From: Acidobacteriota bacterium
GTDB lineage: Bacteria > Acidobacteriota > Thermoanaerobaculia > Gp7-AA8
Direction: 5' to 3'
NCBI GenBank assembly: GCA_003223645.1
Contig: QHVT01000005.1
Coordinates: 434,001 to 498,000, forward strand
Length of the DNA: 64,000 nt
Positions within the stretch are counted from its first letter, which is position 1. Every line of letters starts with the position of its first letter. A program made the position numbers and the translations under genes. Below the pieces are notes generated by a model. That model ran no database searches. It saw only the letters and a list, made by a program, of their open reading frames with translations, and was not told the origin of the DNA. This document shows, piece after piece, positions 1-64,000 of this stretch.

Positions 1-2336
1 ATAAGCTCGAGTCACCGTCGCGAAATGCGCATAAAGCGCGGGATGCTCTCGCGCGAGTTGCTAATACCAATGACGAGCTTTTCATCAACGATACTGCAAT
101 CGCGTTTCCGCACGAGTCGCAACAATGGGCTCAGAAGCAGTGTCTCGCAACCTGGGGTCAGCGCGTTCTTTGGAAGGATGTTGTGGATGCTGCGTCGATG
201 CTCGAGCGTTGCCGCATCATCGGTCGTGCATTGGAGACGCACGTCGGAGACAGCTTCGTAGCGGACTGCGTGCGAGCGATCGATCGAGCAGCGGACCCAA
301 GAGATCTTGCGAAAGCGCACGTCGCTTACGGGCATGGATACTCGAGCTCGTTCTTCTCCGACGGGCACTGGATTACGTTCGACGAAGCAGGGCGATTGTT
401 TGAAGCGAATGGCAGTCCGATGGCGCTTGCCGTAAGGCATTTGCAGATTACGCTGGGGTTCCTCAAGTCCGGGCGTGGTCGATCGGCCATTTCCGATCTC
501 GTACGCCAAACGCCCGAACGTTACCGCGCACTCCATGCACAAATGCAGTGGTCGAATGCTCTGGTCGCGTCGGTGAGCGGAAAGGGCGATGCCGCTCTCA
601 GGCTATATCGATCCGCCGGCGCCGCATTCACCGGTGTCGGGGACAAAAGCAGCGCTGCGCGGATTCTTGAGATGCAATCATCGCTTTTAACAGAGGCCGG
701 ACGAACGGACGAAGCGTGGCATCTGCGAAGCGCAGCTCTGGTAATAGCAGACGAAGTTGGTAATGTCATCACGTTCTTGCCCAGTCTGTCCGGAGCAGCA
801 CGTGATGCAATCATGGCGGGCCGCTGGGACGTCGCTCATGGACTGTTGAACGCGATAATTACGACGCTGCAGCCAACGGAATGGAGTCCGGGCGATGCGT
901 TCGCTTGGCGCGCGTTCACCGCGCAACGCGCCGGCATGAATCGCACTGCGGCGGCCAATCTCCTAGCAGCACGGCAGTCCCGATCACAGGGAGACGATTT
1001 GGCTCTCGTCGAAGCGCTCCTTGCGAGAACGCCCGAAGAGGCGTTGATGTTGTTGAACAAACCTTTGAAGGCCGCTGAACAGCAAGGGGACAAGAGAGCA
1101 CTGGCTCAACTACTCGTTGAACGCGCGCGGCTGCTCCGCGCAACGGGACAGCTATCCCGCGCTCACGATGACTTGGGACGTGCGGCGGTGCTCGAGCAAA
1201 CTCCTCGCCGCAACTCGACCTTGACCATTCGTGATGCAGTCTTGGGAACGCCTGGCGGAGCGTATTGCATGCTCGCCGATTCTCTCGACGCTCGCGGCCA
1301 GACGGAACAGGCATTGAACGCGCTCGAACGCTCACCATTCAGCGATTACAAAAAAATTCCGCCGCGCACGCTCGTCATCACCTATGGCGTATTCGACGAT
1401 CGGCTTGCGGTCTTCACGCGCAATTCGGACGGATTTACTCGAACGACAGTCGCCGCTACGCGCCCGCAAATCGAGCGCCTCGTTTCGGCCTTCAATCAGG
1501 CAATCGTGCAGAACGATCGTTCGGCCTTCCAAAACACCGGGCGCTCGCTGGAACAGATTCTCTTTGCACCAATCGCGAACCTCACGGTAAATGCGGACAC
1601 ACTCGTGATCGTGTCCGATCCGGTCTTCACCAACTTGCCATTCGGCGCGCTGATGCGCAACGACAACCGGTACATCATCCAAGATCACGCCGTCGTCGTG
1701 ACGCCGAGCACCTCCGCCTATCTGCGCGCGTCGCACACGAGCACAACCACGCCGCGCGCACTTCTTTCCGTCGGGAACTCCCTCGGCAGCGAGCCATCGC
1801 CTCTCCCCGCAGCCGAGTCCGAAGCCGAAGAAATCGCAGCCATGTATCCGTCGCATGCGCTCCTCGTCGAAGGCGACGCAACAAAGGACCGAGTCGTAGG
1901 CGCGCTTCCGCTTTGCGACGCCGCACATTTTGCCGTGCACGCCAATGCGGGTCTGGGTGCAGTAGTGCCGCCGCACCTGATTCTGACGAAAACGGCAGAC
2001 GACGAAGGAATCCTCACCGCGCCCGAGATCGCTGCGCTTCATCTCAATCATCTTCGTACTGTCATGCTTGCGGGTTGTCGAACTGCGCTCTCGTCACAAC
2101 CCGGCGACGACAGTCTCGTCAACGCATTTCTCGTCGCCGGCGCGGGCAGCGTCGTCGGGACGTTGTGGGAAGTCGAAGACGCTTCGACGCGCACAATGTC
2201 GACGATGTTTCACCGTGAATTGCGTACCGGCTCGACTCCAGCAGAGGCATTGCGGATCACGCAACGCGAAATGATCCGCCGCGGAGCTCCGCCGAGCGTG
2301 TGGGCCTCCCTGCAACTTTACGGCTCCGGCCAGTAG
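1..2336 (+). CDS. CHAT-domain protease-like protein with TPR region (5' end outside window)
   Basis: The reading frame is open from base 3 to the TAG at 2334-2336, so the true start lies upstream; GTG 183 is only the first start-like codon inside. The first ~440 residues after 183 are helical, degenerate TPR-like repeats rich in Ala, Leu and Arg. The C-terminal ~300 residues match the CHAT (caspase HetF associated with TPRs) fold, with the likely catalytic His in HFAVHANAG (near 1937) and the Cys in LAGCRTAL (near 2077). The closing GAGSVVGTLWEVED stretch is typical of CHAT proteins. CHAT proteins act as caspase-like peptidases or signalling scaffolds; the substrate here is unknown. No partner protease target is visible, because the upstream neighbourhood is cut off. 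Confidence 0.85.
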   Translation, partial: KLESPSRNAHKARDALARVANTNDELFINDTAIAFPHESQQWAQKQCLATWGQRVLWKDVVDAASMLERCRIIGRALETHVGDSFVADCVRAIDRAADPRDLAKAHVAYGHGYSSSFFSDGHWITFDEAGRLFEANGSPMALAVRHLQITLGFLKSGRGRSAISDLVRQTPERYRALHAQMQWSNALVASVSGKGDAALRLYRSAGAAFTGVGDKSSAARILEMQSSLLTEAGRTDEAWHLRSAALVIADEVGNVITFLPSLSGAARDAIMAGRWDVAHGLLNAIITTLQPTEWSPGDAFAWRAFTAQRAGMNRTAAANLLAARQSRSQGDDLALVEALLARTPEEALMLLNKPLKAAEQQGDKRALAQLLVERARLLRATGQLSRAHDDLGRAAVLEQTPRRNSTLTIRDAVLGTPGGAYCMLADSLDARGQTEQALNALERSPFSDYKKIPPRTLVITYGVFDDRLAVFTRNSDGFTRTTVAATRPQIERLVSAFNQAIVQNDRSAFQNTGRSLEQILFAPIANLTVNADTLVIVSDPVFTNLPFGALMRNDNRYIIQDHAVVVTPSTSAYLRASHTSTTTPRALLSVGNSLGSEPSPLPAAESEAEEIAAMYPSHALLVEGDATKDRVVGALPLCDAAHFAVHANAGLGAVVPPHLILTKTADDEGILTAPEIAALHLNHLRTVMLAGCRTALSSQPGDDSLVNAFLVAGAGSVVGTLWEVEDASTRTMSTMFHRELRTGSTPAEALRITQREMIRRGAPPSVWASLQLYGSGQ

Positions 2337-2351
2337 ACGTCGCTGCGACAG

Positions 2352-2357
2352 TAAAAT
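2352..2357 (+). promoter_or_regulatory. -10 hexamer TAAAAT, probable leaderless start of cdd
   Basis: TAAAAT ends 6 nt before the GTG start at 2364 and there is no Shine-Dalgarno sequence between them. The same arrangement recurs before several other genes in the window, so transcription probably starts at or next to the start codon. Confidence 0.45.
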
Positions 2358-2363
2358 ACCGCC

Positions 2364-3170
2364 GTGTCCGTAAACGGCATCCTCTCCGCCGCCGAAGCCG
2401 AGGCGCGCGCCCGCGAAGCGGGCATCGACGTCCCGCGTTTGATGACGATGCTGTTGCCTGAAGTCGCGAAGCTGGCGAAGCCGCCGGTCTCGAATTTTTT
2501 TGTCGGTTGTGTGTCGCGTGGATTGTCGGGCGCGTTGTACTTCGGGACGAATCTCGAGTTCGCGGGGGAGGCGCTGAGTTTCACTGTGCATGCGGAGCAG
2601 TCGAGCGTGACAAATGCGTGGATGAGCGGCGAGGAGGGAATCGATCTCATCGCGGTGAACGCCGCGCCGTGCGGGTATTGCCGGCAGTTTTTGAACGAGC
2701 TGACGACGGCGGATCGATTGATCGTCGCGATGCCGAAGGAGACGCGTCCGCTTTCGGAGCTGTTGCCGAGCGCTTTCGGGCCGCGCGATCTCGGGATCGC
2801 CGGCGGTTTGATGCAGCGCAGCGAACATGGTTTGACGATCGAAGAAGACGATGACGTCGCACGCGCGGCGCTGCAGGCAGCGAATATGAGCTATGCGCCG
2901 TATTCGAAATCGTTCGCGGGCGTCGCGGTGCGCACGGCGAGCGGGCACATCGCGTCGGGTGCGTACGCGGAGAACGCGGCGTTCAATCCGAGCATGTCGC
3001 CGCTCGAAGTCGCGCTGTCGCGGCTCAATCTCGCCGGCGAGTCGTTCGATGCGATCGAGGATGCGGTGCTCGTGCACACGGACTCGCTGCACTTCAACGC
3101 CACGCGCGTCGTATTGAACGCGGTCACGAAAGCGTCGCTGCGGCTCGTCGAAGCGCGGAATTCGCGGTAG
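2364..3170 (+). CDS. cdd: Cytidine deaminase, two-domain E. coli type
   Basis: This 268-residue protein deaminates cytidine and deoxycytidine to uridine forms in pyrimidine salvage. The catalytic N-terminal domain carries the zinc site HAEQSSVTNAW (His ligand and catalytic Glu) and PCGYCRQFLNE (two Cys ligands), very close to E. coli Cdd. A second, degenerate deaminase domain follows (YAPYSKSF through AENAAFNPSMSPLE), so it belongs to the long dimeric class (~290 aa) and not to the short ~130-aa tetrameric class. The start is GTG, chosen from the -10-like TAAAAT just upstream. It lies 27 nt after the CHAT gene and may be transcribed independently. Confidence 0.93.
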   Translation: MSVNGILSAAEAEARAREAGIDVPRLMTMLLPEVAKLAKPPVSNFFVGCVSRGLSGALYFGTNLEFAGEALSFTVHAEQSSVTNAWMSGEEGIDLIAVNAAPCGYCRQFLNELTTADRLIVAMPKETRPLSELLPSAFGPRDLGIAGGLMQRSEHGLTIEEDDDVARAALQAANMSYAPYSKSFAGVAVRTASGHIASGAYAENAAFNPSMSPLEVALSRLNLAGESFDAIEDAVLVHTDSLHFNATRVVLNAVTKASLRLVEARNSR

Positions 3171-3193
3171 CCGCCAACGTTGACGACTCCGCA

Positions 3194-3496
3194 ATGGACA
3201 ACCCGCAGGAACAGCAGCAAACGATTCGCATCACTATCGACGACAACGTCGCGCAGGGCGAGTACGTGAACTTCGCGAACATCATCCACTCTCCAAGCGA
3301 GTTCGTGATCGACCTCGGGCGCGTCGTTCCCGGCCGGCCGGACGTGAAGATCTACAGCCGCGTGATCCTCACGCCGCTGCACGCGAAGCAGTTTCTCGAG
3401 GCGCTCGCGCACAACATCTCGCTCTTCGAACAGAAGTTCGGTGAGATTCACGGCGATCCCGCCGCGCGTTTCGCCGGCGACGAGCCCTCGAACTGA
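3194..3496 (+). CDS. DUF3467 domain protein
   Basis: This is a 100-residue acidic cytoplasmic protein. Its core (IRITIDDNVAQGEYVNFANI, then a SPSEFVIDLGRVVPG segment and a helix LTPLHAKQFLEALAHNI) matches the DUF3467 family. The family is widespread in bacteria, small and without a known biochemical role. It sits 23 nt after cdd and only 2 nt before trmFO, so the three genes are probably co-transcribed. No signal peptide or catalytic motif is visible. Confidence 0.85.
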   Translation: MDNPQEQQQTIRITIDDNVAQGEYVNFANIIHSPSEFVIDLGRVVPGRPDVKIYSRVILTPLHAKQFLEALAHNISLFEQKFGEIHGDPAARFAGDEPSN

Positions 3497-3498
3497 CG

Positions 3499-4830
3499 AT
3501 GGCCAACATCCGGATCATCGGCGCCGGCCTCGCCGGCAGCGAATGCGCCTTCGCGCTTGCGCAGCGCGGACACAAAGTCGAGCTGTGCGAGATGCGGCCG
3601 GTGAAGTCGACGCCCGCGCACGCGACGTCGAATCTCGCGGAGCTCGTCTGCTCGAATTCGTTCCGCTCTTCCTCGCCGACGAACGCCGTCGGCCTTCTGA
3701 AAAAAGAAATGTTGCTCCTCGGCTCGCTCGTCATTCGCTGCGGCGAAGAAGCGCGTGTGCCGGCGGGCGATGCGTTCGCCGTCGATCGCGATCGATTCTC
3801 TGCCGCGATCACGCGCGCAATCGAGAATGAGCCGAACATCACGGTCCGCCGCGGCGAGGTGACGTCGCTCGATCGCGGCGAGTTCGATTTTCTCGTCGTC
3901 GCGACCGGTCCGCTGACAAGCGATCCGCTCTTCGACGCGATCAACGAGTTTCTCGGTCGCGACGGCTTGTATTTCTACGACGCGATCGCGCCGATCGTGA
4001 GCGCCGACTCGCTCGATCTCTCGAAGCTTTACTGGAAGTCTCGCTACGGAAAAGGAACGGCGACCGATTACCTCAACGCGCCGATGACTCGCGAGCAGTA
4101 CGAAGCGTTCGTCGCTGCGCTGCTCTCCGCGGAGCTCTTCGCGCCGCATGATTTCGAGCAGGCGGTGCACTTCGAGGGATGTCTGCCCGTCGAGGAGATC
4201 GCGTCGCGCGGCATCGAGACGCTGCGCTACGGCCCGATGAAGCCGGTCGGACTCGAGCATCCGGAAACGGGCATGCGCCCGCACGCGGTCGTGCAACTGC
4301 GCAAGGAAGATTTGTCCGATGAGTACTTCAACCTCGTCGGCTTCCAGACGAAGATGCGCGTGCCGGAGCAGAAGCGCGTCATACAAATGATTCCCGGACT
4401 CGAGAACGTGTCGTTCGCGCGCTTCGGATCGATGCATCGCAACACGTTCATCAACGGCCCGAAGCATCTGCGTCCGACGTTTCAGACAAAGCGCGACGAC
4501 CGCATTTTCTTCGCCGGACAGATCACCGGCGTCGAAGGCTACGTCGAGTCTGCGGCGGTGGGATTGCTGGTCGCGCGCTATATCGATGACCCGACGCCTC
4601 TTCCGTATCACACCGCCCTCGGCGCCCTCGGACGTCACGTCGCCGAGTCGTCGCCCGATCGCTATCAGCCGTCGAACGTGACGTGGGCGCTGATCGAGGA
4701 CGTGATCGGACGAGCGCGCAAGATCGACAAACGCGAGAAGCAAGTCGCGCGCGCGATCGAGACGATCGAGTCTTTGGACTGCGGCGGCTACGCCGCCGCT
4801 TTCAAGAGCGCAGCGAAAGCGCTGGCGTAG
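3499..4830 (+). CDS. trmFO: tRNA (uracil-5-)-methyltransferase, folate/FAD dependent TrmFO
   Basis: This 443-residue enzyme makes m5U54 in the T loop of tRNAs using methylenetetrahydrofolate and FADH2. The N-terminal FAD-binding Rossmann motif is IIGAGLAGSECAFALAQRG, followed by the TrmFO signatures ELVCSNSFRS and PMKPVGLEHP, and a second FAD segment FFAGQITGVEGYVESAAVG. The length matches the family. The last ~18 codons (LDCGGYAAAFK onward) are encoded by a palindromic repeat at 4772-4846, so the natural C-terminus has been altered. The gene end overlaps the convergent Dph6-like gene by 29 bp. Confidence 0.95.
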   Translation: MANIRIIGAGLAGSECAFALAQRGHKVELCEMRPVKSTPAHATSNLAELVCSNSFRSSSPTNAVGLLKKEMLLLGSLVIRCGEEARVPAGDAFAVDRDRFSAAITRAIENEPNITVRRGEVTSLDRGEFDFLVVATGPLTSDPLFDAINEFLGRDGLYFYDAIAPIVSADSLDLSKLYWKSRYGKGTATDYLNAPMTREQYEAFVAALLSAELFAPHDFEQAVHFEGCLPVEEIASRGIETLRYGPMKPVGLEHPETGMRPHAVVQLRKEDLSDEYFNLVGFQTKMRVPEQKRVIQMIPGLENVSFARFGSMHRNTFINGPKHLRPTFQTKRDDRIFFAGQITGVEGYVESAAVGLLVARYIDDPTPLPYHTALGALGRHVAESSPDRYQPSNVTWALIEDVIGRARKIDKREKQVARAIETIESLDCGGYAAAFKSAAKALA

Positions 4831-4846
4831 CCAGCGCAGTCCAAAG
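4772..4846. repeat. 75-bp palindromic repeat (CTTTGGACTGC family) at convergent gene ends
   Basis: The element begins CTTTGGACTGC and ends GCAGTCCAAAG, with an inner GCGGCGGC/GCCGCCGC stem. It encodes the C-terminus of TrmFO on one strand and that of the Dph6-like protein on the other. A related copy is inserted in the sigma54 activator gene at 47479-47536. Confidence 0.75.
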
Positions 4847-5494
4847 GAGATCGGCGAACACGAAGCCGTCGCGCTCGACGACTTCACCGCTCTCGATGGC
4901 GATCGGCGCGCGGAACATCGGGCCGGCGTACGCGAATGTGTGAAACTCGCCGCGCTCGCCACACGGATCCACGTCCAGCGGCAGCGCGCGCGGATCGAAG
5001 TCCGAACCAGCGAGGGATCGCGGCGCGACGCGCGGATCGACGCAGGTGATGCGCGCGCGCAAGCCGCCGGCGATCATCTCCGCCGCGAGTGAGCGCGTGT
5101 CGCTGCCCCACAGCGGGAAAATCGGACGGAGGCGCGTCGCGGCAAGCTTCTCTTCGCGATACGCGCGCACGTCTTCGAGAAAGAGATCGCCGAACGCCAT
5201 GCACTCGACGCCTTCGGCTTCCGCGCGCGTCATCGCCTCCGACATCGCGCGCTCGTACTCTTCGTTCGAGCACGGACTCGGAATCGGCACGGGCCACAAC
5301 GGCAATCCCGCGGCATCCGCCTGCGCGCGCAGCAATTCCGAGCGCACCGCGTGCATCGCCACGCGATCGGCGGCGGAGTTGATCGTCGTCAGCAGGCCGA
5401 CGACTTCGAAGCGAACGTCGTTGCGCAGGCGATGCAGCGTCCACGCGGAATCCTTGCCGCTGCTCCACGACAACAGCGTCTTCAACCGCGCCAT
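4802..5494 (-). CDS. Dph6-like ATP pyrophosphatase (adenine nucleotide alpha hydrolase fold)
   Basis: This is a 230-residue PP-loop protein. The ATP-binding motif LLSWSSGKDSAWTLHRLR lies right after the start. The central GVECMAFGDLFLEDVRAYRE and the later TCVDPRVAP are typical of the diphthine-ammonia-ligase related family (MJ0570-like). Archaeal and eukaryal Dph6 amidates diphthine on EF2, which bacteria lack, so the bacterial substrate is unknown. ATG 5494 is chosen because it has a GGAAAGG upstream and overlaps the btuF-like stop by 13 nt, which implies translational coupling in a B12 riboswitch operon. The C-terminal residues come from a palindromic repeat. Confidence 0.85.
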   Translation of the reverse strand: MARLKTLLSWSSGKDSAWTLHRLRNDVRFEVVGLLTTINSAADRVAMHAVRSELLRAQADAAGLPLWPVPIPSPCSNEEYERAMSEAMTRAEAEGVECMAFGDLFLEDVRAYREEKLAATRLRPIFPLWGSDTRSLAAEMIAGGLRARITCVDPRVAPRSLAGSDFDPRALPLDVDPCGERGEFHTFAYAGPMFRAPIAIESGEVVERDGFVFADLLWTALATPALSLRS

Positions 5495-6403
5495 CGCTTC
5501 CACGCCTTTCCTTCGAATCCGAACGAGAACCGCTCCGGTTGCAACACCTCGGCGAGGATCTGCAGCGACTCCACGAGCCGCGGCCCGGGCCGGTTGAAGT
5601 ACTGATTGCCGTCGAGCAGAAACACGTCCGCGCGCAGCTCCGGCCATCCGTGAAACTCACGCTCGATCTGTTCGATGCCGAAGCCGCACGGAAAAATTAG
5701 TACGACGTCGGGATCGGATTCGACGAGCGCGTTCCAATCGAGCCACGGAGAGTGCTTGCCGCGCTCGCCGAAGAGATTGATGCCGCCGGCCCATCTCGAT
5801 CAGCTCCGGCATCCAGTTGCCGGCGGTCATCAGCGGCGACAGCCATTCGATCGTGGCGACACGCTTTCGAGTGGTGCGCGTCTCCGGCGCGCCCCCGCCC
5901 TCAGGCGCGCCAGAGGCGCGCACCACTCCGTTCATTGCCTCGCGCATTTCCGAGACGAGCGTTTCGCCGGCTCCGGAGCCGCCGAGTGCATTGGCAGTGC
6001 GCGCGATGTCGGCGAAGACATCGTCGAGCGTTTGCGGATTGAGCGGAATGATCTGCGGTGCGACGCCCGCCCAGTCAGCGATCGGGGCTTCGACGTCGCG
6101 CAGACTCACCGCGCAGACTTCGCACTGCACCTGCGTGACGATGTGCGTCGGCGCGAGCTCGCGCAGCAGCTCGGCGTCGACGCGGTACACGCTGATGTCG
6201 TGGCGCAGGATCTCGTCGACGCGCGCGTGGATCTCCTCCGACGTCATCGCGCCGTGTACCTTCGACTCCGTGCACACCGGCAGCCGCTCGATGCCGCGCG
6301 GGAAGTCGCATTCGTGCGACCTCCCGACGAGCGACGATTCGTAGCCGAGGGCGCAGACGATCTCAGTTGCGCTTGGAAGCAGCGACACGATTCGCTGGAA
6401 CAT
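5482..6403 (-). pseudogene. BtuF-like cobalamin-binding protein, one-base frameshift
   Basis: The protein starts at ATG 6403 (MFQRIVSLLPSATEIVCALG) and matches the helical-backbone periplasmic B12/metal receptor family (HECDFP, VDAELLRELAPTHIVTQVQC, AGNWMPELIEM). Near 5790-5792 a CCC run, GGG on the coding strand, holds one base too many. Removing it joins the frame to GGINLFGERGKHSPWLDWN and LDGNQYFNRPGPRLVESLQ, ending at TGA 5482, for 306 residues in total, the usual family size. No signal peptide is obvious at this start. A 58-bp repeat is inserted in frame at 5869-5928. The frameshift may be a real mutation or a homopolymer sequencing error. Confidence 0.85.
5869..5928. repeat. Palindromic repeat inside the btuF-like gene
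   Basis: The ends GAGTGGTGCGCG and CGCGCACCACTC are exact inverted complements around an inner GGCGCGCC stem. It adds about 20 codons (VVRASGAPEGGGAPETRTT region) without breaking the frame. Confidence 0.7.
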
Positions 6404-6947
6404 TGAGTCTCCGCTCCGCGAGCGCGAATGCGCCAAAGAAAATCGCGGAGAACAACAGATCGGATGCGAGCGTGCGATCGAAGAACGGAATCGCCGCGAC
6501 GTAGCACGCGACGAGACCGTCGAACGTCTTCGCGTAGGTCATGCCCGAGAGCCAGACCGCGAAGTTCGTGGTGATGAAGAAGAGGATCGACGACGCGACC
6601 GACGCGCTGGCGATCCATCCCGTCATCCTGAGTCGCGAAAATGGCGAAAGATCTCGACCTCTGAGATCCTTCGCTTCGCTCAGGCTGATGTGTTTGCGGA
6701 GCAGCATACCGAGAATCACGATCAATGCGTACGTCGCGTAAATGACGGGCATCAGCGAGTGCAGGCCGATGAAGAGATCGCCGATGAACATCGTCGCCAG
6801 CGGAACGATGAATGCGGAACGGCGGTCGTCGAATGTCGCACCGGCGAAGAGTGCGATCGCGCCGACGGGCGCGAAGTTCCAGGGATGCGGAGCGACGCGG
6901 AAGACGACGCCGAGGAGGACGAGGAGCAGCGAGAGTGCGAATCTCAT
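6363..6947 (-). CDS. DUF6580-type multi-pass membrane protein
   Basis: This 194-residue hydrophobic protein has about five membrane segments. The start MRFALSLLLVLLGVVFRVAPHPWNFAPVGA region and the GATFDDRR...PLATMFIGDLFIG pattern match the DUF6580 putative transport proteins, which are often found with B12 uptake genes. Its ATG shares one base with the btuB stop (TGATG) and its end overlaps the btuF-like start by 41 nt, so it is in the riboswitch operon. Between two membrane segments there is a repeat-derived insertion (SEAKDLRGRDLSPFSRLRMT). A role as a membrane component of B12 uptake is inferred from position only. Confidence 0.75.
   Translation of the reverse strand: MRFALSLLLVLLGVVFRVAPHPWNFAPVGAIALFAGATFDDRRSAFIVPLATMFIGDLFIGLHSLMPVIYATYALIVILGMLLRKHISLSEAKDLRGRDLSPFSRLRMTGWIASASVASSILFFITTNFAVWLSGMTYAKTFDGLVACYVAAIPFFDRTLASDLLFSAIFFGAFALAERRLNVPANRVAASKRN
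6619..6688. repeat. Repeat of the 'CATCCTGAG...CTTCGCTCAGG' family, in frame in the DUF6580 gene
   Basis: GTCATCCTGAGTCGCGAAA on one side and CTTCGCTTCGCTCAGG on the other form an imperfect inverted repeat. On the coding strand it reads SEAKDL...SRLRMT, a peptide typical of this interspersed repeat. It falls between two hydrophobic segments. Confidence 0.65.
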
Positions 6948-8767
6948 CAGCGCACCGTGTACCGCACGCCCGCGCTGAAGCGCCGCGGCGCGGATGGATA
7001 GCCGAACACTTCGTCGTAGTGCTCGTCGGTCAGATTCTCGACGCGCACGTATGGCGTGAGCGCGCCGGTCGCATAGCGCAGCGTGAGGTCGGCAATCGTG
7101 TGCGCCTCGTTGGTGACGTTGCCGTAGGGGAAGAGATCGGTGATGTCGAGGCGCGCGCCGGTATGCGAGACGACCAGCTGCGCGTTGAACGGATCGAAGT
7201 CGTACCCGAGGGCGAGCGAGCCGGAGTGACGCGGACGGCGCAGCAAATCGCCGCCGCTGCTGTCGTCCTCGGTATCGAGATACGTGTACGACAGCGAGGC
7301 GGTGAGCGCGCCGAACGTGCGCGACGCGCCGAGCTCGAGTCCGCGCGAGCTCGCGGAGTTGATGTTCGCGTAGTGGTTGGCGATGACGTCGTAGAAGATC
7401 AAGTCGTCGTAATCGCTGTCGAACAGCGACGCGGTGATGAAGGAGCCGTTCTGAAAGTAGCGGTCGTAGCCGATTTCCATGCTGTGGCTCTTCTCGGCAT
7501 GCAAATCGGGGAAGCCGAAGAACGGCGAGTACAACTCGCCGATCGCCGGCGCGCGGAATCCCTCGCCGTACGCCACGCGAATCTTATGTCCGTTGCGAAC
7601 CCACGCCGCGGCGACGCGCGGTGAGACTTCGCTGCCGAACGTATCGTAGTCGTCGCGGCGAACACCCGCGGCGATCTCGAACGATCCGCCGTTCGGCGCC
7701 GCGATCGACACGCGGTCTTCGATGAAGAGCGCGTTGCTGTCGCGATCGCGCGAGTCGACGTCGAGTCCGAAGTTGTCGGTGTGATCGACGTTCGACGTTT
7801 CGTATTCGCCGCCCAACGTGATCGTGCCGATCGCGCTCTTCGTGCGAATGCTCGCATTGGCCACGCGCGTGACGGCGTCCGTGTGCGCGAACTCGGGACC
7901 GAACGCTCCGTCCGGATCGGCGTAGTTGTCCTTGCGATGGTTTTCGTTGACGCGAATGCTGTAGGCAATGCGTCCGGCATCGAAGTGAATCGGAATCGCG
8001 ATCTGCGACTCCCATCCTTCTTCGCGCCGGTTCGGCGTCGGCACGAACGCGGTGCCGGCGGCGTTCACGTTGCGCGGGATGCCGAGGTCGTAGGAGCTGT
8101 AGCGTGCAAGGACGCCGATCGTGGCGTGATCGTGCGGCGCGAACGTAGCGCCGCCGAGAATCGAGGTCGACTTGTAATCGTCATTCGGCGAAAAGCCGTC
8201 ATCGGTGCGATGTTCGACCGCGGCGTTCACGTTCCAGCGATCGAATGTGTAGGCGCCGTGCGCGGCCGCGTTTAGAAGACGGCGCTCGCCGGCTTCGATG
8301 TCGACGCCCGTTTCGTCATGCGACGGCGTGGTCAACACGTTGACGACTCCGCTGACGGCGTCCGAACCGTACAGCGCGGAGAACGGACCGCGGACGACCT
8401 CGACGCGCTCGACGCCCGCGGTCGAGAGCTGGCCGAAGTTGTATGCGGAGTGATAGGCGTTGTTCATCTCGACGCCGTTCCACAGCACGAGCGCCTGCTT
8501 CGAGCTGCCGCCGCGCAGGAAGATCGACGTGGTCTTGCCGGGCGAGCCGGTGCGCGAGATCGTCACGCCGGGAACTTCGCGCAGCACATCGGCGACGTCA
8601 CGCGCCTCGCGCTTTTCGATCTCTTCTTTCGTGATGACGGATGCGGACGCGGGCGTGTCTTCGACCGTCTCCGGCGTCGCAGACGCGGTGACGATGATCT
8701 CCGTCTTGAGCTGGGGCGGTGTGACGGGGATGGTGGCAGCGAGGATGAACGAGAGGACAAAAAGCAT
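6947..8767 (-). CDS. btuB: TonB-dependent outer-membrane vitamin B12 receptor, BtuB-like
   Basis: This 606-residue protein has an N-terminal signal peptide (LFVLSFILAATIPVT). A plug domain follows (TEIIVTASATPETVEDTPAS as TonB-box/plug start, then VADVLREVPGV, IFLRGGSSKQALVLWNGVEM, VEVVRGPFSALYGSDAVSG), and then a 22-strand-type barrel ending RRFSAGVRYTVR with a terminal aromatic-basic pattern. It imports cobalamin across the outer membrane, driven by TonB. Substrate assignment rests on the cobalamin riboswitch directly upstream and the btuF-like gene downstream. It is the first gene of a four-gene operon. Confidence 0.93.
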   Translation of the reverse strand: MLFVLSFILAATIPVTPPQLKTEIIVTASATPETVEDTPASASVITKEEIEKREARDVADVLREVPGVTISRTGSPGKTTSIFLRGGSSKQALVLWNGVEMNNAYHSAYNFGQLSTAGVERVEVVRGPFSALYGSDAVSGVVNVLTTPSHDETGVDIEAGERRLLNAAAHGAYTFDRWNVNAAVEHRTDDGFSPNDDYKSTSILGGATFAPHDHATIGVLARYSSYDLGIPRNVNAAGTAFVPTPNRREEGWESQIAIPIHFDAGRIAYSIRVNENHRKDNYADPDGAFGPEFAHTDAVTRVANASIRTKSAIGTITLGGEYETSNVDHTDNFGLDVDSRDRDSNALFIEDRVSIAAPNGGSFEIAAGVRRDDYDTFGSEVSPRVAAAWVRNGHKIRVAYGEGFRAPAIGELYSPFFGFPDLHAEKSHSMEIGYDRYFQNGSFITASLFDSDYDDLIFYDVIANHYANINSASSRGLELGASRTFGALTASLSYTYLDTEDDSSGGDLLRRPRHSGSLALGYDFDPFNAQLVVSHTGARLDITDLFPYGNVTNEAHTIADLTLRYATGALTPYVRVENLTDEHYDEVFGYPSAPRRFSAGVRYTVR

Positions 8768-8807
8768 GACGACTCCTTCCCTCCGAAGGGTTGCGCGTTC
8801 GTCCGCA

Positions 8808-8965
8808 CGGTCGGTCTCCTGGCTTCCGGGTCATCCTTCCCGCGCCCCCTTCCCGCTGTTCGCAGTGGGGATCGCCTATTCGATCAAGGCGCGAGTCGTC
8901 TCCGGTTACAGTGGCGGGGGCCGCGCCGGCATCACACCGGCTTCCCGTTACCGTTTCGGACGTTG
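8808..8965 (-). promoter_or_regulatory. Cobalamin (AdoCbl-type) riboswitch
   Basis: Read on the minus strand, the 5' leader of btuB contains GGGAAGCCGGTGTGATGCCGG, GCCACTGTAACCGG, and the B12 box AGCCAGGAGACC near 8814-8825, in the right order and spacing for the Rfam cobalamin riboswitch. The start codon of btuB is about 40 nt further on. The element presumably lowers btuB-operon expression when cobalamin is abundant. Boundaries are approximate. Confidence 0.93.
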
Positions 8966-9010
8966 GTTGTTAAAGAACAGGTTGCGGAGTGTACCCGGTT
9001 TCGGGTTTTG

Positions 9011-9134
9011 AGTTTATCCCGCGCGAAGACGCGGGATCTCTGGTTACACCGCGATGCGACTGCCTATGCAACGCTGCGTGGGCAACCGCACTCCGGTGGA
9101 ACCGGAGATCCCGCGTCTTCGCGCGGGATAAACT
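9011..9134. repeat. 124-bp element with perfect 30-bp inverted arms
   Basis: The arm starting AGTTTATCCCGCGCGAAG at 9011-9040 is repeated as its exact complement at 9105-9134. Each arm is itself a hairpin (ATCCCGCG-N6-CGCGGGAT). The 64-bp centre shows no gene. It lies between the riboswitch promoter region and the 3' end of the amidohydrolase gene, three bases from that stop codon. Confidence 0.85.
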
Positions 9135-9137
9135 AAA

Positions 9138-10574
9138 TCACGGCCGCGCTTTGAACTTCTCGTACAGCAGCGTGTGGCGCGAATCCGTCGAAATTTCTTC
9201 ACCGCCGATGAAGACGCGCTTCACGTTCGTGCGGAACTCGAGCGGATCGCCGTCGGTGACGATCACGTTCGCGACTTTGCCGACGTCGATCGATCCGATC
9301 TGATCGGCGACGCCGAAAATCTCGGCGGGAAAAATCGTGATCGACTTCAGTGCGACGTCCTTCGGCAATCCGAACGCGGCGCACGATCCGGCGTGATACG
9401 GAAGATTGCGCGCGTTCTGCGCTTCGCTCGTCTGGATCGCGAACTTGATTCCGTTGTCGTAGAGCGTCTTCGCGTTCGTGAAGAGCAAATCGTACGGATC
9501 GTCTTCGCGCTGCGGCATCGCGAGGATCGGGCCGAGGAGGACGGGGATGTTGCGCGACTTCAGCTCGGGGATCACGCGCGCGACGTCCTGCGCGCCGGCG
9601 AGGATCATCTTCAGTTTGAATTCGTCCGCGAACTGAATTGCCGCGCGGATGTCGCGCTCGAGGTTCGCGTGCATGATGACGGGCAGGCGTCCTTCGACGA
9701 CCGGCACGAGCGCTTCGAGAATGAGATCGCGATCGACGCGCTTCACTTTCGCGCCGGTCGCGCGCGCATACGCCTGCGCGTCGCGCAGGATGTCGCGCAG
9801 CTTGTCGACGTCTTTCGTGTAGCTCTTCTTCAGCTCCTTCTCCGCTTCTTCGTCCTGCGGCACGTCGATGAGCGGCGCGCTGCGCAGACGCGGAAAGCGG
9901 ATGTGCATCGCCAGCGGCGCCTTGACGATCATCTCCTTCGGCGTCCAGCCGGCCATTTGAATGAGCGCGCTTTGTCCCGAGATGATGCCGCCTTCGGGGA
10001 CGCTGACGACGTTCGTCACGCCGTTCACGCGCGTCACCGGAATCAACTCGCTGTGCGGATTGATCGCGACCGCGGCCTGCGCGTTCGCATTGAGATCGCC
10101 GAGCTCCGTCGTGTCGACGGTTCCCGCAACGGAGTCGATCTCGACGAGACCGACGTTCGTGCCGGAGTCGATCATGCCGGGATAGATGAACTGTCCCGAC
10201 ACGTCGAGCACGACCGCGGCTGTCGGCATCTGCACGCTGCCCGCGGGACCGAACGCTTTAATTTTTCCGTTCTCGATCACGAGCGTGCCATTCGGAATCG
10301 GCGCGGACGTGACGGGAACGATCGTCCCGCCGCGCAGCACGATCGTCTGCTTCCTGCCGGGATTGTTCGGAATGGTGGACTGCGCGAGGAGCGGGAGGCA
10401 GAACAGTGCCAGCGCCAGCACAGCGGCAACTCGGTGTGCTTGTCGTTTTGTTGCTCTTCTCCCCGCGTCGAGGAGAGCGGGCATCCTGCCCGCCTCCCGG
10501 GGGCGGGCGGGACGCCCGCTCTCCTCGGCGAAGGTGCCCGAAGGGCGGATGAGGTGGACTGTGTGGTTACGCAT
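9138..10574 (-). CDS. Exported amidohydrolase-family protein lacking the HxH metal motif
   Basis: This is a 478-residue protein of the imidazolonepropionase-like amidohydrolase family. It shows a beta-sandwich start ([19 protein letters not shown]), the [14 protein letters not shown] segment where active members have Hx[11 protein letters not shown], and the C-terminal [19 protein letters not shown]. The usual metal ligands are missing, so hydrolase activity is uncertain. ATG 10574 overlaps the upstream stop by 8 nt. The hydrophobic signal core ([17 protein letters not shown]) is preceded by an unusually long arm, because a 59-bp repeat is inserted in frame. It is the last gene of a three-gene operon. 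Confidence 0.85.
10469..10527. repeat. GAGGAGAGCGGGC-family palindrome in a signal-peptide region
   Basis: The element runs from CGAGGAGAGCGGGC to GCCCGCTCTCCTCG with inner GCCCGCC/GGCGGGC stems, and flanking bases (CTTCTCCCCGC, GCGAAGG) also match the copy at 43071-43127. It encodes the [18 protein letters not shown] segment before the signal core of the amidohydrolase. Confidence 0.8.
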
Positions 10575-12003
10575 CTTTCTTCTCCTTCCCGCCCTTGTCC
10601 TTCTTCGCTTCGTCCGCTTCTTTCTTCAATCGCTCGTCCTTCTCGCGCTTGAGCGCGTCGCGCTGCTGCAGGTCTTTCGCGCGATCGAAGAGGATCTCGC
10701 CCTCGATCATCGTGGTGTCGACGCGCGAGTAGACCGACAGCGGATGTCCGGTCCAGATCACGAGGTCGGCGTCTTTGCCGGCTTCGATCGAGCCAATGCG
10801 CTTCTCGAGTCGCAGCTGCGTCGCGGGATTGATCGTGTTGAGCCGCAGCGCTTCGTCCTCGGTCAATCCGCCGTACTTCATCGACTTCGCGGCGTCGTGA
10901 TTGAGATGGCGCGCGAGCTCGTCGGAGTCGGAGTTGACGGACGTGAGCACGCCGTTCTTCACCATCAGCGCCACGTTGTACGGCGTCGCGTCGTACGCCT
11001 CGGCCTTGAAGCCCCACCAGTCGATGAACGTGCCGCCGCCGGTTCCATGCGCGGCGATCTCTCGCGCGACTTTGTAGCCTTCGAGGACGTGCTGCAGCTC
11101 GCGGACTTTGAACCCGAGCTCGTCGCCGAGGTTGAGCAGCATCAGGATCTCGTCGGAGCGATAGCAGTGCGAATGGACGTCGATGTTGCCGCGCAGGATG
11201 TCGGCCATCGTCTCCATCAGCAGATCGCGGCGCGGCGGGATCGCGGTTTCGTTGCGTTTTTTCTTCGCGTCGTATTCATCCCACGCGGCCATGTAGTCGC
11301 GCGCGTCGGTGAACGACTGGCGAATCACTTCCTCGACGCCCATACGTGTTGCCGGATACTGCCGCGGCGTGCCCTCGGGCGGACGGAAATTCGCGCTCTT
11401 CGGATTTTCGCCAAGCGCGAATTTGATCGTGCGCGGCGCGCCCTGCACCGGCCACTCGGCGATCGGATGTCCCCACTTCCACTTCACGATCTGGCTTTGT
11501 CCGCCGATCGAGTTCGCGGAGCCATGCAGCACGAGCGCGGTCGTCGTGCCGCCGGCGAGCTGGCGATACGCGGAGATGTCGTCGGCCGTGAGCACGTCGG
11601 CGATGCGCACCATGCCGGTGTTCGGCAGCGAGATCTCGTTCACGCTTCCTTCGACCGCGGTGTGGCTGTGCGTGTCGACGATGCCGGGGCTCACGAACTT
11701 GCCGGTGGCGTCGATGACCTGCGCGTTCGCCGGCGCCGCGATGTCCTTGCCGACGGCGGCGATCTTCGAGCCGCGAATCAGCACCGAGCCGTTTTCGATC
11801 CTGCCGTTCGTGATCGTGAGGATCGTGGCGTTCTTGATGAGGATGACGCGCTCCTGCGCGAACGCGGGGAGCGCCAGGAGAAGAAGTGTCATCCCGAGCG
11901 TGAGCGAGGGAGCTGGGGCTCGGGTGGTGCGTCCATGCTCATACCTCGTGCCCCACCCGCCCAGGTTCCTCGCTACGCTCGGAATGACATAGGTTTTGCT
12001 CAT
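10567..12003 (-). CDS. Exported metal-dependent amidohydrolase
   Basis: This is a 478-residue secreted member of the amidohydrolase superfamily (imidazolonepropionase-related). Metal-site motifs are intact: GIVDTHSHT (HxH), the later [10 protein letters not shown], and a [11 protein letters not shown] acid near the end. [18 protein letters not shown] is the family closing motif. ATG 12003 overlaps the upstream TGA (ATGA). The signal peptide reads MSKT, then a ~34-residue repeat-encoded insert (VIPSVARNL...SLTLGMT), then [11 protein letters not shown]. The C-terminus is a Lys/Glu-rich charged tail. The substrate is unknown; partners in the operon are two HxH-less paralogues. Confidence 0.87.
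11888..11990. repeat. 'GTCATCCCGAGCG...CGGAATGAC' element inside a signal-peptide coding region
   Basis: About 103 bp with GTCATCCCGAGCGTGAGCGAGG at one end and CCTCGCTACGCTCGGAATGAC at the other, plus inner GGGGC/GCCCC blocks. It is closely related to the intergenic copy at 51562-51666. It interrupts the amidohydrolase after its fourth codon but keeps the frame. Confidence 0.8.
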
Positions 12004-13679
12004 TTCGATTTGCTCCCGCTGAATTCGAACGTGCCGAGGGTCGTCGAGACGTTGCCGTTCATTGAATCGCCGGACAGCGTGCCGTGGAACACCCAGTCGC
12101 TCGCCTCGGCGCCCTTCTGCGCGGACGCGGAGATCGTGAACTCGAACGTGCCGTCGGCGAATGATCCGCCGCGGACGTCGCCGCTGCCGATCTCGCCGCT
12201 GTACGTTCCGGCGAGCTTGCCGTCTTCGTTGCGCAGCGTGACGGAGAGCGCGACGTTGCCCTGCGACGCGCGCACGGTGACGTTCCATGTGCCGTCGATC
12301 GGCGACGTTGAGATCGCGGCTTCCGCCGTTTTCTTTTCGTCCTTCGGCAGGCGTATCTCGCGTCCGTCGACGAACACGTGCGTCACTTTCGACTTCTCGT
12401 CGAAGATCGGTTTGTCACTGACGACGACGTTCGCGATTTTTCCTTTGTCGAGCGTTCCGAGCTGGCGATCGATGCCGAAGATGCGCGCGGGCGAGAGCGT
12501 CGTCGCGCGCAGCGCATCGTCGTCGGACAGTCCGCTCTTGATCGCCTTGCGAATGCCGGGAAGAAAGTCGCCCGTCTTTCCGGCGCCGCTGACGAGCGCG
12601 AACGTCGCTCCCGATTTCGCGAGCGACGCGGGTGACGTCGGCGCGAGCTGGCGGAAGCGGATCAGACGCAGCGGCTGATCCTGTTGATCGTCTTTGTCCG
12701 ACGGCGCGACCGGCCAGCGCACGGACACGAGCACCGGCACGTTCTTCAAGTCGCCGCTCATCGCGTACGCCTCGCGCGCGCCGGAGATGATGTAGTTGAT
12801 GTTGAACTCGGCCGCGATGCGCTGCACGCGGCGGATCATCTCTTCGCTGTCGGCGATGAAGACGACCGGCAGCGTGCGTCCGAGGACCGGCTGCAGCGCT
12901 TCGAGCGACGGATTCTCATCGGGGCGTTTGAGTCCCGACGGATTGCGCTCGTAGATCGCGCGCGCCGCGGTGTGCTGCTGCGCGTCCATCAGCGTCTGAC
13001 GGATGTATGAGATGACACCCATCAGGCTGTCGGGATAGGTCCACGCCGGACGCGGATTGAACGAGACCTGCATCGCGGCGGGACTCTTGATCACGCGCGA
13101 CTCGATCGCGCCGCTGCCGAGGTTCAGCGCGACCGACTGGCCATTGAAAATGCCGGCGGCCGGCGCGGTGATGATCGTCGTGACGCCGATCGCGCGGCGC
13201 GCGTCCGCATCGTCGTCGGAGATCCGCGCGTTGCGAATCGCCAGCGAGTCCGGCGTCGGCTCCGCGGTCTCTTCGGTCTGCCGCCGCGCGGCTCCGCCTC
13301 CACCGCCGCCGCCGAAACCGCGACGCGGCGCGGGTGCGGCGAAGCCGAGAGACGTTTGCGCGTCGATCAGGCCGGGATAAACATGCGCGCCTTTCGCGTC
13401 GATGTTCGTGGCGTCGAGCGGAATCGGCATGTCGTTCTTTCCGACCGCCTCGATGAGGCCTCCGCGAATGATCACGACGCCGTTCTCAATCGCGGGACCG
13501 GAAACCGGATGCACCGTTCCGCCGGTGATCGCGTAGACGCCGGGTGCGTCGGCAAAGAGCGCCGGCGCAGCGAGGAAAAGAAGGATGGCGAGCCGGCACG
13601 GCCGGCCGCGTAGGTTGGCCAAGCCTCGGGCGAATGACTCGCCTGAATGAACAGCTCCCCCAAGAAGCCTCAGGATCAT
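12000..13679 (-). CDS. Exported amidohydrolase-family protein with C-terminal beta domain
   Basis: This 559-residue protein is the first gene of the amidohydrolase operon. ATG 13679 is set by a GGAGGTG ribosome-binding site. The signal peptide is MILRLL, then a repeat-derived insert ([13 protein letters not shown]), then [14 protein letters not shown]. The amidohydrolase body has [29 protein letters not shown] (HxH lacking), a Gly-rich loop and [18 protein letters not shown]. The last ~100 residues ([16 protein letters not shown] onward) form a separate beta-rich domain. Loss of the metal ligands suggests a non-hydrolytic or altered chemistry. The end overlaps the next gene by 4 nt. Confidence 0.85.
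13592..13646. repeat. GTAGGTTGGCCAAGCC-family element in a signal-peptide coding region
   Basis: The core CGGCACGGCCGGCCGCGTAG followed by GTTGGCCAAGCCTCGGGCGA is shared with 53067-53130 and, more loosely, 20205-20250. On the minus strand it encodes the [13 protein letters not shown] insert of the amidohydrolase. Confidence 0.7.
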
Positions 13680-13707
13680 GCTCACCTCCGCAGCGCGCGA
13701 ATGATAC

Positions 13708-13790
13708 AGATGGCAGATGGCAGATGGCAGATGGCAAAACCGCAAACTCGCTTTTTTCCGCCGCGGTCCGCCATCCGCCATCTGCCATCC
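13708..13790. repeat. Hairpin with 7-bp tandem-unit arms (AGATGGC)4 / (GCCATCY)3
   Basis: Four copies of AGATGGC at 13708-13735 face three inverted units GCCATCC, GCCATCT and GCCATCC at 13770-13790. The element occupies most of the 167-bp gap between two divergent genes. Confidence 0.85.
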
Positions 13791-13846
13791 GTAAATTGAC
13801 GCGCCGTCCCGCGCTCCGCTAACCTCAGCACTTTCGAGAACTCCCC

Positions 13847-14968
13847 ATGGTCCTCTTCAACTACGCCACGAAAGAAATCACGGCGAAAGTCGTGTACTAC
13901 GGTCCCGGTCTCTGCGGAAAGACCACGAACCTGCAGTTCATCTACGACTCGCTGCCGACGAACAACAAGAGCAAGATGCTCTCGCTGGCGACGAAGACGG
14001 ACCGCACGCTGTTCTTCGACTTCCTGCCGCTCGACCTCGGAAAGATCCGCGGCATGCGCACGAAGCTGCAGCTGTACACGGTGCCGGGACAGGTCTACTA
14101 CAACTCGACGCGCCAACTCGTGCTCAAAGGCGCGGACGGAATCGTGTTCGTCGCCGACTCGCAGGACTTTGCATTGGACGCAAATCTCGAAAGCCTGCAG
14201 AACCTCGAAGACAACCTGAAGCGGCAGGGCGTGCGGCTGCGCGAGATGCCGCTCGTGCTTCAATACAACAAGCGCGATCTGCCGAACGCGATGGCGTTGC
14301 CGGAGATGGAGGCGGAGATCAACCAGCAGCGCGTGCCGTCGTTCGAGTCGGTCGCGACGTCGGGACTCGGCGTCGAAGAGACGCTGAAGGGAATCACCCA
14401 GCTCGTCCTCGCGCATCTCGTCAAAAAATACGGACTCGAAGGATCGGAGCCGCTCGACCGCGAGATCCAGATTCTCAACGCGCCGTCGCCAACGCCCGCG
14501 TCGACATCGCAGTCGTTGTGGGATGACGATGACGAGCCGCACGCTCCTCCGCCGCCGCCGTCTTCGGCGCGCAGCAGCGGCGCACACGCGCCGGCGAACG
14601 AGCCGGAGTTCGACATGGACGAAGCGAGCGACGACGAGCACGTGCCGCTCGTCGCAACAGAGCTCGTCCCGCCGCCGAACCCGTTCGAAGGCGTCTACTT
14701 CAGCACCCCCGGTCCGGCCGCCGAGCCGGCGGCGATGGAAGTGCCGCAGATGTCGATCGAGATCCCCCTCCCGCCGGGCATCCTCGACTCGCTGCCCGTG
14801 TTAGGCGGAGAACCCGCGACCATCACCGCGCTGCCGCCGCAGGAACGCCGCGCAAACGACGGCTTGGTGAAAGAAGTGAGCATCCCTCTCAACCTGTCCC
14901 TGGACGAGATCCGCAACCATCGCCGCCTGCGGCTCAAGATCACACTCGACGTGAATCTCTTGCCCTGA
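13847..14968 (+). CDS. MglA-like small GTPase with long Pro-rich C-terminal extension
   Basis: Residues 1-~200 are a Ras-like GTPase of the MglA type. The P-loop is GPGLCGKTTN, the switch-II segment TVPGQVYYNSTRQLVLKG has TVPGQ instead of DxxG (a hallmark of MglA), and the G4 motif is YNKRDLPN. MglA sets the leading pole and drives gliding or pilus polarity in myxobacteria and similar cytoplasmic functions elsewhere, with an MglB roadblock partner that is not present here. Residues ~200-373 are an acidic, Pro-rich linker followed by a conserved-looking end (EVSIPLNLSLDEIRNHRRLR). Standard MglA is ~195 aa, so the extension is unusual in length. Confidence 0.9.
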   Translation: MVLFNYATKEITAKVVYYGPGLCGKTTNLQFIYDSLPTNNKSKMLSLATKTDRTLFFDFLPLDLGKIRGMRTKLQLYTVPGQVYYNSTRQLVLKGADGIVFVADSQDFALDANLESLQNLEDNLKRQGVRLREMPLVLQYNKRDLPNAMALPEMEAEINQQRVPSFESVATSGLGVEETLKGITQLVLAHLVKKYGLEGSEPLDREIQILNAPSPTPASTSQSLWDDDDEPHAPPPPPSSARSSGAHAPANEPEFDMDEASDDEHVPLVATELVPPPNPFEGVYFSTPGPAAEPAAMEVPQMSIEIPLPPGILDSLPVLGGEPATITALPPQERRANDGLVKEVSIPLNLSLDEIRNHRRLRLKITLDVNLLP

Positions 14969-15109
14969 AAAGCAGAGAGCAAAAAGCAGAAAGCAGAAAT
15001 GTTCAACGGCAGCCGACTCGCGAAATGCTCGAGCTGTTGAACGCGTTCGAGCCAGTGCATTCGACATCTGTTTTGCTTTCTGTTTTTTGCTTTCTGCTTT
15101 TTGCTTTTC
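14968..15109. repeat. Hairpin with AAAGCAG-type tandem arms before tRNA-Ser
   Basis: The left arm consists of AAAGCAG-like units and the right arm of CTGCTTT/CTTTCTG units, with an inner GTTCAAC/GTTGAAC pair. It starts at the mglA stop codon and ends 2 bp before the tRNA gene. Confidence 0.75.
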
Positions 15110-15111
15110 AC

Positions 15112-15201
<90 letters not shown>

Positions 15202-15252
15202 CTTCTGCGAGTCCCTGCCGCCCTATTCGTTGACCTAGTCTCATGGCTTAGC

Positions 15253-15258
15253 TAACAT
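15253..15258 (+). promoter_or_regulatory. -10 hexamer TAACAT before the phd-like gene
   Basis: TAACAT ends 7 nt before ATG 15266, with no Shine-Dalgarno between. This fits the leaderless pattern seen before several other genes in the window. Confidence 0.4.
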
Positions 15259-15265
15259 CGACGCT

Positions 15266-15496
15266 ATGATCGAGGTCAATATCCACGAGGCGAAGACGCA
15301 GCTCTCACGGCTGATCGCGAGGGTGGAGCAAGGCGAAGAAGTGGTGATCGCGCGCGCCGGGGAACCCGTCGCAAAGTTGGTCCGCGCGGATCGCCCGAAG
15401 CGACGCCGCAAACTCGGCGAATATGCCGGAAAGATATGGATCGCCGACGACTTCGATTCGCCTCTTGATCCCGAAACATTCAAAGCCAGGCGGTGA
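15266..15496 (+). CDS. Phd/YefM-type antitoxin
   Basis: This is a 76-residue antitoxin. The N-terminal IEVNIHEAKTQLSRLIARVE and VVIARAGEPVAKLVR match the Phd/YefM DNA-binding fold, and the C-terminal ~30 residues are the toxin-binding tail. It binds its own promoter and neutralises the PIN toxin encoded next. Its stop overlaps the toxin GTG start by 4 nt. It lies 64 bp after tRNA-Ser. Confidence 0.92.
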   Translation: MIEVNIHEAKTQLSRLIARVEQGEEVVIARAGEPVAKLVRADRPKRRRKLGEYAGKIWIADDFDSPLDPETFKARR

Positions 15497-15912
15497 AAGT
15501 CCTCGTCGATACGCACTGCTGGCTGTGGGCGCTCGCCCGTCCCGAAGCATTGAATGCCGAAGCAGCAGCACTCCTCGGCGACGGCGAGACAGAAGTGGTC
15601 TTCTCAGCCGCCTCCGTCTGGGAGATCGCCATCAAGTCAGCACTTGGAAAGCTGCGCGTTTTCACGCACGACAGCGATTCCTTATTCGACATCCTTGAAG
15701 AGCAACCCATCACGCGGCTTCCGATTCTGCACTCCCACGCTCGCCACGTTGCAAGCCTGCCTCCACATCATGGCGATCCGTTCGACCGGCTGCTGATCGC
15801 GCAGGCTCAGATCGAGAGCCTCCCGATCATGACGGCGGACGATCAGTTTCTACGGTACGAGATCGAGGTCATCTGGGCGGCACGCCAAAAGCCGCGGAGA
15901 AGACGAAGGTAG
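15493..15912 (+). CDS. PIN-domain toxin (VapC-like ribonuclease)
   Basis: This is a 139-residue PIN-domain protein. Acidic residues expected for the metal site are visible: Asp in VLVDTHCWLWAL, Glu in SVWEIAIKSALGKL, Asp in HHGDPFDRLLIAQA and Asp in IMTADDQF. VapC toxins cleave RNA, often tRNA or rRNA, when freed from their antitoxin. GTG 15493 is chosen because it overlaps the antitoxin stop. The C-terminal tail KPRRRRR is basic. The Phd-type antitoxin with a PIN toxin is a common hybrid pairing. Confidence 0.92.
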   Translation: MKVLVDTHCWLWALARPEALNAEAAALLGDGETEVVFSAASVWEIAIKSALGKLRVFTHDSDSLFDILEEQPITRLPILHSHARHVASLPPHHGDPFDRLLIAQAQIESLPIMTADDQFLRYEIEVIWAARQKPRRRRR

Positions 15913-15989
15913 GGCCCTCACGCGGCGAGCAGGTGGCTCGAAAATCGTCTTGGTTGCCCGCGCCACCTCCCGGACGATATTCGCTTACG

Positions 15990-16460
15990 ATGAAGGAAAT
16001 GCCCGTCTCCGTCGACGTACAAACCGTTCATCCCCGCAAGCTGGCTGCGGTGCGGCGCGAGGTTGCGCCGGGCGCGGTTGCCTCGGCATGGGGTCCGGCG
16101 CTGGACAAAGTGTGGGAGCTCATTCGCGGTCAGCCAAGCCTGCGGACGGATGGCCACAACATCTTTCTGTACCATCACCCCACCCAGCCCGGCGCGCCGA
16201 TCGTGTGCGACTTCGGTGTCGAGGTCACTCGCACGTTCGAGAACGCGGGCGAGGTCTACGCGACCGCGACGCCGGGAGGCGAGGCCGCGATCGCCGTTCA
16301 CCGCGGCCCTTACCATCGCATGAAGGACACGCACGACGCGATCAGAAACTGGATGGCGGCGAATGGCAGGGAGTCGGCGGGACTCTCGTGGGAGATCTAC
16401 GGAGATCCGACTCCCGATCCGGCAGAGACCGAAACGACGATCGTGTACCTCTTGAAGTAA
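15990..16460 (+). CDS. GyrI-like effector-binding domain protein
   Basis: This is a 156-residue stand-alone SHS2/GyrI-like small-molecule binding domain (MPVSVDVQTVHPRKLAAVRREV, then GEAAIAVHRGPYHRMKDTHDAIRNWM, ending TETTIVYLLK). The same domain forms the ligand-binding half of AraC- and MerR-type regulators, but no DNA-binding domain is attached here. ATG 15990 gives the natural domain start; ATG 15999 is an alternative and a longer start at 15933 seems unlikely. The ligand is unknown. It is followed by the ThDP/amine-oxidase pair after an 81-bp gap with its own ribosome-binding site. Confidence 0.8.
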   Translation: MKEMPVSVDVQTVHPRKLAAVRREVAPGAVASAWGPALDKVWELIRGQPSLRTDGHNIFLYHHPTQPGAPIVCDFGVEVTRTFENAGEVYATATPGGEAAIAVHRGPYHRMKDTHDAIRNWMAANGRESAGLSWEIYGDPTPDPAETETTIVYLLK

Positions 16461-16541
16461 CTGGTTGCACTTCCCTCCTTCCCGACTTAAATTTCCCTCC
16501 GGGTTCCGCATTCAGCAAACAGTCAAGAGGAGAGAGGGAGC

Positions 16542-18455
16542 ATGGCCACCAAAAAGCCGGCGAAGCGCTGGGCGCGCGATTACGTTTTCGACATTCTCCA
16601 GGACCTCGGCATCCGCTATCTGTTCGGTGTTCCCGGCACGAACGAGATTCCGATCATCGACGGCACTTCGTATCCGTCGAACGACGTCCAATACATCGAG
16701 TGCCTGCACGAGAACATCGCCATCGGTGCGGCGATGGGCTCTGCGCGGATGACGAACAAGCCCGGCGTTCTGCTCGTCCACGTCACGCCCGGCATCGCGC
16801 ACACGATCGGCAATCTCTTTAATGCCTGGCGCTCGAAGATGCCGCTGGTCGTGCTCTGCGCGCAGCAGCAGAATGAGCTGGTGACGCAGGAGCCGCTGCT
16901 GGCATCGAACCTCGTCGACCTCGCGCGGCCGTACACGAAGTGGGCACACGAGGTGCGCACGGAACAGGAACTGCCGATGGTGCTGCAGCGCGCGTTCAAA
17001 GAAGCGATGGCGCCGCCCGCAGGACCGGTGTTCGTGTCGATCCCGTGGGAGTTCAACATGCGCCTGATCGACGACGACGATCGCGTGAAAGGCGTGACGC
17101 AGATCTCGCCGCACTTCACGGGCGATCCCGAAACGATCCGACAGGCGGCGGCGATCCTGACGAAGGCGAAGAACCCGCTGATCATCGCCGGCGACGCCGT
17201 CGGCTACGCGAACGCGTGGCCGGAGTTGCAGGAGCTCGCCCAGATTCTCGGTGCGCCGGTTCTGCTGCAGACGTTCAGCAGCGTCTCGAATTTTCCGAAC
17301 GACGATTACCACTGGCAGGGCGAGCTGCCGGGAACACAGTCCGGCATGCAGGCCGTGTTCGCCGACCATGACGTCGCGTTCCTCGTCGGCTGGGCGTGCC
17401 AGGCGCAGGTCACGGTCTTCAAATACAGCTCCGGTCCGCTGATTCCGCCGGATGTCACGCAGATCTATCTCTCGAACGACACGTGGGACATCGGCAAGAA
17501 CTATTACGGCAAGGCGGCGATCTTCGGTGATATCAAGGCGACGCTGCCGCTGCTGAACGATCTCGTTCGCGAGAATCCGCCGCGCGGCGCGAAGTCGCGC
17601 AACAAGACGATGCGCGCGGGCGATGCGCAGCGCGCGGAGAACTGGGACGCGTATCTCGCGACCGCGATGAAGTCGGACGACATCTGGGCAGTCGTGATCG
17701 CACACGCGCTGAGCGAGTTGATCGACGAGATGGATCTCGCGAAGAAATTCGTCTACGTCCACGAGGCTGTCTCCGATCCCGCGCCGTTTCAGTACTACCT
17801 TCCGTTCAACCCCGAAGCCGCCGCACCGATCAGTTACTACTGCGTCGCCGGCGGATCGCTGGGCTGGTCGATGCCGGCCTCGCTCGGCATCAAGCTCGAG
17901 GAGCGCGGCTGGCAGGACATCGAGACGAAACTGGTCGTCAATGCAGTCGGCGACGGCTCGTCGCTCTTCTATCCGCAGACGTGGTGGACGGCCGCGCATC
18001 GCGAGCTCGGCATCCTTTACATCATCACCAACAACCACGAGTACCACACGCTACAGGTTGGACTGTCGCAGGTCGTCGACGCGTACGGCCAGGCGCCGGG
18101 ATACGAGTGGAATCCGAAGACGCTCACTCCCGACTATCTGCTGATCGACCGGCCGAAAGTCGACTTCCTGAGTCTCGCGAAAGGATTCGGCGGCGTCGAA
18201 GGCGAGAAGGTGAACACACCTGCGGAAGTGAAGGATGCGCTGCGCAAAGCGATCGACTACGTGATGACGAACAAGCGCTCGTACCTGCTCGACATGCGCA
18301 TGAATCCCGCCACGCCCAAGCCCCCCGCGACGACGGTGCCGGAAGAGCGGTACGCTTTGCAGCCGCCGATCGACTTCGTGCACGAGATTTCGCGCAAGCA
18401 GGTGCTGGCGCTCTTACAGACCGGTCGTTCGCCGAACATCCCCGTGATCTTCTGA
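16542..18455 (+). CDS. Thiamine-diphosphate-dependent enzyme (acetolactate synthase / benzoylformate decarboxylase-like)
   Basis: This is a 637-residue three-domain ThDP enzyme. The N-terminal Pyr domain has IRYLFGVPGTNEIPIIDG and the catalytic-Glu segment YIECLHENIAIGAAMG. The middle domain has NPLIIAGDAVGYANAWPEL, and the C-terminal PP domain carries the ThDP/Mg motif VGDGSSLFYPQ...IITNN. Family members carboligate or decarboxylate 2-keto acids. It starts at ATG 16542 after GAGGAGAGAGGGAG. The next gene, 24 nt on, is a flavin amine oxidase with a similar leader, so the two probably act in one pathway: amine or amino acid oxidation giving a 2-oxo product for ThDP chemistry. That pathway is inference. 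Confidence 0.85.
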   Translation: MATKKPAKRWARDYVFDILQDLGIRYLFGVPGTNEIPIIDGTSYPSNDVQYIECLHENIAIGAAMGSARMTNKPGVLLVHVTPGIAHTIGNLFNAWRSKMPLVVLCAQQQNELVTQEPLLASNLVDLARPYTKWAHEVRTEQELPMVLQRAFKEAMAPPAGPVFVSIPWEFNMRLIDDDDRVKGVTQISPHFTGDPETIRQAAAILTKAKNPLIIAGDAVGYANAWPELQELAQILGAPVLLQTFSSVSNFPNDDYHWQGELPGTQSGMQAVFADHDVAFLVGWACQAQVTVFKYSSGPLIPPDVTQIYLSNDTWDIGKNYYGKAAIFGDIKATLPLLNDLVRENPPRGAKSRNKTMRAGDAQRAENWDAYLATAMKSDDIWAVVIAHALSELIDEMDLAKKFVYVHEAVSDPAPFQYYLPFNPEAAAPISYYCVAGGSLGWSMPASLGIKLEERGWQDIETKLVVNAVGDGSSLFYPQTWWTAAHRELGILYIITNNHEYHTLQVGLSQVVDAYGQAPGYEWNPKTLTPDYLLIDRPKVDFLSLAKGFGGVEGEKVNTPAEVKDALRKAIDYVMTNKRSYLLDMRMNPATPKPPATTVPEERYALQPPIDFVHEISRKQVLALLQTGRSPNIPVIF

Positions 18456-18479
18456 CGAAAGAGAGAGAGGAGAAGAGCC

Positions 18480-20078
18480 ATGGCCGATCAACAAGTCGAT
18501 GTCGCAATCGTCGGCGCCGGAGTCTCGGGCGTGTATTGCGGATGGCGCCTGCTGCAACAGGACCCGTCGCGCAAAGTCGTGGTGTTCGAAGGAGGCACGC
18601 ACGTCGGAGGACGACTGCTGTCCGTGAGTCCGCCCGACATTCCGAACATGGTCGCGGAGCTCGGCGGGATGCGCATTCTTCCCGCGGTGCAGCCGATCAT
18701 CACGAAGTTGATCGATGAGCTCAACCGTCAGCTGCCGCCCGCGCAGCAGATCGAGCTGTACAACTTTCCCGTCGATCAGCCGCAGAATCTCGCGTATCTG
18801 CGAGGCATCTATCTGCGCCTCTCCGACTTCACGACGAATCCCGACAAAGTTCCCTATCGCCTCGGCTTCATCGAGCGCGGCAATCTCGCCGGCAGCATCA
18901 TCGTCAACGCAATCGGGCAGATCGTTCCCGGCATCACCGATCCGAATCTCAGCGAAGAAGATCGCCGGAAGCTGGCGCAGAACGCGTCGTTCGCGGGCGT
19001 GCCGCTCTACAAACAGGGCTTCTGGAATGTGCTGATGCGCGTGATCAGCAACGAGGCGTATCAGCTCGGCGTCGATGCCGGCGGCTACAACACGACGCTG
19101 ACGAACTGGAACGCCGCGGATGCGATCCCCTGGTATCTCTCCGACTTCGGCGTCAGTCCGGTCTACAAAGGATTCAAGAAGGGTTTTCAGGAAGTGCCGA
19201 AGTCGGTCGCGGAGCTGTTCACAAACGCCGGCGGCGCAATCCGGCTGAACACACCGGTGAGCGGCATCGATTGGGACGGCGGGAAGGCCGTGCTGCGTGT
19301 GAACGGCGACACGGTGACCGCGAACGCCGTGATCCTCGCGATGCCGCGCCGCTCGCTCGATCTGCTCACGCCGACGAGTCCTCCGCTGCTGCTCATTCAC
19401 GACCTGATCGCGAGCGTGACGCCGCGGCCGCTCTTCAAGTTGTTCACGACCTACACGAGTCCGTGGTGGCGGAACGCCGGCTATACGGATCCGGTCTCCG
19501 GCAAGAACGTGTACGTGCAGGCCGGCCGCAGCGTGACGGATTTGCCGGTGCGGCAGACGTACTACTGGCCAAAGGACGACGGCACTCCGGCGACGGACGG
19601 CCCGTCGATGCTGATGGCGAGCTATGACGACGGAACGAACATCGGCTTCTGGGACGGTCTGCGGCCGAAGCGTCGCGAAGCATGGGCACAGAAGCGCGAA
19701 GTACCGGAGCTCGCCGAGCCGTTTGAGAGTGCCGACTGCGCGAGCCAGCCGGATCTGCCGTGGTGTACGTATCGAGCGCCGAAGCGCATGGTCGCGGAGG
19801 TCGCGCGCCAACTCGCCGTGATTCACGGGCTCAACTACACGCCGCAGGTGCGCAACGCGGCGTTCCGTGACTGGGGCGATGATCCGTTCGGCGGCGGCTG
19901 GAACAGCTGGAACATCGGCGTGAAGTCGTGGGAAGTGAAGAAGAAGATCATCAAGCCGTTCGACGATCGCAACTTCTTCATTTGCGGTGAAGCGTACTCG
20001 GACGCGCAGGGATGGGTTGAAGGCGCGCTGCAGACGGCGGACATGGTGCTGGAGAAGTTCGGAATCGGAGCGCTGTAG
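18480..20078 (+). CDS. Flavin-dependent monoamine / L-amino acid oxidase
   Basis: This is a 532-residue FAD enzyme of the amine oxidase superfamily. The N-terminal dinucleotide-binding motif is VAIVGAGVSGVYCGWRLLQ, followed by GGTHVGGRLLS and the conserved AELGGMRI. The C-terminal FAD motif is FFICGEAYSDAQGWVEGALQTADMVL. A WNSWNIGVKSWEV segment lines the probable substrate site. No signal peptide is present. Relatives include tryptophan and phenylalanine 2-oxidases and monoamine oxidases; the substrate cannot be fixed from the sequence. RBS GAGAGGAGAAG precedes the ATG. It follows the ThDP gene closely and is followed by tRNA-Ser(GCU). Confidence 0.87.
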   Translation: MADQQVDVAIVGAGVSGVYCGWRLLQQDPSRKVVVFEGGTHVGGRLLSVSPPDIPNMVAELGGMRILPAVQPIITKLIDELNRQLPPAQQIELYNFPVDQPQNLAYLRGIYLRLSDFTTNPDKVPYRLGFIERGNLAGSIIVNAIGQIVPGITDPNLSEEDRRKLAQNASFAGVPLYKQGFWNVLMRVISNEAYQLGVDAGGYNTTLTNWNAADAIPWYLSDFGVSPVYKGFKKGFQEVPKSVAELFTNAGGAIRLNTPVSGIDWDGGKAVLRVNGDTVTANAVILAMPRRSLDLLTPTSPPLLLIHDLIASVTPRPLFKLFTTYTSPWWRNAGYTDPVSGKNVYVQAGRSVTDLPVRQTYYWPKDDGTPATDGPSMLMASYDDGTNIGFWDGLRPKRREAWAQKREVPELAEPFESADCASQPDLPWCTYRAPKRMVAEVARQLAVIHGLNYTPQVRNAAFRDWGDDPFGGGWNSWNIGVKSWEVKKKIIKPFDDRNFFICGEAYSDAQGWVEGALQTADMVLEKFGIGAL

Positions 20079-20110
20079 ACGTGTGTTACCCTCCGCGCAC
20101 GTCCTCAGCC

Positions 20111-20204
20111 GGAGAGATGGGTGAGCGGCTGAAACCAGCGGTTTGCTAAACCGCCGTAGGGCCTTAAAGCTCTACCGAGGGTTCGAATCCCTCTCTCTCC
20201 GCCA
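20111..20204 (+). tRNA. tRNA-Ser(GCU)
   Basis: Acceptor GGAGAGA pairs with TCTCTCC, and discriminator G and CCA are encoded. The anticodon arm GCGGT-TTGCTAA-ACCGC gives anticodon GCT (reads AGC/AGU). A long variable arm and the GAGGG-TTCGAAT-CCCTC T arm confirm tRNA-Ser. Confidence 0.97.
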
Positions 20205-20250
20205 CCGGGCACGGCCCGGTACGCAGGTTGGCCTAGCCTTCCGGACGCCT
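20205..20250. repeat. Degenerate GTTGGCC-family element over the permease stop codon
   Basis: CCGGGCACGGCCCGG is a palindrome, followed by GCAGGTTGGCCTAGCC, related to the elements at 13592 and 53067. The last residues of the APC permease are read from it on the minus strand. Confidence 0.5.
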
Positions 20251-21750
20251 GTTCCCGAAAGTTCTCTTCGCGGAAACGTGCCAGTACAACGTCAACAACA
20301 CACCGAGACCAAACATCGTCCACAACACCAGCTCGTTCGGCGGAAGCATGAAAACGATCGTGATGAATGCGATCCAGAGAATCGCGATCGCGTTCAATGC
20401 GGATGACCAGCGTCCGAGGTTCCACGGCGCGAGGTCGCGCGTCATGAACTCGCCGCTCTTGCGGATGCGGTTGCGCAGGTTGAGATAGATCGGGATTCCG
20501 TACGCGAGATACAGACAGATCGTGCTGATCGACGTGACGACGAACCACGCGGCGGCGTAGACGCAGATCGCGACGCTGAGGAGCGACGTGACGATGATGG
20601 CAATGAACGGCGTGTGATGTTTTCCGCCGACGCGCTTGAGCCAGCGCGAGCCGGGGATGCCGTCGTCGCGCGCGAACGCGTACCACATCCTCCCCATCGA
20701 CGTGACCGACGCGACGCCGCAGAGCCACATCGCGATGCCGATGATGACGGCGATCGCGTTCGCGAAAAACGGCGTGAGATTGTTGCGCACGATGTACAGC
20801 ACGGGATAGGGATCGTTCGCGGTCGCGGCGACGTCGCCGCGCGGAATGCACCACGTCAGCGCCATCAGCATCACGTAGCCGGCGATCGCGGAGACTCCAA
20901 CCGACAGCACCATTCCCCACGCGCTGTTCAGTCTCGCCATCACCGTCTCCTCGGCCATATGCGCCGACGCGTCGTAGCCGGTGTACGTCCACTGCGCCTG
21001 CAGCAGCGCGAGCACGAAGAAGAGCGGCGGCGATGCCGCGAAGAGGCTGGGGAGGATTCGAAACAGCGGCGATGGCATCGTGATGTCGCCGATGGCGAGC
21101 ACCGGCTCGGGCGCCGCCGCGACGGGATGCCACGAGAAGAGAAATCCGAGCGGGTTGTGATGCTGCCCGCTGATCGTGAGCAGCAGCGTGATCGCCAGGA
21201 CGCCGCCGATGTGCCACCACACGCTGATGTCGGAGAGGCGCGCGGTGAGACGAATGCCCCACACATTGATCAGAACTTGCGGGATGAGAATCAGCAGCAT
21301 GACCAGGAGCTGCGAGCTCCAACTCGTCGCTTTCGGTGTGAAGATGCCGATGATGTAGATCGCCGCGGCGATGTTGATCCCGGCGGTGATCGCGACCTGT
21401 CCGATCATGTTCAGCCATGCGGTGATCCACGCCCATCGCCGCCCGCCGAGGCGGAACGCCCAGAAGTACAAACCGCCGGCGGTCGGATATGCGGACGCGA
21501 TCTCCGCCATCGACGCCGCGACGGCGAGCGTCATCACGCTCACGAGCGGCCATCCGATCGAGTTGACGACCGGCCCCGCGTATTTCAAGCCGTAGCCGAA
21601 CAGCAGCACCGCGCCGGTGAGGATGGAGATGATGGAGAACGAGACGGCGAAGTTGGAGAAGCCGCCCATCTCGCGATAGAGCTGCTGCGCGTAGCCGAGC
21701 CGCTCGAGATCGCGGACGTCGTCGCGGATGATGTCGTCGCGCGACTTCAC
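20233..21750 (-). CDS. APC-family amino acid/amine permease
   Basis: This is a 505-residue inner-membrane transporter with about 12 hydrophobic segments. The first segment pattern REMGGFSNFAVSFSIISILTG and the later TYTGYDASAHMAEET are typical of the amino acid/GABA-type APC permeases. GTG 21750 is chosen because it overlaps the stop of the DUF2461 gene (TGGTGA), implying coupled translation; a longer frame upstream is an antisense-type extension without family similarity. It is on the opposite strand to the amine oxidase and separated by tRNA-Ser, so a link with that enzyme is only suggestive. Confidence 0.9.
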   Translation of the reverse strand: MKSRDDIIRDDVRDLERLGYAQQLYREMGGFSNFAVSFSIISILTGAVLLFGYGLKYAGPVVNSIGWPLVSVMTLAVAASMAEIASAYPTAGGLYFWAFRLGGRRWAWITAWLNMIGQVAITAGINIAAAIYIIGIFTPKATSWSSQLLVMLLILIPQVLINVWGIRLTARLSDISVWWHIGGVLAITLLLTISGQHHNPLGFLFSWHPVAAAPEPVLAIGDITMPSPLFRILPSLFAASPPLFFVLALLQAQWTYTGYDASAHMAEETVMARLNSAWGMVLSVGVSAIAGYVMLMALTWCIPRGDVAATANDPYPVLYIVRNNLTPFFANAIAVIIGIAMWLCGVASVTSMGRMWYAFARDDGIPGSRWLKRVGGKHHTPFIAIIVTSLLSVAICVYAAAWFVVTSISTICLYLAYGIPIYLNLRNRIRKSGEFMTRDLAPWNLGRWSSALNAIAILWIAFITIVFMLPPNELVLWTMFGLGVLLTLYWHVSAKRTFGNRRPEG

Positions 21751-22421
21751 CAGGCGAGCCCCATCGCGCGCGTCACGAACTTCACGAGCGGCGCCATCGT
21801 CTTGCAGTGCTTGATGAACGTCGCCGGAAAATCGGCGCTGCACAGCTCTTTGTCGGTCAGGCGCACTGACGTCGTGAAGTCGGTGTGCTTGAGAAACTCG
21901 ATGTCGGGATGATCGGGCGCGTAGCCGCGCGGCGGACGCTGAAGCGTGTGTCCATGGATCGGCAGCTTCGTTTTCTTTACTGCTTTCCACTCCGCGGAGC
22001 CGCGCGCGATCACGTCGCGCACCTGCGCGAGCGCTTTCGGATCGGGATGCCAGATGCCGGCGGCGACGAACGACTCGCCGGGCTGCACGTGGAGATAGAA
22101 GCCCGGCACGCTCGCTGAAGCCTTCGAGTTGTCGTGGAAAAAGTGCGCACCGAGGTGCGTCTTGTAGGGCGACTTGTCCTTCGAGAAGCGCGTGTCGCGA
22201 TAGATGCGAAAGAGCGAGCCGCCGGACGGACGCGGATCGGCGACGACGTGCGGGCTGATTTTCTGCAGCCGCGGGCCGATGTCAGCAATGAAGCGGAGCA
22301 CCGGATCGCGCACGTCGCGCTCGTATCGCTGCTTGTTGGCGTTGAACCAGTCGCGCTCGTTGTGAATGCGCAACTCGCTGAGGAAGCGGAACACCTGCGG
22401 TGTGAAATAGGTCGCCGGCAT
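21747..22421 (-). CDS. DUF2461 domain protein
   Basis: This is a 224-residue cytoplasmic protein that matches the DUF2461 (TIGR02453) family over its whole length: FTPQVFRFLSELRIHNERDWF, then SLFRIYRDTRFSKDKSPYKTH and the late PRGYAPDHPDIEFLKHTDF. The function is unknown. A TAGATT hexamer lies 6 nt upstream of ATG 22421, consistent with a leaderless transcript. It overlaps the permease start by 4 nt, forming a two-gene operon. Confidence 0.92.
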   Translation of the reverse strand: MPATYFTPQVFRFLSELRIHNERDWFNANKQRYERDVRDPVLRFIADIGPRLQKISPHVVADPRPSGGSLFRIYRDTRFSKDKSPYKTHLGAHFFHDNSKASASVPGFYLHVQPGESFVAAGIWHPDPKALAQVRDVIARGSAEWKAVKKTKLPIHGHTLQRPPRGYAPDHPDIEFLKHTDFTTSVRLTDKELCSADFPATFIKHCKTMAPLVKFVTRAMGLAW

Positions 22422-22427
22422 GCGTTA

Positions 22428-22433
22428 AATCTA
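22428..22433 (-). promoter_or_regulatory. -10 hexamer TAGATT before the DUF2461 gene
   Basis: On the minus strand TAGATT is followed by TAACGC and then the ATG at 22421, a 6-nt spacing typical of the leaderless starts in this window. Confidence 0.4.
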
Positions 22434-22547
22434 CTGCATACGGCACTTGCGCCGCACGGCACGCTTCGTGCTCGACCGTAAGGCGCCGAACAGGCTCTTC
22501 GCGCAGTACCCGAAGCTGTTTGATCTTGAGACCGAAGGAGACTACTC

Positions 22548-23015
22548 ATGGCAACGAGTAAGCGCGGTTTTGCGTCGATGGACGCTTCAAAGCAGCGTGA
22601 CATTGCGAGTAAGGGTGGGCGCGCTGCGCACGCCAAAGGAACTGCCCACGAATTCACGTCCGACGAGGCACGTGTAGCAGGACGGAAGGGCGGCGAGGCC
22701 GTCAGCCGCGACCGCGCGCATATGGCCGCGATCGGCCGCGAGGGCGGACACAGCCGCGGGGCGCGCGCACGCGCCGCAGCAGCCGCGACCGGCGCGGCAG
22801 TCGGAATTGCGGCCGGTGCCATCGCCGGCGCGGTGGTGCAGCACGCCACCGACCGGAAGCATCAGGAGAACGATATTTCGCAGGGCTCGGGCTCGCAGCC
22901 GTTTGTCCGTCAGGCGAACGAAGAGAGCCGCAGCGGCATGCAGGAGCGCCCCAACAACAATCGCTCCGACATGCGGGACGAAGGCAACTTCTCCTCGAGC
23001 CGCGACCGGTTCTAG
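22548..23015 (+). CDS. KGG-repeat stress-type protein
   Basis: This is a 155-residue small hydrophilic protein. The N-terminal half holds three copies of the KGG motif (ASKGGRAAH, GRKGGEAVS, GREGGHSRG) known from stress-induced acidophilic repeat and YciG-like proteins. A short Ala/Gly-rich hydrophobic stretch (AAATGAAVGIAAGAIAGAVV) could be one glycine-zipper membrane segment. The last third is Ser/Arg/Asn-rich and looks disordered. A GAAGGAG ribosome-binding site precedes ATG 22548. Its molecular role is unknown; general stress protection is the usual suggestion. Confidence 0.8.
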   Translation: MATSKRGFASMDASKQRDIASKGGRAAHAKGTAHEFTSDEARVAGRKGGEAVSRDRAHMAAIGREGGHSRGARARAAAAATGAAVGIAAGAIAGAVVQHATDRKHQENDISQGSGSQPFVRQANEESRSGMQERPNNNRSDMRDEGNFSSSRDRF

Positions 23016-23020
23016 GGTTT

Positions 23021-23090
23021 GTGGAGCGGCGCCCGCTTCGGGCGCCGGATTCTCGCGAGGGTCGGCGGCCGAGGGCGGCCGCCGCTCCAC
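23021..23090. repeat. GTGGAGCGGC...GCCGCTCCAC palindromic element
   Basis: This is a 70-bp copy with inner GGCGCCCG/CGGGCGCC and CGGCCG stems and a central ATTCTCGCGAG. It abuts the stop codon of the FAD/Fe-S oxidase. Related copies lie at 27442, 29116, 31283 and 32664. Confidence 0.85.
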
Positions 23091-25931
23091 TTACCTCGCG
23101 AGATTCAAGACCTCCGCGAGGTGCAGCGTTTCGCGCCCGGTTGCCTGTTCGATCTGTTCCCGGCAACTGAATCCGTCCGCGATGATGAGCGTGTCTTCGC
23201 TCGCGCCGCGCACGAGCGGCAGGATTACGCGCTCGCCGATCGCCATCGAAATGTCGTAGTGATCGCGCTCGAATCCGAACGCGCCCGCCATTCCGCAGCA
23301 GCCCGAATCGGGATGCTGCAGCTCGAGCCCGATCTTGCGCAGCAGCGTTTCCTCGGCGTCGAAGCGCATCACCGACTTGTGATGACAGTGCGACTGCACG
23401 ATCGCTTTGCGCTCGAGCGACGGCAGCGCGACGTCTTCGCGCAGCAGAAACTCGCTCAGCGTGAGTGCCGAGGACGCGAGCTTCTGCGCGTACCGATCGT
23501 TCGGATAGAGATTCAGCAGCTCATCGCGAAAGACCGAAACACAACTCGGCTCGAGTCCGACGATTGGAAGTCCTTCGTCGAGCGCGGGGCGAAGAACATC
23601 GATCGTTTCGCGCAGCAGCTTCTTCGCGCGGTCGAGGAAGCCCCAGTCGTACAGCGGACGTCCGCAGCAGACGCGCTTCTGCGGGATCGTGACGCCGTAG
23701 CCCGCGCGCTCGAGCACTTCGACTGCGGCGTGGGCGGTGGCGGGGCGGAAGTGATTGTTGAAGGTGTCGGTCCAGAGGACGACGCGCTTCGCGCTGTTCT
23801 TCGGAACAAACTGCTCGCGAAACGTTTTGTTCGCGAACTTCGGCATGTGCCGTTTCGAGGAAATGCCGCTGAATCGCGCCAGCGGCATGAGCGCATTCGC
23901 GACGCGCGGCATCTTCGATGCGAGCCCCGCCCACCAGTAAATCCACCCCATCGTGTAGGCGGGGAGGGGGCGGAGGCGCTGCTCGTAATAGTGCGAGAGA
24001 AACTCCGCCTTGTACGTCGCCATGTCGACGCCGGTCGGGCAGTCGCCTTTGCAACCTTTGCAGGAGATGCAAAGGTCGAGAGCACTTTTTACATCGTCGT
24101 TTTCCCAATCAGAAGGCGTGACCTGTCCCTGGAACATCTCGAAGAGCAATCGCGCCCGGCCGCGCGTCGAGTGTTTTTCCTCGCGCGTGACCTGGTAGCT
24201 CGGGCACATCGTGCCGCCGTCGAGGCGGCGGCAGCGGCCGACGCCTACGCAGCGGAGGATCGCGTGATTCATCTGCCCTTCGTCTTCCGCGAACTGAAAA
24301 TGCGTTTGCGGCGGAGACCAGGGACGGAAACTCGCGCCGAGGCGGAGATTCTCGTCGGGGTGGTAGGGAGTGACGACCTTGCCGGGATTCATCTTTCCGG
24401 CGGGATCCCAGAGCGACTTGAACTCGCGGAACGCGCCGATCAGCTCGGGGCCGAACATTTTCTCGAGCAGCACCGCGCGCGACTGCCCGTCGCCGTGCTC
24501 GCCGGAAAACGAGCCGCCGTACGAAGCGACGAGATCGGCCGCGTCGTCGAGAAACGTGCGGAACTTCGCGATGCCGCGCGCCGACGTCATGTCGAAGTTC
24601 GTGCGCGTGTGCACGCAGCCGTCGCCGAAGTGGCCGTACAAGTCGCCGCCGTAGTCGTATGCCGAGAGCAGCTTGCGGAGATCGCGCAGATACGCGCCGA
24701 GCTTTTGCGGCGCGACCGCCGCGTCCTCCCACCCTTCCCACATCAGCGGCTTGCCGGGAACGTGCGCCGTCGCGCCGAGCCCCGACTCGCGCACCGCCCA
24801 GAGGAACCGCGCTTCCTTCGATTCGTTGTCGAAGAGCCGCGACGACTCACTCACCAGCGGCTTCGCCTTGCCGATCGCCTCGTCGAGCGTCTCGCCGCCG
24901 AACTCGACGAGCAGCCATCCGCCGCCCGGCGGGAGCAGCGCGAGTCCGCGCTCGTTCATTCCCTTGTGCTGCTGATCGCGCACGAGCAGATCGTCGAAGC
25001 CTTCGAGTCCGATCGGACCGAAGCCGAGGACGCGCGGCACGTCGTCGGCGGCTTCGTAGACGCTCGGATAGCCGAGCACGAGCAGCGCGCGCGCGGGAGG
25101 ACTGTAGACGAGCTTTGCCTTCGCCTCGAGCACGAGCACGCACGTCGACTCCGTGCCGACGAGCGCGCGCGCGACGTGGAAGCCATTCTCCGGCAGCAGC
25201 TCGTCGAGGTTGTAGCCGGACACGCGGCGCGGGATTCTCGGGAAGCGCGCGCGAATGAGATCGGCGTAGCGATCGCGAATCGATTTGAGTCCCGCGTAAA
25301 TCTCGCCGCGACGTCCGCCTTCACTGATGATGCGCGCGAGCTCGTCGTCGCTCGTCGCGCCGACGCGCATCCGCACGCCGTCATAAGTCAGAACATCCAG
25401 CTCGTCGATGTTGTCGACGGTCTTGCCGGACATGATCGAGTGCACGCCGCAGGAGTTGTTGCCGATCATCCCGCCGAGCGTGCACCAGCGATGCGTGGCA
25501 GGATCGGGGCCGAACGTGAGCGTGTGCTTTTCCGCTTCGCGCCGCAGATCGTCGAGCACGAGGCCGGGCTCCACGCGCGCGAATTTCTCGGACGCGTTCA
25601 TCTCCACGACGTTGTGCATGTACTTCGACATGTCGAGGATGACCGCGACGTTGCAGCACTGGCCGGCCAGGCTCGTGCCTGCGCCTCGCCCGAGGATCGG
25701 CGCGCCGAATTGACGCGCGAGTGCGACCGTTGCGATGACGTCGTCAGCGTCGCGCGGCAGCACGACGCCGATCGGGACTTGTCGATAGTTGGAAGCGTCG
25801 GTCGCGTAGAGCGCGCGCGAGCCGTCGTCGAATCGCACTTCGCCGCGGACGGCGCGCTTCAACGCATCCGCGAGCGCGGCGGCATCGAGGTCGAGCTGTT
25901 GAATGCGATCGCGATGAACGAAGCGCGGCAC
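23091..25931 (-). CDS. FAD-linked oxidase with Fe-S and CCG domains (YdiJ/GlcD-like)
   Basis: This is a 946-residue fusion. The N-terminal FAD-binding type 4 domain contains PRDADDVIATVALARQFG, GRGAGTSLAGQC and the GGMIGNNSCGVHS segment. A GlcD-like C-terminal cap follows (GEHGDGQSRAVLLEKMFG). The ferredoxin segment has LCISCKGCKGDCPTGVDM, then CCG domains with VCCGRPLYDWGF and SGCCGMAGAFGFE. Such enzymes oxidise D-2-hydroxyacids such as D-lactate, glycolate or D-2-hydroxyglutarate and pass electrons to the respiratory chain. The exact substrate is not determinable. It appears single in its transcription unit. Confidence 0.92.
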   Translation of the reverse strand: MPRFVHRDRIQQLDLDAAALADALKRAVRGEVRFDDGSRALYATDASNYRQVPIGVVLPRDADDVIATVALARQFGAPILGRGAGTSLAGQCCNVAVILDMSKYMHNVVEMNASEKFARVEPGLVLDDLRREAEKHTLTFGPDPATHRWCTLGGMIGNNSCGVHSIMSGKTVDNIDELDVLTYDGVRMRVGATSDDELARIISEGGRRGEIYAGLKSIRDRYADLIRARFPRIPRRVSGYNLDELLPENGFHVARALVGTESTCVLVLEAKAKLVYSPPARALLVLGYPSVYEAADDVPRVLGFGPIGLEGFDDLLVRDQQHKGMNERGLALLPPGGGWLLVEFGGETLDEAIGKAKPLVSESSRLFDNESKEARFLWAVRESGLGATAHVPGKPLMWEGWEDAAVAPQKLGAYLRDLRKLLSAYDYGGDLYGHFGDGCVHTRTNFDMTSARGIAKFRTFLDDAADLVASYGGSFSGEHGDGQSRAVLLEKMFGPELIGAFREFKSLWDPAGKMNPGKVVTPYHPDENLRLGASFRPWSPPQTHFQFAEDEGQMNHAILRCVGVGRCRRLDGGTMCPSYQVTREEKHSTRGRARLLFEMFQGQVTPSDWENDDVKSALDLCISCKGCKGDCPTGVDMATYKAEFLSHYYEQRLRPLPAYTMGWIYWWAGLASKMPRVANALMPLARFSGISSKRHMPKFANKTFREQFVPKNSAKRVVLWTDTFNNHFRPATAHAAVEVLERAGYGVTIPQKRVCCGRPLYDWGFLDRAKKLLRETIDVLRPALDEGLPIVGLEPSCVSVFRDELLNLYPNDRYAQKLASSALTLSEFLLREDVALPSLERKAIVQSHCHHKSVMRFDAEETLLRKIGLELQHPDSGCCGMAGAFGFERDHYDISMAIGERVILPLVRGASEDTLIIADGFSCREQIEQATGRETLHLAEVLNLAR

Positions 25932-25940
25932 GGTGCGAGT

Positions 25941-26441
25941 CTATCGACGCGCGCGTTTCTTCGCAGCCGGTTTCTTCTTTGCCGCCGGCTTCTTCTTCGC
26001 TGCGGATCTCTTAGCGGCCGGTTTTTTCTTCGCCGCCGCCTTCTTCGCAGTTGGGTTCTTCGCGGCGGGCTTCTTCTTCGCCGCGGGCTTCTTCTTCGCG
26101 CCGGCCTTCTTCGCCGCCGCTCCCGCCTTCCGCTTCGCCATCACCGAGCGCGGCGCCTTCTTCGAGCTGCTCGCGCGCACCGTCTTGCGCGCCACGAGCT
26201 TGTTGAAGCGGTTGCCCGATTTGTCCGACAACAGCATCGCCAGCTTGTTGCGGTCGAACCATTCGAAGAATTCGTCCCACGAGATTTCCTCGAGCGTGTC
26301 TTCGCCGCTGAAGCCGGGGAAATCGATGCGCAGGATTCCGGGATCGTCGCCGCCGCCGGTCGCTTTCACGCGCGCTGCATGACCGCCGCGTGCTTCCACC
26401 CAGCTTTGGATCTCGTCGTGATCGGTCGTCGCGTTTGCCAT
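25941..26441 (-). CDS. Small-domain protein with histone H1-like Lys/Ala tail
   Basis: This is a 166-residue protein. Residues 1-~85 form a conserved small domain (DHDEIQSWVEARGGHAARVK, SWDEFFEWFDRNKLAMLL) that is widespread, often misnamed in databases, and of unknown function. From ~residue 95 the protein is almost only AAKKKPA-type repeats, like the C-terminal tails of histone H1 and bacterial H1-like proteins, so it probably binds DNA. The tail repeats are imperfect and appear slippage-prone. ATG 26441 removes six non-conserved codons. It lies beside a shorter paralogue at 26489-26743 that lacks the tail. Confidence 0.8.
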   Translation of the reverse strand: MANATTDHDEIQSWVEARGGHAARVKATGGGDDPGILRIDFPGFSGEDTLEEISWDEFFEWFDRNKLAMLLSDKSGNRFNKLVARKTVRASSSKKAPRSVMAKRKAGAAAKKAGAKKKPAAKKKPAAKNPTAKKAAAKKKPAAKRSAAKKKPAAKKKPAAKKRARR

Positions 26442-26488
26442 GCGCGAAGCGCGATACAAAAGCGACGCCAGCTACAATCGCGCTGTTT

Positions 26489-26743
26489 CTAAGGCTTCTT
26501 CTGTCCGATGATTTTGTACCATCGGCTGTCCGGCTCTTCGGCGAGCAACATCGCCAGCGATCTCCGGTCGAACACCTCGAAGAATTGCTCCCACGAAATA
26601 TCGGCGAGCGTTTCATCGTCATCGGGGCCGAAATAGACGCCCAGAATCTCGGGGCTGCTGCTTCCCTTCTTATGTGCGGGAAGACCGCCACGTGCGGCGA
26701 CCCAGCCTCGGATCTCGGCGTGGTCCTGCGTTGCCTTTGCCAT
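26489..26743 (-). CDS. Small conserved-domain protein, tail-less paralogue
   Basis: This is an 84-residue acidic protein that aligns with the first half of the neighbour at 25941-26441: DHAEIRGWVAARGG, then SWEQFFEVFDRRSLAMLL and a short R-x-x-K end. It consists of the domain alone. The two genes and their upstream bases (GCCAGCTACAATCGCGC occurs after both) look like a tandem duplication. The longer frame upstream of ATG 26743 is antisense to the transporter gene and is not used. Function unknown. Confidence 0.75.
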   Translation of the reverse strand: MAKATQDHAEIRGWVAARGGLPAHKKGSSSPEILGVYFGPDDDETLADISWEQFFEVFDRRSLAMLLAEEPDSRWYKIIGQKKP

Positions 26744-26773
26744 GACACAAGCGTATACAAGGCAACCGCCAGC

Positions 26774-26779
26774 TACAAT
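26774..26779 (+). promoter_or_regulatory. -10 hexamer TACAAT before the AtoE-like gene
   Basis: TACAAT is followed by CGCGCGC and ATG 26787 (7 nt). An identical AGCTACAATCGCGC stands at about 26471-26484 with no plus-strand gene, as expected if the segment was duplicated with the neighbouring small gene. Confidence 0.5.
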
Positions 26780-26786
26780 CGCGCGC

Positions 26787-28162
26787 ATGCTGGCCCGCAT
26801 CGGAATGCGCATCGCCGATTTCTGCGAGCGCTGGTTTCCCGATGCCTTCGTATTCGCGCTCGCCGCGATCGTGCTGGTGTTTTTCGGCGGACTCGGAATC
26901 GGCGTGCCGGCGACGAAGCTCGTCGCCGAATTCGGCACCGGCTTCTGGTCGCTCGTGAATTTCACGATGCAGATGGCAATCGTGATCATCGGCGGCTTCG
27001 TCGTCGCGTCGTCGCCGCCAGTCGCGCGACTCACGTCATGGCTTGCGTCGATTCCGAAAAGCGCGCGCGGCGCGGTCGCATTCGTCGCCGCGTTCGCGAT
27101 GTTCTCGTCGCTGATCTCGTGGGGACTCTCGCTGATCTTCACCGGCCTCCTCGTCCGCGAGATCACGCGCCGCATGCGCGTCGACTATCGCGCCATCGGC
27201 GCCGCCGCCTATCTCGGCCTCGGCAGCGTCTGGGCCCTCGGCCTCTCCTCGTCCGCTGCGCTGCTGCAGGCGACGAAGTCGTCGATCCCCGCGTCGCTCC
27301 TTCCGATCACCGGCGTGATTCCGCTGACGCAGACGATCTTTCTCTGGCAGAACCTCGCGATGGCGCTCGTGCTGATCGTCGTGTCGGTGATCGTCGCGTA
27401 TTACTCGGCGCCGCGCGAAGAAGACGCGCGCGTTTTGGAAAGTGGAGCGGCGGACTCTCAGTCCGCCGAGGATGACCGGCGGGCCAAGAGCCCGCCGCTC
27501 CACTTTTCGGAAAAGCCGAAAACTCGCCGATCCTCAGCATCGTCATCGCGCTGCTCATGTTTGCGTATCTCATTCAGCAGTTCATCGAGAAGGGCGGACT
27601 CGCGGCGCTCGATCTCAACAACTTCAACTTCACGTTCCTCGCGTTCGGACTCCTGTTGCACTGGCGTCCGCGATCGTTTCTGCGCGCGGTGTCGCGATCC
27701 GTTCCTGCGACCGCGGGTGTGCTCATCCAGTTCCCGTTCTACGGCGGCATCTTCGGGATGATCTCGAAAACGCCGGTCGCGAATCACCTCGCCAGTCTCT
27801 TCGTGCACGTCACGACGAAAGACACGTTCCCGATCGTCGTCGCGTTCTACTCGGGAATCCTCGGCATGTTCGTGCCCTCCGGCGGCGGCAAGTGGGTGAT
27901 CGAAGCGCCCTACGTCATGGCCGCCGCCAACGCGTGGCACGTGCACCTCGGATGGACGGTGCAGATCTACAACGCGGCCGAGGCGCTGCCGAACCTGATC
28001 AATCCATTCTGGATGCTGCCGCTGATGGGAATCCTCAACGTGAAGGCGCGCGATCTGGCCGGATACTCGATCCTGCAGCTCCTCTTTCACGCGCCGATCG
28101 TGCTGTTGTTGTGCTGGCTTTTCGCACGAACACTCCCTTACATTCCGCCGGTCTTCCCTTGA
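26787..28162 (+). pseudogene. AtoE-like short-chain fatty acid transporter, disrupted by a repeat insertion
   Basis: The first part (IADFCERWFPDAFVFALAAIV to LIVVSVIVAYYSAPREEDARV) and the second part (ENSPILSIVIALLMFAYLIQ to PYIPPVFP) together cover the TIGR00366 short-chain fatty acid transporter family with about 12 membrane segments. They lie in different frames. Between them is a 62-bp palindrome (27442-27503) flanked by TTTTGGAAA and TTTTCGGAAA. Deleting 71 bp (element plus one flank copy) restores one frame of 434 residues reading ARVFGKAENSP. As it stands the first frame runs on to 27761 and the transporter is split. Internal translation of the second half from 27557 is possible but unlikely to give function. 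Confidence 0.87.
27442..27503. repeat. GTGGAGCGGC-family element with duplication-like flanks
   Basis: A 62-bp copy runs from GTGGAGCGGCGGAC to GCCGCTCCAC, with GGCGGAC and GGCGGGC inner stems. It is bordered by TTTTGGAAA on the left and TTTTCGGAAA on the right, an imperfect direct repeat as left by transposition. It splits the AtoE-like gene. Confidence 0.85.
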
Positions 28163-28226
28163 AATGCACCGCTCGTCCCAAAAACGAAACCTAACGTTTG
28201 TTGGAACGTAACGTATATATCGACAA

Positions 28227-29060
28227 ATGTTCATGAGACGCCTAGTTCTGATCCTCGCAGCGCTGGCGATGACCGCGACGCTGCACGCCGAGCGGCAAAT
28301 CATCGGCGGAGAACAGGATCACTCCGCGGCCGCGCAGGCGGGCGACTGCGAACATTTCTTCACGACGACGTTCACGAATTTCCCCGCCGAGGCGAATGAA
28401 CAGGAGCAGAGGGAAATCTCGCTGGCGGGCGTCGATCTGCTGCACGTCATCGCCAGCAATGAAGGCGGAGTCTCGATCCGCGGCTGGAACAGGCCGAACG
28501 CGCGGATGATCGTCTGCCGCACCGCGGTCGCCGATACGAAAGAACAAGCGCAGCAGGTCCTCGGCTCGGTGAGCGTCACGAATCACGCCGGGCAAATCGT
28601 CGCGCAGGGCCCGTCGTTCGACGGCAAGCAGGCGTGGTGGGCGAACATCATTCTCTATGTGCCGCGCCGCGCGAAGCTCGACATCCACGCCGCCAACGGC
28701 GGTGTCGCGCTGCGCAACCTCAGCGGAAAAGTGTCGGCGAAGTCGGTAAGCGGTGGCATCTCCGTCGCGAGCTCGCCCGGCGATTTCAAGATCGAAACGG
28801 AGAGCGGCGGCATCACGCTCGACCGCGTGTCCGGCCGCGTCGAAGCCGTGTCGCACGCCGGCGCGATCGCGCTGAAAGTCGACGACGCGTCGTCGGTGCC
28901 GACGATCGAGGCGCGCGCGGGCGGAGACGGCAGCATCATCTGCAACCTCACGAACGACGCGACGTGGGACGCGAATCGCAAACACGTCCGCATCGGCGAC
29001 GGGTATCCCGACGTGCGCCTCACGACCGACTCCACGATCATGATCGATCGCATTCGTTAG
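28227..29060 (+). CDS. Secreted DUF4097-like beta-repeat protein
   Basis: This is a 277-residue protein with an N-terminal signal peptide (RRLVLILAALAMTATLHA). The mature part is a right-handed beta-repeat fold as in DUF4097/DUF4098 proteins, with rungs such as IHAANGGVALRNLSGKVSAK, SVSGGISVASSPGDFKIET and ESGGITLDRVSGRVEAVS. It is probably periplasmic or surface-exposed and its function is unknown. TATATAT ends 6 nt before ATG 28227; an alternative ATG at 28233 gives a better signal peptide start. A second DUF4097-type protein, a lipoprotein, lies at 50768-51562. Confidence 0.75.
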   Translation: MFMRRLVLILAALAMTATLHAERQIIGGEQDHSAAAQAGDCEHFFTTTFTNFPAEANEQEQREISLAGVDLLHVIASNEGGVSIRGWNRPNARMIVCRTAVADTKEQAQQVLGSVSVTNHAGQIVAQGPSFDGKQAWWANIILYVPRRAKLDIHAANGGVALRNLSGKVSAKSVSGGISVASSPGDFKIETESGGITLDRVSGRVEAVSHAGAIALKVDDASSVPTIEARAGGDGSIICNLTNDATWDANRKHVRIGDGYPDVRLTTDSTIMIDRIR

Positions 29061-29063
29061 GGC

Positions 29064-29222
29064 CTCCCGGCCTCCTGGCCTCCTGGCCTCCTGGGTCTCT
29101 TCAACAACGAATTCTGTGGAGCGGCGGCCGCTCTCGGCCGCCGGATTCTCGCGAGAGGTCGGCGGCCGAAGCGGCCGCCGCTCCACTAGGAGGCCAGGAG
29201 GCTCAGAGGCTTGGCGGCTGCG
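29064..29222. repeat. Nested hairpin: GGCCTCCT tandem arms around a GTGGAGCGGC element
   Basis: The outer left arm is GCCTCCTGGCCTCCTGG (8-bp units) and the outer right arm is AGGAGGCCAGGAGGC. The loop contains a complete 71-bp GTGGAGCGGC...GCCGCTCCAC element at 29116-29186. One repeat class therefore sits inside the other. Confidence 0.8.
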
Positions 29223-29257
29223 CCGCCCACGGCACTGAACCTGCACTTAGCAGGCTC

Positions 29258-30052
29258 ATGTCAGCGCTGCCCGTCCTCGGTGAAGACAACATCCGCTTCT
29301 ATCGCCACGCGCTCTCGATTCTGTCAAAAGCCGGCATCCCGCATCTCGTCGGCGGCGCGTACGCGTTCGCGCGATACACCGGCATCGAGCGCCACACGAA
29401 AGACTTCGACATCTTCATTCGTCCCGACGACTTTTCGCGCGCGGAGTCGGCGTTTCAGAAAGCGGGATACGAGACCGAGCTGACGTTTCCGCACTGGCTC
29501 GGCAAGGCCTACAAGGGCGACGACTTCGTCGATCTGATTTTCAGCGCGGGCAACGGCGTCGCGAAGGTCGACGACCGCTGGTTCGAGCACGCGGTGAAAG
29601 AGAAAGTGTTCGACGTCGACGTCGAGCTCATTCCCGCCGAAGAGATGATCTGGTCGAAAGGATTGATCATGGAGCGCGAGCGCTTCGACGGCGCGGACGT
29701 CGCGCACGTCCTTCGCGCGACGGGCGAGAAGCTCGACTGGACACGGCTCATCGAGCGCTTCGGCCGCCACTGGCGCGTGCTGCTCGCGCATCTGATTCTG
29801 TTCACGTTCATCTACCCGAGCGATCGATCGAAAGTTCCTGCTGACGTGCTCGATTCATTGATGAAACGTGCGGGCGAAGAAAAAGACGATGAGGCTGACA
29901 AGGTCTGCTGCGGAACGATCATCTCGCGGCAGCAGTATCTGAAGGACATCGAGGAGTGGGGCTACAAGGACGCGCGTCTCGAGCACGGGCTGATGAGTCG
30001 GGAGGACGTTCACCGCTGGACGGCGGGCATCGAAGTTGATGGGACGAAGTGA
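29258..30052 (+). CDS. Nucleotidyltransferase-fold protein
   Basis: This is a 264-residue protein of the MNT/DUF6036-like nucleotidyltransferase family. HLVGGAYAFARYTGIERHTK followed by DFDIFIRPDD gives the G-G and DxD motifs of the fold, and EEMIWSKGLIMERERFDGAD and RFGRHWRVLLAHLILF are conserved family blocks. Whether it transfers nucleotides is unknown. ATG 29258 is chosen at the start of the conserved domain; the long frame upstream runs through the preceding gene and the repeat. It is followed 1 nt later by a metallophosphoesterase gene, a pairing suggesting joint action. Confidence 0.8.
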   Translation: MSALPVLGEDNIRFYRHALSILSKAGIPHLVGGAYAFARYTGIERHTKDFDIFIRPDDFSRAESAFQKAGYETELTFPHWLGKAYKGDDFVDLIFSAGNGVAKVDDRWFEHAVKEKVFDVDVELIPAEEMIWSKGLIMERERFDGADVAHVLRATGEKLDWTRLIERFGRHWRVLLAHLILFTFIYPSDRSKVPADVLDSLMKRAGEEKDDEADKVCCGTIISRQQYLKDIEEWGYKDARLEHGLMSREDVHRWTAGIEVDGTK

Positions 30053-30053
30053 T

Positions 30054-30803
30054 ATGCGCGAGACGCTCCGGATCGGCGCCGTCGCCGACATTCACGTCAA
30101 GAAGAGCTCGGCCGGCACACTCCAGCCGCTGTTCAGCAAAGTCAGTGAAGAAGCGGACATCCTGCTGCTGTGCGGCGACCTCACCGACTTCGGCACTCCC
30201 GAAGAAGGAAAGATCCTGGCGAAGGAAATCACGACCTCGCTTCGCATCCCCTCGCTCGCCGTCCTCGGCAATCACGACTGCGAGTCGGGACGCGAAGCGG
30301 AGCTGATCGATATTCTCACCGACGCCGGCGTGGTCGTGCTCGACGGTACGTCGTACGAGATGGACGGCGTCGGCTTCGCGGGCGTGAAGGGATTCGCCGG
30401 CGGCTTCGGGAGGCGCGCGTTAGGCGCGTGGGGCGAGAAGATCATCAAAGACTTCGTGCACGAGGCGATCAACGAGTCGCTGAAGCTCGAGGCCGCGCTC
30501 GCGCGTTTGCGCACACCGCAAAAGATCGGCGTGCTGCATTACTCGCCGATCCAGGAGACGGTCAACGGTGAGCCGCCGGAGATCATCGCGTTTCTCGGAT
30601 CGTCGCGACTCGAAGAGCCGCTCGATCGATATCGAGCGAACGCGGTCTTTCACGGCCACGCACATCGCGGATCACTCGAAGGGCGCACGAAAGGAAACGC
30701 GCCGGTCTACAACGTCGCGATGCCGGTGCTCGCGACCGCGTTTCCCGACAAGCTGCCGTTCCGCGTAATCGAAGTTCCGGTCACCGCGGAAGTGCACGCG
30801 TGA
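30054..30803 (+). CDS. Calcineurin-like metallophosphoesterase
   Basis: This is a 249-residue cytoplasmic protein. Metal-binding motifs of the calcineurin-like fold are in order: ADIHV (DxH), LLCGDLTDFG (GDxxD variant), VLGNHDCESG (GNHD), LHYSP and the final VFHGHAHRGSLEG (GHxH). Substrates in the family range from nucleotides to phosphodiesters. ATG 30054 lies directly after the upstream stop; a TTG/ATG pair at 30036-30041 is an alternative. Co-translation with the nucleotidyltransferase is likely. Confidence 0.85.
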   Translation: MRETLRIGAVADIHVKKSSAGTLQPLFSKVSEEADILLLCGDLTDFGTPEEGKILAKEITTSLRIPSLAVLGNHDCESGREAELIDILTDAGVVVLDGTSYEMDGVGFAGVKGFAGGFGRRALGAWGEKIIKDFVHEAINESLKLEAALARLRTPQKIGVLHYSPIQETVNGEPPEIIAFLGSSRLEEPLDRYRANAVFHGHAHRGSLEGRTKGNAPVYNVAMPVLATAFPDKLPFRVIEVPVTAEVHA

Positions 30804-30804
30804 G

Positions 30805-30810
30805 TAGAAT
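30805..30810 (+). promoter_or_regulatory. -10 hexamer TAGAAT before the EgtB-like gene
   Basis: TAGAAT, then CGCGCG, then ATG 30817 (6-nt spacing), with no Shine-Dalgarno. It is almost the same string as before the YvcK-like gene at 40621. Confidence 0.5.
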
Positions 30811-30816
30811 CGCGCG

Positions 30817-32004
30817 ATGCTCAATCGGAAGTCGTTGATCGATTGGTATCGCGCCACCCGCGCGCGCACGCGACAGCTCTTCGACATCATCACGCCCGAC
30901 GCGTACTACGACCGCCCGATCGCGCTGCGCAATCCGATCGTCTTCTACGAGGGCCATCTTCCGGCGTTCAGCGTCAACACGCTGGTGAAGCTGACGCTGA
31001 AGAAATCCGGCATTCATCCGTACTTCGAACAAATCTTCGAGCGCGGCATCGATCCCGAAAACGAAGCCGTGGTGAAAAGCCCGACCGACCTCTGGCCCGC
31101 GCGTGAAGACGTGCAGGCGTACGGACTCGAAGCCGACGCGTTGATCGAGCGCACGCTCTGCGAAGACAACATCGAGATCGATGGAGGCGAAGCCGCCGGC
31201 ACGATCATCGAGCACGAGCTCATGCATCAGGAGACGTTGCTGTACATGTTTCATGAGCTGCCGTACTCGAAGCGCAGAGCGAGTGGAGCGGCGCCCGCCT
31301 CGGGCGCCGGCGGCCGAGGGCGGCCGCCGCTCCACAGAGTCAACATCCCCGCCGGCCGCGCCATCCTCGGCGCTCCGCGCGGATCCCGCTTCGGCTGGGA
31401 CAACGAGTTTCCCGAGCTCGTCGTCGACGTGCCCGCGTTCGAGATCGACGCGTACAACGTCACGAACGGCGACTACCTGGAGTACATCGAAGCCACCGGC
31501 GCGAAGGCTCCGCATTTCTGGCAGCGCGTGAACGATCAGTGGCATCGGCGCGGATTGTTCGAGCTCGCGCCGCTGCCGATGAACGCGCCGGTGTACGTCA
31601 CGCACGAAGAAGCGACGGCGTACGCGAACTGGAAGGGCGCGCGATTGCCGAGCGAAGCGGAGTGGCATCGCGCGTCCGGCGAAGGCGACGAGATACCGGA
31701 AGGCAACTACGACTTTCAGCATTGGGATCCCGTCGACGTCGGCTCGTACGCGCCGAACGAATACGGCATCTACGATCTCGTTGGCAACGGATGGGAGTGG
31801 ACATCGACTCCGTTCGGTCCGTTCCCCGGCTTCGAGCCAATGCCGTCGTATCGCGTCTACTCCGCCGACTTCTTCGACAACGCGCACTTCGTCCTGAAAG
31901 GCGCGTCGCCCGTCACCGCGCGCGAGCTGGTCCGCAAGAGCTTTCGCAACTGGTTCCGGCCTAACTATCCGTACGTCTACGCGTCCTTCCGCTGCGCGCG
32001 TTAA
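30817..32004 (+). CDS. EgtB-like sulfoxide synthase family protein (DinB + FGE domains)
   Basis: This is a 395-residue non-haem iron enzyme family member. The N-terminal DinB-like domain has a His in YEGHLPAFSVN and the HELMHQETLLYM pair, corresponding to the three iron-binding His of EgtB. The C-terminal formylglycine-enzyme (SUMF1) fold spans VNIPAGRAILGAPRG, ARLPSEAEWHRAS and NGWEWTSTPFGPFPG. EgtB joins cysteine derivatives and oxygen to hercynine in ergothioneine synthesis, but no egtD methyltransferase gene is adjacent, so the substrate is open. Between the domains a 53-bp repeat adds about 18 residues (ASGAAPASGAGGRGRPPLH) in frame. A SOD gene follows 17 nt later. Confidence 0.82.
   Translation: MLNRKSLIDWYRATRARTRQLFDIITPDAYYDRPIALRNPIVFYEGHLPAFSVNTLVKLTLKKSGIHPYFEQIFERGIDPENEAVVKSPTDLWPAREDVQAYGLEADALIERTLCEDNIEIDGGEAAGTIIEHELMHQETLLYMFHELPYSKRRASGAAPASGAGGRGRPPLHRVNIPAGRAILGAPRGSRFGWDNEFPELVVDVPAFEIDAYNVTNGDYLEYIEATGAKAPHFWQRVNDQWHRRGLFELAPLPMNAPVYVTHEEATAYANWKGARLPSEAEWHRASGEGDEIPEGNYDFQHWDPVDVGSYAPNEYGIYDLVGNGWEWTSTPFGPFPGFEPMPSYRVYSADFFDNAHFVLKGASPVTARELVRKSFRNWFRPNYPYVYASFRCAR
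31283..31335. repeat. GTGGAGCGGC-family element in the EgtB-like interdomain linker
   Basis: A short 53-bp copy (GTGGAGCGGCGCCC to GCCGCTCCAC) is placed exactly between the two protein domains and read through in frame. Short AGAG strings flank it, possibly a target duplication. Confidence 0.8.
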
Positions 32005-32021
32005 TTGCACGCAGGCGTTGC

Positions 32022-32651
32022 ATGGAACGCAAAGTCTACAAAGCCAAGTCCTTCAACCTCTCCGGCCTCAACGGCATCTCCGACAAGACGCTCGAGATGC
32101 ACTTCAAGCTCTACGAAGGCTACGTCACCAACACCAACACGCTCACCGAGCGCATCGCGGCGATCCTCGCCGACGGCCAGGTCGACAAGGAAGAAATGCC
32201 GGCCTATTCCGAGCTCACGCGCCGCCTCGGATTCGAATACAACGGCATGGTCCTGCACGAGTACTACTTCGGCAACATGAAGCGGCAGGGCGGGCCGGAC
32301 GCGCCGCACGGCTCCGAATTTCGCAATGCCGTCGAGCGCAGCTTTCCGGGCTACGACATCTGGAAAGCCGACTTCACGAGCGTCGGCAAAATGCGCGGCG
32401 TCGGCTGGGCGATCTGCTATCTCGATCCCGCAAACGGACTCGTCTCCAATCACTGGGTCGAGTTGCATGAGACCGGCAACATCGCCGGCTTCGTCCCGCT
32501 CCTGGTGATGGACGTCTGGGAGCACGCGTTCCTCCTCGACTACAAACCGGCAGACCGTCCGAAGTACATCGAGGCATTCCTGTCGAACGTCGACTGGGAC
32601 GCGGTCGAGAAACGCCTCGAAGCGGTGCACGTGACCGCTGCAGCGCGTTAG
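32022..32651 (+). CDS. Fe/Mn superoxide dismutase
   Basis: This is a 209-residue SOD-fold enzyme that removes superoxide. The four metal ligands are visible: His27 in EMHFKLYEGY, His79 in VLHEYYFGN, and Asp164 and His168 in MDVWEHAFLLDY. No signal peptide is present, so it should be cytoplasmic. The first helical hairpin contains insertions relative to E. coli SodB. It is co-oriented with the EgtB-like gene 17 nt upstream, compatible with a shared oxidative-stress role. Iron or manganese preference cannot be decided here. Confidence 0.88.
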   Translation: MERKVYKAKSFNLSGLNGISDKTLEMHFKLYEGYVTNTNTLTERIAAILADGQVDKEEMPAYSELTRRLGFEYNGMVLHEYYFGNMKRQGGPDAPHGSEFRNAVERSFPGYDIWKADFTSVGKMRGVGWAICYLDPANGLVSNHWVELHETGNIAGFVPLLVMDVWEHAFLLDYKPADRPKYIEAFLSNVDWDAVEKRLEAVHVTAAAR

Positions 32652-32663
32652 CGCGACCACCCT

Positions 32664-32734
32664 GTGGAGCGGCGGCCGCCCCCGGCCGCCGACTTGTCGC
32701 GAGAAACGGCGCCCGAGAGCGGGCGCCGCTCCAC
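32664..32734. repeat. GTGGAGCGGC...GCCGCTCCAC palindromic element (intergenic)
   Basis: A 71-bp copy between the SOD gene and the ABC transporter genes. It shows the same ends and inner GGCCGCC / GGCGCC stems as the other copies. Confidence 0.85.
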
Positions 32735-32812
32735 AAGATCTTGCGGAGCTGGCAAGTACTTTGTAGAATAAAGCGACTACCATGGTTCGCAACCTTTTTC
32801 CTCGACCGGCCG

Positions 32813-32818
32813 TACATT
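32813..32818 (+). promoter_or_regulatory. -10 hexamer TACATT before the ABC ATPase gene
   Basis: TACATT, then GATCTC and ATG 32825. This is a 6-nt spacing as at other leaderless-type starts. Confidence 0.4.
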
Positions 32819-32824
32819 GATCTC

Positions 32825-33799
32825 ATGACTACGCTGATCGAGGTGTCCGGTCTCCGGAAGCTGTATCGGTCATCGTTCGGCCAGCCGAAGATCACCGCTC
32901 TCGACGGCATCGACTTTCAGGTGCGCGAGGGCGAGATGTTCGGCTTGCTCGGACCGAATGGCGCCGGCAAGACGACCACCGTCAAAATCCTTCTCGGCCT
33001 GACGCACGCTACGAGTGGCTCGGCGTCCATTGCCGGTCTCCCGGTCAAAAACCCGGAGTCGCGCCGCCGCGTCGGCTATCTGCCGGAAGGCCACAAGATC
33101 CCGAACTACCTCACCGCGCGCCAGGCGATGACGATCTTCGGCCGCATGTCCGGCATGGACAGCGCGACGATGAGGACGCGCATCCCCGATCTCATCGAGC
33201 GCGTCGGTCTCGGCATGAAGTGGGCCGACGTGCGCATCAAGAAGTTCTCGAAAGGGATGACGCAGCGCCTCGGACTCGCATGTGCGCTGATTCACTCACC
33301 GAAGCTGCTGCTGCTCGATGAGCCGACCGACGGCGTCGATCCGGTCGGACGGCGCGAGATTCGCGATCTTCTCCGCGAAGAAGCAAAACAGAACGGCGTC
33401 GCCGTGCTCCTCAACTCGCATCTCCTCTCCGAGATCGAGCTGACGTGCGATCGCGTGGCGATGCTGCGCAACGGAAAAGTCGCCGCGTTCGGCACGGTCG
33501 AAGAGCTGACGCGGAAGAGCGCGACCTACAAGATGGTCGCGACGCCGACGGACGATAGCCTCGTCGCCGCGTTCCGAGAGACCGGCGCCGGCGTCGAGCG
33601 CGTGAACGGACACATGGTCCTCTCCGTCAGCGACGTGCCGCATCTCAACGCGCTCGTCGACAAACTGCGCGCGAGCGGCGGAATGCTCAACGAGCTGACG
33701 CCGGTGCGCTCGTCGCTGGAAGATGTTTTCGTCGACTTGATTCGCGCCGAGGAAGTCCCGGCGGGCGGAACGCCCGCCGAGCGAGATATATCCCAATGA
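32825..33799 (+). CDS. ABC transporter ATP-binding protein
   Basis: This is a 324-residue ATPase of an ABC-2 type exporter. Walker A is LLGPNGAGKTTTVK, the signature loop KFSKGMTQRLGLA replaces LSGGQ, Walker B is LLLLDEPTDGVDP, and the H-loop His is in LLNSHLLSEIE. A ~100-residue C-terminal regulatory extension follows. ATG 32825 is the first residue of the conserved domain. It overlaps the permease gene by 4 nt (ATGA), so the two are translated together and drive export of an unknown substrate. Confidence 0.92.
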   Translation: MTTLIEVSGLRKLYRSSFGQPKITALDGIDFQVREGEMFGLLGPNGAGKTTTVKILLGLTHATSGSASIAGLPVKNPESRRRVGYLPEGHKIPNYLTARQAMTIFGRMSGMDSATMRTRIPDLIERVGLGMKWADVRIKKFSKGMTQRLGLACALIHSPKLLLLDEPTDGVDPVGRREIRDLLREEAKQNGVAVLLNSHLLSEIELTCDRVAMLRNGKVAAFGTVEELTRKSATYKMVATPTDDSLVAAFRETGAGVERVNGHMVLSVSDVPHLNALVDKLRASGGMLNELTPVRSSLEDVFVDLIRAEEVPAGGTPAERDISQ

Positions 33800-34650
33800 A
33801 AGTACTCGTCGCGAACATCGAAGACGTGATGCGCGAAGCCGCGGCGCGGTGGACGCTCATCGCCTACTTCTTCCTCTCCACACTGTTCATCATCATCTTC
33901 GCGTCGGCCGTCAACCTCGACATCGTCAACGGCGCGCTCGCGGGCGCGAAGCTGTTCGGCAAAGACGTGCAGATGGGCGACAACACGATCAGCATCGAGA
34001 AGCTCGTCCTCGGATTCGAGTCCGGCTTCTCCGTCTTCCTCTATTTCATCTGCACGTTCCTGGCGATCTTCGCAACTGCGCATCTCGTGCCGCGTATGCA
34101 GGAGAAAGGAACGATTGATTTGTATCTGTCGCGTCCCGTCTCCCGCGTGCGGCTCCTGATGTCGCGCTACGTCGCCGGCCTGATTCTCGCCGGCAGCAAC
34201 GTCGTCTATCTCATCGGGACGATCTGGCTGATCATCGCCTGGAAGACGCACGTGTTCCATCCGCGCTTCCTCCTCGGCGGCTCGATCATGTTTCTCATGA
34301 TCGCCATCCTGCTCGCGTTCGCGTTCCTCATCGGCGTCGTCACGTCGTCGACCGCGGTCTCGATCATGACGACGTACGGCATCTTCTTCTTCGGATTGAT
34401 GCTCGCCGCGCACGACCGCATCGCCGCGGCAGTCTCGAAAGAGTGGCAGGCCGCGCTGATCAACGGCCTCTACTGGATCTTCCCGAAGAGCGGCGAGCTC
34501 GGACAGGCCGTCGTGGCCTTCGTCGGCGGCGACGAGATGCCTGCTCGCGTGCTGAGCGTTTTGACTCCGGCTCCATTCCTCACCAGCGCCGCCTTCGGCG
34601 CGGTCTGTCTCATTCTCGCTTCATGGCTATTCACCAAAAAGGAGTTCTGA
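33796..34650 (+). CDS. ABC-2 type transporter permease
   Basis: This is a 284-residue membrane protein with about six hydrophobic segments, e.g. WTLIAYFFLSTLFIIIFASAV, LYFICTFLAIFATAHLVP, LIAYL-like LIGTIWLIIAW and IMFLMIAILLAFAFLIG. LVPRMQEKGTIDLYLSRPVSR between segments two and three is the usual coupling-helix region of ABC-2 permeases. It pairs with the ATPase upstream. The gene following 2 nt later encodes a secreted protein. Confidence 0.88.
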   Translation: MKVLVANIEDVMREAAARWTLIAYFFLSTLFIIIFASAVNLDIVNGALAGAKLFGKDVQMGDNTISIEKLVLGFESGFSVFLYFICTFLAIFATAHLVPRMQEKGTIDLYLSRPVSRVRLLMSRYVAGLILAGSNVVYLIGTIWLIIAWKTHVFHPRFLLGGSIMFLMIAILLAFAFLIGVVTSSTAVSIMTTYGIFFFGLMLAAHDRIAAAVSKEWQAALINGLYWIFPKSGELGQAVVAFVGGDEMPARVLSVLTPAPFLTSAAFGAVCLILASWLFTKKEF

Positions 34651-34652
34651 CG

Positions 34653-35621
34653 ATGAACCGTTCCCCGCTGTTCCGCTTCGCCGTCGTCGCCGCCGCCGTG
34701 CTCGCGCTTGCGATGCCCGCGTTCGCGAAAGACGATGCCCTTTCGCTCGTACCGTCAAATGCCGTCACCGTCGGCATGGTCAAACTGCGCGAGATGCGCA
34801 GCAGCCCGCTCTCTTCGATGCTGTTCCAGCAGACCGACAAGATGAGCACGGACGGCGAGGCCGAGAAGTTCCTCTCCGACGCCGGTCTCTCGCCGCTGAA
34901 GGACGTCGACGTGCTCGTCGTCGCGACTGCTCCGCGCACGAACCTCGGCTCGGAAGCCGACGTGCTCGTGATCGCGGAAGGACGCTTCAACGTCGAGCGT
35001 CTCTCGGCCGCGCTTGCGGCGCGCGGTGCGACGAAGAAGGGCGCGTACTTCGTGATCGACAAAGAAGATCATCACGACGTCGGCGCCGTCGCGTTCCCGT
35101 CCGCTTCGCTCGCGATCGCGGGCACTGAACGCGCCGTCGCTGCTGCGCTCGAAGCGCGGGCGAACGGCGGCACTTCGTTCCGCAGTGCGAACGGCCTCGG
35201 CATGGACCTCGCGCGCGTCGATCGCGACGCAACCGCGTGGGCGATCGTCGACGTCACGCGCGCCGCGCGCCTGGCGAAAGGCGGCACGATCACGACCGGC
35301 AAGGGCCAGGCCGGCGACGCGCTCGCCGCTGCGCTACGCAACGTCTCGACCGTCGCGGTGTGGGCGAAAGACACCGGCAGCGCGCTGGAGCTCGGCGCCA
35401 TCGGCCTCTCCGGCGACACCGAAACGCTCTCGCTGATCGAAGACACCGTCCGCGGCGCGCTCTCCGCGATGCGCCTCGCGGTCAAAGACAAATCGCCCGA
35501 GCTGGTCTCCGTCCTGCGCCAGTTCGACATCACGCGCAAAACGGACTCGATCACGATCGAAGGCTCGATCCCCGCGTCGTCGCTTCGCGACTTGATGGCG
35601 AAGAAGAGAGCGAGCAACTGA
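34653..35621 (+). CDS. Secreted protein in ABC exporter operon, unknown function
   Basis: This is a 322-residue protein with a clear signal peptide (RFAVVAAAVLALAMPAFA). The mature region (LVPSNAVTVGMVKLREMRSS, FNVERLSAALAARGATKKG, SLAIAGTERAVAAALEARA) resembles DUF3352-type exported proteins found in several phyla but I cannot place it with certainty. An AAGGAG site 6-10 nt before ATG 34653 sets the start. It is third in the operon with the ABC-2 exporter, which may export or respond to a related envelope component. A strong terminator follows. Confidence 0.7.
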   Translation: MNRSPLFRFAVVAAAVLALAMPAFAKDDALSLVPSNAVTVGMVKLREMRSSPLSSMLFQQTDKMSTDGEAEKFLSDAGLSPLKDVDVLVVATAPRTNLGSEADVLVIAEGRFNVERLSAALAARGATKKGAYFVIDKEDHHDVGAVAFPSASLAIAGTERAVAAALEARANGGTSFRSANGLGMDLARVDRDATAWAIVDVTRAARLAKGGTITTGKGQAGDALAAALRNVSTVAVWAKDTGSALELGAIGLSGDTETLSLIEDTVRGALSAMRLAVKDKSPELVSVLRQFDITRKTDSITIEGSIPASSLRDLMAKKRASN

Positions 35622-35645
35622 CGGTTTTCTGAATCGCTTCTGTGG

Positions 35646-35671
35646 AACGGCGGGCTTTAGCCCGCCGTTTT
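35646..35671 (+). terminator. Rho-independent terminator
   Basis: The stem AACGGCGGGC / GCCCGCCGTT with loop TTTA is followed by TT. It lies 25 nt after the stop of the secreted-protein gene, between convergent genes. The stem sequence resembles the interspersed GTGGAGCGGC elements, so it may be a shortened derivative. Confidence 0.65.
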
Positions 35672-35715
35672 GCTTTTCGGCGGGCTCGAAATCGCGCTTA
35701 GCGCAAATCCCTCCC

Positions 35716-35752
35716 TCCTGGGAGGCTCGGTGGCCAGGAGGCCAGGAGGCTC
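35716..35752. repeat. Short AGGAGGCC-type tandem hairpin
   Basis: CCTCCTGGGAGG, then GGCCAGGAGGCCAGGAGGC, made of 8-bp units as at 29064 and 40558. It ends at the stop codon of the esterase gene. Confidence 0.6.
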
Positions 35753-36460
35753 CTACACGAACCGTCGCAAGTGTTCCCGCCACCATGGCCAGTCGTGCCC
35801 AAACACGCCTGGCCATATTTCCACGTAGTTCGGAATCCCCTTCATCGACAACAGGCCTGAGAACTCCTTCGTCTTGTCGACGATCGAGTCGTGCTCGCCG
35901 GTTGCGAGAATCCACTCCACGCGCGAGAGCTTGCCCACCCACTCGCCGTCCATGTTCGGGATGTTGACGACCGGGCAGTTGAAATAGCAGTTGTCGTCCC
36001 AGTAGCCGTCGAGCTGCGAGCGGATGTCGAACACGCCCGAGAACAGAATGGCGCGGCTCACGACGTCCGGATAGCGCGCCGCGAAATTCGCCGCGTGATA
36101 CGCGCCGAAGCTTGCGCCGTACACCGCGAGATCGCCGCGCTGCGCACGATTGTGAATGTACGGCACCAGCTCGTGCCGCAGATACGCGTCGTACTGCGCG
36201 TGCCGCTTCGCGCGCACGCGCGGATGCACGTTCTTGTTGTACCAACTCTCGTTGTTCACGGTATCGACGAGCACGAGCTGAATCTCGCCGTTGTCGACTT
36301 TGTCCGCCACCGAGTCGGCGAGATGAAAGTCTTCGTTTTCGGAGTAGCGGCCCGCCGACGTCGGGAAAAGCATCACCGGCCGGCCGAACTTGCCGAACCA
36401 GAGAAACTCCATGTCACGGCCGAGGGAAGGGCTCCACCATTTCACGTAGTCGCGATACAT
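35753..36460 (-). CDS. Esterase-like alpha/beta hydrolase
   Basis: This is a 235-residue cytoplasmic alpha/beta hydrolase of the esterase D/putative esterase group. The nucleophile elbow is VYGASFGAYHAANFA (GxSxG), the acidic residue is probably in ATGEHDSIVDKT, and the His is in GVFGHDWPWWREH. The N-terminus (DYVKWWSPSLGRDMEFLWFG) is typical of a group linked to ATP-grasp genes. It is divergent from the ATP-grasp gene at 36488 with a 27-bp shared promoter region, so the two are probably co-regulated. The substrate is unknown. Confidence 0.85.
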   Translation of the reverse strand: MYRDYVKWWSPSLGRDMEFLWFGKFGRPVMLFPTSAGRYSENEDFHLADSVADKVDNGEIQLVLVDTVNNESWYNKNVHPRVRAKRHAQYDAYLRHELVPYIHNRAQRGDLAVYGASFGAYHAANFAARYPDVVSRAILFSGVFDIRSQLDGYWDDNCYFNCPVVNIPNMDGEWVGKLSRVEWILATGEHDSIVDKTKEFSGLLSMKGIPNYVEIWPGVFGHDWPWWREHLRRFV

Positions 36461-36467
36461 GAAGCGG

Positions 36468-36479
36468 ATGCTATACGAT
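36468..36479. promoter_or_regulatory. Back-to-back -10 hexamers between divergent esterase and ATP-grasp genes
   Basis: On the minus strand TAGCAT (36468-36473) lies 7 nt before the esterase ATG. On the plus strand TACGAT (36474-36479) lies 8 nt before the ATP-grasp ATG. Only 27 bp separate the start codons, which leaves no room for normal leaders. Confidence 0.4.
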
Positions 36480-36487
36480 CAGACGTC

Positions 36488-37447
36488 ATGCGAAAAAAGC
36501 GAATCGGCATTCTCTTCGGGATGGAAGATACGTTTCCGTGGGCGCTCATCGACGCGATCAACGCGCGCGGGGGCGACGACGTCGAAGCAGGAGTCGTCGA
36601 GATCTCGTATCTGAAAGACGACGGTGTCTTTCCGTACGACCTCATCCTCGACCGCATCAGCCACGAAGTGCCGTTCTATCGCACGTACCTCAAATGCGCG
36701 GCCGCGTCGGGCGTGCGCATCGTCAACAATCCGATCTGGTGGTCCGCCGACGACAAGTTCTTCGATAACCTCGTCGCGAAAGCAGCGAACGTCGCGGTGC
36801 CGAAGACCGTGCTGCTGCCGCACAAACAATATCCGCCCAACACCGAGGCGAAGTCGTTCCGCAACATGCGCTGGGTGAATTGGGAAGAAGTGTGGTCGTA
36901 CCTCGGATGGCCGATCTTCATGAAGCCGGCGTACGGTGGCGGGTGGAAGGACGTGTACAAGGTGCACGACCCGAAGGAATTCTTCGCCGCGTATGACCAG
37001 ACCCGCGACCTCACGATGATGGCGCAGGAAGCGATCGAGTTCGAGCTCTACTACCGCTGCTACGTTCTCGGACGGAAGCGCGTGCGCATCATGGCTTACG
37101 ATCCGAAGTCGCCGCATCACGAGCGCTACGTGAAGAACGCGCCGCCGATGGAGCCCGCGTTTGAAGAGCGCATCCACCGCGACGCGCTCGCGCTCTGCGA
37201 CGGCCTCGGATACGACATGAACACCGTCGAATTCGCGGTGCGCGACGGCGTGCCCTACGCGATCGACTTCATGAACTGCGCGCCCGACGCCGACCGCCAC
37301 TCCGTCGGCGAAGAAAACTTCGAGTGGATGGTCTCGAACATGGCCGAGGTGCTGCTCGAGCTCGTCCGCGGCGAGAAGAAATTCGAGCTCACCGGCAACT
37401 GGCCGACCGTGCTCAATCCCACGAAGGACGTTTTACAGCCGGTTTAG
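36488..37447 (+). CDS. ATP-grasp ligase (RimK-like)
   Basis: This is a 319-residue protein with the ATP-grasp fold. The pre-ATP-grasp domain starts RKKRIGILFGMEDTFPWALI. ATP-binding Lys is in FMKPAYGGGWKDVYKV, with MAQEAIEFELYYRCYVLG in the middle, and the metal-binding EFAVRDGVPYAIDFMNCAPD near the end. Such ligases join a carboxylate to an amine through an acyl phosphate. Neighbouring genes for a GCS2-type ligase, a glutamine-amidotransferase-like protein and an esterase suggest synthesis of a small amide-linked metabolite. ATG 36488 is the first codon of the conserved part. Confidence 0.85.
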   Translation: MRKKRIGILFGMEDTFPWALIDAINARGGDDVEAGVVEISYLKDDGVFPYDLILDRISHEVPFYRTYLKCAAASGVRIVNNPIWWSADDKFFDNLVAKAANVAVPKTVLLPHKQYPPNTEAKSFRNMRWVNWEEVWSYLGWPIFMKPAYGGGWKDVYKVHDPKEFFAAYDQTRDLTMMAQEAIEFELYYRCYVLGRKRVRIMAYDPKSPHHERYVKNAPPMEPAFEERIHRDALALCDGLGYDMNTVEFAVRDGVPYAIDFMNCAPDADRHSVGEENFEWMVSNMAEVLLELVRGEKKFELTGNWPTVLNPTKDVLQPV

Positions 37448-37448
37448 C

Positions 37449-37516
37449 AGTTGCTCGGTTGCGCGGCAAGACCTCTCAGGCCGCGTAACCGCGCGACCGC
37501 GTAACCGAGCAACCGA
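37449..37516. repeat. Hairpin with CGGTTGCG-type 8-bp tandem arms
   Basis: GTTGCTCGGTTGCGCGG on the left faces CCGCGTAACCGCGCGACCGCG and TAACCGAGCAAC on the right. The same family occurs at 54233-54318 and 63520-63591. Confidence 0.8.
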
Positions 37517-37535
37517 ATCCGGTATCCTTCCCTAC

Positions 37536-38642
37536 ATGTCCATACCGACGTTCACTCTCGGGATCGAAGAGGAGTTTCAAGTCATCGATCCCACCTCGCG
37601 CGAGTTGAAGTCGCACATTCAGGAGATGTTCGCCGAAGGCGAGAAGCGCCTGAAGGACGAGATCAAGCGCGAGATGCACGATCCGGTGATCGAGGTCGGG
37701 ACGCCGATCTGCCGCAACATCGCCGAGGCGCGGCGCGAGATCACGCGGCTGCGAAAGGAAATCATCACCCTCGTGCACGAGAGCGATCTGCGCATCGCCT
37801 CCGCGGGCACACATCCGATTTCGCACTGGAAGGACGTGCCGATCACCGCAAACGCACGCTACGACCAGATCGTGTACGAGCTGCAGATGCTGGCGCGCGG
37901 GAACCTGATTTTCGGCTTGCACGTGCACGTCGCGGTCGAGGATCCCGAGACGCGCGTGCAGCTCATGAATGCCGCGCGCTACTTTCTCCCGCACATCTTC
38001 GCGCTGTCAGTGAACTCGCCGTTCTGGTGCGGACAGAACACGGGATGGAAGAGCTATCGCGCGAAAGTGTTCGATCGCTTTCCGCGCACCGGCATCCCCG
38101 ATTACTTCCGCGCGCTCAGCGACTACGAGGAGTACGTCGACATCCTCGTGCGCACCAACTGCATCGACAATCCGAAGAAAATCTGGTGGGACGTCCGCCC
38201 GCATCCATTTTTTCCGACGCTCGAGTACCGCATCTGCGACGTGCCGATGCGCGTCGACGAGACGATCTGCTTCGCCGCGCTGTTCCAGGCCATCACCGCG
38301 AAGTTGTACAAGCTGTACCGCCAGAACATGGGCTGGCGCCTCTACCGCCGCTCGCTGCTCAACGAGAACAAACAGCGCGCCGCGCGCTTCGGCGTTGAAG
38401 CGAAGCTGATCGACTTCGGCAAGCGCGAGGAAGTGCCGTTCGGAATGCTGCTCGACGAACTGCTGGAATTCGTCGACGACGTCGTCGACGAGCTCGGCTC
38501 GCGAAACGAGGTCTACTACGCTCGTGAGATCATGCGCAACGGAACCGGCGCCGACCGCCAGCTCCGCGCCTTCAGCGAACGCAACGACCTTCGAGACGTG
38601 GTGGACTACATCGTGAAAGAGACCGAGCACGGGGTGCTTTGA
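37536..38642 (+). CDS. GCS2-type carboxylate-amine ligase (YbdK-like)
   Basis: This is a 368-residue member of the glutamate-cysteine ligase 2 family, which makes amide bonds using ATP. Family blocks are FTLGIEEEFQVID, the central GLHVHVAVEDPETRVQLMNA, and the late TLEYRICDVPMRVDETICF. E. coli YbdK has weak glutamate-cysteine ligase activity, but substrates of most members are unknown. TATCCT lies 7 nt before ATG 37536. It is the second ligase of the 35753-40252 cluster. Confidence 0.9.
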   Translation: MSIPTFTLGIEEEFQVIDPTSRELKSHIQEMFAEGEKRLKDEIKREMHDPVIEVGTPICRNIAEARREITRLRKEIITLVHESDLRIASAGTHPISHWKDVPITANARYDQIVYELQMLARGNLIFGLHVHVAVEDPETRVQLMNAARYFLPHIFALSVNSPFWCGQNTGWKSYRAKVFDRFPRTGIPDYFRALSDYEEYVDILVRTNCIDNPKKIWWDVRPHPFFPTLEYRICDVPMRVDETICFAALFQAITAKLYKLYRQNMGWRLYRRSLLNENKQRAARFGVEAKLIDFGKREEVPFGMLLDELLEFVDDVVDELGSRNEVYYAREIMRNGTGADRQLRAFSERNDLRDVVDYIVKETEHGVL

Positions 38643-38730
38643 CAGGCGCACAGGCGCACAGGCTCACAGGCGCAAAGGCTCATGGAGAGCCGAACTGTGA
38701 GCCCATGCGCCTATGAGCCTATGAGCCTGC
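38643..38730. repeat. Hairpin with CAGGCGCA-type 8-bp tandem arms
   Basis: Left units CAGGCGCA / CAGGCTCA are repeated four times, and inverted units TGAGCCTA / TGCGCCTA follow. The spacer is about 30 bp. It begins directly at the ligase stop codon. A related hairpin is at 48245-48324. Confidence 0.85.
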
Positions 38731-38767
38731 ATCATCGCGACATCCACCAGCCTAGGTGCTGTAGCGC

Positions 38768-39025
38768 GTGAATCCGCGTGCGTTACTTACGCGCCTGACG
38801 GCCGGTTATCTAAGGAACGTCGCGTTTCGTGATGCGCTGGCGCTCGCAGCAGCGTTCGGATTCAAGGTTGACCGGATTGAAGGAAGCCACCACATTCTGA
38901 AGCACGAGGACGTTGCCGAATTTCTGAACATGCAGGACGTGCGCGGCGAAGCGAAGCCGTATCAGCTGCGGCAATTTCTACGGCTCGTAAAGCGCTATGA
39001 TCTCCGACTGAGAGATAAATCGTGA
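38768..39025 (+). CDS. HicA-like toxin
   Basis: This is an 85-residue protein. The segment FGFKVDRIEGSHHILKHEDV has the central Gly-Ser-His-His of the HicA dsRBD-like mRNA interferase fold, where the His is catalytic. The C-terminus (QLRQFLRLVKRYDL) resembles the usual HicA helix. The start is GTG. The N-terminal ~25 residues (NPRALLTRLTAGYLRNV) are typical of a HicA subgroup. Its gene overlaps the HicB-like gene by 4 nt. The pair separates the GCS2 ligase from the amidotransferase-like gene. Confidence 0.8.
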   Translation: MNPRALLTRLTAGYLRNVAFRDALALAAAFGFKVDRIEGSHHILKHEDVAEFLNMQDVRGEAKPYQLRQFLRLVKRYDLRLRDKS

Positions 39026-39228
39026 GCGACTATCACATCCACATCTTCTACAGCGAAGAAGACGGTGGTTACATCGCCGACATCCCCGAGCTGGATGCTT
39101 GTTCGGCGTTCGGTGCTTCCGCGGAAGAAGCGCTCGCGGAAGTGCAGCGTGCAAAAGCGGCGTGGCTCATCACCGCGCGCGAAGCAGGCAGGCCGATTCC
39201 CGAGCCGAGCCAGACTGTCGTCTCGTAA
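39022..39228 (+). CDS. HicB-like antitoxin
   Basis: This is a 68-residue HicB-type domain: YHIHIFYSEEDGGYIADIPEL and the helix SAEEALAEVQRAKAAWLITARE are the family core, ending in PIPEPS. No separate DNA-binding domain is fused, so it is a short HicB form. GTG 39022 overlaps the toxin stop. HicB binds and inhibits HicA and usually represses the operon. Confidence 0.85.
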   Translation: MSDYHIHIFYSEEDGGYIADIPELDACSAFGASAEEALAEVQRAKAAWLITAREAGRPIPEPSQTVVS

Positions 39229-39232
39229 AGCG

Positions 39233-40252
39233 ATGACGGCACGCACCTTGATCCCGACCGACTCGATGCATCGACGCGACATCCATCAGCCTAACGATTT
39301 CTTCGAATACGTTCGCATCGAAGACTCCGTTCCCGCCGCCGCGCGCGACCGCATCGACGTCGCCGTGCTCGACATGAATCACTTCTGGCCTAACGTCGGG
39401 CACGACTCGCTCGTGCATGCGGTGCTCGAGGCGGCCGAGGAATTCGCGGACGAGTTGAAACGCATCGGCGCGAAGGTGCGCGTGCTGTCGTACGACGTGC
39501 GCCGCCGCAACGCGATTCCGGAATCGCCGAACGGACGCTTTCAGCTTTACATCGGCACCGGCGGTCCCGGCCATCTCGACCCGCGACTCAATGACGGCGC
39601 GTCGGAATGGAGCCAGGGCGTGCATGAAACGACGGCGTGGGAAGCGCCGCTGTTTCGACTCTTCGACGATCTGCTCGCACATCGCACCGCCGCGTTTCTC
39701 GCGGTTTGTCATTCGTTCGGACTCGTCTGCCGCTGGTCGGGTGTCGCGCATCCGGAGCTGCGCAGCGAAAAGAGCAGCGGCATGCCGCTGAATCGCTTGT
39801 CGCGCGAGGCGTTGCAGCATCCATGGTTCGAGCAATTCGCGAACGCGCTTCCGGACGGCCAGCACTTCCGCGTCGTCGACAATCGCCTGTTCGACCTCGA
39901 GCTCGAGTCGGCCGGCAAGTCGGCGCCGATCGCGTTCGAAGAGGGCGGCAATACAGCGCTGACGATGATCGAGCTCGCGCGCGATGCCGGCGGCACGATG
40001 CCGCGATTCCTCGGCGTCAATCACCATCCCGAGATCATCGACCGCGATCACATCATGCAGGTGCTCGACGAGAAACGCGCGCACGGCGAAGTCTCAGAGC
40101 AGTGGTACAGCGAGCGCGCGGTCACGATGCGCGATCTCTTCCGCGGCGAGAACGAGCGCCAGAGCCGCCTCACCTCTCACTACTCGCTCCTCGGTCCGCT
40201 GCGCTTCCACCTCGAGCGGCTGATTCGAAGCCGCAGCCTCCCGGCCTCCTAG
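39233..40252 (+). CDS. Class I glutamine-amidotransferase-like protein
   Basis: This is a 339-residue protein. FQLYIGTGGPGHLDPRLND, the probable nucleophile Cys in FLAVCHSFGLVCRW and the His-containing LGVNHHPEIIDRD give the class I GATase core with Cys and His of the triad. The rest has no recognised domain. Such domains hydrolyse glutamine to feed ammonia to a ligase, or hydrolyse gamma-glutamyl bonds. The gene follows the ligases after the HicA/HicB insertion. ATG 39233 is the first clear start; ATG 39268 is a possible alternative. Confidence 0.75.
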   Translation: MTARTLIPTDSMHRRDIHQPNDFFEYVRIEDSVPAAARDRIDVAVLDMNHFWPNVGHDSLVHAVLEAAEEFADELKRIGAKVRVLSYDVRRRNAIPESPNGRFQLYIGTGGPGHLDPRLNDGASEWSQGVHETTAWEAPLFRLFDDLLAHRTAAFLAVCHSFGLVCRWSGVAHPELRSEKSSGMPLNRLSREALQHPWFEQFANALPDGQHFRVVDNRLFDLELESAGKSAPIAFEEGGNTALTMIELARDAGGTMPRFLGVNHHPEIIDRDHIMQVLDEKRAHGEVSEQWYSERAVTMRDLFRGENERQSRLTSHYSLLGPLRFHLERLIRSRSLPAS

Positions 40253-40290
40253 GAGCCTGCGCGGCAGTAAAGCAGTAATCCGGCGTAAGT

Positions 40291-40522
40291 CGCACGTTCC
40301 GAATCGGCAGTTTGCGCGCGCGGAGCGCCGGTTCGCGCGTGCGGATCCCCATTTCACGCGTGCGGATTGCCATTACACGCGTGTGTTTTGCCATTTCACG
40401 ACTGTGAATTGCCATTTCACGACTGTGAATTGTTATTTCACGAGTGTGGATTGCCATTTCACGAGTGTGTTTTGCCATTTCACGAGTGCGGATCGCCAGT
40501 TCGCGCGTGCGGATCGCCAGTT
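40291..40522. repeat. 21-bp tandem repeat array, about 11 copies
   Basis: Units of 21 bp such as CACGAGTGTGGATTGCCATTT repeat with variation; each has a near-palindromic CACGNNTG core. The period equals two helical turns. The outermost units are the most diverged. The surrounding 380-bp gap (40253-40633) contains no supported gene. Confidence 0.9.
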
Positions 40523-40557
40523 GCCGTCATATGGGCTGAAGCCGTGGGCGTGATCCT

Positions 40558-40613
40558 AGCCTCCCGGCTTCCTGGTTCCTGAGCGGCTTGGTGGCCAGGA
40601 GGCTTGGAGGCTG
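40558..40613. repeat. GGCTTCCTGG / CCAGGAGGC tandem-unit hairpin
   Basis: AGCCTCCCGGCTTCCTGG on the left pairs with CCAGGAGGCTTGGAGGCT on the right. A partial copy (GCCTCCCGGCCTCCTAGG) sits at the 3' end of the amidotransferase-like gene near 40237, so both ends of the 21-bp array carry this motif. Confidence 0.75.
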
Positions 40614-40620
40614 TCGCATA

Positions 40621-40626
40621 TAGAAT
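40621..40626 (+). promoter_or_regulatory. -10 hexamer TAGAAT before the YvcK-like gene
   Basis: TAGAAT, then CGCGCCG (7 nt) and ATG 40634. This is one of the clearest leaderless-type starts in the window. Confidence 0.5.
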
Positions 40627-40633
40627 CGCGCCG

Positions 40634-41677
40634 ATGTCCGCTCACGGTCTCCGCATCGCCGCCATCGGCGGCGGCACCGGCCTCTCCACGCTGCTGCGCG
40701 GACTGAAGCCGTACGTCGAAGCCGAAGGCGGCTGGTCGATCAACGATCTCGGCGCGATCGTGACCGTCACCGACGAAGGCGGCAGCTCGGGCGTGCTGCG
40801 CAAGGAGTTCGGCATGTTGCCGCCCGGCGACATCCGCAACTGCATCGTCGCGCTCGCGGAGGAAGAGCAACTCCTCTCGCGACTCTTTTCGTATCGCTTC
40901 GACACCGACTCCGCGCTCAAAGGACATTCCCTCGGCAATCTGCTGCTCACCGCGCTCACCGACATCACCGGCAATTTCGACAGCGCAATCCTCGCGGCGT
41001 CCGAGGTTCTCAACATCCGCGGCGCGATCTATCCGTCGACGCTCGAAGACGTGCGGCTGCGCGCCATGCTCGAAGACGGAACGGAGATCGTCGGCGAAGT
41101 CGCGATCAGCGGCTCCGAGATCGGCGAAACGCCGGCGACCACCGCGCGTCACACGCCGATCAAACGGCTGGCGATCGATCCGGCCGACGCGCAACCGACC
41201 GACGGCGCACTCGAGGCGCTCGCGAATGCGGATCTGATCCTCATCGGTCCCGGCTCGCTCTACACGTCCGTGCTTCCGAACCTGCTCATCAAACCGATCG
41301 CCGACGCGCTGCGCAACGCGCGCGCGCTGCGCGTCTACATCTGCAACGTGATGACGCAGCCGAACGAGACTGACGGCTACGCCGCGCAGGACCACCTGCG
41401 CGCGATCATCGAGCACGCGGGGCTGGTCGTCGACGTGATGGTGATCAACGGCCGGCGGCCGTCGGAGTCGATCCTGCATTCCTACGAAGCCATGAACCAG
41501 TTTCCCGTGCAGTTCGACCTCGACGCCGTGCGCGAGCTCGGCGTCACGCCGTTCTTCGGCGACATCATTTCCGAGGGGAACTACGTGCGGCACGATGCCG
41601 GGGCGCTCGCGCAGACCATGTTCCGCCTCTACGACCGCTACGGACGCACGCTCGAGCGAATGAGACGCGACTCATGA
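40634..41677 (+). CDS. YvcK/CofD-like gluconeogenesis factor
   Basis: This is a 347-residue protein of the YvcK family (CofD-like fold). LRIAAIGGGTGLSTLLRGLK is the conserved nucleotide-binding start, VTVTDEGGSSGVLRKEFGMLPPGDIRNC the family signature, and LILIGPGSLYTSVLPNLLI the later block. In Bacillus subtilis YvcK binds UDP-GlcNAc and links carbon metabolism with cell-wall synthesis. Here the next gene, overlapping by 4 nt, is glmU, which makes UDP-GlcNAc. That context strongly supports the cell-wall role. Confidence 0.9.
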   Translation: MSAHGLRIAAIGGGTGLSTLLRGLKPYVEAEGGWSINDLGAIVTVTDEGGSSGVLRKEFGMLPPGDIRNCIVALAEEEQLLSRLFSYRFDTDSALKGHSLGNLLLTALTDITGNFDSAILAASEVLNIRGAIYPSTLEDVRLRAMLEDGTEIVGEVAISGSEIGETPATTARHTPIKRLAIDPADAQPTDGALEALANADLILIGPGSLYTSVLPNLLIKPIADALRNARALRVYICNVMTQPNETDGYAAQDHLRAIIEHAGLVVDVMVINGRRPSESILHSYEAMNQFPVQFDLDAVRELGVTPFFGDIISEGNYVRHDAGALAQTMFRLYDRYGRTLERMRRDS

Positions 41678-43047
41678 ACGAAAACCTGGAAGTGATCATC
41701 CTCGCGGCCGGCCTCGGCACGCGGATGAAGTCCTCGAAGATCAAAATTCTGCACCGCGCCGCCGGACGTCCGATCATCGACTACGTCCTCGACCTCGCGA
41801 GCGAGCTGTCGGCGCAGCCGCCGGTGATGGTGATCGGCCATCAGCGCGAGCAGGTGCAGCAGGCCGTGGACAGCCGCGCGCGTTTCGCGATTCAGGAAGA
41901 GCAACTCGGAACCGGACACGCCGTTCTTCAGGCCGCGCCGCACGTCGACGCAGCGAAGCGAGTGCTGATCCTTTCCGGCGACGTCCCGCTCACACGACGC
42001 GAGACGTTGCAGCGTTTGCTCGACGAGCACGCGCAATCGGGAAACGCGTTAACACTGCTGACCATGAAGCCGCCCGATCCGGGGATGTACGGCCGCATCG
42101 TCCGCGATGACAGCGGATCCGTGCAGCGCATCGTCGAAGCGAACGACGCGAGCGAAGACGAGAAGCGGATCGACGAAGTGAACGCCGGCATCTACGTCTT
42201 CGACGGCGCGCATCTCTTCGACAACCTGCGCAATCTCTCCACCAACAATGCGCAGGGCGAGTACTACCTGACCGATCTCCTGCACACACTGCGCGAGCGC
42301 GGCCACCGCGTCGGCGCGGTGATCGCCGACGATCCGATCGAAGCGCTGGGAGTGAATTCGCGCGCCGACCTCGCGCAGGTCGACAGCGAGATCCAGCGCC
42401 GCGTCGTCGAGAAGCTGATGCGCGAAGGCGTCACGTTCCGCAATCCGTCGACTGTCGTCATCGACTCGACGGTCACGATCGGCGCCGATACCGTGATCTA
42501 TCCGTTCGTCACCATCGAAGGCACGACCAGGATCGGACGCGACTGCGTCATCGAGCCCGGCGTCCACCTCATGAACGTGCAGATCGCCGACAACGTGCAC
42601 GTCAAAACCGGCACCGTCGCCGAAGACGCGATCATCGAGGAAGAAGCGTCGGTCGGCCCCTACGCACACCTCCGCCCCGGATCGAAGCTCGGACGCAAAG
42701 TGAAGGTCGGCAACTTCGTCGAGACGAAGAAAGCCGTATTCGGCGAAGGCGCGAAAGCATCGCACCTCTCCTACATCGGCGACGCCGAAGTCGGCGCCGG
42801 CGTCAACATCGGCGCTGGCACCATCACCTGCAACTACGACGGCGTGCGAAAAAACAAAACCATCCTCGAAGACGGCGTCTTCATCGGATCGGACACGCAG
42901 CTGGTCGCGCCCGTGCGCGTCGGCCGCGGCGCGTACGTCGGCGCGGGATCCACGATCACGAAAGACGTCCCGCCGGGCGCGCTCGCGCTGAGCAGAACAC
43001 CGCAGAAAACGATCGAGGGGTGGGCGGAGAGGAAGAAGAAGGGCTGA
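41674..43047 (+). CDS. glmU: Bifunctional UDP-N-acetylglucosamine synthase GlmU
   Basis: This is a 457-residue bifunctional enzyme, glucosamine-1-phosphate acetyltransferase and N-acetylglucosamine-1-phosphate uridyltransferase. The N-terminal pyrophosphorylase has IILAAGLGTRMKSSK (here KIKILH instead of the usual PKVLH), EEQLGTGHAVLQA and LSGDVPL. The C-terminal left-handed beta helix contains GYAAQ-like hexapeptides and the active-site stretch KASHLSYIGDAEVG. It ends with ITKDVPPGALALSR. The product is the precursor of peptidoglycan and lipopolysaccharide. It is co-translated with the YvcK-like gene. Confidence 0.95.
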   Translation: MNENLEVIILAAGLGTRMKSSKIKILHRAAGRPIIDYVLDLASELSAQPPVMVIGHQREQVQQAVDSRARFAIQEEQLGTGHAVLQAAPHVDAAKRVLILSGDVPLTRRETLQRLLDEHAQSGNALTLLTMKPPDPGMYGRIVRDDSGSVQRIVEANDASEDEKRIDEVNAGIYVFDGAHLFDNLRNLSTNNAQGEYYLTDLLHTLRERGHRVGAVIADDPIEALGVNSRADLAQVDSEIQRRVVEKLMREGVTFRNPSTVVIDSTVTIGADTVIYPFVTIEGTTRIGRDCVIEPGVHLMNVQIADNVHVKTGTVAEDAIIEEEASVGPYAHLRPGSKLGRKVKVGNFVETKKAVFGEGAKASHLSYIGDAEVGAGVNIGAGTITCNYDGVRKNKTILEDGVFIGSDTQLVAPVRVGRGAYVGAGSTITKDVPPGALALSRTPQKTIEGWAERKKKG

Positions 43048-43070
43048 GGGACGCGCCTTCTCCCCGCATG

Positions 43071-43127
43071 GAGGAGAGCGGGCGTCCCGCCCGCCCCCGG
43101 GAGGCGGGCAGGATGCCCGCTCTCCTC
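43071..43127. repeat. GAGGAGAGCGGGC-family palindrome (intergenic)
   Basis: GAGGAGAGCGGGC to GCCCGCTCTCCTC with inner GCCCGCC/GGCGGGC. It matches the copy in the amidohydrolase signal region (10469-10527), including the flanking CTTCTCCCCGC. It lies between the ends of glmU and the convergent protease gene. Confidence 0.8.
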
Positions 43128-43199
43128 AGCAAGGGGAAGAAGGGCGACGATTGACGCTCGTCGTATGTTGCGAAGCGCCGGGGAGGGGCCGTGTTCAAA

Positions 43200-44510
43200 T
43201 CAGCGCGGCATCAGATCCACCCGCATTCGCCCGAAGTCGATCACAACGTTGAAATGCTTCATGAAGTTCTGGCCGATGATGCCGACGGAGGTGTCGCGCT
43301 CGTCGGCGACGTACATCGGAATCGTTTCGAATTTGCCGCTCCATTTGTCGACGCCGATCTCGACGTTCTCGAGTTTCGATCCGTGTTTCATTGCGCCGCC
43401 GAGGCCTTGCAACGTCGCGGAGTGGACGCCGGTGGTGCCGAAGACGTGCACGGGCAGCGTCGCAAGCTTGCCCTCGTTGAGGAACGTGATCTCGGAGCCG
43501 GTGTCGAGGATGAAGAGGAACCATCCGCGACGATTGATCGCGCCGCGCACGTGCGGGCGGAAACCGTACATGAAGAGGTTCTGATCGGGATCGGGGTGGT
43601 GGTCGGCGGCGGTCAGCTTCTTGAAAGTCGCGTGGCGCGAGCCGAAGTCGAGCTCGAGGCGAAACTCCTTCAGCAGATTCGAGCCGAGGAGAAAATCCAT
43701 CCTGAATTCTTTTCGCTCTTTGCGGCTGATGAGGAAGCGCATTTTGTCGTCCGGCATGATCGCCACCGGGACGTTGCGAATCGTGATGTCGCCGATCTGC
43801 ATCTGATCGATGAGTCCGAAGTTCACCGCGATCGGCTCGCCGAGGAGTCCGTAGAACGTGCCTTCGAACTTGCCGAGCGATTTCACCGGCAGTGACGACG
43901 CGAGCCGCCTCGACACGATCGACAATACCGCTCCGGAGTCGATGACCGCCTCCGTCTCATACGTCCCGTTGAGCCGCGCCATCACGCGCGGCACTTCGGG
44001 ACGCGTGAAGCGAAACGACACGCGATCGTGCGTCGCGCCGGTGAATTCGTACGCCGGCACCTTCGCCATCGCGGCGAGGTAGTCGAGGTGCCAGCGGCGG
44101 ATGTTGAGACCGCGATCGACCGCGATCTTCGCCCACTCCAGACTCGACTCGTAGTTGTTGGCGAGGTACTCGACCTGCGAGAGGTCCCACGCGATTTGCG
44201 CGGAGGCGGTGCGGAAGGGATCGAGATCGAGCGCCGCGCGAAGACGCCGGCGCGCGTCGTCATAACGGCCGGCCGCGAGGTATGCGGTTCCGAGCGCGGC
44301 GATGTCGGAGGGATTCGGCTTCGGACGCGCGTCGATCGCCGGCGCCATGTCGATGGCGCGCAGGTAATCGTTCTTGCGGATCATCGATTGCAGATCGGTG
44401 CCGCGCTCGATGTTCGCGGGGATCAATTCGAGCGGCGCAACCTCGACGTCGCTGTACAGCGCGCAACCCGCCAAAAGGAACATCCAGACGAGCGCGGACT
44501 TAGGACGCAT
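43200..44510 (-). CDS. Lipoprotein with TPR segment and two retropepsin-like aspartyl protease domains
   Basis: This is a 436-residue lipoprotein (signal VWMFLLAGCALYS, lipobox Cys ~16). Residues ~50-150 form TPR-like helices (ALGTAYLAAGRYDDARRRLRAALDLDP). Two aspartyl-protease-like domains follow, with EAVIDSGAVLSIV and LFILDTGSEITFL as D-[ST]-G motifs, and flap/late motifs LLGSNLLKEF and IIGQNFMKHFNVV. The duplicated domain inside one chain could form an intramolecular pepsin-like pair. It may process or scavenge envelope proteins. It is unpaired in its strand context. Confidence 0.85.
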   Translation of the reverse strand: MRPKSALVWMFLLAGCALYSDVEVAPLELIPANIERGTDLQSMIRKNDYLRAIDMAPAIDARPKPNPSDIAALGTAYLAAGRYDDARRRLRAALDLDPFRTASAQIAWDLSQVEYLANNYESSLEWAKIAVDRGLNIRRWHLDYLAAMAKVPAYEFTGATHDRVSFRFTRPEVPRVMARLNGTYETEAVIDSGAVLSIVSRRLASSLPVKSLGKFEGTFYGLLGEPIAVNFGLIDQMQIGDITIRNVPVAIMPDDKMRFLISRKERKEFRMDFLLGSNLLKEFRLELDFGSRHATFKKLTAADHHPDPDQNLFMYGFRPHVRGAINRRGWFLFILDTGSEITFLNEGKLATLPVHVFGTTGVHSATLQGLGGAMKHGSKLENVEIGVDKWSGKFETIPMYVADERDTSVGIIGQNFMKHFNVVIDFGRMRVDLMPR

Positions 44511-44533
44511 GGACGGATTCTACGAGCGTCGGG

Positions 44534-47500
44534 TCAACCGGTTGTGACGGACTCTGAAAGTCTCTCCACCATAATGCCCAATTCCTTGATCTGGTAGGCG
44601 AGCGCCTGCCGCGAAATCTTGAGCATCGCGGCCGCGCGATTCTGATTGCCGCGAGCTTCCAGCAGCGAGCGTTCGATGAGATCGCGTTTGAATCGCGCGA
44701 CCGCGTCCTGGTACGAGCCGGCCGGCAGACGCGCGGGTGCGATGCTTCGCAAGCGCTCGGGGAGATGCTCGACTTCGATCTCTTTCGCCTCGCCCGCCAT
44801 CGCGTGCGCGGCTCGGATCGTGTTCTGCAATTCGCGCACGTTGCCGGGCCAGCCGTACGCACCGAAGATCGCCTCGACGTCCGGCGCGAGCATCGACGGA
44901 CCGCCTTTGTGTTTCGCGCGCTCGGCGGCGAGGAAGTGCGATGCGAGAAGGGCGACGTCGCTGCCGCGCTCGCGCAACGGCGGCATGATCGCTTCGACGC
45001 CGCGGATTCGATAGTAGAGGTCATCGCGGAAGCGTCCTTCTTCGACCGCGAGCTCGAGCTTGCGATTCGTTGCGCTGACGATGCGGACGTCGGCGGAACG
45101 ATTGTTCGTGTCACCGACGCGGCGGAACTCCCCTTCCTGCAGGAAGCGCAGCAGCTTCGCCTGCGCCGTGAGCGGCAGCTCGCCGATCTCGTCGAGGAAG
45201 AGTGTGCCGCCGTCGGTCGTCTCGATGAGACCCGCGCGATCGCGATCGGCGCCGGTGAATGCGCCGCGCACGTGTCCGAACAATTCGGACTCGATCAAAT
45301 TTTCGGGAAGCGCGGCGCAGTTGACGGCGGTGAACGTCTTCGGACGGCGCGGCGAATGACGATGAATCGCGCGCGCGATCAGTTCCTTGCCGGTTCCCGA
45401 TTCGCCGAGGATGCAGACCGGGACGTCGCGGCGCGCGATGCGCGTGACGAGCGCGGAGATCTCGCGCATCGAGGGCGACTCGCCCACGATGCCGTCGAGC
45501 GAGCCGGGATGCGACGGACGCGCACTCTCTTCCTGTTGGACGACGCGGCGCAGCCGCTGATTTTCGGAGCGGGTGCGGAAGAGCGCGGCGATCGCCTCTC
45601 GCGCGTCGCCGCTCCAACGCGAGGAGCCTTCGACGTACAGCAGCTCGCGCTCGCTGCACTCGATCCAATCGGGCTCGTCTCTGCCTTCGTACAGCACCTC
45701 GAAATCCTCGGCTTCATACGAACCGATCGCGTGCCATTGTCCGAGGCGATTGCGGGTGGCGAAGCACCACGGCGTGTCGAAGTCGGAGGGCGCGAACGGG
45801 AACTCGCGCAGCGCGGCGGTGCGGAGGAAGCGCAGCTCTACGTCGGCAGGAACGGGTTGCGCGTCGCTCGCGATCTCGAATGTCGTCGCGCGTTGTCCCG
45901 CGCGCAAGTGCTCGTGACGGCGCGTCATCTCGACGTTTCCCGACTTGCCGTTCGAACGGAGCGGTGACTTGCGACCTTCAATGAGATCGATCTCGTCGAG
46001 GATGAGCGCGGCCGCTTCGCGAATTTGCGCGCTGCCGATTTCGAGGACCGACGCCGCTGCGCGCTTCGCGTCGGCGAGCTTGCCGCGCGAGAAGTCGAGA
46101 TGCGCGGTCAGGAGCGGCAATTCTTTGAGCCGCAGCTCGTCGCTCGTGCCGGCGTAGTAGTGGCGCAGTCGCGCGATGCGCTGTGACGCGTGCGCGTGCT
46201 GGCCCGCATCGGCAGCGAGGAACGCAAGCGTAAAGAGGATGCCGCCCGCTGCGCGGTCGCCTTGCGTCTCTTCGACTTCCTGCAGCGCTTCGACTGCTGC
46301 AATGCGCGCGGCGTTCCAATCGCCGGACGAGAACGTCGCGAACACGCGATCGAGCGAAGCGTCGATGCGCTCGGTCGTGCAGCGCGCCAGCGCGTGCGAC
46401 TTGATTGCGAACGCGATCGGATCGCTGGCGATGTAGGTCTCGAATCGTGACGACAGGTAACTGTCGCTCATCCACGAGCGATCGATCTCGCGCTTCGCGT
46501 CGAAGTTCAGCACCGCGCGTTCGTATGCACGCTCTTCGTCTGCTTCGCACTGATCGAGCACGCGCGCCGCATCGTCGTGTCGCTCGAGCAACCGCAGGAC
46601 CTCTGCGTGCAAGACGCTCGGCGGCATGCGCTCGAGTCGCGCGAGCGCCGTTGCGTAGTCGCCGGTGCGGCGCTCGGCACGCGCGAGGACGAGCTCGCGA
46701 TCGTCGCCTTCGAGCAGCGAAGCGATCTCGCGCGCGTCGCGATAGCGGCCGCAGTCGACGAGCGCGTGCGCGTAGCGCCGCGCGAGCGGAGGCGTGAGGA
46801 TCGAGAGCGGAACGCAACGAAGATCGGCGACGATCGACTCCGCGTCCGGCCACTCGGTTTTCTCCAGCACGGCTGACGCTTGCGCGGAGTCGCCGCCGTC
46901 GAGCCAGAGCAGCGCGGCGCGGACGCCGCTTGCGTGTTCGGCGGCGATGCGGCTGATGGAGATGCGCGTCGACTGCGAGATCAGCGGCTCGTCGGTCGCG
47001 ATGACGAATGCCTCATCGTCGATCGACGTCACGCCGTCGACGACGAGGTCTTCGAGCGTGCCGTGAAACTGGATGCGCTCGAGAAACGCGCGCGCCTCGC
47101 CGCACGGAATGCGCGTGCCGAGGAGCGCGAGCGCGCCCACGAAGGAGCGTTCGGGCTCGTTCAGCGCCGGGACAGTGGAGCGCGCGGGAGGAACGTCGCC
47201 GTGCGCGAGGTACGAGCCGAAGGCGGGCGAGTGGACAAATTGTTCGAGCCAGTCGCGCGATTCGATGCGCGACTCGAGCGAGCGGCGAGCCGTCAGGCGA
47301 GGCGAAACGACGAACCAGCGCGCGGGCGGGAGCGGCTCGCCGTCGTGCGGCACGAGCCACGCGCCGTGCTTCGCGCCGATCAGCAGCTCGACGACTTGCC
47401 GCGACGCCGCGTCGAAGGCCTCGATATTGGCGACGATGAAGAGCGGTCTGGAAGTCGATGCGATGATCAGATCGGCGACTTCATTTGAAGCGCGGTGCGT

Positions 47501-48202
47501 GAAAGCGGCAGCGTCACTGCCGCAGTCCAAATGAAGCGGTCGCAACGCCGAGAATCGTTCGAGAGGGGACGAGCCGCGCAAGACGATGACGCGTTCCGCG
47601 AAGCGCTCGACCGATGCGATGCAATCCTCATCGTCGTAGGCAAATCGTCCCGCTTCGCTCAAGGCCAGCAGACCTTCCGGTCCCGGTGCGGCAATCGATC
47701 CGCACGCCGAACGCTTCATCCACCGCAAATCCGCCGCGGCGCCGGCCGTCAGTTTCTGATACGCCTCCGCGTACACCGCATCGGCGCGCGCCCACGACTG
47801 CTTCAGCACGTCGAGCGTCGCGCCGGCCTGCTCGGCGAACTGCTGCGCCAGCGTCAGCGCGGGCGGCGCTTCCGATGCATCGGCCGCGCGCGCGGCGGTG
47901 CGCACGAGCCGCACGTCGCTGCCGCGCTTCGCGACGAACGCCCACTCCGCGGGATCGAGCTCGCCGTCCGAGATACCGGCGAACTGCAAGAGCGCCTGCT
48001 GTGCAGCAAATTGCGCGAGGAGCGAGAGACGGTCGCGCGTGCCGAGGGAACGCGCCTCGACGAGAGGCGTGAGAGGCAGATTCTCGTTCCACGGCAGCGT
48101 CGAATGCCGCAGCGTGGCGATCAGAGCACGGTCCCACGCGAAGTGACGCAAGCTCGTCACCGCTGCGGTGGCTCCGCGCTTCCGCGAACTTCTCATGCTC
48201 AT
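44534..48202 (-). CDS. Large sigma54-dependent transcriptional activator with N-terminal helical repeat region
   Basis: This is a 1222-residue regulator. The last ~370 residues are a canonical enhancer-binding protein: Walker A GESGTGKELIARAIH, the sigma54 contact loop GAFTGA (near residue 979), Walker B GGTLFLDEIGELPL, the R-finger region VRELQNTIRAAHAM, and a Fis-type HTH NRAAAMLKISRQALAYQIKE. The first ~850 residues contain no receiver, GAF or PAS signature. They look like a degenerate STAND/AAA-type segment followed by TPR-like helices, so the input is likely a protein-protein one. A 58-bp repeat is inserted in frame near residue 230. Target genes are unknown. Confidence 0.85.
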   Translation of the reverse strand: MSMRSSRKRGATAAVTSLRHFAWDRALIATLRHSTLPWNENLPLTPLVEARSLGTRDRLSLLAQFAAQQALLQFAGISDGELDPAEWAFVAKRGSDVRLVRTAARAADASEAPPALTLAQQFAEQAGATLDVLKQSWARADAVYAEAYQKLTAGAAADLRWMKRSACGSIAAPGPEGLLALSEAGRFAYDDEDCIASVERFAERVIVLRGSSPLERFSALRPLHLDCGSDAAAFTHRASNEVADLIIASTSRPLFIVANIEAFDAASRQVVELLIGAKHGAWLVPHDGEPLPPARWFVVSPRLTARRSLESRIESRDWLEQFVHSPAFGSYLAHGDVPPARSTVPALNEPERSFVGALALLGTRIPCGEARAFLERIQFHGTLEDLVVDGVTSIDDEAFVIATDEPLISQSTRISISRIAAEHASGVRAALLWLDGGDSAQASAVLEKTEWPDAESIVADLRCVPLSILTPPLARRYAHALVDCGRYRDAREIASLLEGDDRELVLARAERRTGDYATALARLERMPPSVLHAEVLRLLERHDDAARVLDQCEADEERAYERAVLNFDAKREIDRSWMSDSYLSSRFETYIASDPIAFAIKSHALARCTTERIDASLDRVFATFSSGDWNAARIAAVEALQEVEETQGDRAAGGILFTLAFLAADAGQHAHASQRIARLRHYYAGTSDELRLKELPLLTAHLDFSRGKLADAKRAAASVLEIGSAQIREAAALILDEIDLIEGRKSPLRSNGKSGNVEMTRRHEHLRAGQRATTFEIASDAQPVPADVELRFLRTAALREFPFAPSDFDTPWCFATRNRLGQWHAIGSYEAEDFEVLYEGRDEPDWIECSERELLYVEGSSRWSGDAREAIAALFRTRSENQRLRRVVQQEESARPSHPGSLDGIVGESPSMREISALVTRIARRDVPVCILGESGTGKELIARAIHRHSPRRPKTFTAVNCAALPENLIESELFGHVRGAFTGADRDRAGLIETTDGGTLFLDEIGELPLTAQAKLLRFLQEGEFRRVGDTNNRSADVRIVSATNRKLELAVEEGRFRDDLYYRIRGVEAIMPPLRERGSDVALLASHFLAAERAKHKGGPSMLAPDVEAIFGAYGWPGNVRELQNTIRAAHAMAGEAKEIEVEHLPERLRSIAPARLPAGSYQDAVARFKRDLIERSLLEARGNQNRAAAMLKISRQALAYQIKELGIMVERLSESVTTG
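47479..47536. repeat. CTTCATTTG...CAAATGAAG palindrome inside the sigma54 activator gene
   Basis: The outer arms are CTTCATTTG and CAAATGAAG; the inner AAAGCGGCAGC/GCTGCCGC and CGCAGTCCAAA parts match the element at 4772-4846. On the coding strand it reads LDCGSDAAAF, the same peptide type as the TrmFO tail. Confidence 0.75.
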
Positions 48203-48244
48203 GGAAGGACAGGAGAGTAACTTATAGGTGTCTTGAAGGAAAGA

Positions 48245-48324
48245 GGCTCATAGGCGCACAGGCTCATGGGCGCATAGGCGCATAGAAGACCTCTGAGCCT
48301 GTGAGCCTTTGCGCCTCTGCGCCT
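48245..48324. repeat. Hairpin with AGGCGCAT-type 8-bp tandem arms
   Basis: Left units (AGGCTCAT, AGGCGCAC, AGGCTCAT, GGCGCAT, AGGCGCAT) and inverted right units (GAGCCTGT, GAGCCTTT, GCGCCTCT, GCGCCTA). It occupies the divergent region between the sigma54 activator and IMPase genes and runs into the probable -10 TACAAT (48324-48329). Confidence 0.8.
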
Positions 48325-48339
48325 ACAATGCCCGCCGCA

Positions 48340-49146
48340 ATGACTGACGTCGAAATCGCAACGAGCGCAGCGCAGGCCGGCGCCGATGTGCTGCGCAAGT
48401 ATTGGGAAGAGCTGGGGAAGGAAGACGCGGACCTGAAGTCGCGCAATGACTGGGTCTCGGCGGCGGATCGCGAGAGCGAGCACGCGATCATTGCCGCGAT
48501 CCGCGCGCATTGCCCGGACGACACGTTTCTCGGCGAAGAGGGCGGGCGGCGGGCGGGGACGAGCGCGCGGACGTGGATCATCGATCCGCTCGACGGCACG
48601 TCGAACTATCTGCAGCACTTTCCGATGTGGTGCGTGTCGATCGCGCTGCGTCAGAACGACGAGACGATCGCCGGTGTGATCTACGAGCCGCTGCGCGATC
48701 TCTATTTCACCGCCGAGCGCGGCGCGGGCGCGTTTCGCAACGGCGAGCGCATGCACATTTCGACGCAGGACCGCGTCGAAGGTGCGTTCCTCGCGACCGG
48801 CTTTCCGTTCCGCGCGCAGGAGTACATCGAGTCGTACGTCGCGATCTTCACGGACGTGATCCGCATTTCGAAAGGCGTGCGCCGCGCGGGATCGGCGGCG
48901 CTCGATCTCGCGTACACCGCGGCGAGCGTGTTCGACGGATTCTTCGAGATGCATCTCTCCGCGTGGGACGTCGCGGCGGGATCGCTGCTCGTCACCGAAG
49001 CGGGCGGTGTCGTCACCGATTTTTCCGGAGGCCAGCGCTGGCTCGAGCGCGGCAACATCGTCGGCGCGGCGCCAGGCGTGCACGCGGAGCTGCTCGCGAT
49101 CATCGGGCGCCACACGTCCGAGGACCAGCTCACGCACAAGCGATGA
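48340..49146 (+). CDS. Inositol monophosphatase family protein
   Basis: This is a 268-residue Mg-dependent, lithium-sensitive phosphatase. Metal motifs are FLGEEGG (Glu), TWIIDPLDGTSNYL (DPLDGT) and LSAWDVAAGSLLVTEAGG (WD). Family members dephosphorylate inositol phosphates, fructose 1,6-bisphosphate or nucleotide by-products. ATG 48340 is chosen because TACAAT at 48324-48329 would place the RNA start just before it; ATG 48328 overlaps that hexamer. The gene overlaps the glycosylase gene by 4 nt. Confidence 0.9.
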   Translation: MTDVEIATSAAQAGADVLRKYWEELGKEDADLKSRNDWVSAADRESEHAIIAAIRAHCPDDTFLGEEGGRRAGTSARTWIIDPLDGTSNYLQHFPMWCVSIALRQNDETIAGVIYEPLRDLYFTAERGAGAFRNGERMHISTQDRVEGAFLATGFPFRAQEYIESYVAIFTDVIRISKGVRRAGSAALDLAYTAASVFDGFFEMHLSAWDVAAGSLLVTEAGGVVTDFSGGQRWLERGNIVGAAPGVHAELLAIIGRHTSEDQLTHKR

Positions 49147-49760
49147 AGCCGCGCCGCAAGCTTCCGCGTTCGTTCTACCTGCAGGACACCGTCACCGTCG
49201 CGCGCGCGCTCCTCGGCTGCGTGCTGTGGCGCCGGCTCGATGACGACAACTTACTCGCCGCGCGCATCGTCGAAGTCGAGGCGTACCTCGGCGCGAACGA
49301 CATGGCCTCCCACGCGCGACGCGGCCTGCGCTCGGAGCGCAATCGCTCGATGTATCTCGAAGGCGGACACGCGTACGTCTACTTCACGTACGGCATGCAT
49401 TGGTGTTTGAACGTGGTGACGCAGGAAGCGGACGTCGCCGAGGCAGTGCTGCTGCGCGGCGCGGAACCGCTGCGCGGCATCGACGAGATGCGCGAGCGCA
49501 GACCGAAAGCGAAGCGCGAGCACGAGCTGATGAACGGGCCGGGAAAAATCTGCATGGCGATGGACATCGATCGCCGTCTCGACGGCGAGTCTCTCCTCGG
49601 CGACACGCTCTTCATCACCACACGCGACGCCGGCGTCCGCGACGACGACATCGCCGTCAGCACGCGCATCGGCATCGACAACGCCGGCGACGCCGCGGCG
49701 TGGCCGCTGCGATTTTTTCTGCGCGGCAATCGCAACGTCTCGGCGTATCGCAATGTCTGA
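49143..49760 (+). CDS. 3-methyladenine DNA glycosylase (AAG/MPG type)
   Basis: This is a 205-residue base-excision repair enzyme that removes alkylated purines. The AAG fold signatures are VARALLGCVLWRRL, ARIVEVEAYLGANDMASHA (catalytic Glu in VEVEAY), AYVYFTYGMHWCLNVV and the LMNGPGKICMAM segment. The length matches bacterial Mpg proteins. Its ATG overlaps the IMPase stop and its own stop overlaps the YigZ-like start, so the three genes form a tight operon. Confidence 0.93.
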   Translation: MKPRRKLPRSFYLQDTVTVARALLGCVLWRRLDDDNLLAARIVEVEAYLGANDMASHARRGLRSERNRSMYLEGGHAYVYFTYGMHWCLNVVTQEADVAEAVLLRGAEPLRGIDEMRERRPKAKREHELMNGPGKICMAMDIDRRLDGESLLGDTLFITTRDAGVRDDDIAVSTRIGIDNAGDAAAWPLRFFLRGNRNVSAYRNV

Positions 49761-50334
49761 TCACTACCGCACGATTGCAACGCGCGTCGAGCACCGGATC
49801 AAGATCGAGCGCTCGGAGTTTCTCGGCATCGCCTTTCCGGTCTCGAGCGAGGACGAATTCTTCGCGGAGCTCACCAGAATCGAGAAGCAGCATTTCGATG
49901 CGACGCATCACTGCTGGGCGTTTCGTTTGTTCGCGGAGCAACGATCGCGCAGCTCCGATGCGGGCGAGCCGTCCGGAACGGCGGGCAAACCGATTCTCAA
50001 TGCGACCGGCGAGTTGTTCGACGTCGGAGTCGTCGTCGTGCGGTGGTACGGCGGGATCAAACTCGGTACGGGCGGATTGTCGCGTGCGTATCGCGAGAGC
50101 GCGTCCGAGGCGTTGCGTCATGCGACGCTCGTCGATCGATACGTGTATGAGCACATTGAAGTGATTGTTCCGTTCGATGCGCTCGGAATGATCTATCGGC
50201 TCGTGAATCCGCCGGACATCGTGCTGACTGGCGAGCAGTACGGCGATGAGAACGTGTTCTCGTTCGATATCCGCTCGTCGCAGGTCGAGGCGTTCAAGGC
50301 CCGGCTGCGCGAGCAGCGATTCACTCTTCGGTGA
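49753..50334 (+). CDS. YigZ/IMPACT family protein
   Basis: This is a 193-residue UPF0029 protein. KIERSEFLGIAFPVSSEDEF, the ATHHCWAFRLF block, SDAGEPSGTAGKPILNA and VVRWYGGIKLGTGGLSRAY are the IMPACT-domain signatures, and a ferredoxin-like DUF1949-type domain forms the last ~60 residues. Relatives bind nucleic acids and affect translation control. It starts inside the glycosylase gene end and overlaps the convergent RDD gene by 14 bp. Confidence 0.93.
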   Translation: MSDHYRTIATRVEHRIKIERSEFLGIAFPVSSEDEFFAELTRIEKQHFDATHHCWAFRLFAEQRSRSSDAGEPSGTAGKPILNATGELFDVGVVVVRWYGGIKLGTGGLSRAYRESASEALRHATLVDRYVYEHIEVIVPFDALGMIYRLVNPPDIVLTGEQYGDENVFSFDIRSSQVEAFKARLREQRFTLR

Positions 50335-50719
50335 CGGTCGTCCTCGCGATGCGGTCGCCGGTGCGCGGCCTGCCCATCAGCACCAACATGACCTCGACGA
50401 CGTTCCACAACGGAACGAGCAGCGGGACATTGCGGATGAACGAGCGGAACCAGCCGCAGCGGTCTCCCTTCGGCGTGACGAGGCGCAGGCCGAGGAGTTG
50501 CTTGCCGATGGAGCGGCCGCGGAAGCCGTCGCGGAGAAGCATGGCGATCATCAGGACGCCGAGAGCGATCCACCAGACGAGCTGGATGCCGCGCGGAGAG
50601 CCGCTCCAGGTCATGCCGTAGCTGATGAGCGCGGCAGGAAGGATCAGGACCAAGGCCATCGTGAGCGCGTCGACCAGAAACGCGGCGATCCGCAGCAGGC
50701 GGGTTTGGGAACTGTCCAA
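50321..50719 (-). CDS. RDD-family membrane protein
   Basis: This is a 132-residue protein with three hydrophobic segments. TRLLRIAAFLVDALTMALVLI carries the Arg and Asp of the RDD name, and DGFRGRSIGKQLLGLRLVTPKG the second conserved Asp region. The start is TTG 50719, preceded by GGAGAGG at the right distance; the longer frame upstream runs antisense through the DUF4097 gene. RDD proteins are small membrane proteins of uncertain, possibly transport, function. It is divergent from the lipoprotein gene at 50768. Confidence 0.82.
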   Translation of the reverse strand: MDSSQTRLLRIAAFLVDALTMALVLILPAALISYGMTWSGSPRGIQLVWWIALGVLMIAMLLRDGFRGRSIGKQLLGLRLVTPKGDRCGWFRSFIRNVPLLVPLWNVVEVMLVLMGRPRTGDRIARTTVTEE

Positions 50720-50767
50720 GCTGAAACCTCTCCGGGCGATTCTCGTACAACCGAAGCAGCAGGTCTT

Positions 50768-51562
50768 ATGAACACCCGTCTCCGCACCGTTTATTTGCTG
50801 GCCTTCGTCCTCGTCGCCGCCGGGTGCGGTCGCGAGGGATTCGTCGGTCCGCGATACACGACGACGGTGACGCGCAGCTGGCCGGCGGCGGGAATCCACG
50901 ACATCCGGGTCTTCGAAGTGGACGGCAGCGTGCGCGTGGAAGCGGCGCCGACGAACGAGATCACCCTGAACGCGGAAGTGAAGGGTCGCATCAAGCCGCG
51001 CGAAGACGCGCAGAACAAAGGACTGTTCACGACCGAGATCGAAGGCGACACGCTGCGCATCGGGCGCCGCGAGAACAAACGGCACTTCCGCTTTTTCTTC
51101 TGGGACCGCAACGACGTCTCGATCAGTTACGTGCTGAAAGTCCCGCCGAGCGTGTCGCTGGACATGCGCACGGTCAACGGGCGCATCGTGACGCGCGGAA
51201 TGGAAGGCGAGACCGACGCCGAGACGGTGAACGGCACGATCGACGTCGAAGTCTCCGGCCTCAAACAGTTGACGGCGAAGACGGTCAACGGGCGCGTGCG
51301 CGCGAAATTCACGAAGGGATTCCAGGGCGCGGCGTTCAAGACGATCAATGGCGGCGTGGAGGCGATCCTGCCGAACGACGCATCGTTCAGCGTCGACCTC
51401 GCGCAGGTGAACGGCGACTTCGAGGCCGCGTTCCCGCTGAGCATCCACTCGCAGCCGGGCAGCCGGCGCGTGTCCGGCGAAGTGAACGGCGGCGAGCACC
51501 GGCTGAAGATCGTGACGATCAACGGCGACGTCGAGCTGACGCGTTTGGGCGACAAGCTGTAA
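50768..51562 (+). CDS. DUF4097-type beta-repeat lipoprotein
   Basis: This is a 264-residue lipoprotein (YLLAFVLVAAGC, lipobox Cys 20). The mature part has the parallel beta-repeat pattern of DUF4097, with recurring VNG turns (RTVNGRIVTRGM, ETVNGTIDVEVSG, KTVNGRVRAKF, TINGGVEAIL, QVNGDFEAAF, EVNGGEHRLK, TINGDVELTR). It is probably a periplasmic or outer-membrane anchored filament-like fold of unknown role. It is related in design to the secreted protein at 28227-29060. The stop codon lies at the border of a repeat element. Confidence 0.82.
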   Translation: MNTRLRTVYLLAFVLVAAGCGREGFVGPRYTTTVTRSWPAAGIHDIRVFEVDGSVRVEAAPTNEITLNAEVKGRIKPREDAQNKGLFTTEIEGDTLRIGRRENKRHFRFFFWDRNDVSISYVLKVPPSVSLDMRTVNGRIVTRGMEGETDAETVNGTIDVEVSGLKQLTAKTVNGRVRAKFTKGFQGAAFKTINGGVEAILPNDASFSVDLAQVNGDFEAAFPLSIHSQPGSRRVSGEVNGGEHRLKIVTINGDVELTRLGDKL

Positions 51563-51666
51563 TGTCATCCCGAGCGTAAGCGAGGACCTGGGCGGGAGGC
51601 GGCACGACGCACCCGCCTGGAACCGCCACCCGAGCCCCAGATCCCTCGCTCCCGCTCGGGATGACA
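51562..51666. repeat. 'ATGTCATCCCGAGCG...CGGGATGACAT' element (intergenic)
   Basis: A 105-bp copy with ATGTCATCCCGAGCGTAAGC at one end and GCTCCCGCTCGGGATGACAT at the other. It is the same family as the copy inserted in the amidohydrolase signal sequence at 11888-11990. It fills the gap between two co-directional genes. Confidence 0.85.
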
Positions 51667-51670
51667 TAAC

Positions 51671-53131
51671 GTGAGACGGCTCGTCCTCGTCGCAATTTTC
51701 ATCGCCATCGCGCTGGCGTCGATCGGACCGATCCGCAACTACGACCTTTTCTGGCATCTCGCGACCGGCCGCTGGATCGTCGAGCATCGCGCGCTGCCGC
51801 TCCATGATCCGTTCACGACCGCGAGCGACCGTACGCCGTGGATCAATGGAGAGTGGCTGTTCGAAGTCGTGTCGTACGGACTCGAACGCGCAGCCGGAAT
51901 CACAGGGCTGACGTGGATCCGCGCGCTCTTCATCGCCGCGCTTTTCGCAGCGATCTACGTTTTCGCAGAGCGCGATCTTCTGCTCACCGCGCTGGCGTGG
52001 GCGGGGGCGATGGCGACGCTCGATCTGCGGCCCTCCAGCGTAGCAGCACTTTTCGTGGCAATTGCGATTGCTTTAGCGCGATCTAATAAAGTGCTGCTTT
52101 ACGCGGTGCTGATTGTTGTTTGGATTAACGTGCACCCTTCGGCGATCCTCGCGCCGGCGATCGCGTTTCTCCTGACGAAGGAGAGCGGCCGTCCCGGCCG
52201 CCTCCCGGTGGGCGGGCAGGACGCCCGCATTCCATCACGCAGGTGGCCGATCACCGTCGCGAGTGCAGTCGCGTTGCTCGTCAATCCATACGGCATCTAC
52301 GGCGTCCTCGCGCCGCTGAAGCTGACTCTGTTCGCGACCGGCGGCGAGTTCGTGAATGCGGAGTGGCTGCCGAGCTCACCGCTCGTGTTTCCGCTGCTCT
52401 ACGTGACGGTCATCGTCGCAGCCGTCGCATTCGCATACAAACACGAAGACGTCGGAAAGATCCTGCTCACGATTCTCTTCGCGTATCTCGCCATCCGTCA
52501 CGTGCGCAATCAGCCGCTCTGGTTCGCGGCGTTTCCGATGCTCGTGTCGCTGCCGAAGATCCGTCCCGCAATCGCGTACGCGTCCTCCGCCGTCCTCGCT
52601 CTCTTCGTCGCTTTCACCACGGATCATCACCTCGGCGTCTCCGATCGCCGCTTCCCGCTTCACGCCGTCGCGCGTTTGAAAGCGGCCGCATTCAAAGGCC
52701 ACATCTACAACCCCGATCAATTCGGCGGCTTTCTGATCTGGTCGTTCTATCCCGAGCGTCGCGCGCTCACCGACGGACGCAATGAGCTGTATCGCGCGTT
52801 CATCCCCGAATACGCCGCCGCGCGCGGCGACCAACGCGCGTGGCTCGCGCTGCTGCGCAAATATCGAATCGATCTCGCGGTCGACGAATATCGCGCTCCG
52901 CTCGACGTGATCAGCGGACGTGAGCGCTCGAAGATGCCGGCGTCGCTCGCGTACTGGCCGCGCCGCGATTGGGCGCTCGTCGCGTATGACCGCGCAGCGA
53001 TGGTGTTCTCGCGGCGCGCGGCGTTTTCTGCGAATGAAATTGCGAAGTGGGAGATTCGAGGAGTGGTGCCGGACGCCGGCACGGCCGGCAGCGTAGGTTG
53101 GCCAAGCCTTGGGCACGAGAGTCGCCCGTAG
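51671..53131 (+). CDS. Polytopic membrane protein, possible GT-C-type glycosyltransferase
   Basis: This is a 486-residue protein with about nine membrane segments. It starts RRLVLVAIFIAIALASIGPI, followed by a conserved-looking loop NYDLFWHLATGRWIVEH and a WINGEWLFEVVSYG segment, and ends in a ~100-residue soluble domain (HIYNPDQFGGFLIWSFYPER). The Asp/Trp/His-containing first loop resembles GT-C lipid-linked glycosyltransferases, but I cannot confirm this. The start is GTG 51671, 4 bp after a repeat element. A repeat-derived segment (KESGRPGRLPVGGQDARIP) sits between membrane segments, and the last ~20 residues come from another repeat. Confidence 0.7.
   Translation: MRRLVLVAIFIAIALASIGPIRNYDLFWHLATGRWIVEHRALPLHDPFTTASDRTPWINGEWLFEVVSYGLERAAGITGLTWIRALFIAALFAAIYVFAERDLLLTALAWAGAMATLDLRPSSVAALFVAIAIALARSNKVLLYAVLIVVWINVHPSAILAPAIAFLLTKESGRPGRLPVGGQDARIPSRRWPITVASAVALLVNPYGIYGVLAPLKLTLFATGGEFVNAEWLPSSPLVFPLLYVTVIVAAVAFAYKHEDVGKILLTILFAYLAIRHVRNQPLWFAAFPMLVSLPKIRPAIAYASSAVLALFVAFTTDHHLGVSDRRFPLHAVARLKAAAFKGHIYNPDQFGGFLIWSFYPERRALTDGRNELYRAFIPEYAAARGDQRAWLALLRKYRIDLAVDEYRAPLDVISGRERSKMPASLAYWPRRDWALVAYDRAAMVFSRRAAFSANEIAKWEIRGVVPDAGTAGSVGWPSLGHESRP
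52180..52230. repeat. GGAGAGCGG-family element inside the membrane-protein gene
   Basis: GGAGAGCGGCCGTCCCGGCCGC is followed by GGGCGGGCAGGACGCCCGC. It is related to the palindromes at 10469 and 43071 but shortened at one end. It is read in frame within a loop of the polytopic protein. Confidence 0.7.
53067..53130. repeat. GTAGGTTGGCCAAGCC-family element at a gene 3' end
   Basis: GCCGGACGCCGGCACGGCCGGC is followed by GTAGGTTGGCCAAGCC. It supplies the last codons and the stop of the upstream membrane-protein gene (TAG 53129-53131). The same family is in the amidohydrolase signal region at 13592. Confidence 0.75.
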
Positions 53132-53149
53132 TGACGTCCGCCGCGCGAA

Positions 53150-53452
53150 TTAATTCACGGTCTCGTACGGACTCGTGAACCGCAACTCTTCTTCCGGCCA
53201 GCGCTGCTGCAGCACGCGCATGAAGTACGGTTCGACGACGCGCTCGTAGCGCGCTTCGAATCCGGGGAAGAGCTCGAGGATCGCCTTGCGCGCGCATTCG
53301 ACGAGGCAGCGCGCTTCGCGATGCGACACCGTGCGGTCACTGCTGATGAGGTTCAGCGTGAGCTCGACGATCATCCGAACACGACGGAGTCTTCTGCGCT
53401 CGAAGAAGGCGGAAGGGACTTCCACCTGCGACTCGTATTCGAATTTCGGCAT
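53150..53452 (-). CDS. Conserved-looking hypothetical protein
   Basis: This is a 100-residue basic, mostly helical protein (VPSAFFERRRLRRVRMIVEL, SHREARCLVECARKAILEL, MRVLQQRWPEEELRFT). I recognise no family. It begins MPKFEYESQVE, has no signal peptide and contains one Cys. Codon use is like that of its neighbours, so it is probably real. It is transcribed on the minus strand downstream of the EcsC-like gene, separated by a tandem-unit hairpin. Confidence 0.55.
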   Translation of the reverse strand: MPKFEYESQVEVPSAFFERRRLRRVRMIVELTLNLISSDRTVSHREARCLVECARKAILELFPGFEARYERVVEPYFMRVLQQRWPEEELRFTSPYETVN

Positions 53453-53514
53453 CGTTAGTCACCGCGTCAAACCGGGGGCCGAGAGCACACATTCCACGTC
53501 GCGGTTACAAACGA

Positions 53515-53593
53515 AGCGGGCAGCGGGCAGCGCGTAGCGGGCAGAAAAACGAAGGGCAACTCCTGCTCGCTGCCCGCTACTCGCTGCCCGCTA
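53515..53593. repeat. Hairpin with AGCGGGC 7-bp tandem arms
   Basis: AGCGGGCAGCGGGCAGCG on the left faces CGCTGCCCGCTACTCGCTGC on the right. The spacer is about 30 bp. It ends three bases before the stop codon of the EcsC-like gene. Confidence 0.85.
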
Positions 53594-53595
53594 AA

Positions 53596-54225
53596 TCAGG
53601 CGTGTTCGCGGTCGCCTTCGGCCCAGATCTCTTCGGCCAGTTCGGGATCGATGCGCGACTCGTAGTAGCGGATCGCGGCGCGCGAAACCGCGTGCACGGA
53701 TGCGTAGTTCAACGCGCCGCCGGTGAAGATGCCGACGACCGGAATGAGCTTGGTGAGCTGCTCGCGCATCGCGCGCATCGAGATCTTCTCCATCACCGCC
53801 GACGATCCGAGAAGCGCGATGCCCTGCTTGCCCGCGCCGACGCCGGTCGAATACGCGAGACACGACAGCGCTTCGTTGAAGCGCTCGCGGCTGGAGAGAT
53901 CCTGTCCGTAGACAGCGGCGATGCCGAGGATCAGGCGGAACTGCTGGTACATGAGATAGGCGAGATCGGCGCCGAGCGTCCCGATCGCGGCGAGTCCGAG
54001 GGGGAGTCCCGTCACCGCGCCGGCGGCAGCGCAACGGATGGCCGTGCGGCGCGCGAGCGTGCGCGCGTGCTGCTTCGCCTTGAAATCGGGCGCTGCCTCG
54101 CGCAGCGCTTCCACTTCCGAGCGCAGCTTGTCCGTGTCGATCTCTTCGAAGAGAGAGCGAAACACTTCCTCGAGGACAGTGTCCGCGCGGCGTTTGATCT
54201 GCTTCGCTTCGGCGTACATGGACAT
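53596..54225 (-). CDS. EcsC family protein
   Basis: This is a 209-residue protein. The central Gly/Ala-rich hydrophobic hairpin (AAGAVTGLPLGLAAIGTLGADLAYLMYQQFRLILGIA region) and the later LIPVVGIFTGGALNYASVHAV match the EcsC fold first named in Bacillus, where ecsC neighbours an ABC transporter. The biochemical role is unknown. The N-terminus is a helical, charged segment. It starts at ATG 54225, directly after a tandem-unit hairpin. Confidence 0.85.
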   Translation of the reverse strand: MSMYAEAKQIKRRADTVLEEVFRSLFEEIDTDKLRSEVEALREAAPDFKAKQHARTLARRTAIRCAAAGAVTGLPLGLAAIGTLGADLAYLMYQQFRLILGIAAVYGQDLSSRERFNEALSCLAYSTGVGAGKQGIALLGSSAVMEKISMRAMREQLTKLIPVVGIFTGGALNYASVHAVSRAAIRYYESRIDPELAEEIWAEGDREHA

Positions 54226-54232
54226 GGCTCTT

Positions 54233-54318
54233 CGGTTGCTCGGTTACGCGGTTACGCGGTTGCCTCGGTTACGCAGCAGAACGCTCCCGTGCTACCGCGC
54301 GACTGCGGAACCGCGCAA
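54233..54318. repeat. Hairpin with CGGTTACG 8-bp tandem arms
   Basis: CGGTTGCTCGGTTACGCGG and further CGGTTACG units on the left face GCTACCGCGCGACTGCGG and AACCGCGCAACC on the right. It fills the gap between the FmdB-like and EcsC-like genes. Same family as 37449 and 63520. Confidence 0.8.
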
Positions 54319-54320
54319 CC

Positions 54321-54629
54321 CTACTCCGTCTTCGTCTCGGACTTCGTTTCGGACTTCGTCTCGCTCTTCGTCTCGGTTTTCGTCTCGCTCTTTGTTTCGC
54401 TCTTGCTCTCCGACTTCGCGTCGGACGACGTTTCGGATTTCGGCGCCGGCTTGCTCGCGTAGTCGGTCTTGTAAAAGCCACTCCCCTTGAATTGAATCGC
54501 GGGGGCGGACATCAGCTTCTTCATCTCGCCGCCGCATTTCGCGCAGTGGCTCTGCGGCGGATCGGAGAACTTCTGAATGACCTCGATCCGCTCACCGCAC
54601 ACGTTGCATTGATATTCGTAGAGTGGCAT
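54321..54629 (-). CDS. FmdB-type zinc-ribbon protein with SETK-repeat tail
   Basis: This is a 102-residue protein. Residues 1-~55 are the FmdB regulatory-protein zinc ribbon: MPLYEYQCNVCGERIEVIQK (first CxxC) and SHCAKCGGEMKKL (second CxxC), then PAIQFKGSGFYKTDY. From ~residue 60 the chain is a low-complexity tail of SETK/TETK units from imperfect 12-bp repeats. Many FmdB-like genes have Glu/Ser/Lys-rich tails, so the feature is normal in kind but strongly repeated here. The function of the family is uncertain. Confidence 0.9.
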   Translation of the reverse strand: MPLYEYQCNVCGERIEVIQKFSDPPQSHCAKCGGEMKKLMSAPAIQFKGSGFYKTDYASKPAPKSETSSDAKSESKSETKSETKTETKSETKSETKSETKTE

Positions 54630-54665
54630 TGCGTTAGATGAAACGTCGGGCCCGCGGCGGCGATT

Positions 54666-55274
54666 TCAAGAATCGAACCTGCGCAGCGGCGCGTTCGACG
54701 TCTCTTCCGCCGCCAGCACTTTTCCGTTGCGGAAGTAGACCGCCGCGAGGCCGCCGGTCCGCATCCGGTAGTACCACGCTTCCATCGTGACGCCGGGGCG
54801 CTGGTTGCTCACGATCCAGCCGGGAACGGGACGTCCGAGGATCGACGCGACTTCGTGATGCGACATCCCTTTCTCGAGCGCGAGGAGCTTGTCGCGCGTG
54901 ACCGCGAGCTTCGCCATCGCGCCGGCCATGCCGCGCCGCGCGTCGTCGTTCGACGGATCTCTGTGAAGAATCGCGCGATAGAAACCGACGGCATCCTGAT
55001 AGCGCCCGATCGCCGCAAGCTCGTTCGCGAACTCGAGCTGGATCCGCTCCCACACCGCGGCGGCGCGGCCGTGATTCGGATGCGTCTGCACGAAGGCGCG
55101 CACGGAGTCGGCATAGAGCTGCTTCTGCTGTGGCGTCGCATCCGCGCGCACCGCCGCTTTCTTGTGCTCGAGAACGTTGCGCCACTCGGCCTGGTGATCG
55201 GGCTGCGCGCTGTTGCCGTTGCAACCGATTACAAGAACCGCCGCCAGCGTGGACACAAGAGGGAAAACACGCAT
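54666..55274 (-). CDS. TPR-containing lipoprotein
   Basis: This is a 202-residue lipoprotein (FPLVSTLAAVLVIGC, lipobox Cys 18). The mature N-terminal part is helical with TPR-like repeats (AAAVWERIQLEFANELAAIGR, YQDAVGFYRAILHRDPSNDD). The C-terminus has a SmpA/OmlA-like small beta segment (GMSHHEVASILGRPVPGW and MEAWYYRMRTGGLAAVYF). The latter pattern is common in outer-membrane assembly lipoproteins, but no close family is certain. ATG 55274 starts the signal peptide; the longer frame upstream is antisense to the GAF gene. Confidence 0.72.
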   Translation of the reverse strand: MRVFPLVSTLAAVLVIGCNGNSAQPDHQAEWRNVLEHKKAAVRADATPQQKQLYADSVRAFVQTHPNHGRAAAVWERIQLEFANELAAIGRYQDAVGFYRAILHRDPSNDDARRGMAGAMAKLAVTRDKLLALEKGMSHHEVASILGRPVPGWIVSNQRPGVTMEAWYYRMRTGGLAAVYFRNGKVLAAEETSNAPLRRFDS

Positions 55275-55382
55275 TGGGGACAAGGTAGCATGGTTGACAG
55301 CGCCAGAGAGCGAAGCCGATAATCGCGAGTCCGGTTGGGCTCCCGTCCGGGTTTGCGCCAACTTACAGCATCCGGAGGATTT

Positions 55383-56780
55383 ATGGCCGTGCGGGGCGAG
55401 GAAGTCGCGGGCTCGATCGATGCTCACGTGCGTGAGTCGGTCGAAAGGATGGTGGACGAGATTCGGGCGTCGATCGAAGACGTCCGCATCGCTGTGGACC
55501 AGCAGCTGAAGGCCGCCCTGCAAAGCGTTCAGGCCGACGTCAACTCCATCAACTTTCTTCCGCACATCCAGCGTGCCGTTGGCGACCTCGAGACGGAAAT
55601 CGAGAGTGCCCGCCCGCCGGCAGCGCCTGCGCCACCCGCCGGCGCGGACCTCGGCAAGATCAAGACCGCGATCAAAGCGATCGAGAGCAACAAGTCGCAG
55701 GTCGACGTGCTCAACGCGCTGCTCGAGCAGTCGCTCGGATTCGGCTCGCGCGCCGCGCTGCTGATCCTTCGCGGCGAGACGTCGTTCGCCGGCTGGAAAG
55801 GCGCAGGCTTTTCCGCCCACGGCGGCAGCGACGACGCGGTGAAGCGCTTCAACGCCGCGCCCGGACTCATCCCCGAGCTCGACGACATGCTGCGCGGCGA
55901 GCACGTCATTCAATGGGACGGCAACAACCTCGCGACGCGCCTCGGCGTCTCCGGATCGGAGCGCGCCGTGCTCGTGCCGATGGTGATCAAGGACAAGCTC
56001 GCCGCGGCCGTGTATGTCGATGCGATTGCAGACGACGTCGCGAAGTTCGACGTCTCGGCGATTCAGCTGCTCGTCTTCACGACCGGCTTGCTCGTCGACA
56101 CGCTCGCGATTCGCAAGAAGAGCCCGTCGCCGAGCCTGACCGAAGCGGAAGCGGGAAACGCGACGATGATCGTCCCGCCTCCCGCCGCACCCGCACCTCC
56201 ACCACCTACCCCAACCCCTGCACCCCCAACTCCGGTCCCCACGCGCACCGATGCCGGTACCGTCGCAATCAACGCCTCGGAGCTGCGCGCGATGATGGCG
56301 TCGCAGCGCCCGAACTTCAACGTGCCGTCGGCCGAAGACTTCAGCGCGCCCGCTGCGACGGCGAAGGTTCCGGCGATCGAGTCGAAACCGGCCGCACCGC
56401 CGCCTCCTCCACCCCCGCCTCCTCCACCACCCACTCCTGCAATTACCGGCGAAGACCGCCCGTCAACGCAGTACGTCCCCCCGCCAAACCTCGCGCGCTC
56501 GAGCGCGAGCGGCCCGCAGTCGGAAGACGCGAAGAGACACGACGAAGCGCGACGCTTCGCGCGACTCCTCGTCTCGGAGATCAAGCTGTACAACGAATCC
56601 AAGGTCGATCAGGGACGCAAGAACCGCGATCTCTACGAGCGTCTCAAAGAAGACATCGACCGCAGCCGCCAGATGTACGACGAGCGGATCGGCGACGACG
56701 TACGGAAAGTGTCGAATTACTTCTACGACGAGCTCGTGCGCATCCTCGCGGATGGGCGGGCCGAGGCACTCGGGCTGTAG
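55383..56780 (+). CDS. GAF-domain protein with coiled coil and Pro-rich linkers
   Basis: This is a 465-residue cytoplasmic protein. ATG 55383 follows a GGAGG ribosome-binding site. The N-terminal ~90 residues are helical and likely coiled coil (ESVERMVDEIRASIEDVRIAVDQ). A GAF-like domain follows (~100-260: QSLGFGSRAALLILRGETSF, VLVPMVIKDKLAAAVYVD). Two Pro-rich linkers (runs of PPPPP) separate it from a conserved-looking C-terminal helix (HDEARRFARLLVSEIKLYNE, RLKEDIDRSRQMYDERI). It may be a sensor or scaffold. The stop codon forms part of a tandem-unit hairpin. The next gene is a lytic transglycosylase. Confidence 0.75.
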   Translation: MAVRGEEVAGSIDAHVRESVERMVDEIRASIEDVRIAVDQQLKAALQSVQADVNSINFLPHIQRAVGDLETEIESARPPAAPAPPAGADLGKIKTAIKAIESNKSQVDVLNALLEQSLGFGSRAALLILRGETSFAGWKGAGFSAHGGSDDAVKRFNAAPGLIPELDDMLRGEHVIQWDGNNLATRLGVSGSERAVLVPMVIKDKLAAAVYVDAIADDVAKFDVSAIQLLVFTTGLLVDTLAIRKKSPSPSLTEAEAGNATMIVPPPAAPAPPPPTPTPAPPTPVPTRTDAGTVAINASELRAMMASQRPNFNVPSAEDFSAPAATAKVPAIESKPAAPPPPPPPPPPPPTPAITGEDRPSTQYVPPPNLARSSASGPQSEDAKRHDEARRFARLLVSEIKLYNESKVDQGRKNRDLYERLKEDIDRSRQMYDERIGDDVRKVSNYFYDELVRILADGRAEALGL

Positions 56781-56863
56781 GACGAATAGGACATCGTAGG
56801 ACGTCCTAGCAGCCCTATTGGTCCTAGACGTCCTATTCGTCCTATTTCGTCCTATTCGTCCTA
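56778..56863. repeat. Hairpin with TAGGACGAA-type tandem arms
   Basis: TAGGACGAATAGGACATCG and TAGGACG on the left face CCTATTCGTCCTATTTCGTCC and TATTCGTCCTA on the right. It begins at the GAF gene stop codon and ends 36 bp before the transglycosylase start. Confidence 0.85.
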
Positions 56864-56898
56864 AAGCAACTGGCAATACCCTCGCAACCGAGTCTCGC

Positions 56899-59181
56899 GT
56901 GCTTCAACGACTTCGCCGGCGGTGGCTGCTCGTCACCGTCATCGCATTGGTGGCCGTCGGCCTCATCGCCATCGCCGTCTTTCTGATTCCGCATCGCGGG
57001 TCGCGTGAAGCGGAAACGCCGCCGCCGAAGCCGGAAGCGCCGCCCGATCTGAAAAAGCTGCGCGACGCGTTCGTCGCGGGCATGCAGGCGATGCAGCGCG
57101 ATGACGGTGAAGAAGCAGTTCATCATCTCGCCTCGTTCACCTTCGGCAAACGCCGCGTCGAGGAATACCGCCTCTACTACCTCGGCAACAGCTATCAGCT
57201 GACCGGCAACGGCAACGCCGCGCGCACGACGCTCGCGCAGCTGTGGAGCCGCAAGCCGCGTCTCATCCACGCGAACGACGTCGCGTTCAATCTCGCCAAT
57301 CTCTACGTCGATCACGGCGACTGGCGCCACGCCGGCGACGTCTACGCGACGCTTGCGCGTCGCGACGACACTCCCGCGCCTGTCGCCGCGGCCGCGCGGC
57401 TCGGCGCCGCCCGCGCGCGGCTCGACGAAGGCGACGTCGCCGGCGCGCTCTACGCCGCGCGCAGCATCGTCATTCACAACCCGCGTGCGAACGAAGCGAA
57501 AGAAGCGCTGGTGATTCTTCGCGCGATCACCGGAACGACCGACCAGGATGCGCTGCCGCTCACCGCATCGGAGCGCATCGACCGCGCGATCGCGCTCACG
57601 TCCAGCGAAGACCCGCAGACGGCACTCGAAGAGCTGACTGCGCTCGAGCCGGCAGCGCCGCACCTGCGCGATGAAATCGAATTGCGCCGCGGCATCGCGC
57701 TGAGCTATCTGAAAAAGTACGAAGACTCCAACAAACTGCTCGAGCCGCTGACGTCGCGCTCGTACAAGGTCGCGATCCCCGCGCTGCGCTACACCGCGAG
57801 GAACTACACGATCCTCTCGTCGGTCATCAATCCGACCGTGATCAAGAACGTGAAGGAAAAGAAGAAGGTCGGCACCGTCAGCGCGCGCGTCGGCAAAGGA
57901 AAGAAGCGGCGCACGGTGAAGAAGCCGAAGTATCAGACCGTGACGAAGCAGGTGAAGCTCGTCGATCTCGCGAAGAAGAACAAGAAAGACGAGTACGACC
58001 GGCTGACGAGCGAGCGCTTGAAAGACCTGCTCTCGCTTCCGATCGATGCGCAGCAGAAACGCGACACGCTCGACGCGCTCGTCGCGCGCGCGGAGACGAA
58101 GAACCAGGACGACTATCTGCAGCAGCTCATCCCGCAGATCATCAAGCTAGATCCCGATGCCGATCCCGCACTGCAGCACTTCTGGGACAAGGCCTGGGCC
58201 GCGTATGCGCGCGGCGACCTCGGCACGGCGAAGCCGCTGCTCAAGTTCATCTCATCGACCTACACGAATCCGAACGTACGGCGGCAGTCCGATTACTGGT
58301 ACGCGCGCGCGTCGGAGCGCAGCGGCAACAAGGAAGAAGCGACAGCGATTTATCGAAAACTCGCGGCCGCGCCGTACGCCGACTTGTATGCGCGACATGC
58401 CGTCACGCGCGGCGCGCCGCGCGTCGAGAACCACACGAATCCGCTGAACAACGGCGTCGACTGGACGGCGATGGCGGAAAAGGAAATGCCGCCGGAGCTG
58501 CAGCTCGCCTACGAGCTGACCGCGCTCTCGGTGATGCGCGAGGCGACGCTGGAAGTGCAGCGCAATCTCAAGCCGTCGAACAAGCGACTCGCCTCGGCGC
58601 TCATGGCGGATGTGTACAACGCGAGCGGCAACGAAGTCATGGCCCAGCGCTCGCTCAAAGCGGCGTTCCCGCAGATCGCGACCGTCGAGCAGGACTCGGT
58701 GCCGTCGTACTTTTTGCGCATGTACTACCCGAACAAGTACAAGGACGAGATCGACGAGCACGCGCGCAAACAAAACCTCGATCCGAATCTCGTGCGCGGA
58801 CTGATCCTGCAGGAGAGCTACTACGATCCGCGCGTGAAGTCGCACGTCGGCGCCACGGGCCTCATGCAGCTCATGCCGCCGACCGGAAAAGAGATCGCCG
58901 AACGCCTCGGCCTCTCCTTCAGCTCCTCAAAACTCGAGAACCCCGGCTTCAACGTGCGCCTCGGCTGCTATCACCTGCGCATGCTCATCAACCTCTTCCG
59001 AGGCAACGAATACCTCGCCATCGCCTCCTACAACGGCGGCCAGGGGAACGTCGCCAAGTGGCAGCGCACCCTTCCGCATCCGATCGACGAGTTCATCGAG
59101 TCGATGCCGTTCCAGGAGACGCGCAACTACGTGAAGCGGGTGACGATGCTGCGAGGCGCCTACGCGCGGCTGAACTCCTGA
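56899..59181 (+). CDS. Soluble-type lytic murein transglycosylase (Slt-like)
   Basis: This is a 760-residue protein. An N-terminal membrane anchor or signal (LLVTVIALVAVGLIAIAVFLI) is followed by a long alpha-helical TPR-like superhelix and a C-terminal SLT domain, with the catalytic Glu in LILQESYYDPRV and ATGLMQLMPPTGKEIAERLG, YNGGQGNVAKW. It cleaves peptidoglycan glycan strands, forming anhydro ends. Around residues 310-360 there is a very basic insert (VKEKKKVG, KGKKRRTVKKPK), unusual for Slt. The start is taken as GTG 56899, because upstream codons lie in a repeat. The region after it (59182-59941) has no gene. Confidence 0.87.
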   Translation: MLQRLRRRWLLVTVIALVAVGLIAIAVFLIPHRGSREAETPPPKPEAPPDLKKLRDAFVAGMQAMQRDDGEEAVHHLASFTFGKRRVEEYRLYYLGNSYQLTGNGNAARTTLAQLWSRKPRLIHANDVAFNLANLYVDHGDWRHAGDVYATLARRDDTPAPVAAAARLGAARARLDEGDVAGALYAARSIVIHNPRANEAKEALVILRAITGTTDQDALPLTASERIDRAIALTSSEDPQTALEELTALEPAAPHLRDEIELRRGIALSYLKKYEDSNKLLEPLTSRSYKVAIPALRYTARNYTILSSVINPTVIKNVKEKKKVGTVSARVGKGKKRRTVKKPKYQTVTKQVKLVDLAKKNKKDEYDRLTSERLKDLLSLPIDAQQKRDTLDALVARAETKNQDDYLQQLIPQIIKLDPDADPALQHFWDKAWAAYARGDLGTAKPLLKFISSTYTNPNVRRQSDYWYARASERSGNKEEATAIYRKLAAAPYADLYARHAVTRGAPRVENHTNPLNNGVDWTAMAEKEMPPELQLAYELTALSVMREATLEVQRNLKPSNKRLASALMADVYNASGNEVMAQRSLKAAFPQIATVEQDSVPSYFLRMYYPNKYKDEIDEHARKQNLDPNLVRGLILQESYYDPRVKSHVGATGLMQLMPPTGKEIAERLGLSFSSSKLENPGFNVRLGCYHLRMLINLFRGNEYLAIASYNGGQGNVAKWQRTLPHPIDEFIESMPFQETRNYVKRVTMLRGAYARLNS

Positions 59182-59254
59182 ACGAACCCTTTAAAGAGAG
59201 CCTGAGGCAGAGACGAAGCAACCACGCTCCGTCTCACACCACAATAACCATTCT

Positions 59255-59312
59255 CCAAGGGGGGATTTTTAACTGGCCAACCGGGGGGAAAATAGGATGG
59301 CCGTTGACACCG
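59255..59312. other. Possible insertion-sequence end remnant
   Basis: The segment around AAGGGGGGATTTTTAACTGG, then GGCCAACCGGGGGG and GGATGGCCGTTGACA, has the repeated TGGCC blocks and G-runs seen at ends of some IS21-type elements. No transposase gene is near. The match is by eye only. Confidence 0.25.
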
Positions 59313-59314
59313 CC

Positions 59315-59850
59315 ATTGGCATTCACTTAAGCGCCATTACGCGTAAATAACTCGCAGCGCAGTGAGTTACGCTCTACCCAGGCTCGTGGAGACAAGATAT
59401 CAAAGGAGATGTCGCATCGCTGTGCTGCGTCGCGCCATGGACGCACGTGCGGCGCGGTCGCGCAGCAACGCGTCGCGGCATGGGCGCACGTGCGGCGCGG
59501 TCGCGCTGCAATGCGTCGCGCCATGGACCCACGTGCAGCGCGGTCGCGCTGCAATGCGTCGCGCCATGGACCCACGTGCAGCGCGGTCGCGCTGCAATGC
59601 GTCGCGGCATGGGCGCACGTGCGGCGCGGTCGCGCTGCAATGCGTCGCGCCATGGACCCACGTGCAGCGCGGTCGCGCTGCAATGCGTCGCGCCATGGAC
59701 CCACGTGCAGCGCGGTCGCGCTGCAATGCGTCGCGGCATGGGCGCACGTGCGGCGCGGTCGCGCGGCAATGCGTCGCGGCATGGACGCACATGAGTAACT
59801 CACTGAACCGTCATTGACTTACGCATCGTGCCGCTTAAGTGAACGCCAAT
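59315..59850. mobile_element. Putative non-autonomous element: 56-bp inverted ends around a 43-bp minisatellite
   Basis: The left end (59315-59370, starting ATTGGCATTCACTTAAGCG and ending AGTGAGTTAC) and the inverted right end (59795-59850) match at 43 of 56 positions with no gaps. Between them lies the 43-bp tandem array at about 59435-59790. No open frame has codon-like features and no transposase is encoded, so the element would depend on a transposase elsewhere. Family assignment is open. Confidence 0.7.
59435..59790. repeat. 43-bp tandem array, 9 start points, two unit types
   Basis: CCATGG or GCATGG anchors occur at exactly 43-bp steps (59435, 59478, 59521, 59564, 59607, 59650, 59693, 59736, 59779). 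Unit type A reads CCATGGACCCACGTGCAGCG; type B reads GCATGGGCGCACGTGCGGCG; both continue CGGTCGCGCTGCAATGCGTC. The order is A-like, B, A, A, B, A, A, B, B-like, i.e. a 129-bp higher-order period. No unique spacers are present, so it is not a CRISPR array. Confidence 0.92.
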
Positions 59851-59941
59851 ACGGTCGAGACCCCAGGACTCACGGTGGAGTCCCGGAGGGCTCACGAGCG
59901 CACAGTGATTTACACCTCAACGCCTGACACGGCGTAGCGCC

Positions 59942-60550
59942 TCAGCTCTTCCACTTAATGGTGCAGCCGAAGGCGTTCGTCGCGCCATTCGCGACGTCGC
60001 GTCCGTTGAGGAGCGACATCAGCGCGTCCGAGAGTCCGGTCGTCTTGCGATCTTCCGGCTTCGCGGAGTCGTCGACGTAGCCGCGATAGCGGATCACGCC
60101 CGAGCCGTCGACGACGAACACGTGCGGCGTGACGCGCGCGCCGTACGCATGCGCGACGGACGAGTCGCCGTCTTTGAGATACGGGAACGGGTAGTCCTTC
60201 TCTTGCGCGCGCGCCTTCATGTTGGCGAGCGTCTCGACGTCGTACTTCGAGTCGTCGTTCGGGTCGATCGCGTAGAAGCGCACGCCCTGGTTCTGGAACT
60301 TCTTCGCCAGCTCGATGATGCGCGGCTCGAACGCTTTCGCGTACGGGCACTGATTGCAGGTGAACACGACGACTTTCAGATTGCCGTCGGTCGGTTTCAT
60401 CTCCAGTTTCTTGCCGTCGACCGCATTCACCAGCGAGAACGCCGGCGCCTTCGCGCCGACCGCCAGCTCGTCCGCCCGCGCTGCGCGCTCTTCCGCGCCG
60501 CAACCGATGGCAGCAATGAGAAGCACGACCAGAATCCACATCTTTTTCAT
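59942..60550 (-). CDS. Thioredoxin-fold lipoprotein (AhpC/TSA-type redoxin)
   Basis: This is a 202-residue lipoprotein (WILVVLLIAAIGC, lipobox Cys). The redoxin domain has VGAKAPAFSLVNAVDGKKLE and VVVFTCNQCPYAKAFEPRII with a CxxC, then AYGARVTPHVFVVDGSGVIRY with the cis-Pro. Such proteins reduce thiols or peroxides at the cell envelope. It overlaps the TlpA-like gene upstream by 4 nt, so the two are co-translated and may act as a redox pair. Confidence 0.85.
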   Translation of the reverse strand: MKKMWILVVLLIAAIGCGAEERAARADELAVGAKAPAFSLVNAVDGKKLEMKPTDGNLKVVVFTCNQCPYAKAFEPRIIELAKKFQNQGVRFYAIDPNDDSKYDVETLANMKARAQEKDYPFPYLKDGDSSVAHAYGARVTPHVFVVDGSGVIRYRGYVDDSAKPEDRKTTGLSDALMSLLNGRDVANGATNAFGCTIKWKS

Positions 60551-61038
60551 GATTTCCTCCGCAGCAGATCGCGCAGCTTGGCGATCATCTGTTCTCGATC
60601 AATGCGCCCGTCCTGGCGCCACAGCTCTTTTCCCTTGCTGTCGTAGACGATCGTAAAGGGGAGCGAGCCGTTGAAGTTCAGATACTTGCCGAGCGAGTCG
60701 GCGTTGCCTTTGTAGTAAACGTTCGGATACGTGATTTTCTGCTTGTCGAGAAAAGCCTTGACCGGCTTCGCCGAGGCGTCGGGAAGCATGTCGTCCATGT
60801 TGACGCCGGCGAATGCGACCTCGCTTCCGAATGCCGCATCCATCGCGCGAAAGTCCGGGATCTCCGCGACGCACGGCGCGCACCACAGCGCCCACACGTT
60901 GACGACGCGCAGCTTCGCCGCCACCGGAAACACCGACGCGATTTCCGCGGGATTGATCATCGCGCGGAGATCGGCAGCGTGGGCGTGAAGCGCCGCAAAG
61001 CTAAGGAATGTAACCGCGAATCGTGCGAACTTTCGCAT
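60547..61038 (-). CDS. TlpA-like thiol-disulfide oxidoreductase
   Basis: This is a 163-residue exported thioredoxin-like protein. The signal peptide is FARFAVTFLSFAALHAHA. The active site is NVWALWCAPCVAEIPDF (WCAPC), and the cis-Pro segment is GSLPFTIVYDSKGKELW. TlpA/ResA-type proteins reduce periplasmic disulfides, e.g. in cytochrome maturation. The start lies 38 nt inside the end of the VWA gene, and its stop overlaps the next redoxin gene, giving a three-gene operon. Confidence 0.9.
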   Translation of the reverse strand: MRKFARFAVTFLSFAALHAHAADLRAMINPAEIASVFPVAAKLRVVNVWALWCAPCVAEIPDFRAMDAAFGSEVAFAGVNMDDMLPDASAKPVKAFLDKQKITYPNVYYKGNADSLGKYLNFNGSLPFTIVYDSKGKELWRQDGRIDREQMIAKLRDLLRRKS

Positions 61039-62770
61039 CGGGGCGATCCACCTTCACGAGAATCGAACGATACGCCTGATCCGTCTTCGTCGTCTCGCTT
61101 TGATATGCGATCAGGTACTGCGATCGCAGTTCTTTCTCCAGTTGCTTGTACGTTTCGCCGAGCTGCTTCGCATTGCCGATGAAGTACGCGATGCCCCCCG
61201 TTTCCGCGGCGATCGACTTGATCGCGCCTCCTCCCAGCATGCCGATGCCGATCCCGATGAAGTACACCGGGACGCGCGCAGCGCGAACGTAACCGAGCAT
61301 GTCATCGTAGGAGAGCCGCGAGCTGGTGTCGTCGCCGTCGGTGATGACGATCATCGCCTTGCGTCCCTGCAGGCCGCGGAAGCGATAGAGGCCGGTCACG
61401 ATCGCATCGTAGAGCGCGGTCGAGCCGCCCGGCTTCGGCATCGCCTCGACCTGCGACTCGAGGATCGAGAGGTCGCCGACGAACGGTGCATTACGAGTGG
61501 GATCGGCGGCGAAGGCCGCGAAGAACGCGCGGTCGCCCGGCTTGACGATGTTCTTGAAGAACTCCATCGCCGCGCTCTTCGCCTCGTCGATGCGCTTCTC
61601 CATGCTGCCGGAGTGATCGAGCAGCACGCCGACCGAGATCGGCAGGTTCGCGGCGAAGTTGAAGCTGGTGATCGTCTGCGGCTTGTCGCTCTCGAAGACG
61701 GTGAAGTTTTTCTGCTCCAGGTTCGTGATCGGATTGCCCGTGTTGTCGCTGACCGACACCGGCAGCTCGATGAGATTGACGTCGATCTGTTCGATGTATC
61801 GATCGCTGTTGAGGAACAGGAGGTCCGCGGCCTCGTATCCGGTCGAGTCGATCACCGACGCGCGCACGAACTCGATGCCATTGAGCCGCGCGACCGGAAT
61901 GTCGATCGCGTACGGCGGATGCGACCACTCCGTCAGTTTCTTGTCGCCCGCATACAGCGCGACCGTTTGCAGGTTCGTGCCCTTCGGATTCTGGATGCTC
62001 AATTTGAAGTGGGCGACGCCGTCCGGCGAGTTGACGCGCGTGATCTTCACTTCGAGCGGCGTCTCGCGCTCGTTGACGATGAACGCGTCGGCGTCGATGT
62101 AGCGCCCGCGGTCGTCGTAGCCGATGACGCGCACTTCGACGCGCTTCGGCAACTTTCCGAGATCGAGCTCGGCGCTGTACGGCGGCGCGTTGCGCGCCAT
62201 GATTTTTTTCCCGTCTGCGAAAAACTCGACGCGCTTCACCGGCGGCTGCACTTCCACGTTGACGATGAAGAGATTCGGCGCGACGTCGCGCCGCGGCGGC
62301 AGGATCTTCACCGCGCCGACCTGCTCCGGAATCACGCCTTCCGCGAGAATCCCCTCCGCGCCTTCATTCGGACCGGCGATATACGGCTTGTTGGTCTTCG
62401 CCAGCGTCACCGTTTCGGCGGTCTTGCTGATGATCACCGGCGGCGTCGCGTCGTCGATCGGCATGATCAGCCGCACTTCGACGTCGGCCGTGCCCGCGGC
62501 GAACGGCTGGATCATCGACACCGGCTCGCGGCTGTACGGAACCGCGATCCGAAAATTGCGGATGACCGTTCCGTCTTGCATGAGGGAGCCTTGCAGAAAG
62601 ATCGGAACCTCCTGCGCGACGTCCGGCGGCGTGGAGAAGCGGAACGTGATGCGCGTGACGACCGCGCCCTGATCGTTGTCGCCTAACGGCTCGACGTTGA
62701 CGGTGAGCGGCTTCGGCTCGTCAGCGAGCGCGAGCGCTGCAAATGCCAGGATCAGCAGTAGTTTTCGCAT
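61001..62770 (-). CDS. Exported VWA-domain protein, acidobacterial VWFA-related type
   Basis: This is a 589-residue secreted protein. The signal peptide is MRKLLLILAFAALALA; ATG 62770 is preferred over GTG 62782. The first ~300 residues are beta-sandwich-like repeats (VKRVEFFADGKKIMARNAPP, VEVRVIGYDDRGRYIDADAF). The C-terminal VWA domain has the MIDAS motif SVGVLLDHSGSMEKRIDEAK (DxSxS), the later Thr in GGSTALYDAIVTGLYR and an IVITDGDDTSSRLS Asp. LPVSVSDNTGNPITNLEQKNF fits the TIGR03436 VWFA-related family expanded in Acidobacteriota. It probably mediates metal-dependent protein binding at the envelope. Confidence 0.9.
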   Translation of the reverse strand: MRKLLLILAFAALALADEPKPLTVNVEPLGDNDQGAVVTRITFRFSTPPDVAQEVPIFLQGSLMQDGTVIRNFRIAVPYSREPVSMIQPFAAGTADVEVRLIMPIDDATPPVIISKTAETVTLAKTNKPYIAGPNEGAEGILAEGVIPEQVGAVKILPPRRDVAPNLFIVNVEVQPPVKRVEFFADGKKIMARNAPPYSAELDLGKLPKRVEVRVIGYDDRGRYIDADAFIVNERETPLEVKITRVNSPDGVAHFKLSIQNPKGTNLQTVALYAGDKKLTEWSHPPYAIDIPVARLNGIEFVRASVIDSTGYEAADLLFLNSDRYIEQIDVNLIELPVSVSDNTGNPITNLEQKNFTVFESDKPQTITSFNFAANLPISVGVLLDHSGSMEKRIDEAKSAAMEFFKNIVKPGDRAFFAAFAADPTRNAPFVGDLSILESQVEAMPKPGGSTALYDAIVTGLYRFRGLQGRKAMIVITDGDDTSSRLSYDDMLGYVRAARVPVYFIGIGIGMLGGGAIKSIAAETGGIAYFIGNAKQLGETYKQLEKELRSQYLIAYQSETTKTDQAYRSILVKVDRPDAKVRTIRGYIP

Positions 62771-62850
62771 AGAAGGGACCACGAGGATACGCGGACCGTT
62801 CTCGCGTGCGGTTTCAAAAACGCGAACAAGTTAGAATCGACGGCTCAAAA

Positions 62851-63519
62851 ATGGCCGGAATCGCACTTCGCTACCGCGCTGTGCTGTTCGATCTCGACGG
62901 GACGCTCGTCGACTCGTACAGCGCGCTCGCCGAGGCCGTGAACCACGCGCGGCGGACGCACGGATTGTGCGATTTGAGCGCGGGACGCATCAAAGAATTC
63001 ATCGGCGACGGCATCGAGCGCCTGCTGCAGCGCGCGTTCGAGCGCACCGACGTGCCGCGCAGCGTGCACGACGCGTTCGTCGCCCGCTACGACGAAGTGT
63101 GCTGCGCGGAGTCGAAAGTGCTGGCGGACGTCGAGACGACACTCGATCGGTTGTCGAAACTGCGCGTGAAGATGGCGGTCTGCACCAACAAGACGACCTT
63201 CTTCTCGAAAAAGATCCTCGACTTCCTCGGCCTCTCGCGTCATTTCGCCGCGATCGTCGGCCCCGACGTCGCGGGCGCACGCAAACCAGACGCGAAGCAT
63301 CTCCTCTTCACGCTCGACTCGGTGCGCTGCGATCCCGAACACGCGCTCTTCGTCGGCGACATGCCGGTCGACGTCCGCGCCGCGCGCAACAGCGGGCTCG
63401 ACGCCGCGGTCGTACCGACCGGATCGTCGTCGCGCGAGGAGCTCGTCGCGGCGAAGCCCGATCATTTCCTCGAGCGCTTTTCCGATCTGATGAAGATCGT
63501 GAGACGTGAGGCCGCATGA
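62851..63519 (+). CDS. HAD phosphatase, phosphoglycolate phosphatase-like
   Basis: This is a 222-residue HAD subfamily IA hydrolase. Motif I is AVLFDLDGTLVDSYSALAE, motif II lies in MAVCTNKTTFF, the motif III Lys is in AGARKPDAKHL, and motif IV is ALFVGDMPVDVRAA. This architecture fits Gph-like phosphoglycolate phosphatases, although pyrophosphatase PpaX-type activity is also possible. ATG 62851 is preceded by TAGAAT at 62832-62837 with a 13-nt spacing. It is followed by a second HAD gene after a tandem-unit hairpin. Confidence 0.88.
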   Translation: MAGIALRYRAVLFDLDGTLVDSYSALAEAVNHARRTHGLCDLSAGRIKEFIGDGIERLLQRAFERTDVPRSVHDAFVARYDEVCCAESKVLADVETTLDRLSKLRVKMAVCTNKTTFFSKKILDFLGLSRHFAAIVGPDVAGARKPDAKHLLFTLDSVRCDPEHALFVGDMPVDVRAARNSGLDAAVVPTGSSSREELVAAKPDHFLERFSDLMKIVRREAA

Positions 63520-63591
63520 GGTTGCGCGGTTGCGCAGTCGCGCGGTTCTTGGGGCCGCTGCGGAACCGCGCGACCGCGTGACTGCGCAACC
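63520..63591. repeat. Hairpin with GGTTGCGC-type tandem arms
   Basis: GGTTGCGCGGTTGCGCAGTC on the left faces GGAACCGCGCGACCGCG and TGACTGCGCAACC on the right. It fills the gap between two HAD genes and ends at the next start codon. Same family as 37449 and 54233. Confidence 0.8.
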
Positions 63592-64000
63592 ATGCGAAGC
63601 AAATACCGCCACGTTTTTTTCGACGTCGACTCCACGCTCGTCACGATCGAAGGCATCGCATCGCTTGCCGGCGACAACGCTGAAATCCGAAAACTGACCG
63701 ACGCCGCGATGAACGGCGAGCTGACCGTCGAGGAGGTGTACGCGAAGAGACTCGAGATCATTCGTCCTTCGCGCGCGGACATCGACGCGCTCTCACAGCG
63801 CTATCTCGCTTCGTTCGTCGACGGCGCGGAAGAAACGATCGCCGCGCTGCAAGCCGCGGGTGCGAACGTGCAGCTCGTCACCGGCGGCATCGCGCAAGCG
63901 GTCGCGCCGCTCGCGGAAAAATTGCGCGTGCCGTCGCGCTCAGTGCACGCGGTTGCGCTCTCGTTCAACGACGACGGCAGCTACAAGGACTTCGATCGCC
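63592..64000 (+). CDS. SerB-like phosphoserine phosphatase (cut by window end)
   Basis: Translation from ATG 63592 stays open to the last base and gives 136 residues. Motif I is HVFFDVDSTLVTIEGIASLA, with the second Asp and the T of DxDxT. ELTVEEVYAKRLEIIRPS forms the cap and ANVQLVTGGIAQAVAPLAEK is motif II (Thr/Gly). This matches the N-terminal half of phosphoserine phosphatases, last enzyme of serine synthesis. Motifs III and IV lie beyond the window. The start codon abuts a tandem-unit hairpin, so leaderless expression or read-through from the HAD gene is likely. Confidence 0.85.
   Translation, partial: MRSKYRHVFFDVDSTLVTIEGIASLAGDNAEIRKLTDAAMNGELTVEEVYAKRLEIIRPSRADIDALSQRYLASFVDGAEETIAALQAAGANVQLVTGGIAQAVAPLAEKLRVPSRSVHAVALSFNDDGSYKDFDR

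Follow-up and report, generated by a model that had tools for sequence, protein, structure and literature searches.

Short repeats of three families in the signal-peptide n-regions of consecutive, overlapping amidohydrolase genes of a Thermoanaerobaculia bacterium: probable in-frame passengers

Three consecutive, overlapping genes for predicted exported amidohydrolases (g1, g2 and g3) each carry, in frame, an insert of a different repeat family after the conserved start codon and ahead of the hydrophobic signal-peptide core; judging from sequence comparison, we think that these inserts are translated passengers tolerated in the n-region. The genes lie in a window of 64,000 nucleotides (G000:C41:434001-498000) from a draft Thermoanaerobaculia genome of 6.38 Mb (G000), and the features concerned are listed in Table 1. 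The original prediction had placed repeat inserts in the signal-peptide regions of three consecutive genes, and both the positions and the frames proved correct; it had also assigned them to three distinct families, and each gene indeed holds one multicopy family (A in g1, B in g2 and C in g3).

Table 1. Features of the amidohydrolase operon and its repeats, in window positions
Feature	Position	Strand	Remarks
g1	12000..13679	-	exported amidohydrolase (predicted), 559 aa; Pfam Amidohydro_1 1.2e-12; insert in signal-peptide n-region
g2	10567..12003	-	exported amidohydrolase (predicted), 478 aa; Pfam Amidohydro_3 1.6e-18
g3	9138..10574	-	exported amidohydrolase (predicted), 478 aa; Pfam Amidohydro_1 2.2e-08
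Family A (GTTGGCC) insert in g1	13593..13661	-	codons 7-29
Family B (GTCATCCCGAG) palindrome, g2 n-region	11885..11993	-	multicopy
Family C (GAGAGCGGGC) palindrome, g3 n-region	10456..10554	-	multicopy
Internal ATG, end of family B repeat	11890..11892	-	no Shine-Dalgarno site; signal peptide would be without positive charge
Internal ATG within family C repeat	10482..10484	-	Shine-Dalgarno-like GGGAGG upstream; possible alternative g3 start
Heptamer (AGATGGC) palindrome	13706..13791	.	between g1 and next gene, upstream of g1 start

The ATG of g1 (13677-13679) is immediately preceded by the Shine-Dalgarno sequence GGAGGTGAGC. The ATG of g2 (12001-12003) overlaps the g1 stop codon (12000-12002) in an ATGA, and that of g3 (10572-10574), with AAGGAG as its Shine-Dalgarno sequence, overlaps the g2 stop codon (10567-10569); g3 opens with MRNHTV, followed by the insert and then by the signal-peptide core. 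Family A is a small yet real family, and its insert is the weakest of the three: copies at 20208, at 53078 and at other places match the recognisable core (13592-13645), there are four exact GTTGGCCWAGCC cores and, by nhmmer, about 10 places in all, and the RNA of the insert forms no hairpin beyond expectation (z -0.6). Family B was found at 27 places in a 1.58-Mb sample of the genome and at about 50 genome-wide, and family C at 26 places in the same sample; their RNA hairpins reach -64.6 kcal/mol (z -6.2) and -72.7 kcal/mol (z -5.2), respectively.

Comparison of orthologous operons, as suggested with the original prediction, revealed copies without the inserts. A genome of the same genus (G001; g2 83% identical) lacks them in all three genes, the leaders being MPTRRTVAVLLLLIATLL... 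in g1, MRKLVAVLLFACSAFAQ in g2 and MRKVFFAALLLAGSAAFGQSV in g3, and a genome of a second genus (G012) likewise lacks them in g1, g2 and g3; the family A insert is missing from seven g1 orthologs. Because G001 and G012 have none of the three repeats, the repeats are insertions. All genomes compared are drafts; an assembly error is made less likely by the gene order, which is conserved to either side of the inserts. The ATGA overlap between g1 and g2 is present in all eight g2 orthologs (this genome counted), the g3 start overlaps the g2 stop in all nine g3 orthologs, and a GGAGGT-type Shine-Dalgarno site at g1 is kept in most orthologs. The start codons are thus homologous across orthologs, and the repeats therefore lie downstream of the native starts. 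A cross-phylum survey placed the organism in Thermoanaerobaculia; most of the amidohydrolase operons that it returned were too distant to help with the n-region.

Other lineages carry other repeats at these sites: in the n-region of g2 in genus g5 (G005, G014 and G017; three species counted as one event), G009 and G010, and in that of g3 in G005, G009 and G007. Searches with the inserts of G010 g2, G009 g3 and G005 g2 showed all three to be multicopy, each in the genome that carries it; those of the remaining relatives were called repeats from the sequence alone. By a conservative count, all six independent inserts outside this genome are in frame with the homologous overlapping start, the chance of which is about 1.4e-3 from frame alone and 3.3e-6 when openness is added (repeat openness measured at 0.37 per frame). 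These six provide a fair test, because the three inserts of the window were noticed for being in frame; with those three added, the chance becomes 5e-5 (frame) and 6e-9 (with openness). At C4:312.7-313.1 kb, this genome also holds a decayed, partial copy of the g1-g2 junction; there the overlap is gone and a different repeat stands out of frame, as expected without constraint. Across orthologs, leaders measure 39-77 aa, with charges of -3 to +7 ahead of the last 22 residues. When all repeats upstream of genes were tested genome-wide, the gene's own frame was not in excess (supported starts: 20 in frame 0 against 26 and 9), since the true start mostly comes after such a repeat; this test was therefore rejected as unsuitable for N-terminal insertion, and the frame argument is drawn from the ortholog-anchored cases.

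We consider it quite probable that palindromes fill the gene junctions of this lineage and that, where genes overlap, they are tolerated in the n-region if the frame is kept, the insert being translated and then removed. The short palindromic repeats of this genome, of many families and estimated at two thousand or more, lie mostly at gene junctions. As the genes overlap by 4-8 bp, there is no spacer at g1/g2 and g2/g3, so that repeats landing there could persist only just past the start codon. The signal-peptide n-region would be weakly constrained in length and sequence, and an Arg-rich insert may maintain its positive charge; only insertions in frame with the overlapping, probably coupled start codon would survive, and the proteins would be made with n-regions of roughly 30-48 residues. 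The mature enzymes would be unchanged, because the insert would be cleaved off with the signal peptide. We infer translation from the upstream start, normal export and neutrality alike.

The repeats could instead form a 5' leader, with translation starting inside or after them (at ATG 11890 in g2, at ATG 10482 in g3 and at an in-frame TTG, a possible internal start, in g1) and the upstream open frame arising by chance or as a relic. The g3 ATG has GGGAGG upstream and begins a good signal peptide, and N-terminal REPs in several other species were mostly judged non-coding (PMC3733652). However, the overlapping starts and their Shine-Dalgarno context are conserved in all 8-9 orthologs, every insert in the relatives keeps the frame, and the internal start of g2 has neither a Shine-Dalgarno site nor positive charge; we regard this reading as unlikely. 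An internal start may still be used in g3 (ATG with GGGAGG) and in g1 (TTG), where the repeat may in part be 5' leader. It is improbable, in our view, that the repeats are mainly RNA elements, boundary hairpins that tune mRNA stability or translational coupling with coding as a side constraint: the hairpins soon after the g2 and g3 starts are very stable, and such a role has been proposed for REPs (PMC3733652), but the structure of the g1 insert is not unusual, and a conserved regulatory role is at odds with relatives that hold different repeats, or none in G001 and G012.

Repeats are abundant in this genome. The sample of 1.58 Mb (25% of the one genome, read in stretches) contained 604 short repeat intervals, i.e., about 380 per Mb, extrapolated to about 2,400 per genome; 451 of them are mostly non-coding, and 98 lie in frame inside genes and have no codon bias of their own. 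Among 195 genes aligned at their 5' ends to G001, 68 (35%) have a repeat within about 90 bp, and a repeat at three neighbouring genes in a row is expected at about 4%. With repeats at 35% of 5' ends, three in a row are not remarkable; what is remarkable is their place downstream of the start codon, with the frame kept. In nearly all of these 68 genes, the repeat precedes the conserved start. It clearly follows the start in g2 and g3, in g1 on account of the family A insert, and in a lipoprotein-type gene (MSPIG[...]RGRWLIALFFILLTFC, where G001 has MSRPRILLAGVLLLLLAC). These four are all signal-peptide genes, against 52 of the 195 overall (p ~0.005, three of the four being the prompting case); gene calls came from a codon-usage model made for this analysis, and a simple hydropathy rule served to recognise signal peptides. 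Within overlapping-start genes, the signal-peptide class was not enriched in repeats (3 of 77, against 12 of 196 without signal peptide), a count that is confounded because repeats can encode the signal peptide, several genes of the second class being misclassified.

Two causes had been offered in the original prediction. An active preference for the 5' ends of exported-protein genes is not borne out, repeats being common at gene junctions generally (35%). Tolerance of N-terminal regions to insertions that keep the frame agrees with the orthologs without inserts, the conserved native starts and the recurrence of independent in-frame inserts. These data support tolerance over targeting, exported genes differing in that they tolerate a repeat downstream of the start. 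It appears very improbable that the inserts were selected because a longer signal sequence alters secretion timing or targeting: the same n-regions have been hit in several genera, but with repeats at 35% of gene 5' ends such recurrence needs no advantage, the inserts differ greatly in length and composition, and many orthologs have none. That the inserts are old coding sequence, repeat-like by chance, is hardly credible and refuted by the insert-free orthologs: the open frames taken alone would suit it, but the inserts belong to multicopy families and lack codon bias, the coding model begins the genes after them, and the relatives do not conserve identical inserts.

Repeats are also found inside other genes. 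Comparison with G001 orthologs identified 11 in-frame internal insertions, including those in UvrA, an ATP-dependent DNA ligase, an FGE-sulfatase/DinB-domain protein and a signal peptidase-like protein, and one frameshift, in an AtoE-like transporter (window 27438-27505); the names AtoE and signal peptidase were assigned by eye from the sequence. A candidate second out-of-frame insertion at C41:216569 was rejected, as it is intergenic, upstream of purD. Pantoate ligase scores 2e-98 against Pfam despite a 19-residue repeat in a conserved region. The net gain is +4 residues for a repeat of 20 in UvrA, +3 for 21 in the FGE-domain protein and about 0 for a 20-residue repeat in an ornithine cyclodeaminase-like protein (relative to the closest solved structure). 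As these gains are far below the repeat lengths, the repeats apparently replaced host codons, for which simple transposition gives us no explanation.

Some repeats apparently supply entire signal peptides. In the sample, 78 repeats consist of a 7-bp unit in inverted arrays (periods of 5, 6, 8, 9, 10 and 11 numbered 0, 6, 17, 6, 0 and 0), with the layout (purine-rich 7-mer)n - loop - (complement)n. Since 7 is not divisible by 3, all frames of an arm yield one and the same cyclic heptapeptide (AEGRRQK..., LLPSAFC...), and because the arms are inverted, the basic-then-hydrophobic order is alike on both strands. The second arm exceeds the first in hydrophobicity in 90% of readings, and all six readings go from hydrophilic to hydrophobic in half of the elements (39/78). 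About six genes appear to owe their signal peptide to a heptamer element, with no plausible start after it: they encode a sulfatase/TPR lipoprotein, a gamma-glutamyltranspeptidase (Pfam 4e-149), a DUF547 protein, a DsbH-like protein, a TPR protein and a small lipoprotein; a seventh candidate, less certain, resembles CrtC/AttH by eye. The sulfatase orthologs of G000, G001 and G008 have signal peptides from different heptamer units, that of G010 has a fourth unit, GGATTGA, as part of its signal peptide only, and those of six other genera have ordinary signal peptides; the gamma-glutamyltranspeptidase has heptamer arrays in both G000 and G001, of different units. We judge the odds to be evenly balanced that inverted heptamer arrays act as signal-peptide cassettes nearly independent of frame and orientation, recruited independently to form the entire signal peptide of the sulfatase/TPR lipoprotein in several genera (GCAGAAG, GCAGAAC, GCAGAAT and partly GGATTGA) and that of the gamma-glutamyltranspeptidase. 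A repeat-made signal peptide is of a known kind, since a Yersinia MITE forms part of one (PMC2229807); no description of a repeatedly recruited cassette nearly independent of frame and orientation was found in the literature searched.

By their behaviour, the inserts appear to work like Rickettsia palindromic elements (RPE) or intragenic REPs, without a claim that they are RPE. RPE are multicopy palindromes of ~100-150 bp that lie in frame in conserved genes, some of them N-terminally (PMC10969869, PMC2229807, PMC3733652). The repeats described here are likewise dispersed, multicopy and in frame in genes that lack them in relatives, and families B and C are long hairpins (z -6.2 and -5.2), unlike family A (z -0.6). 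In contrast to RPE, they occur in another phylum, fall into many unrelated families with intragenic copies estimated at hundreds per genome, and in several cases replace host codons rather than merely add to them. Intragenic REPs of the GTAG/CGTC superfamilies are palindromes that lie in frame within ORFs, among them uvrA and DNA ligase (PMC3733652), and both genes hold in-frame palindromes here too. However, GTAG/CGTC is not a consistent end feature of the present repeats: a GTAG tag precedes the stem in two of the four exact family A cores, occurs in family B only within the stem and is missing from family C. A single weak Y1 transposase match was obtained (Y1_Tnp, G000:C4:53122, 3e-7), and none was found in G001. 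In Yersinia, an in-frame fusion of YPAL/RU-2 provides part of the signal peptide of YPO1552 (PMC2229807), whereas the heptamer palindromes would give whole signal peptides of conserved enzymes, with units that differ by genus. PARCELs are dyad-symmetric DNA encoding amphipathic sequence (PMC2996958), as are the repeats here, but they are tandem 25-residue protein repeats, not single inserts at gene starts. The literature searched for palindromes with signal peptides, or for heptamer arrays, in Acidobacteriota did not report this lineage.

Small palindromes that invade genes in frame are known chiefly from Rickettsia and from some REP-rich genomes. The present lineage shows such invasion at a larger estimated scale and with many families, and it offers a natural experiment on the tolerance of the signal-peptide n-region to insertion. 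If repeats were made into complete export signals several times independently, as the heptamer arrays suggest, this would be a route from non-coding repeat to functional protein sequence.

In 1.58 Mb of the source genome (G000) read for short palindromic repeats, about 98 in-frame intragenic repeats were found, examples of which are listed in the table. Several of these repeats seem to have replaced host codons with little net change in length, a replacement that simple insertion does not explain. The two genes hit just downstream of the amidohydrolase operon are that of a small membrane protein and the next gene.

Repeats that do not keep the frame were also found. In the AtoE-like transporter gene, a repeat (window 27438-27505) shifts the frame relative to the ortholog of the same-genus relative G001; this is likely a broken gene or a sequencing error. 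Furthermore, a decayed partial copy of the junction between the amidohydrolase genes g1 and g2 (~1245-1620 of locus L056, G000 C4:311500-314500) bears a different repeat in the equivalent position, out of frame.

Near the operon, a palindromic repeat lies immediately 3' of the stop codon of the third amidohydrolase gene, g3, and a Cobalamin riboswitch is located upstream of a TonB-dependent receptor gene.

Repeats and other elements in G000 (contigs C4, C29 and C41) and in the window
Feature	Location	Strand	Evidence
In-frame repeat, pantoate ligase gene	C29:136456-136515		
In-frame repeat, ornithine cyclodeaminase-like gene	C4:349333-349398		
In-frame repeat, UvrA gene	C41:509524-509582		
In-frame repeat, gene just downstream of operon	window 6620-6683		
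In-frame repeat, gene just downstream of operon	window 5867-5930		
Gene with putative heptamer-array signal peptide	C29:236852-238978		
Same	C41:163169-164836		
Same	C29:91027-91863		
Same	C4:46601-48460		
Same	C41:219717-221423		
Cobalamin riboswitch	window 8793-8970	-	Rfam RF00174, 1e-19
Multicopy repeat, GTTTATCCCGCGCGAAGACGCGGGAT palindrome	window 9004-9140		
Tandem array, 43-bp unit, at least 9 copies	window 59332-59847		

Finally, inverted arrays of a 7-bp unit (heptamer arrays) are predicted from sequence to encode whole signal peptides, both in G000 genes and in the orthologs L267, L272, L269 and L278. The heptamer units recruited as signal peptide differ between genera in the sulfatase gene, and between two species in the gamma-glutamyltranspeptidase gene.
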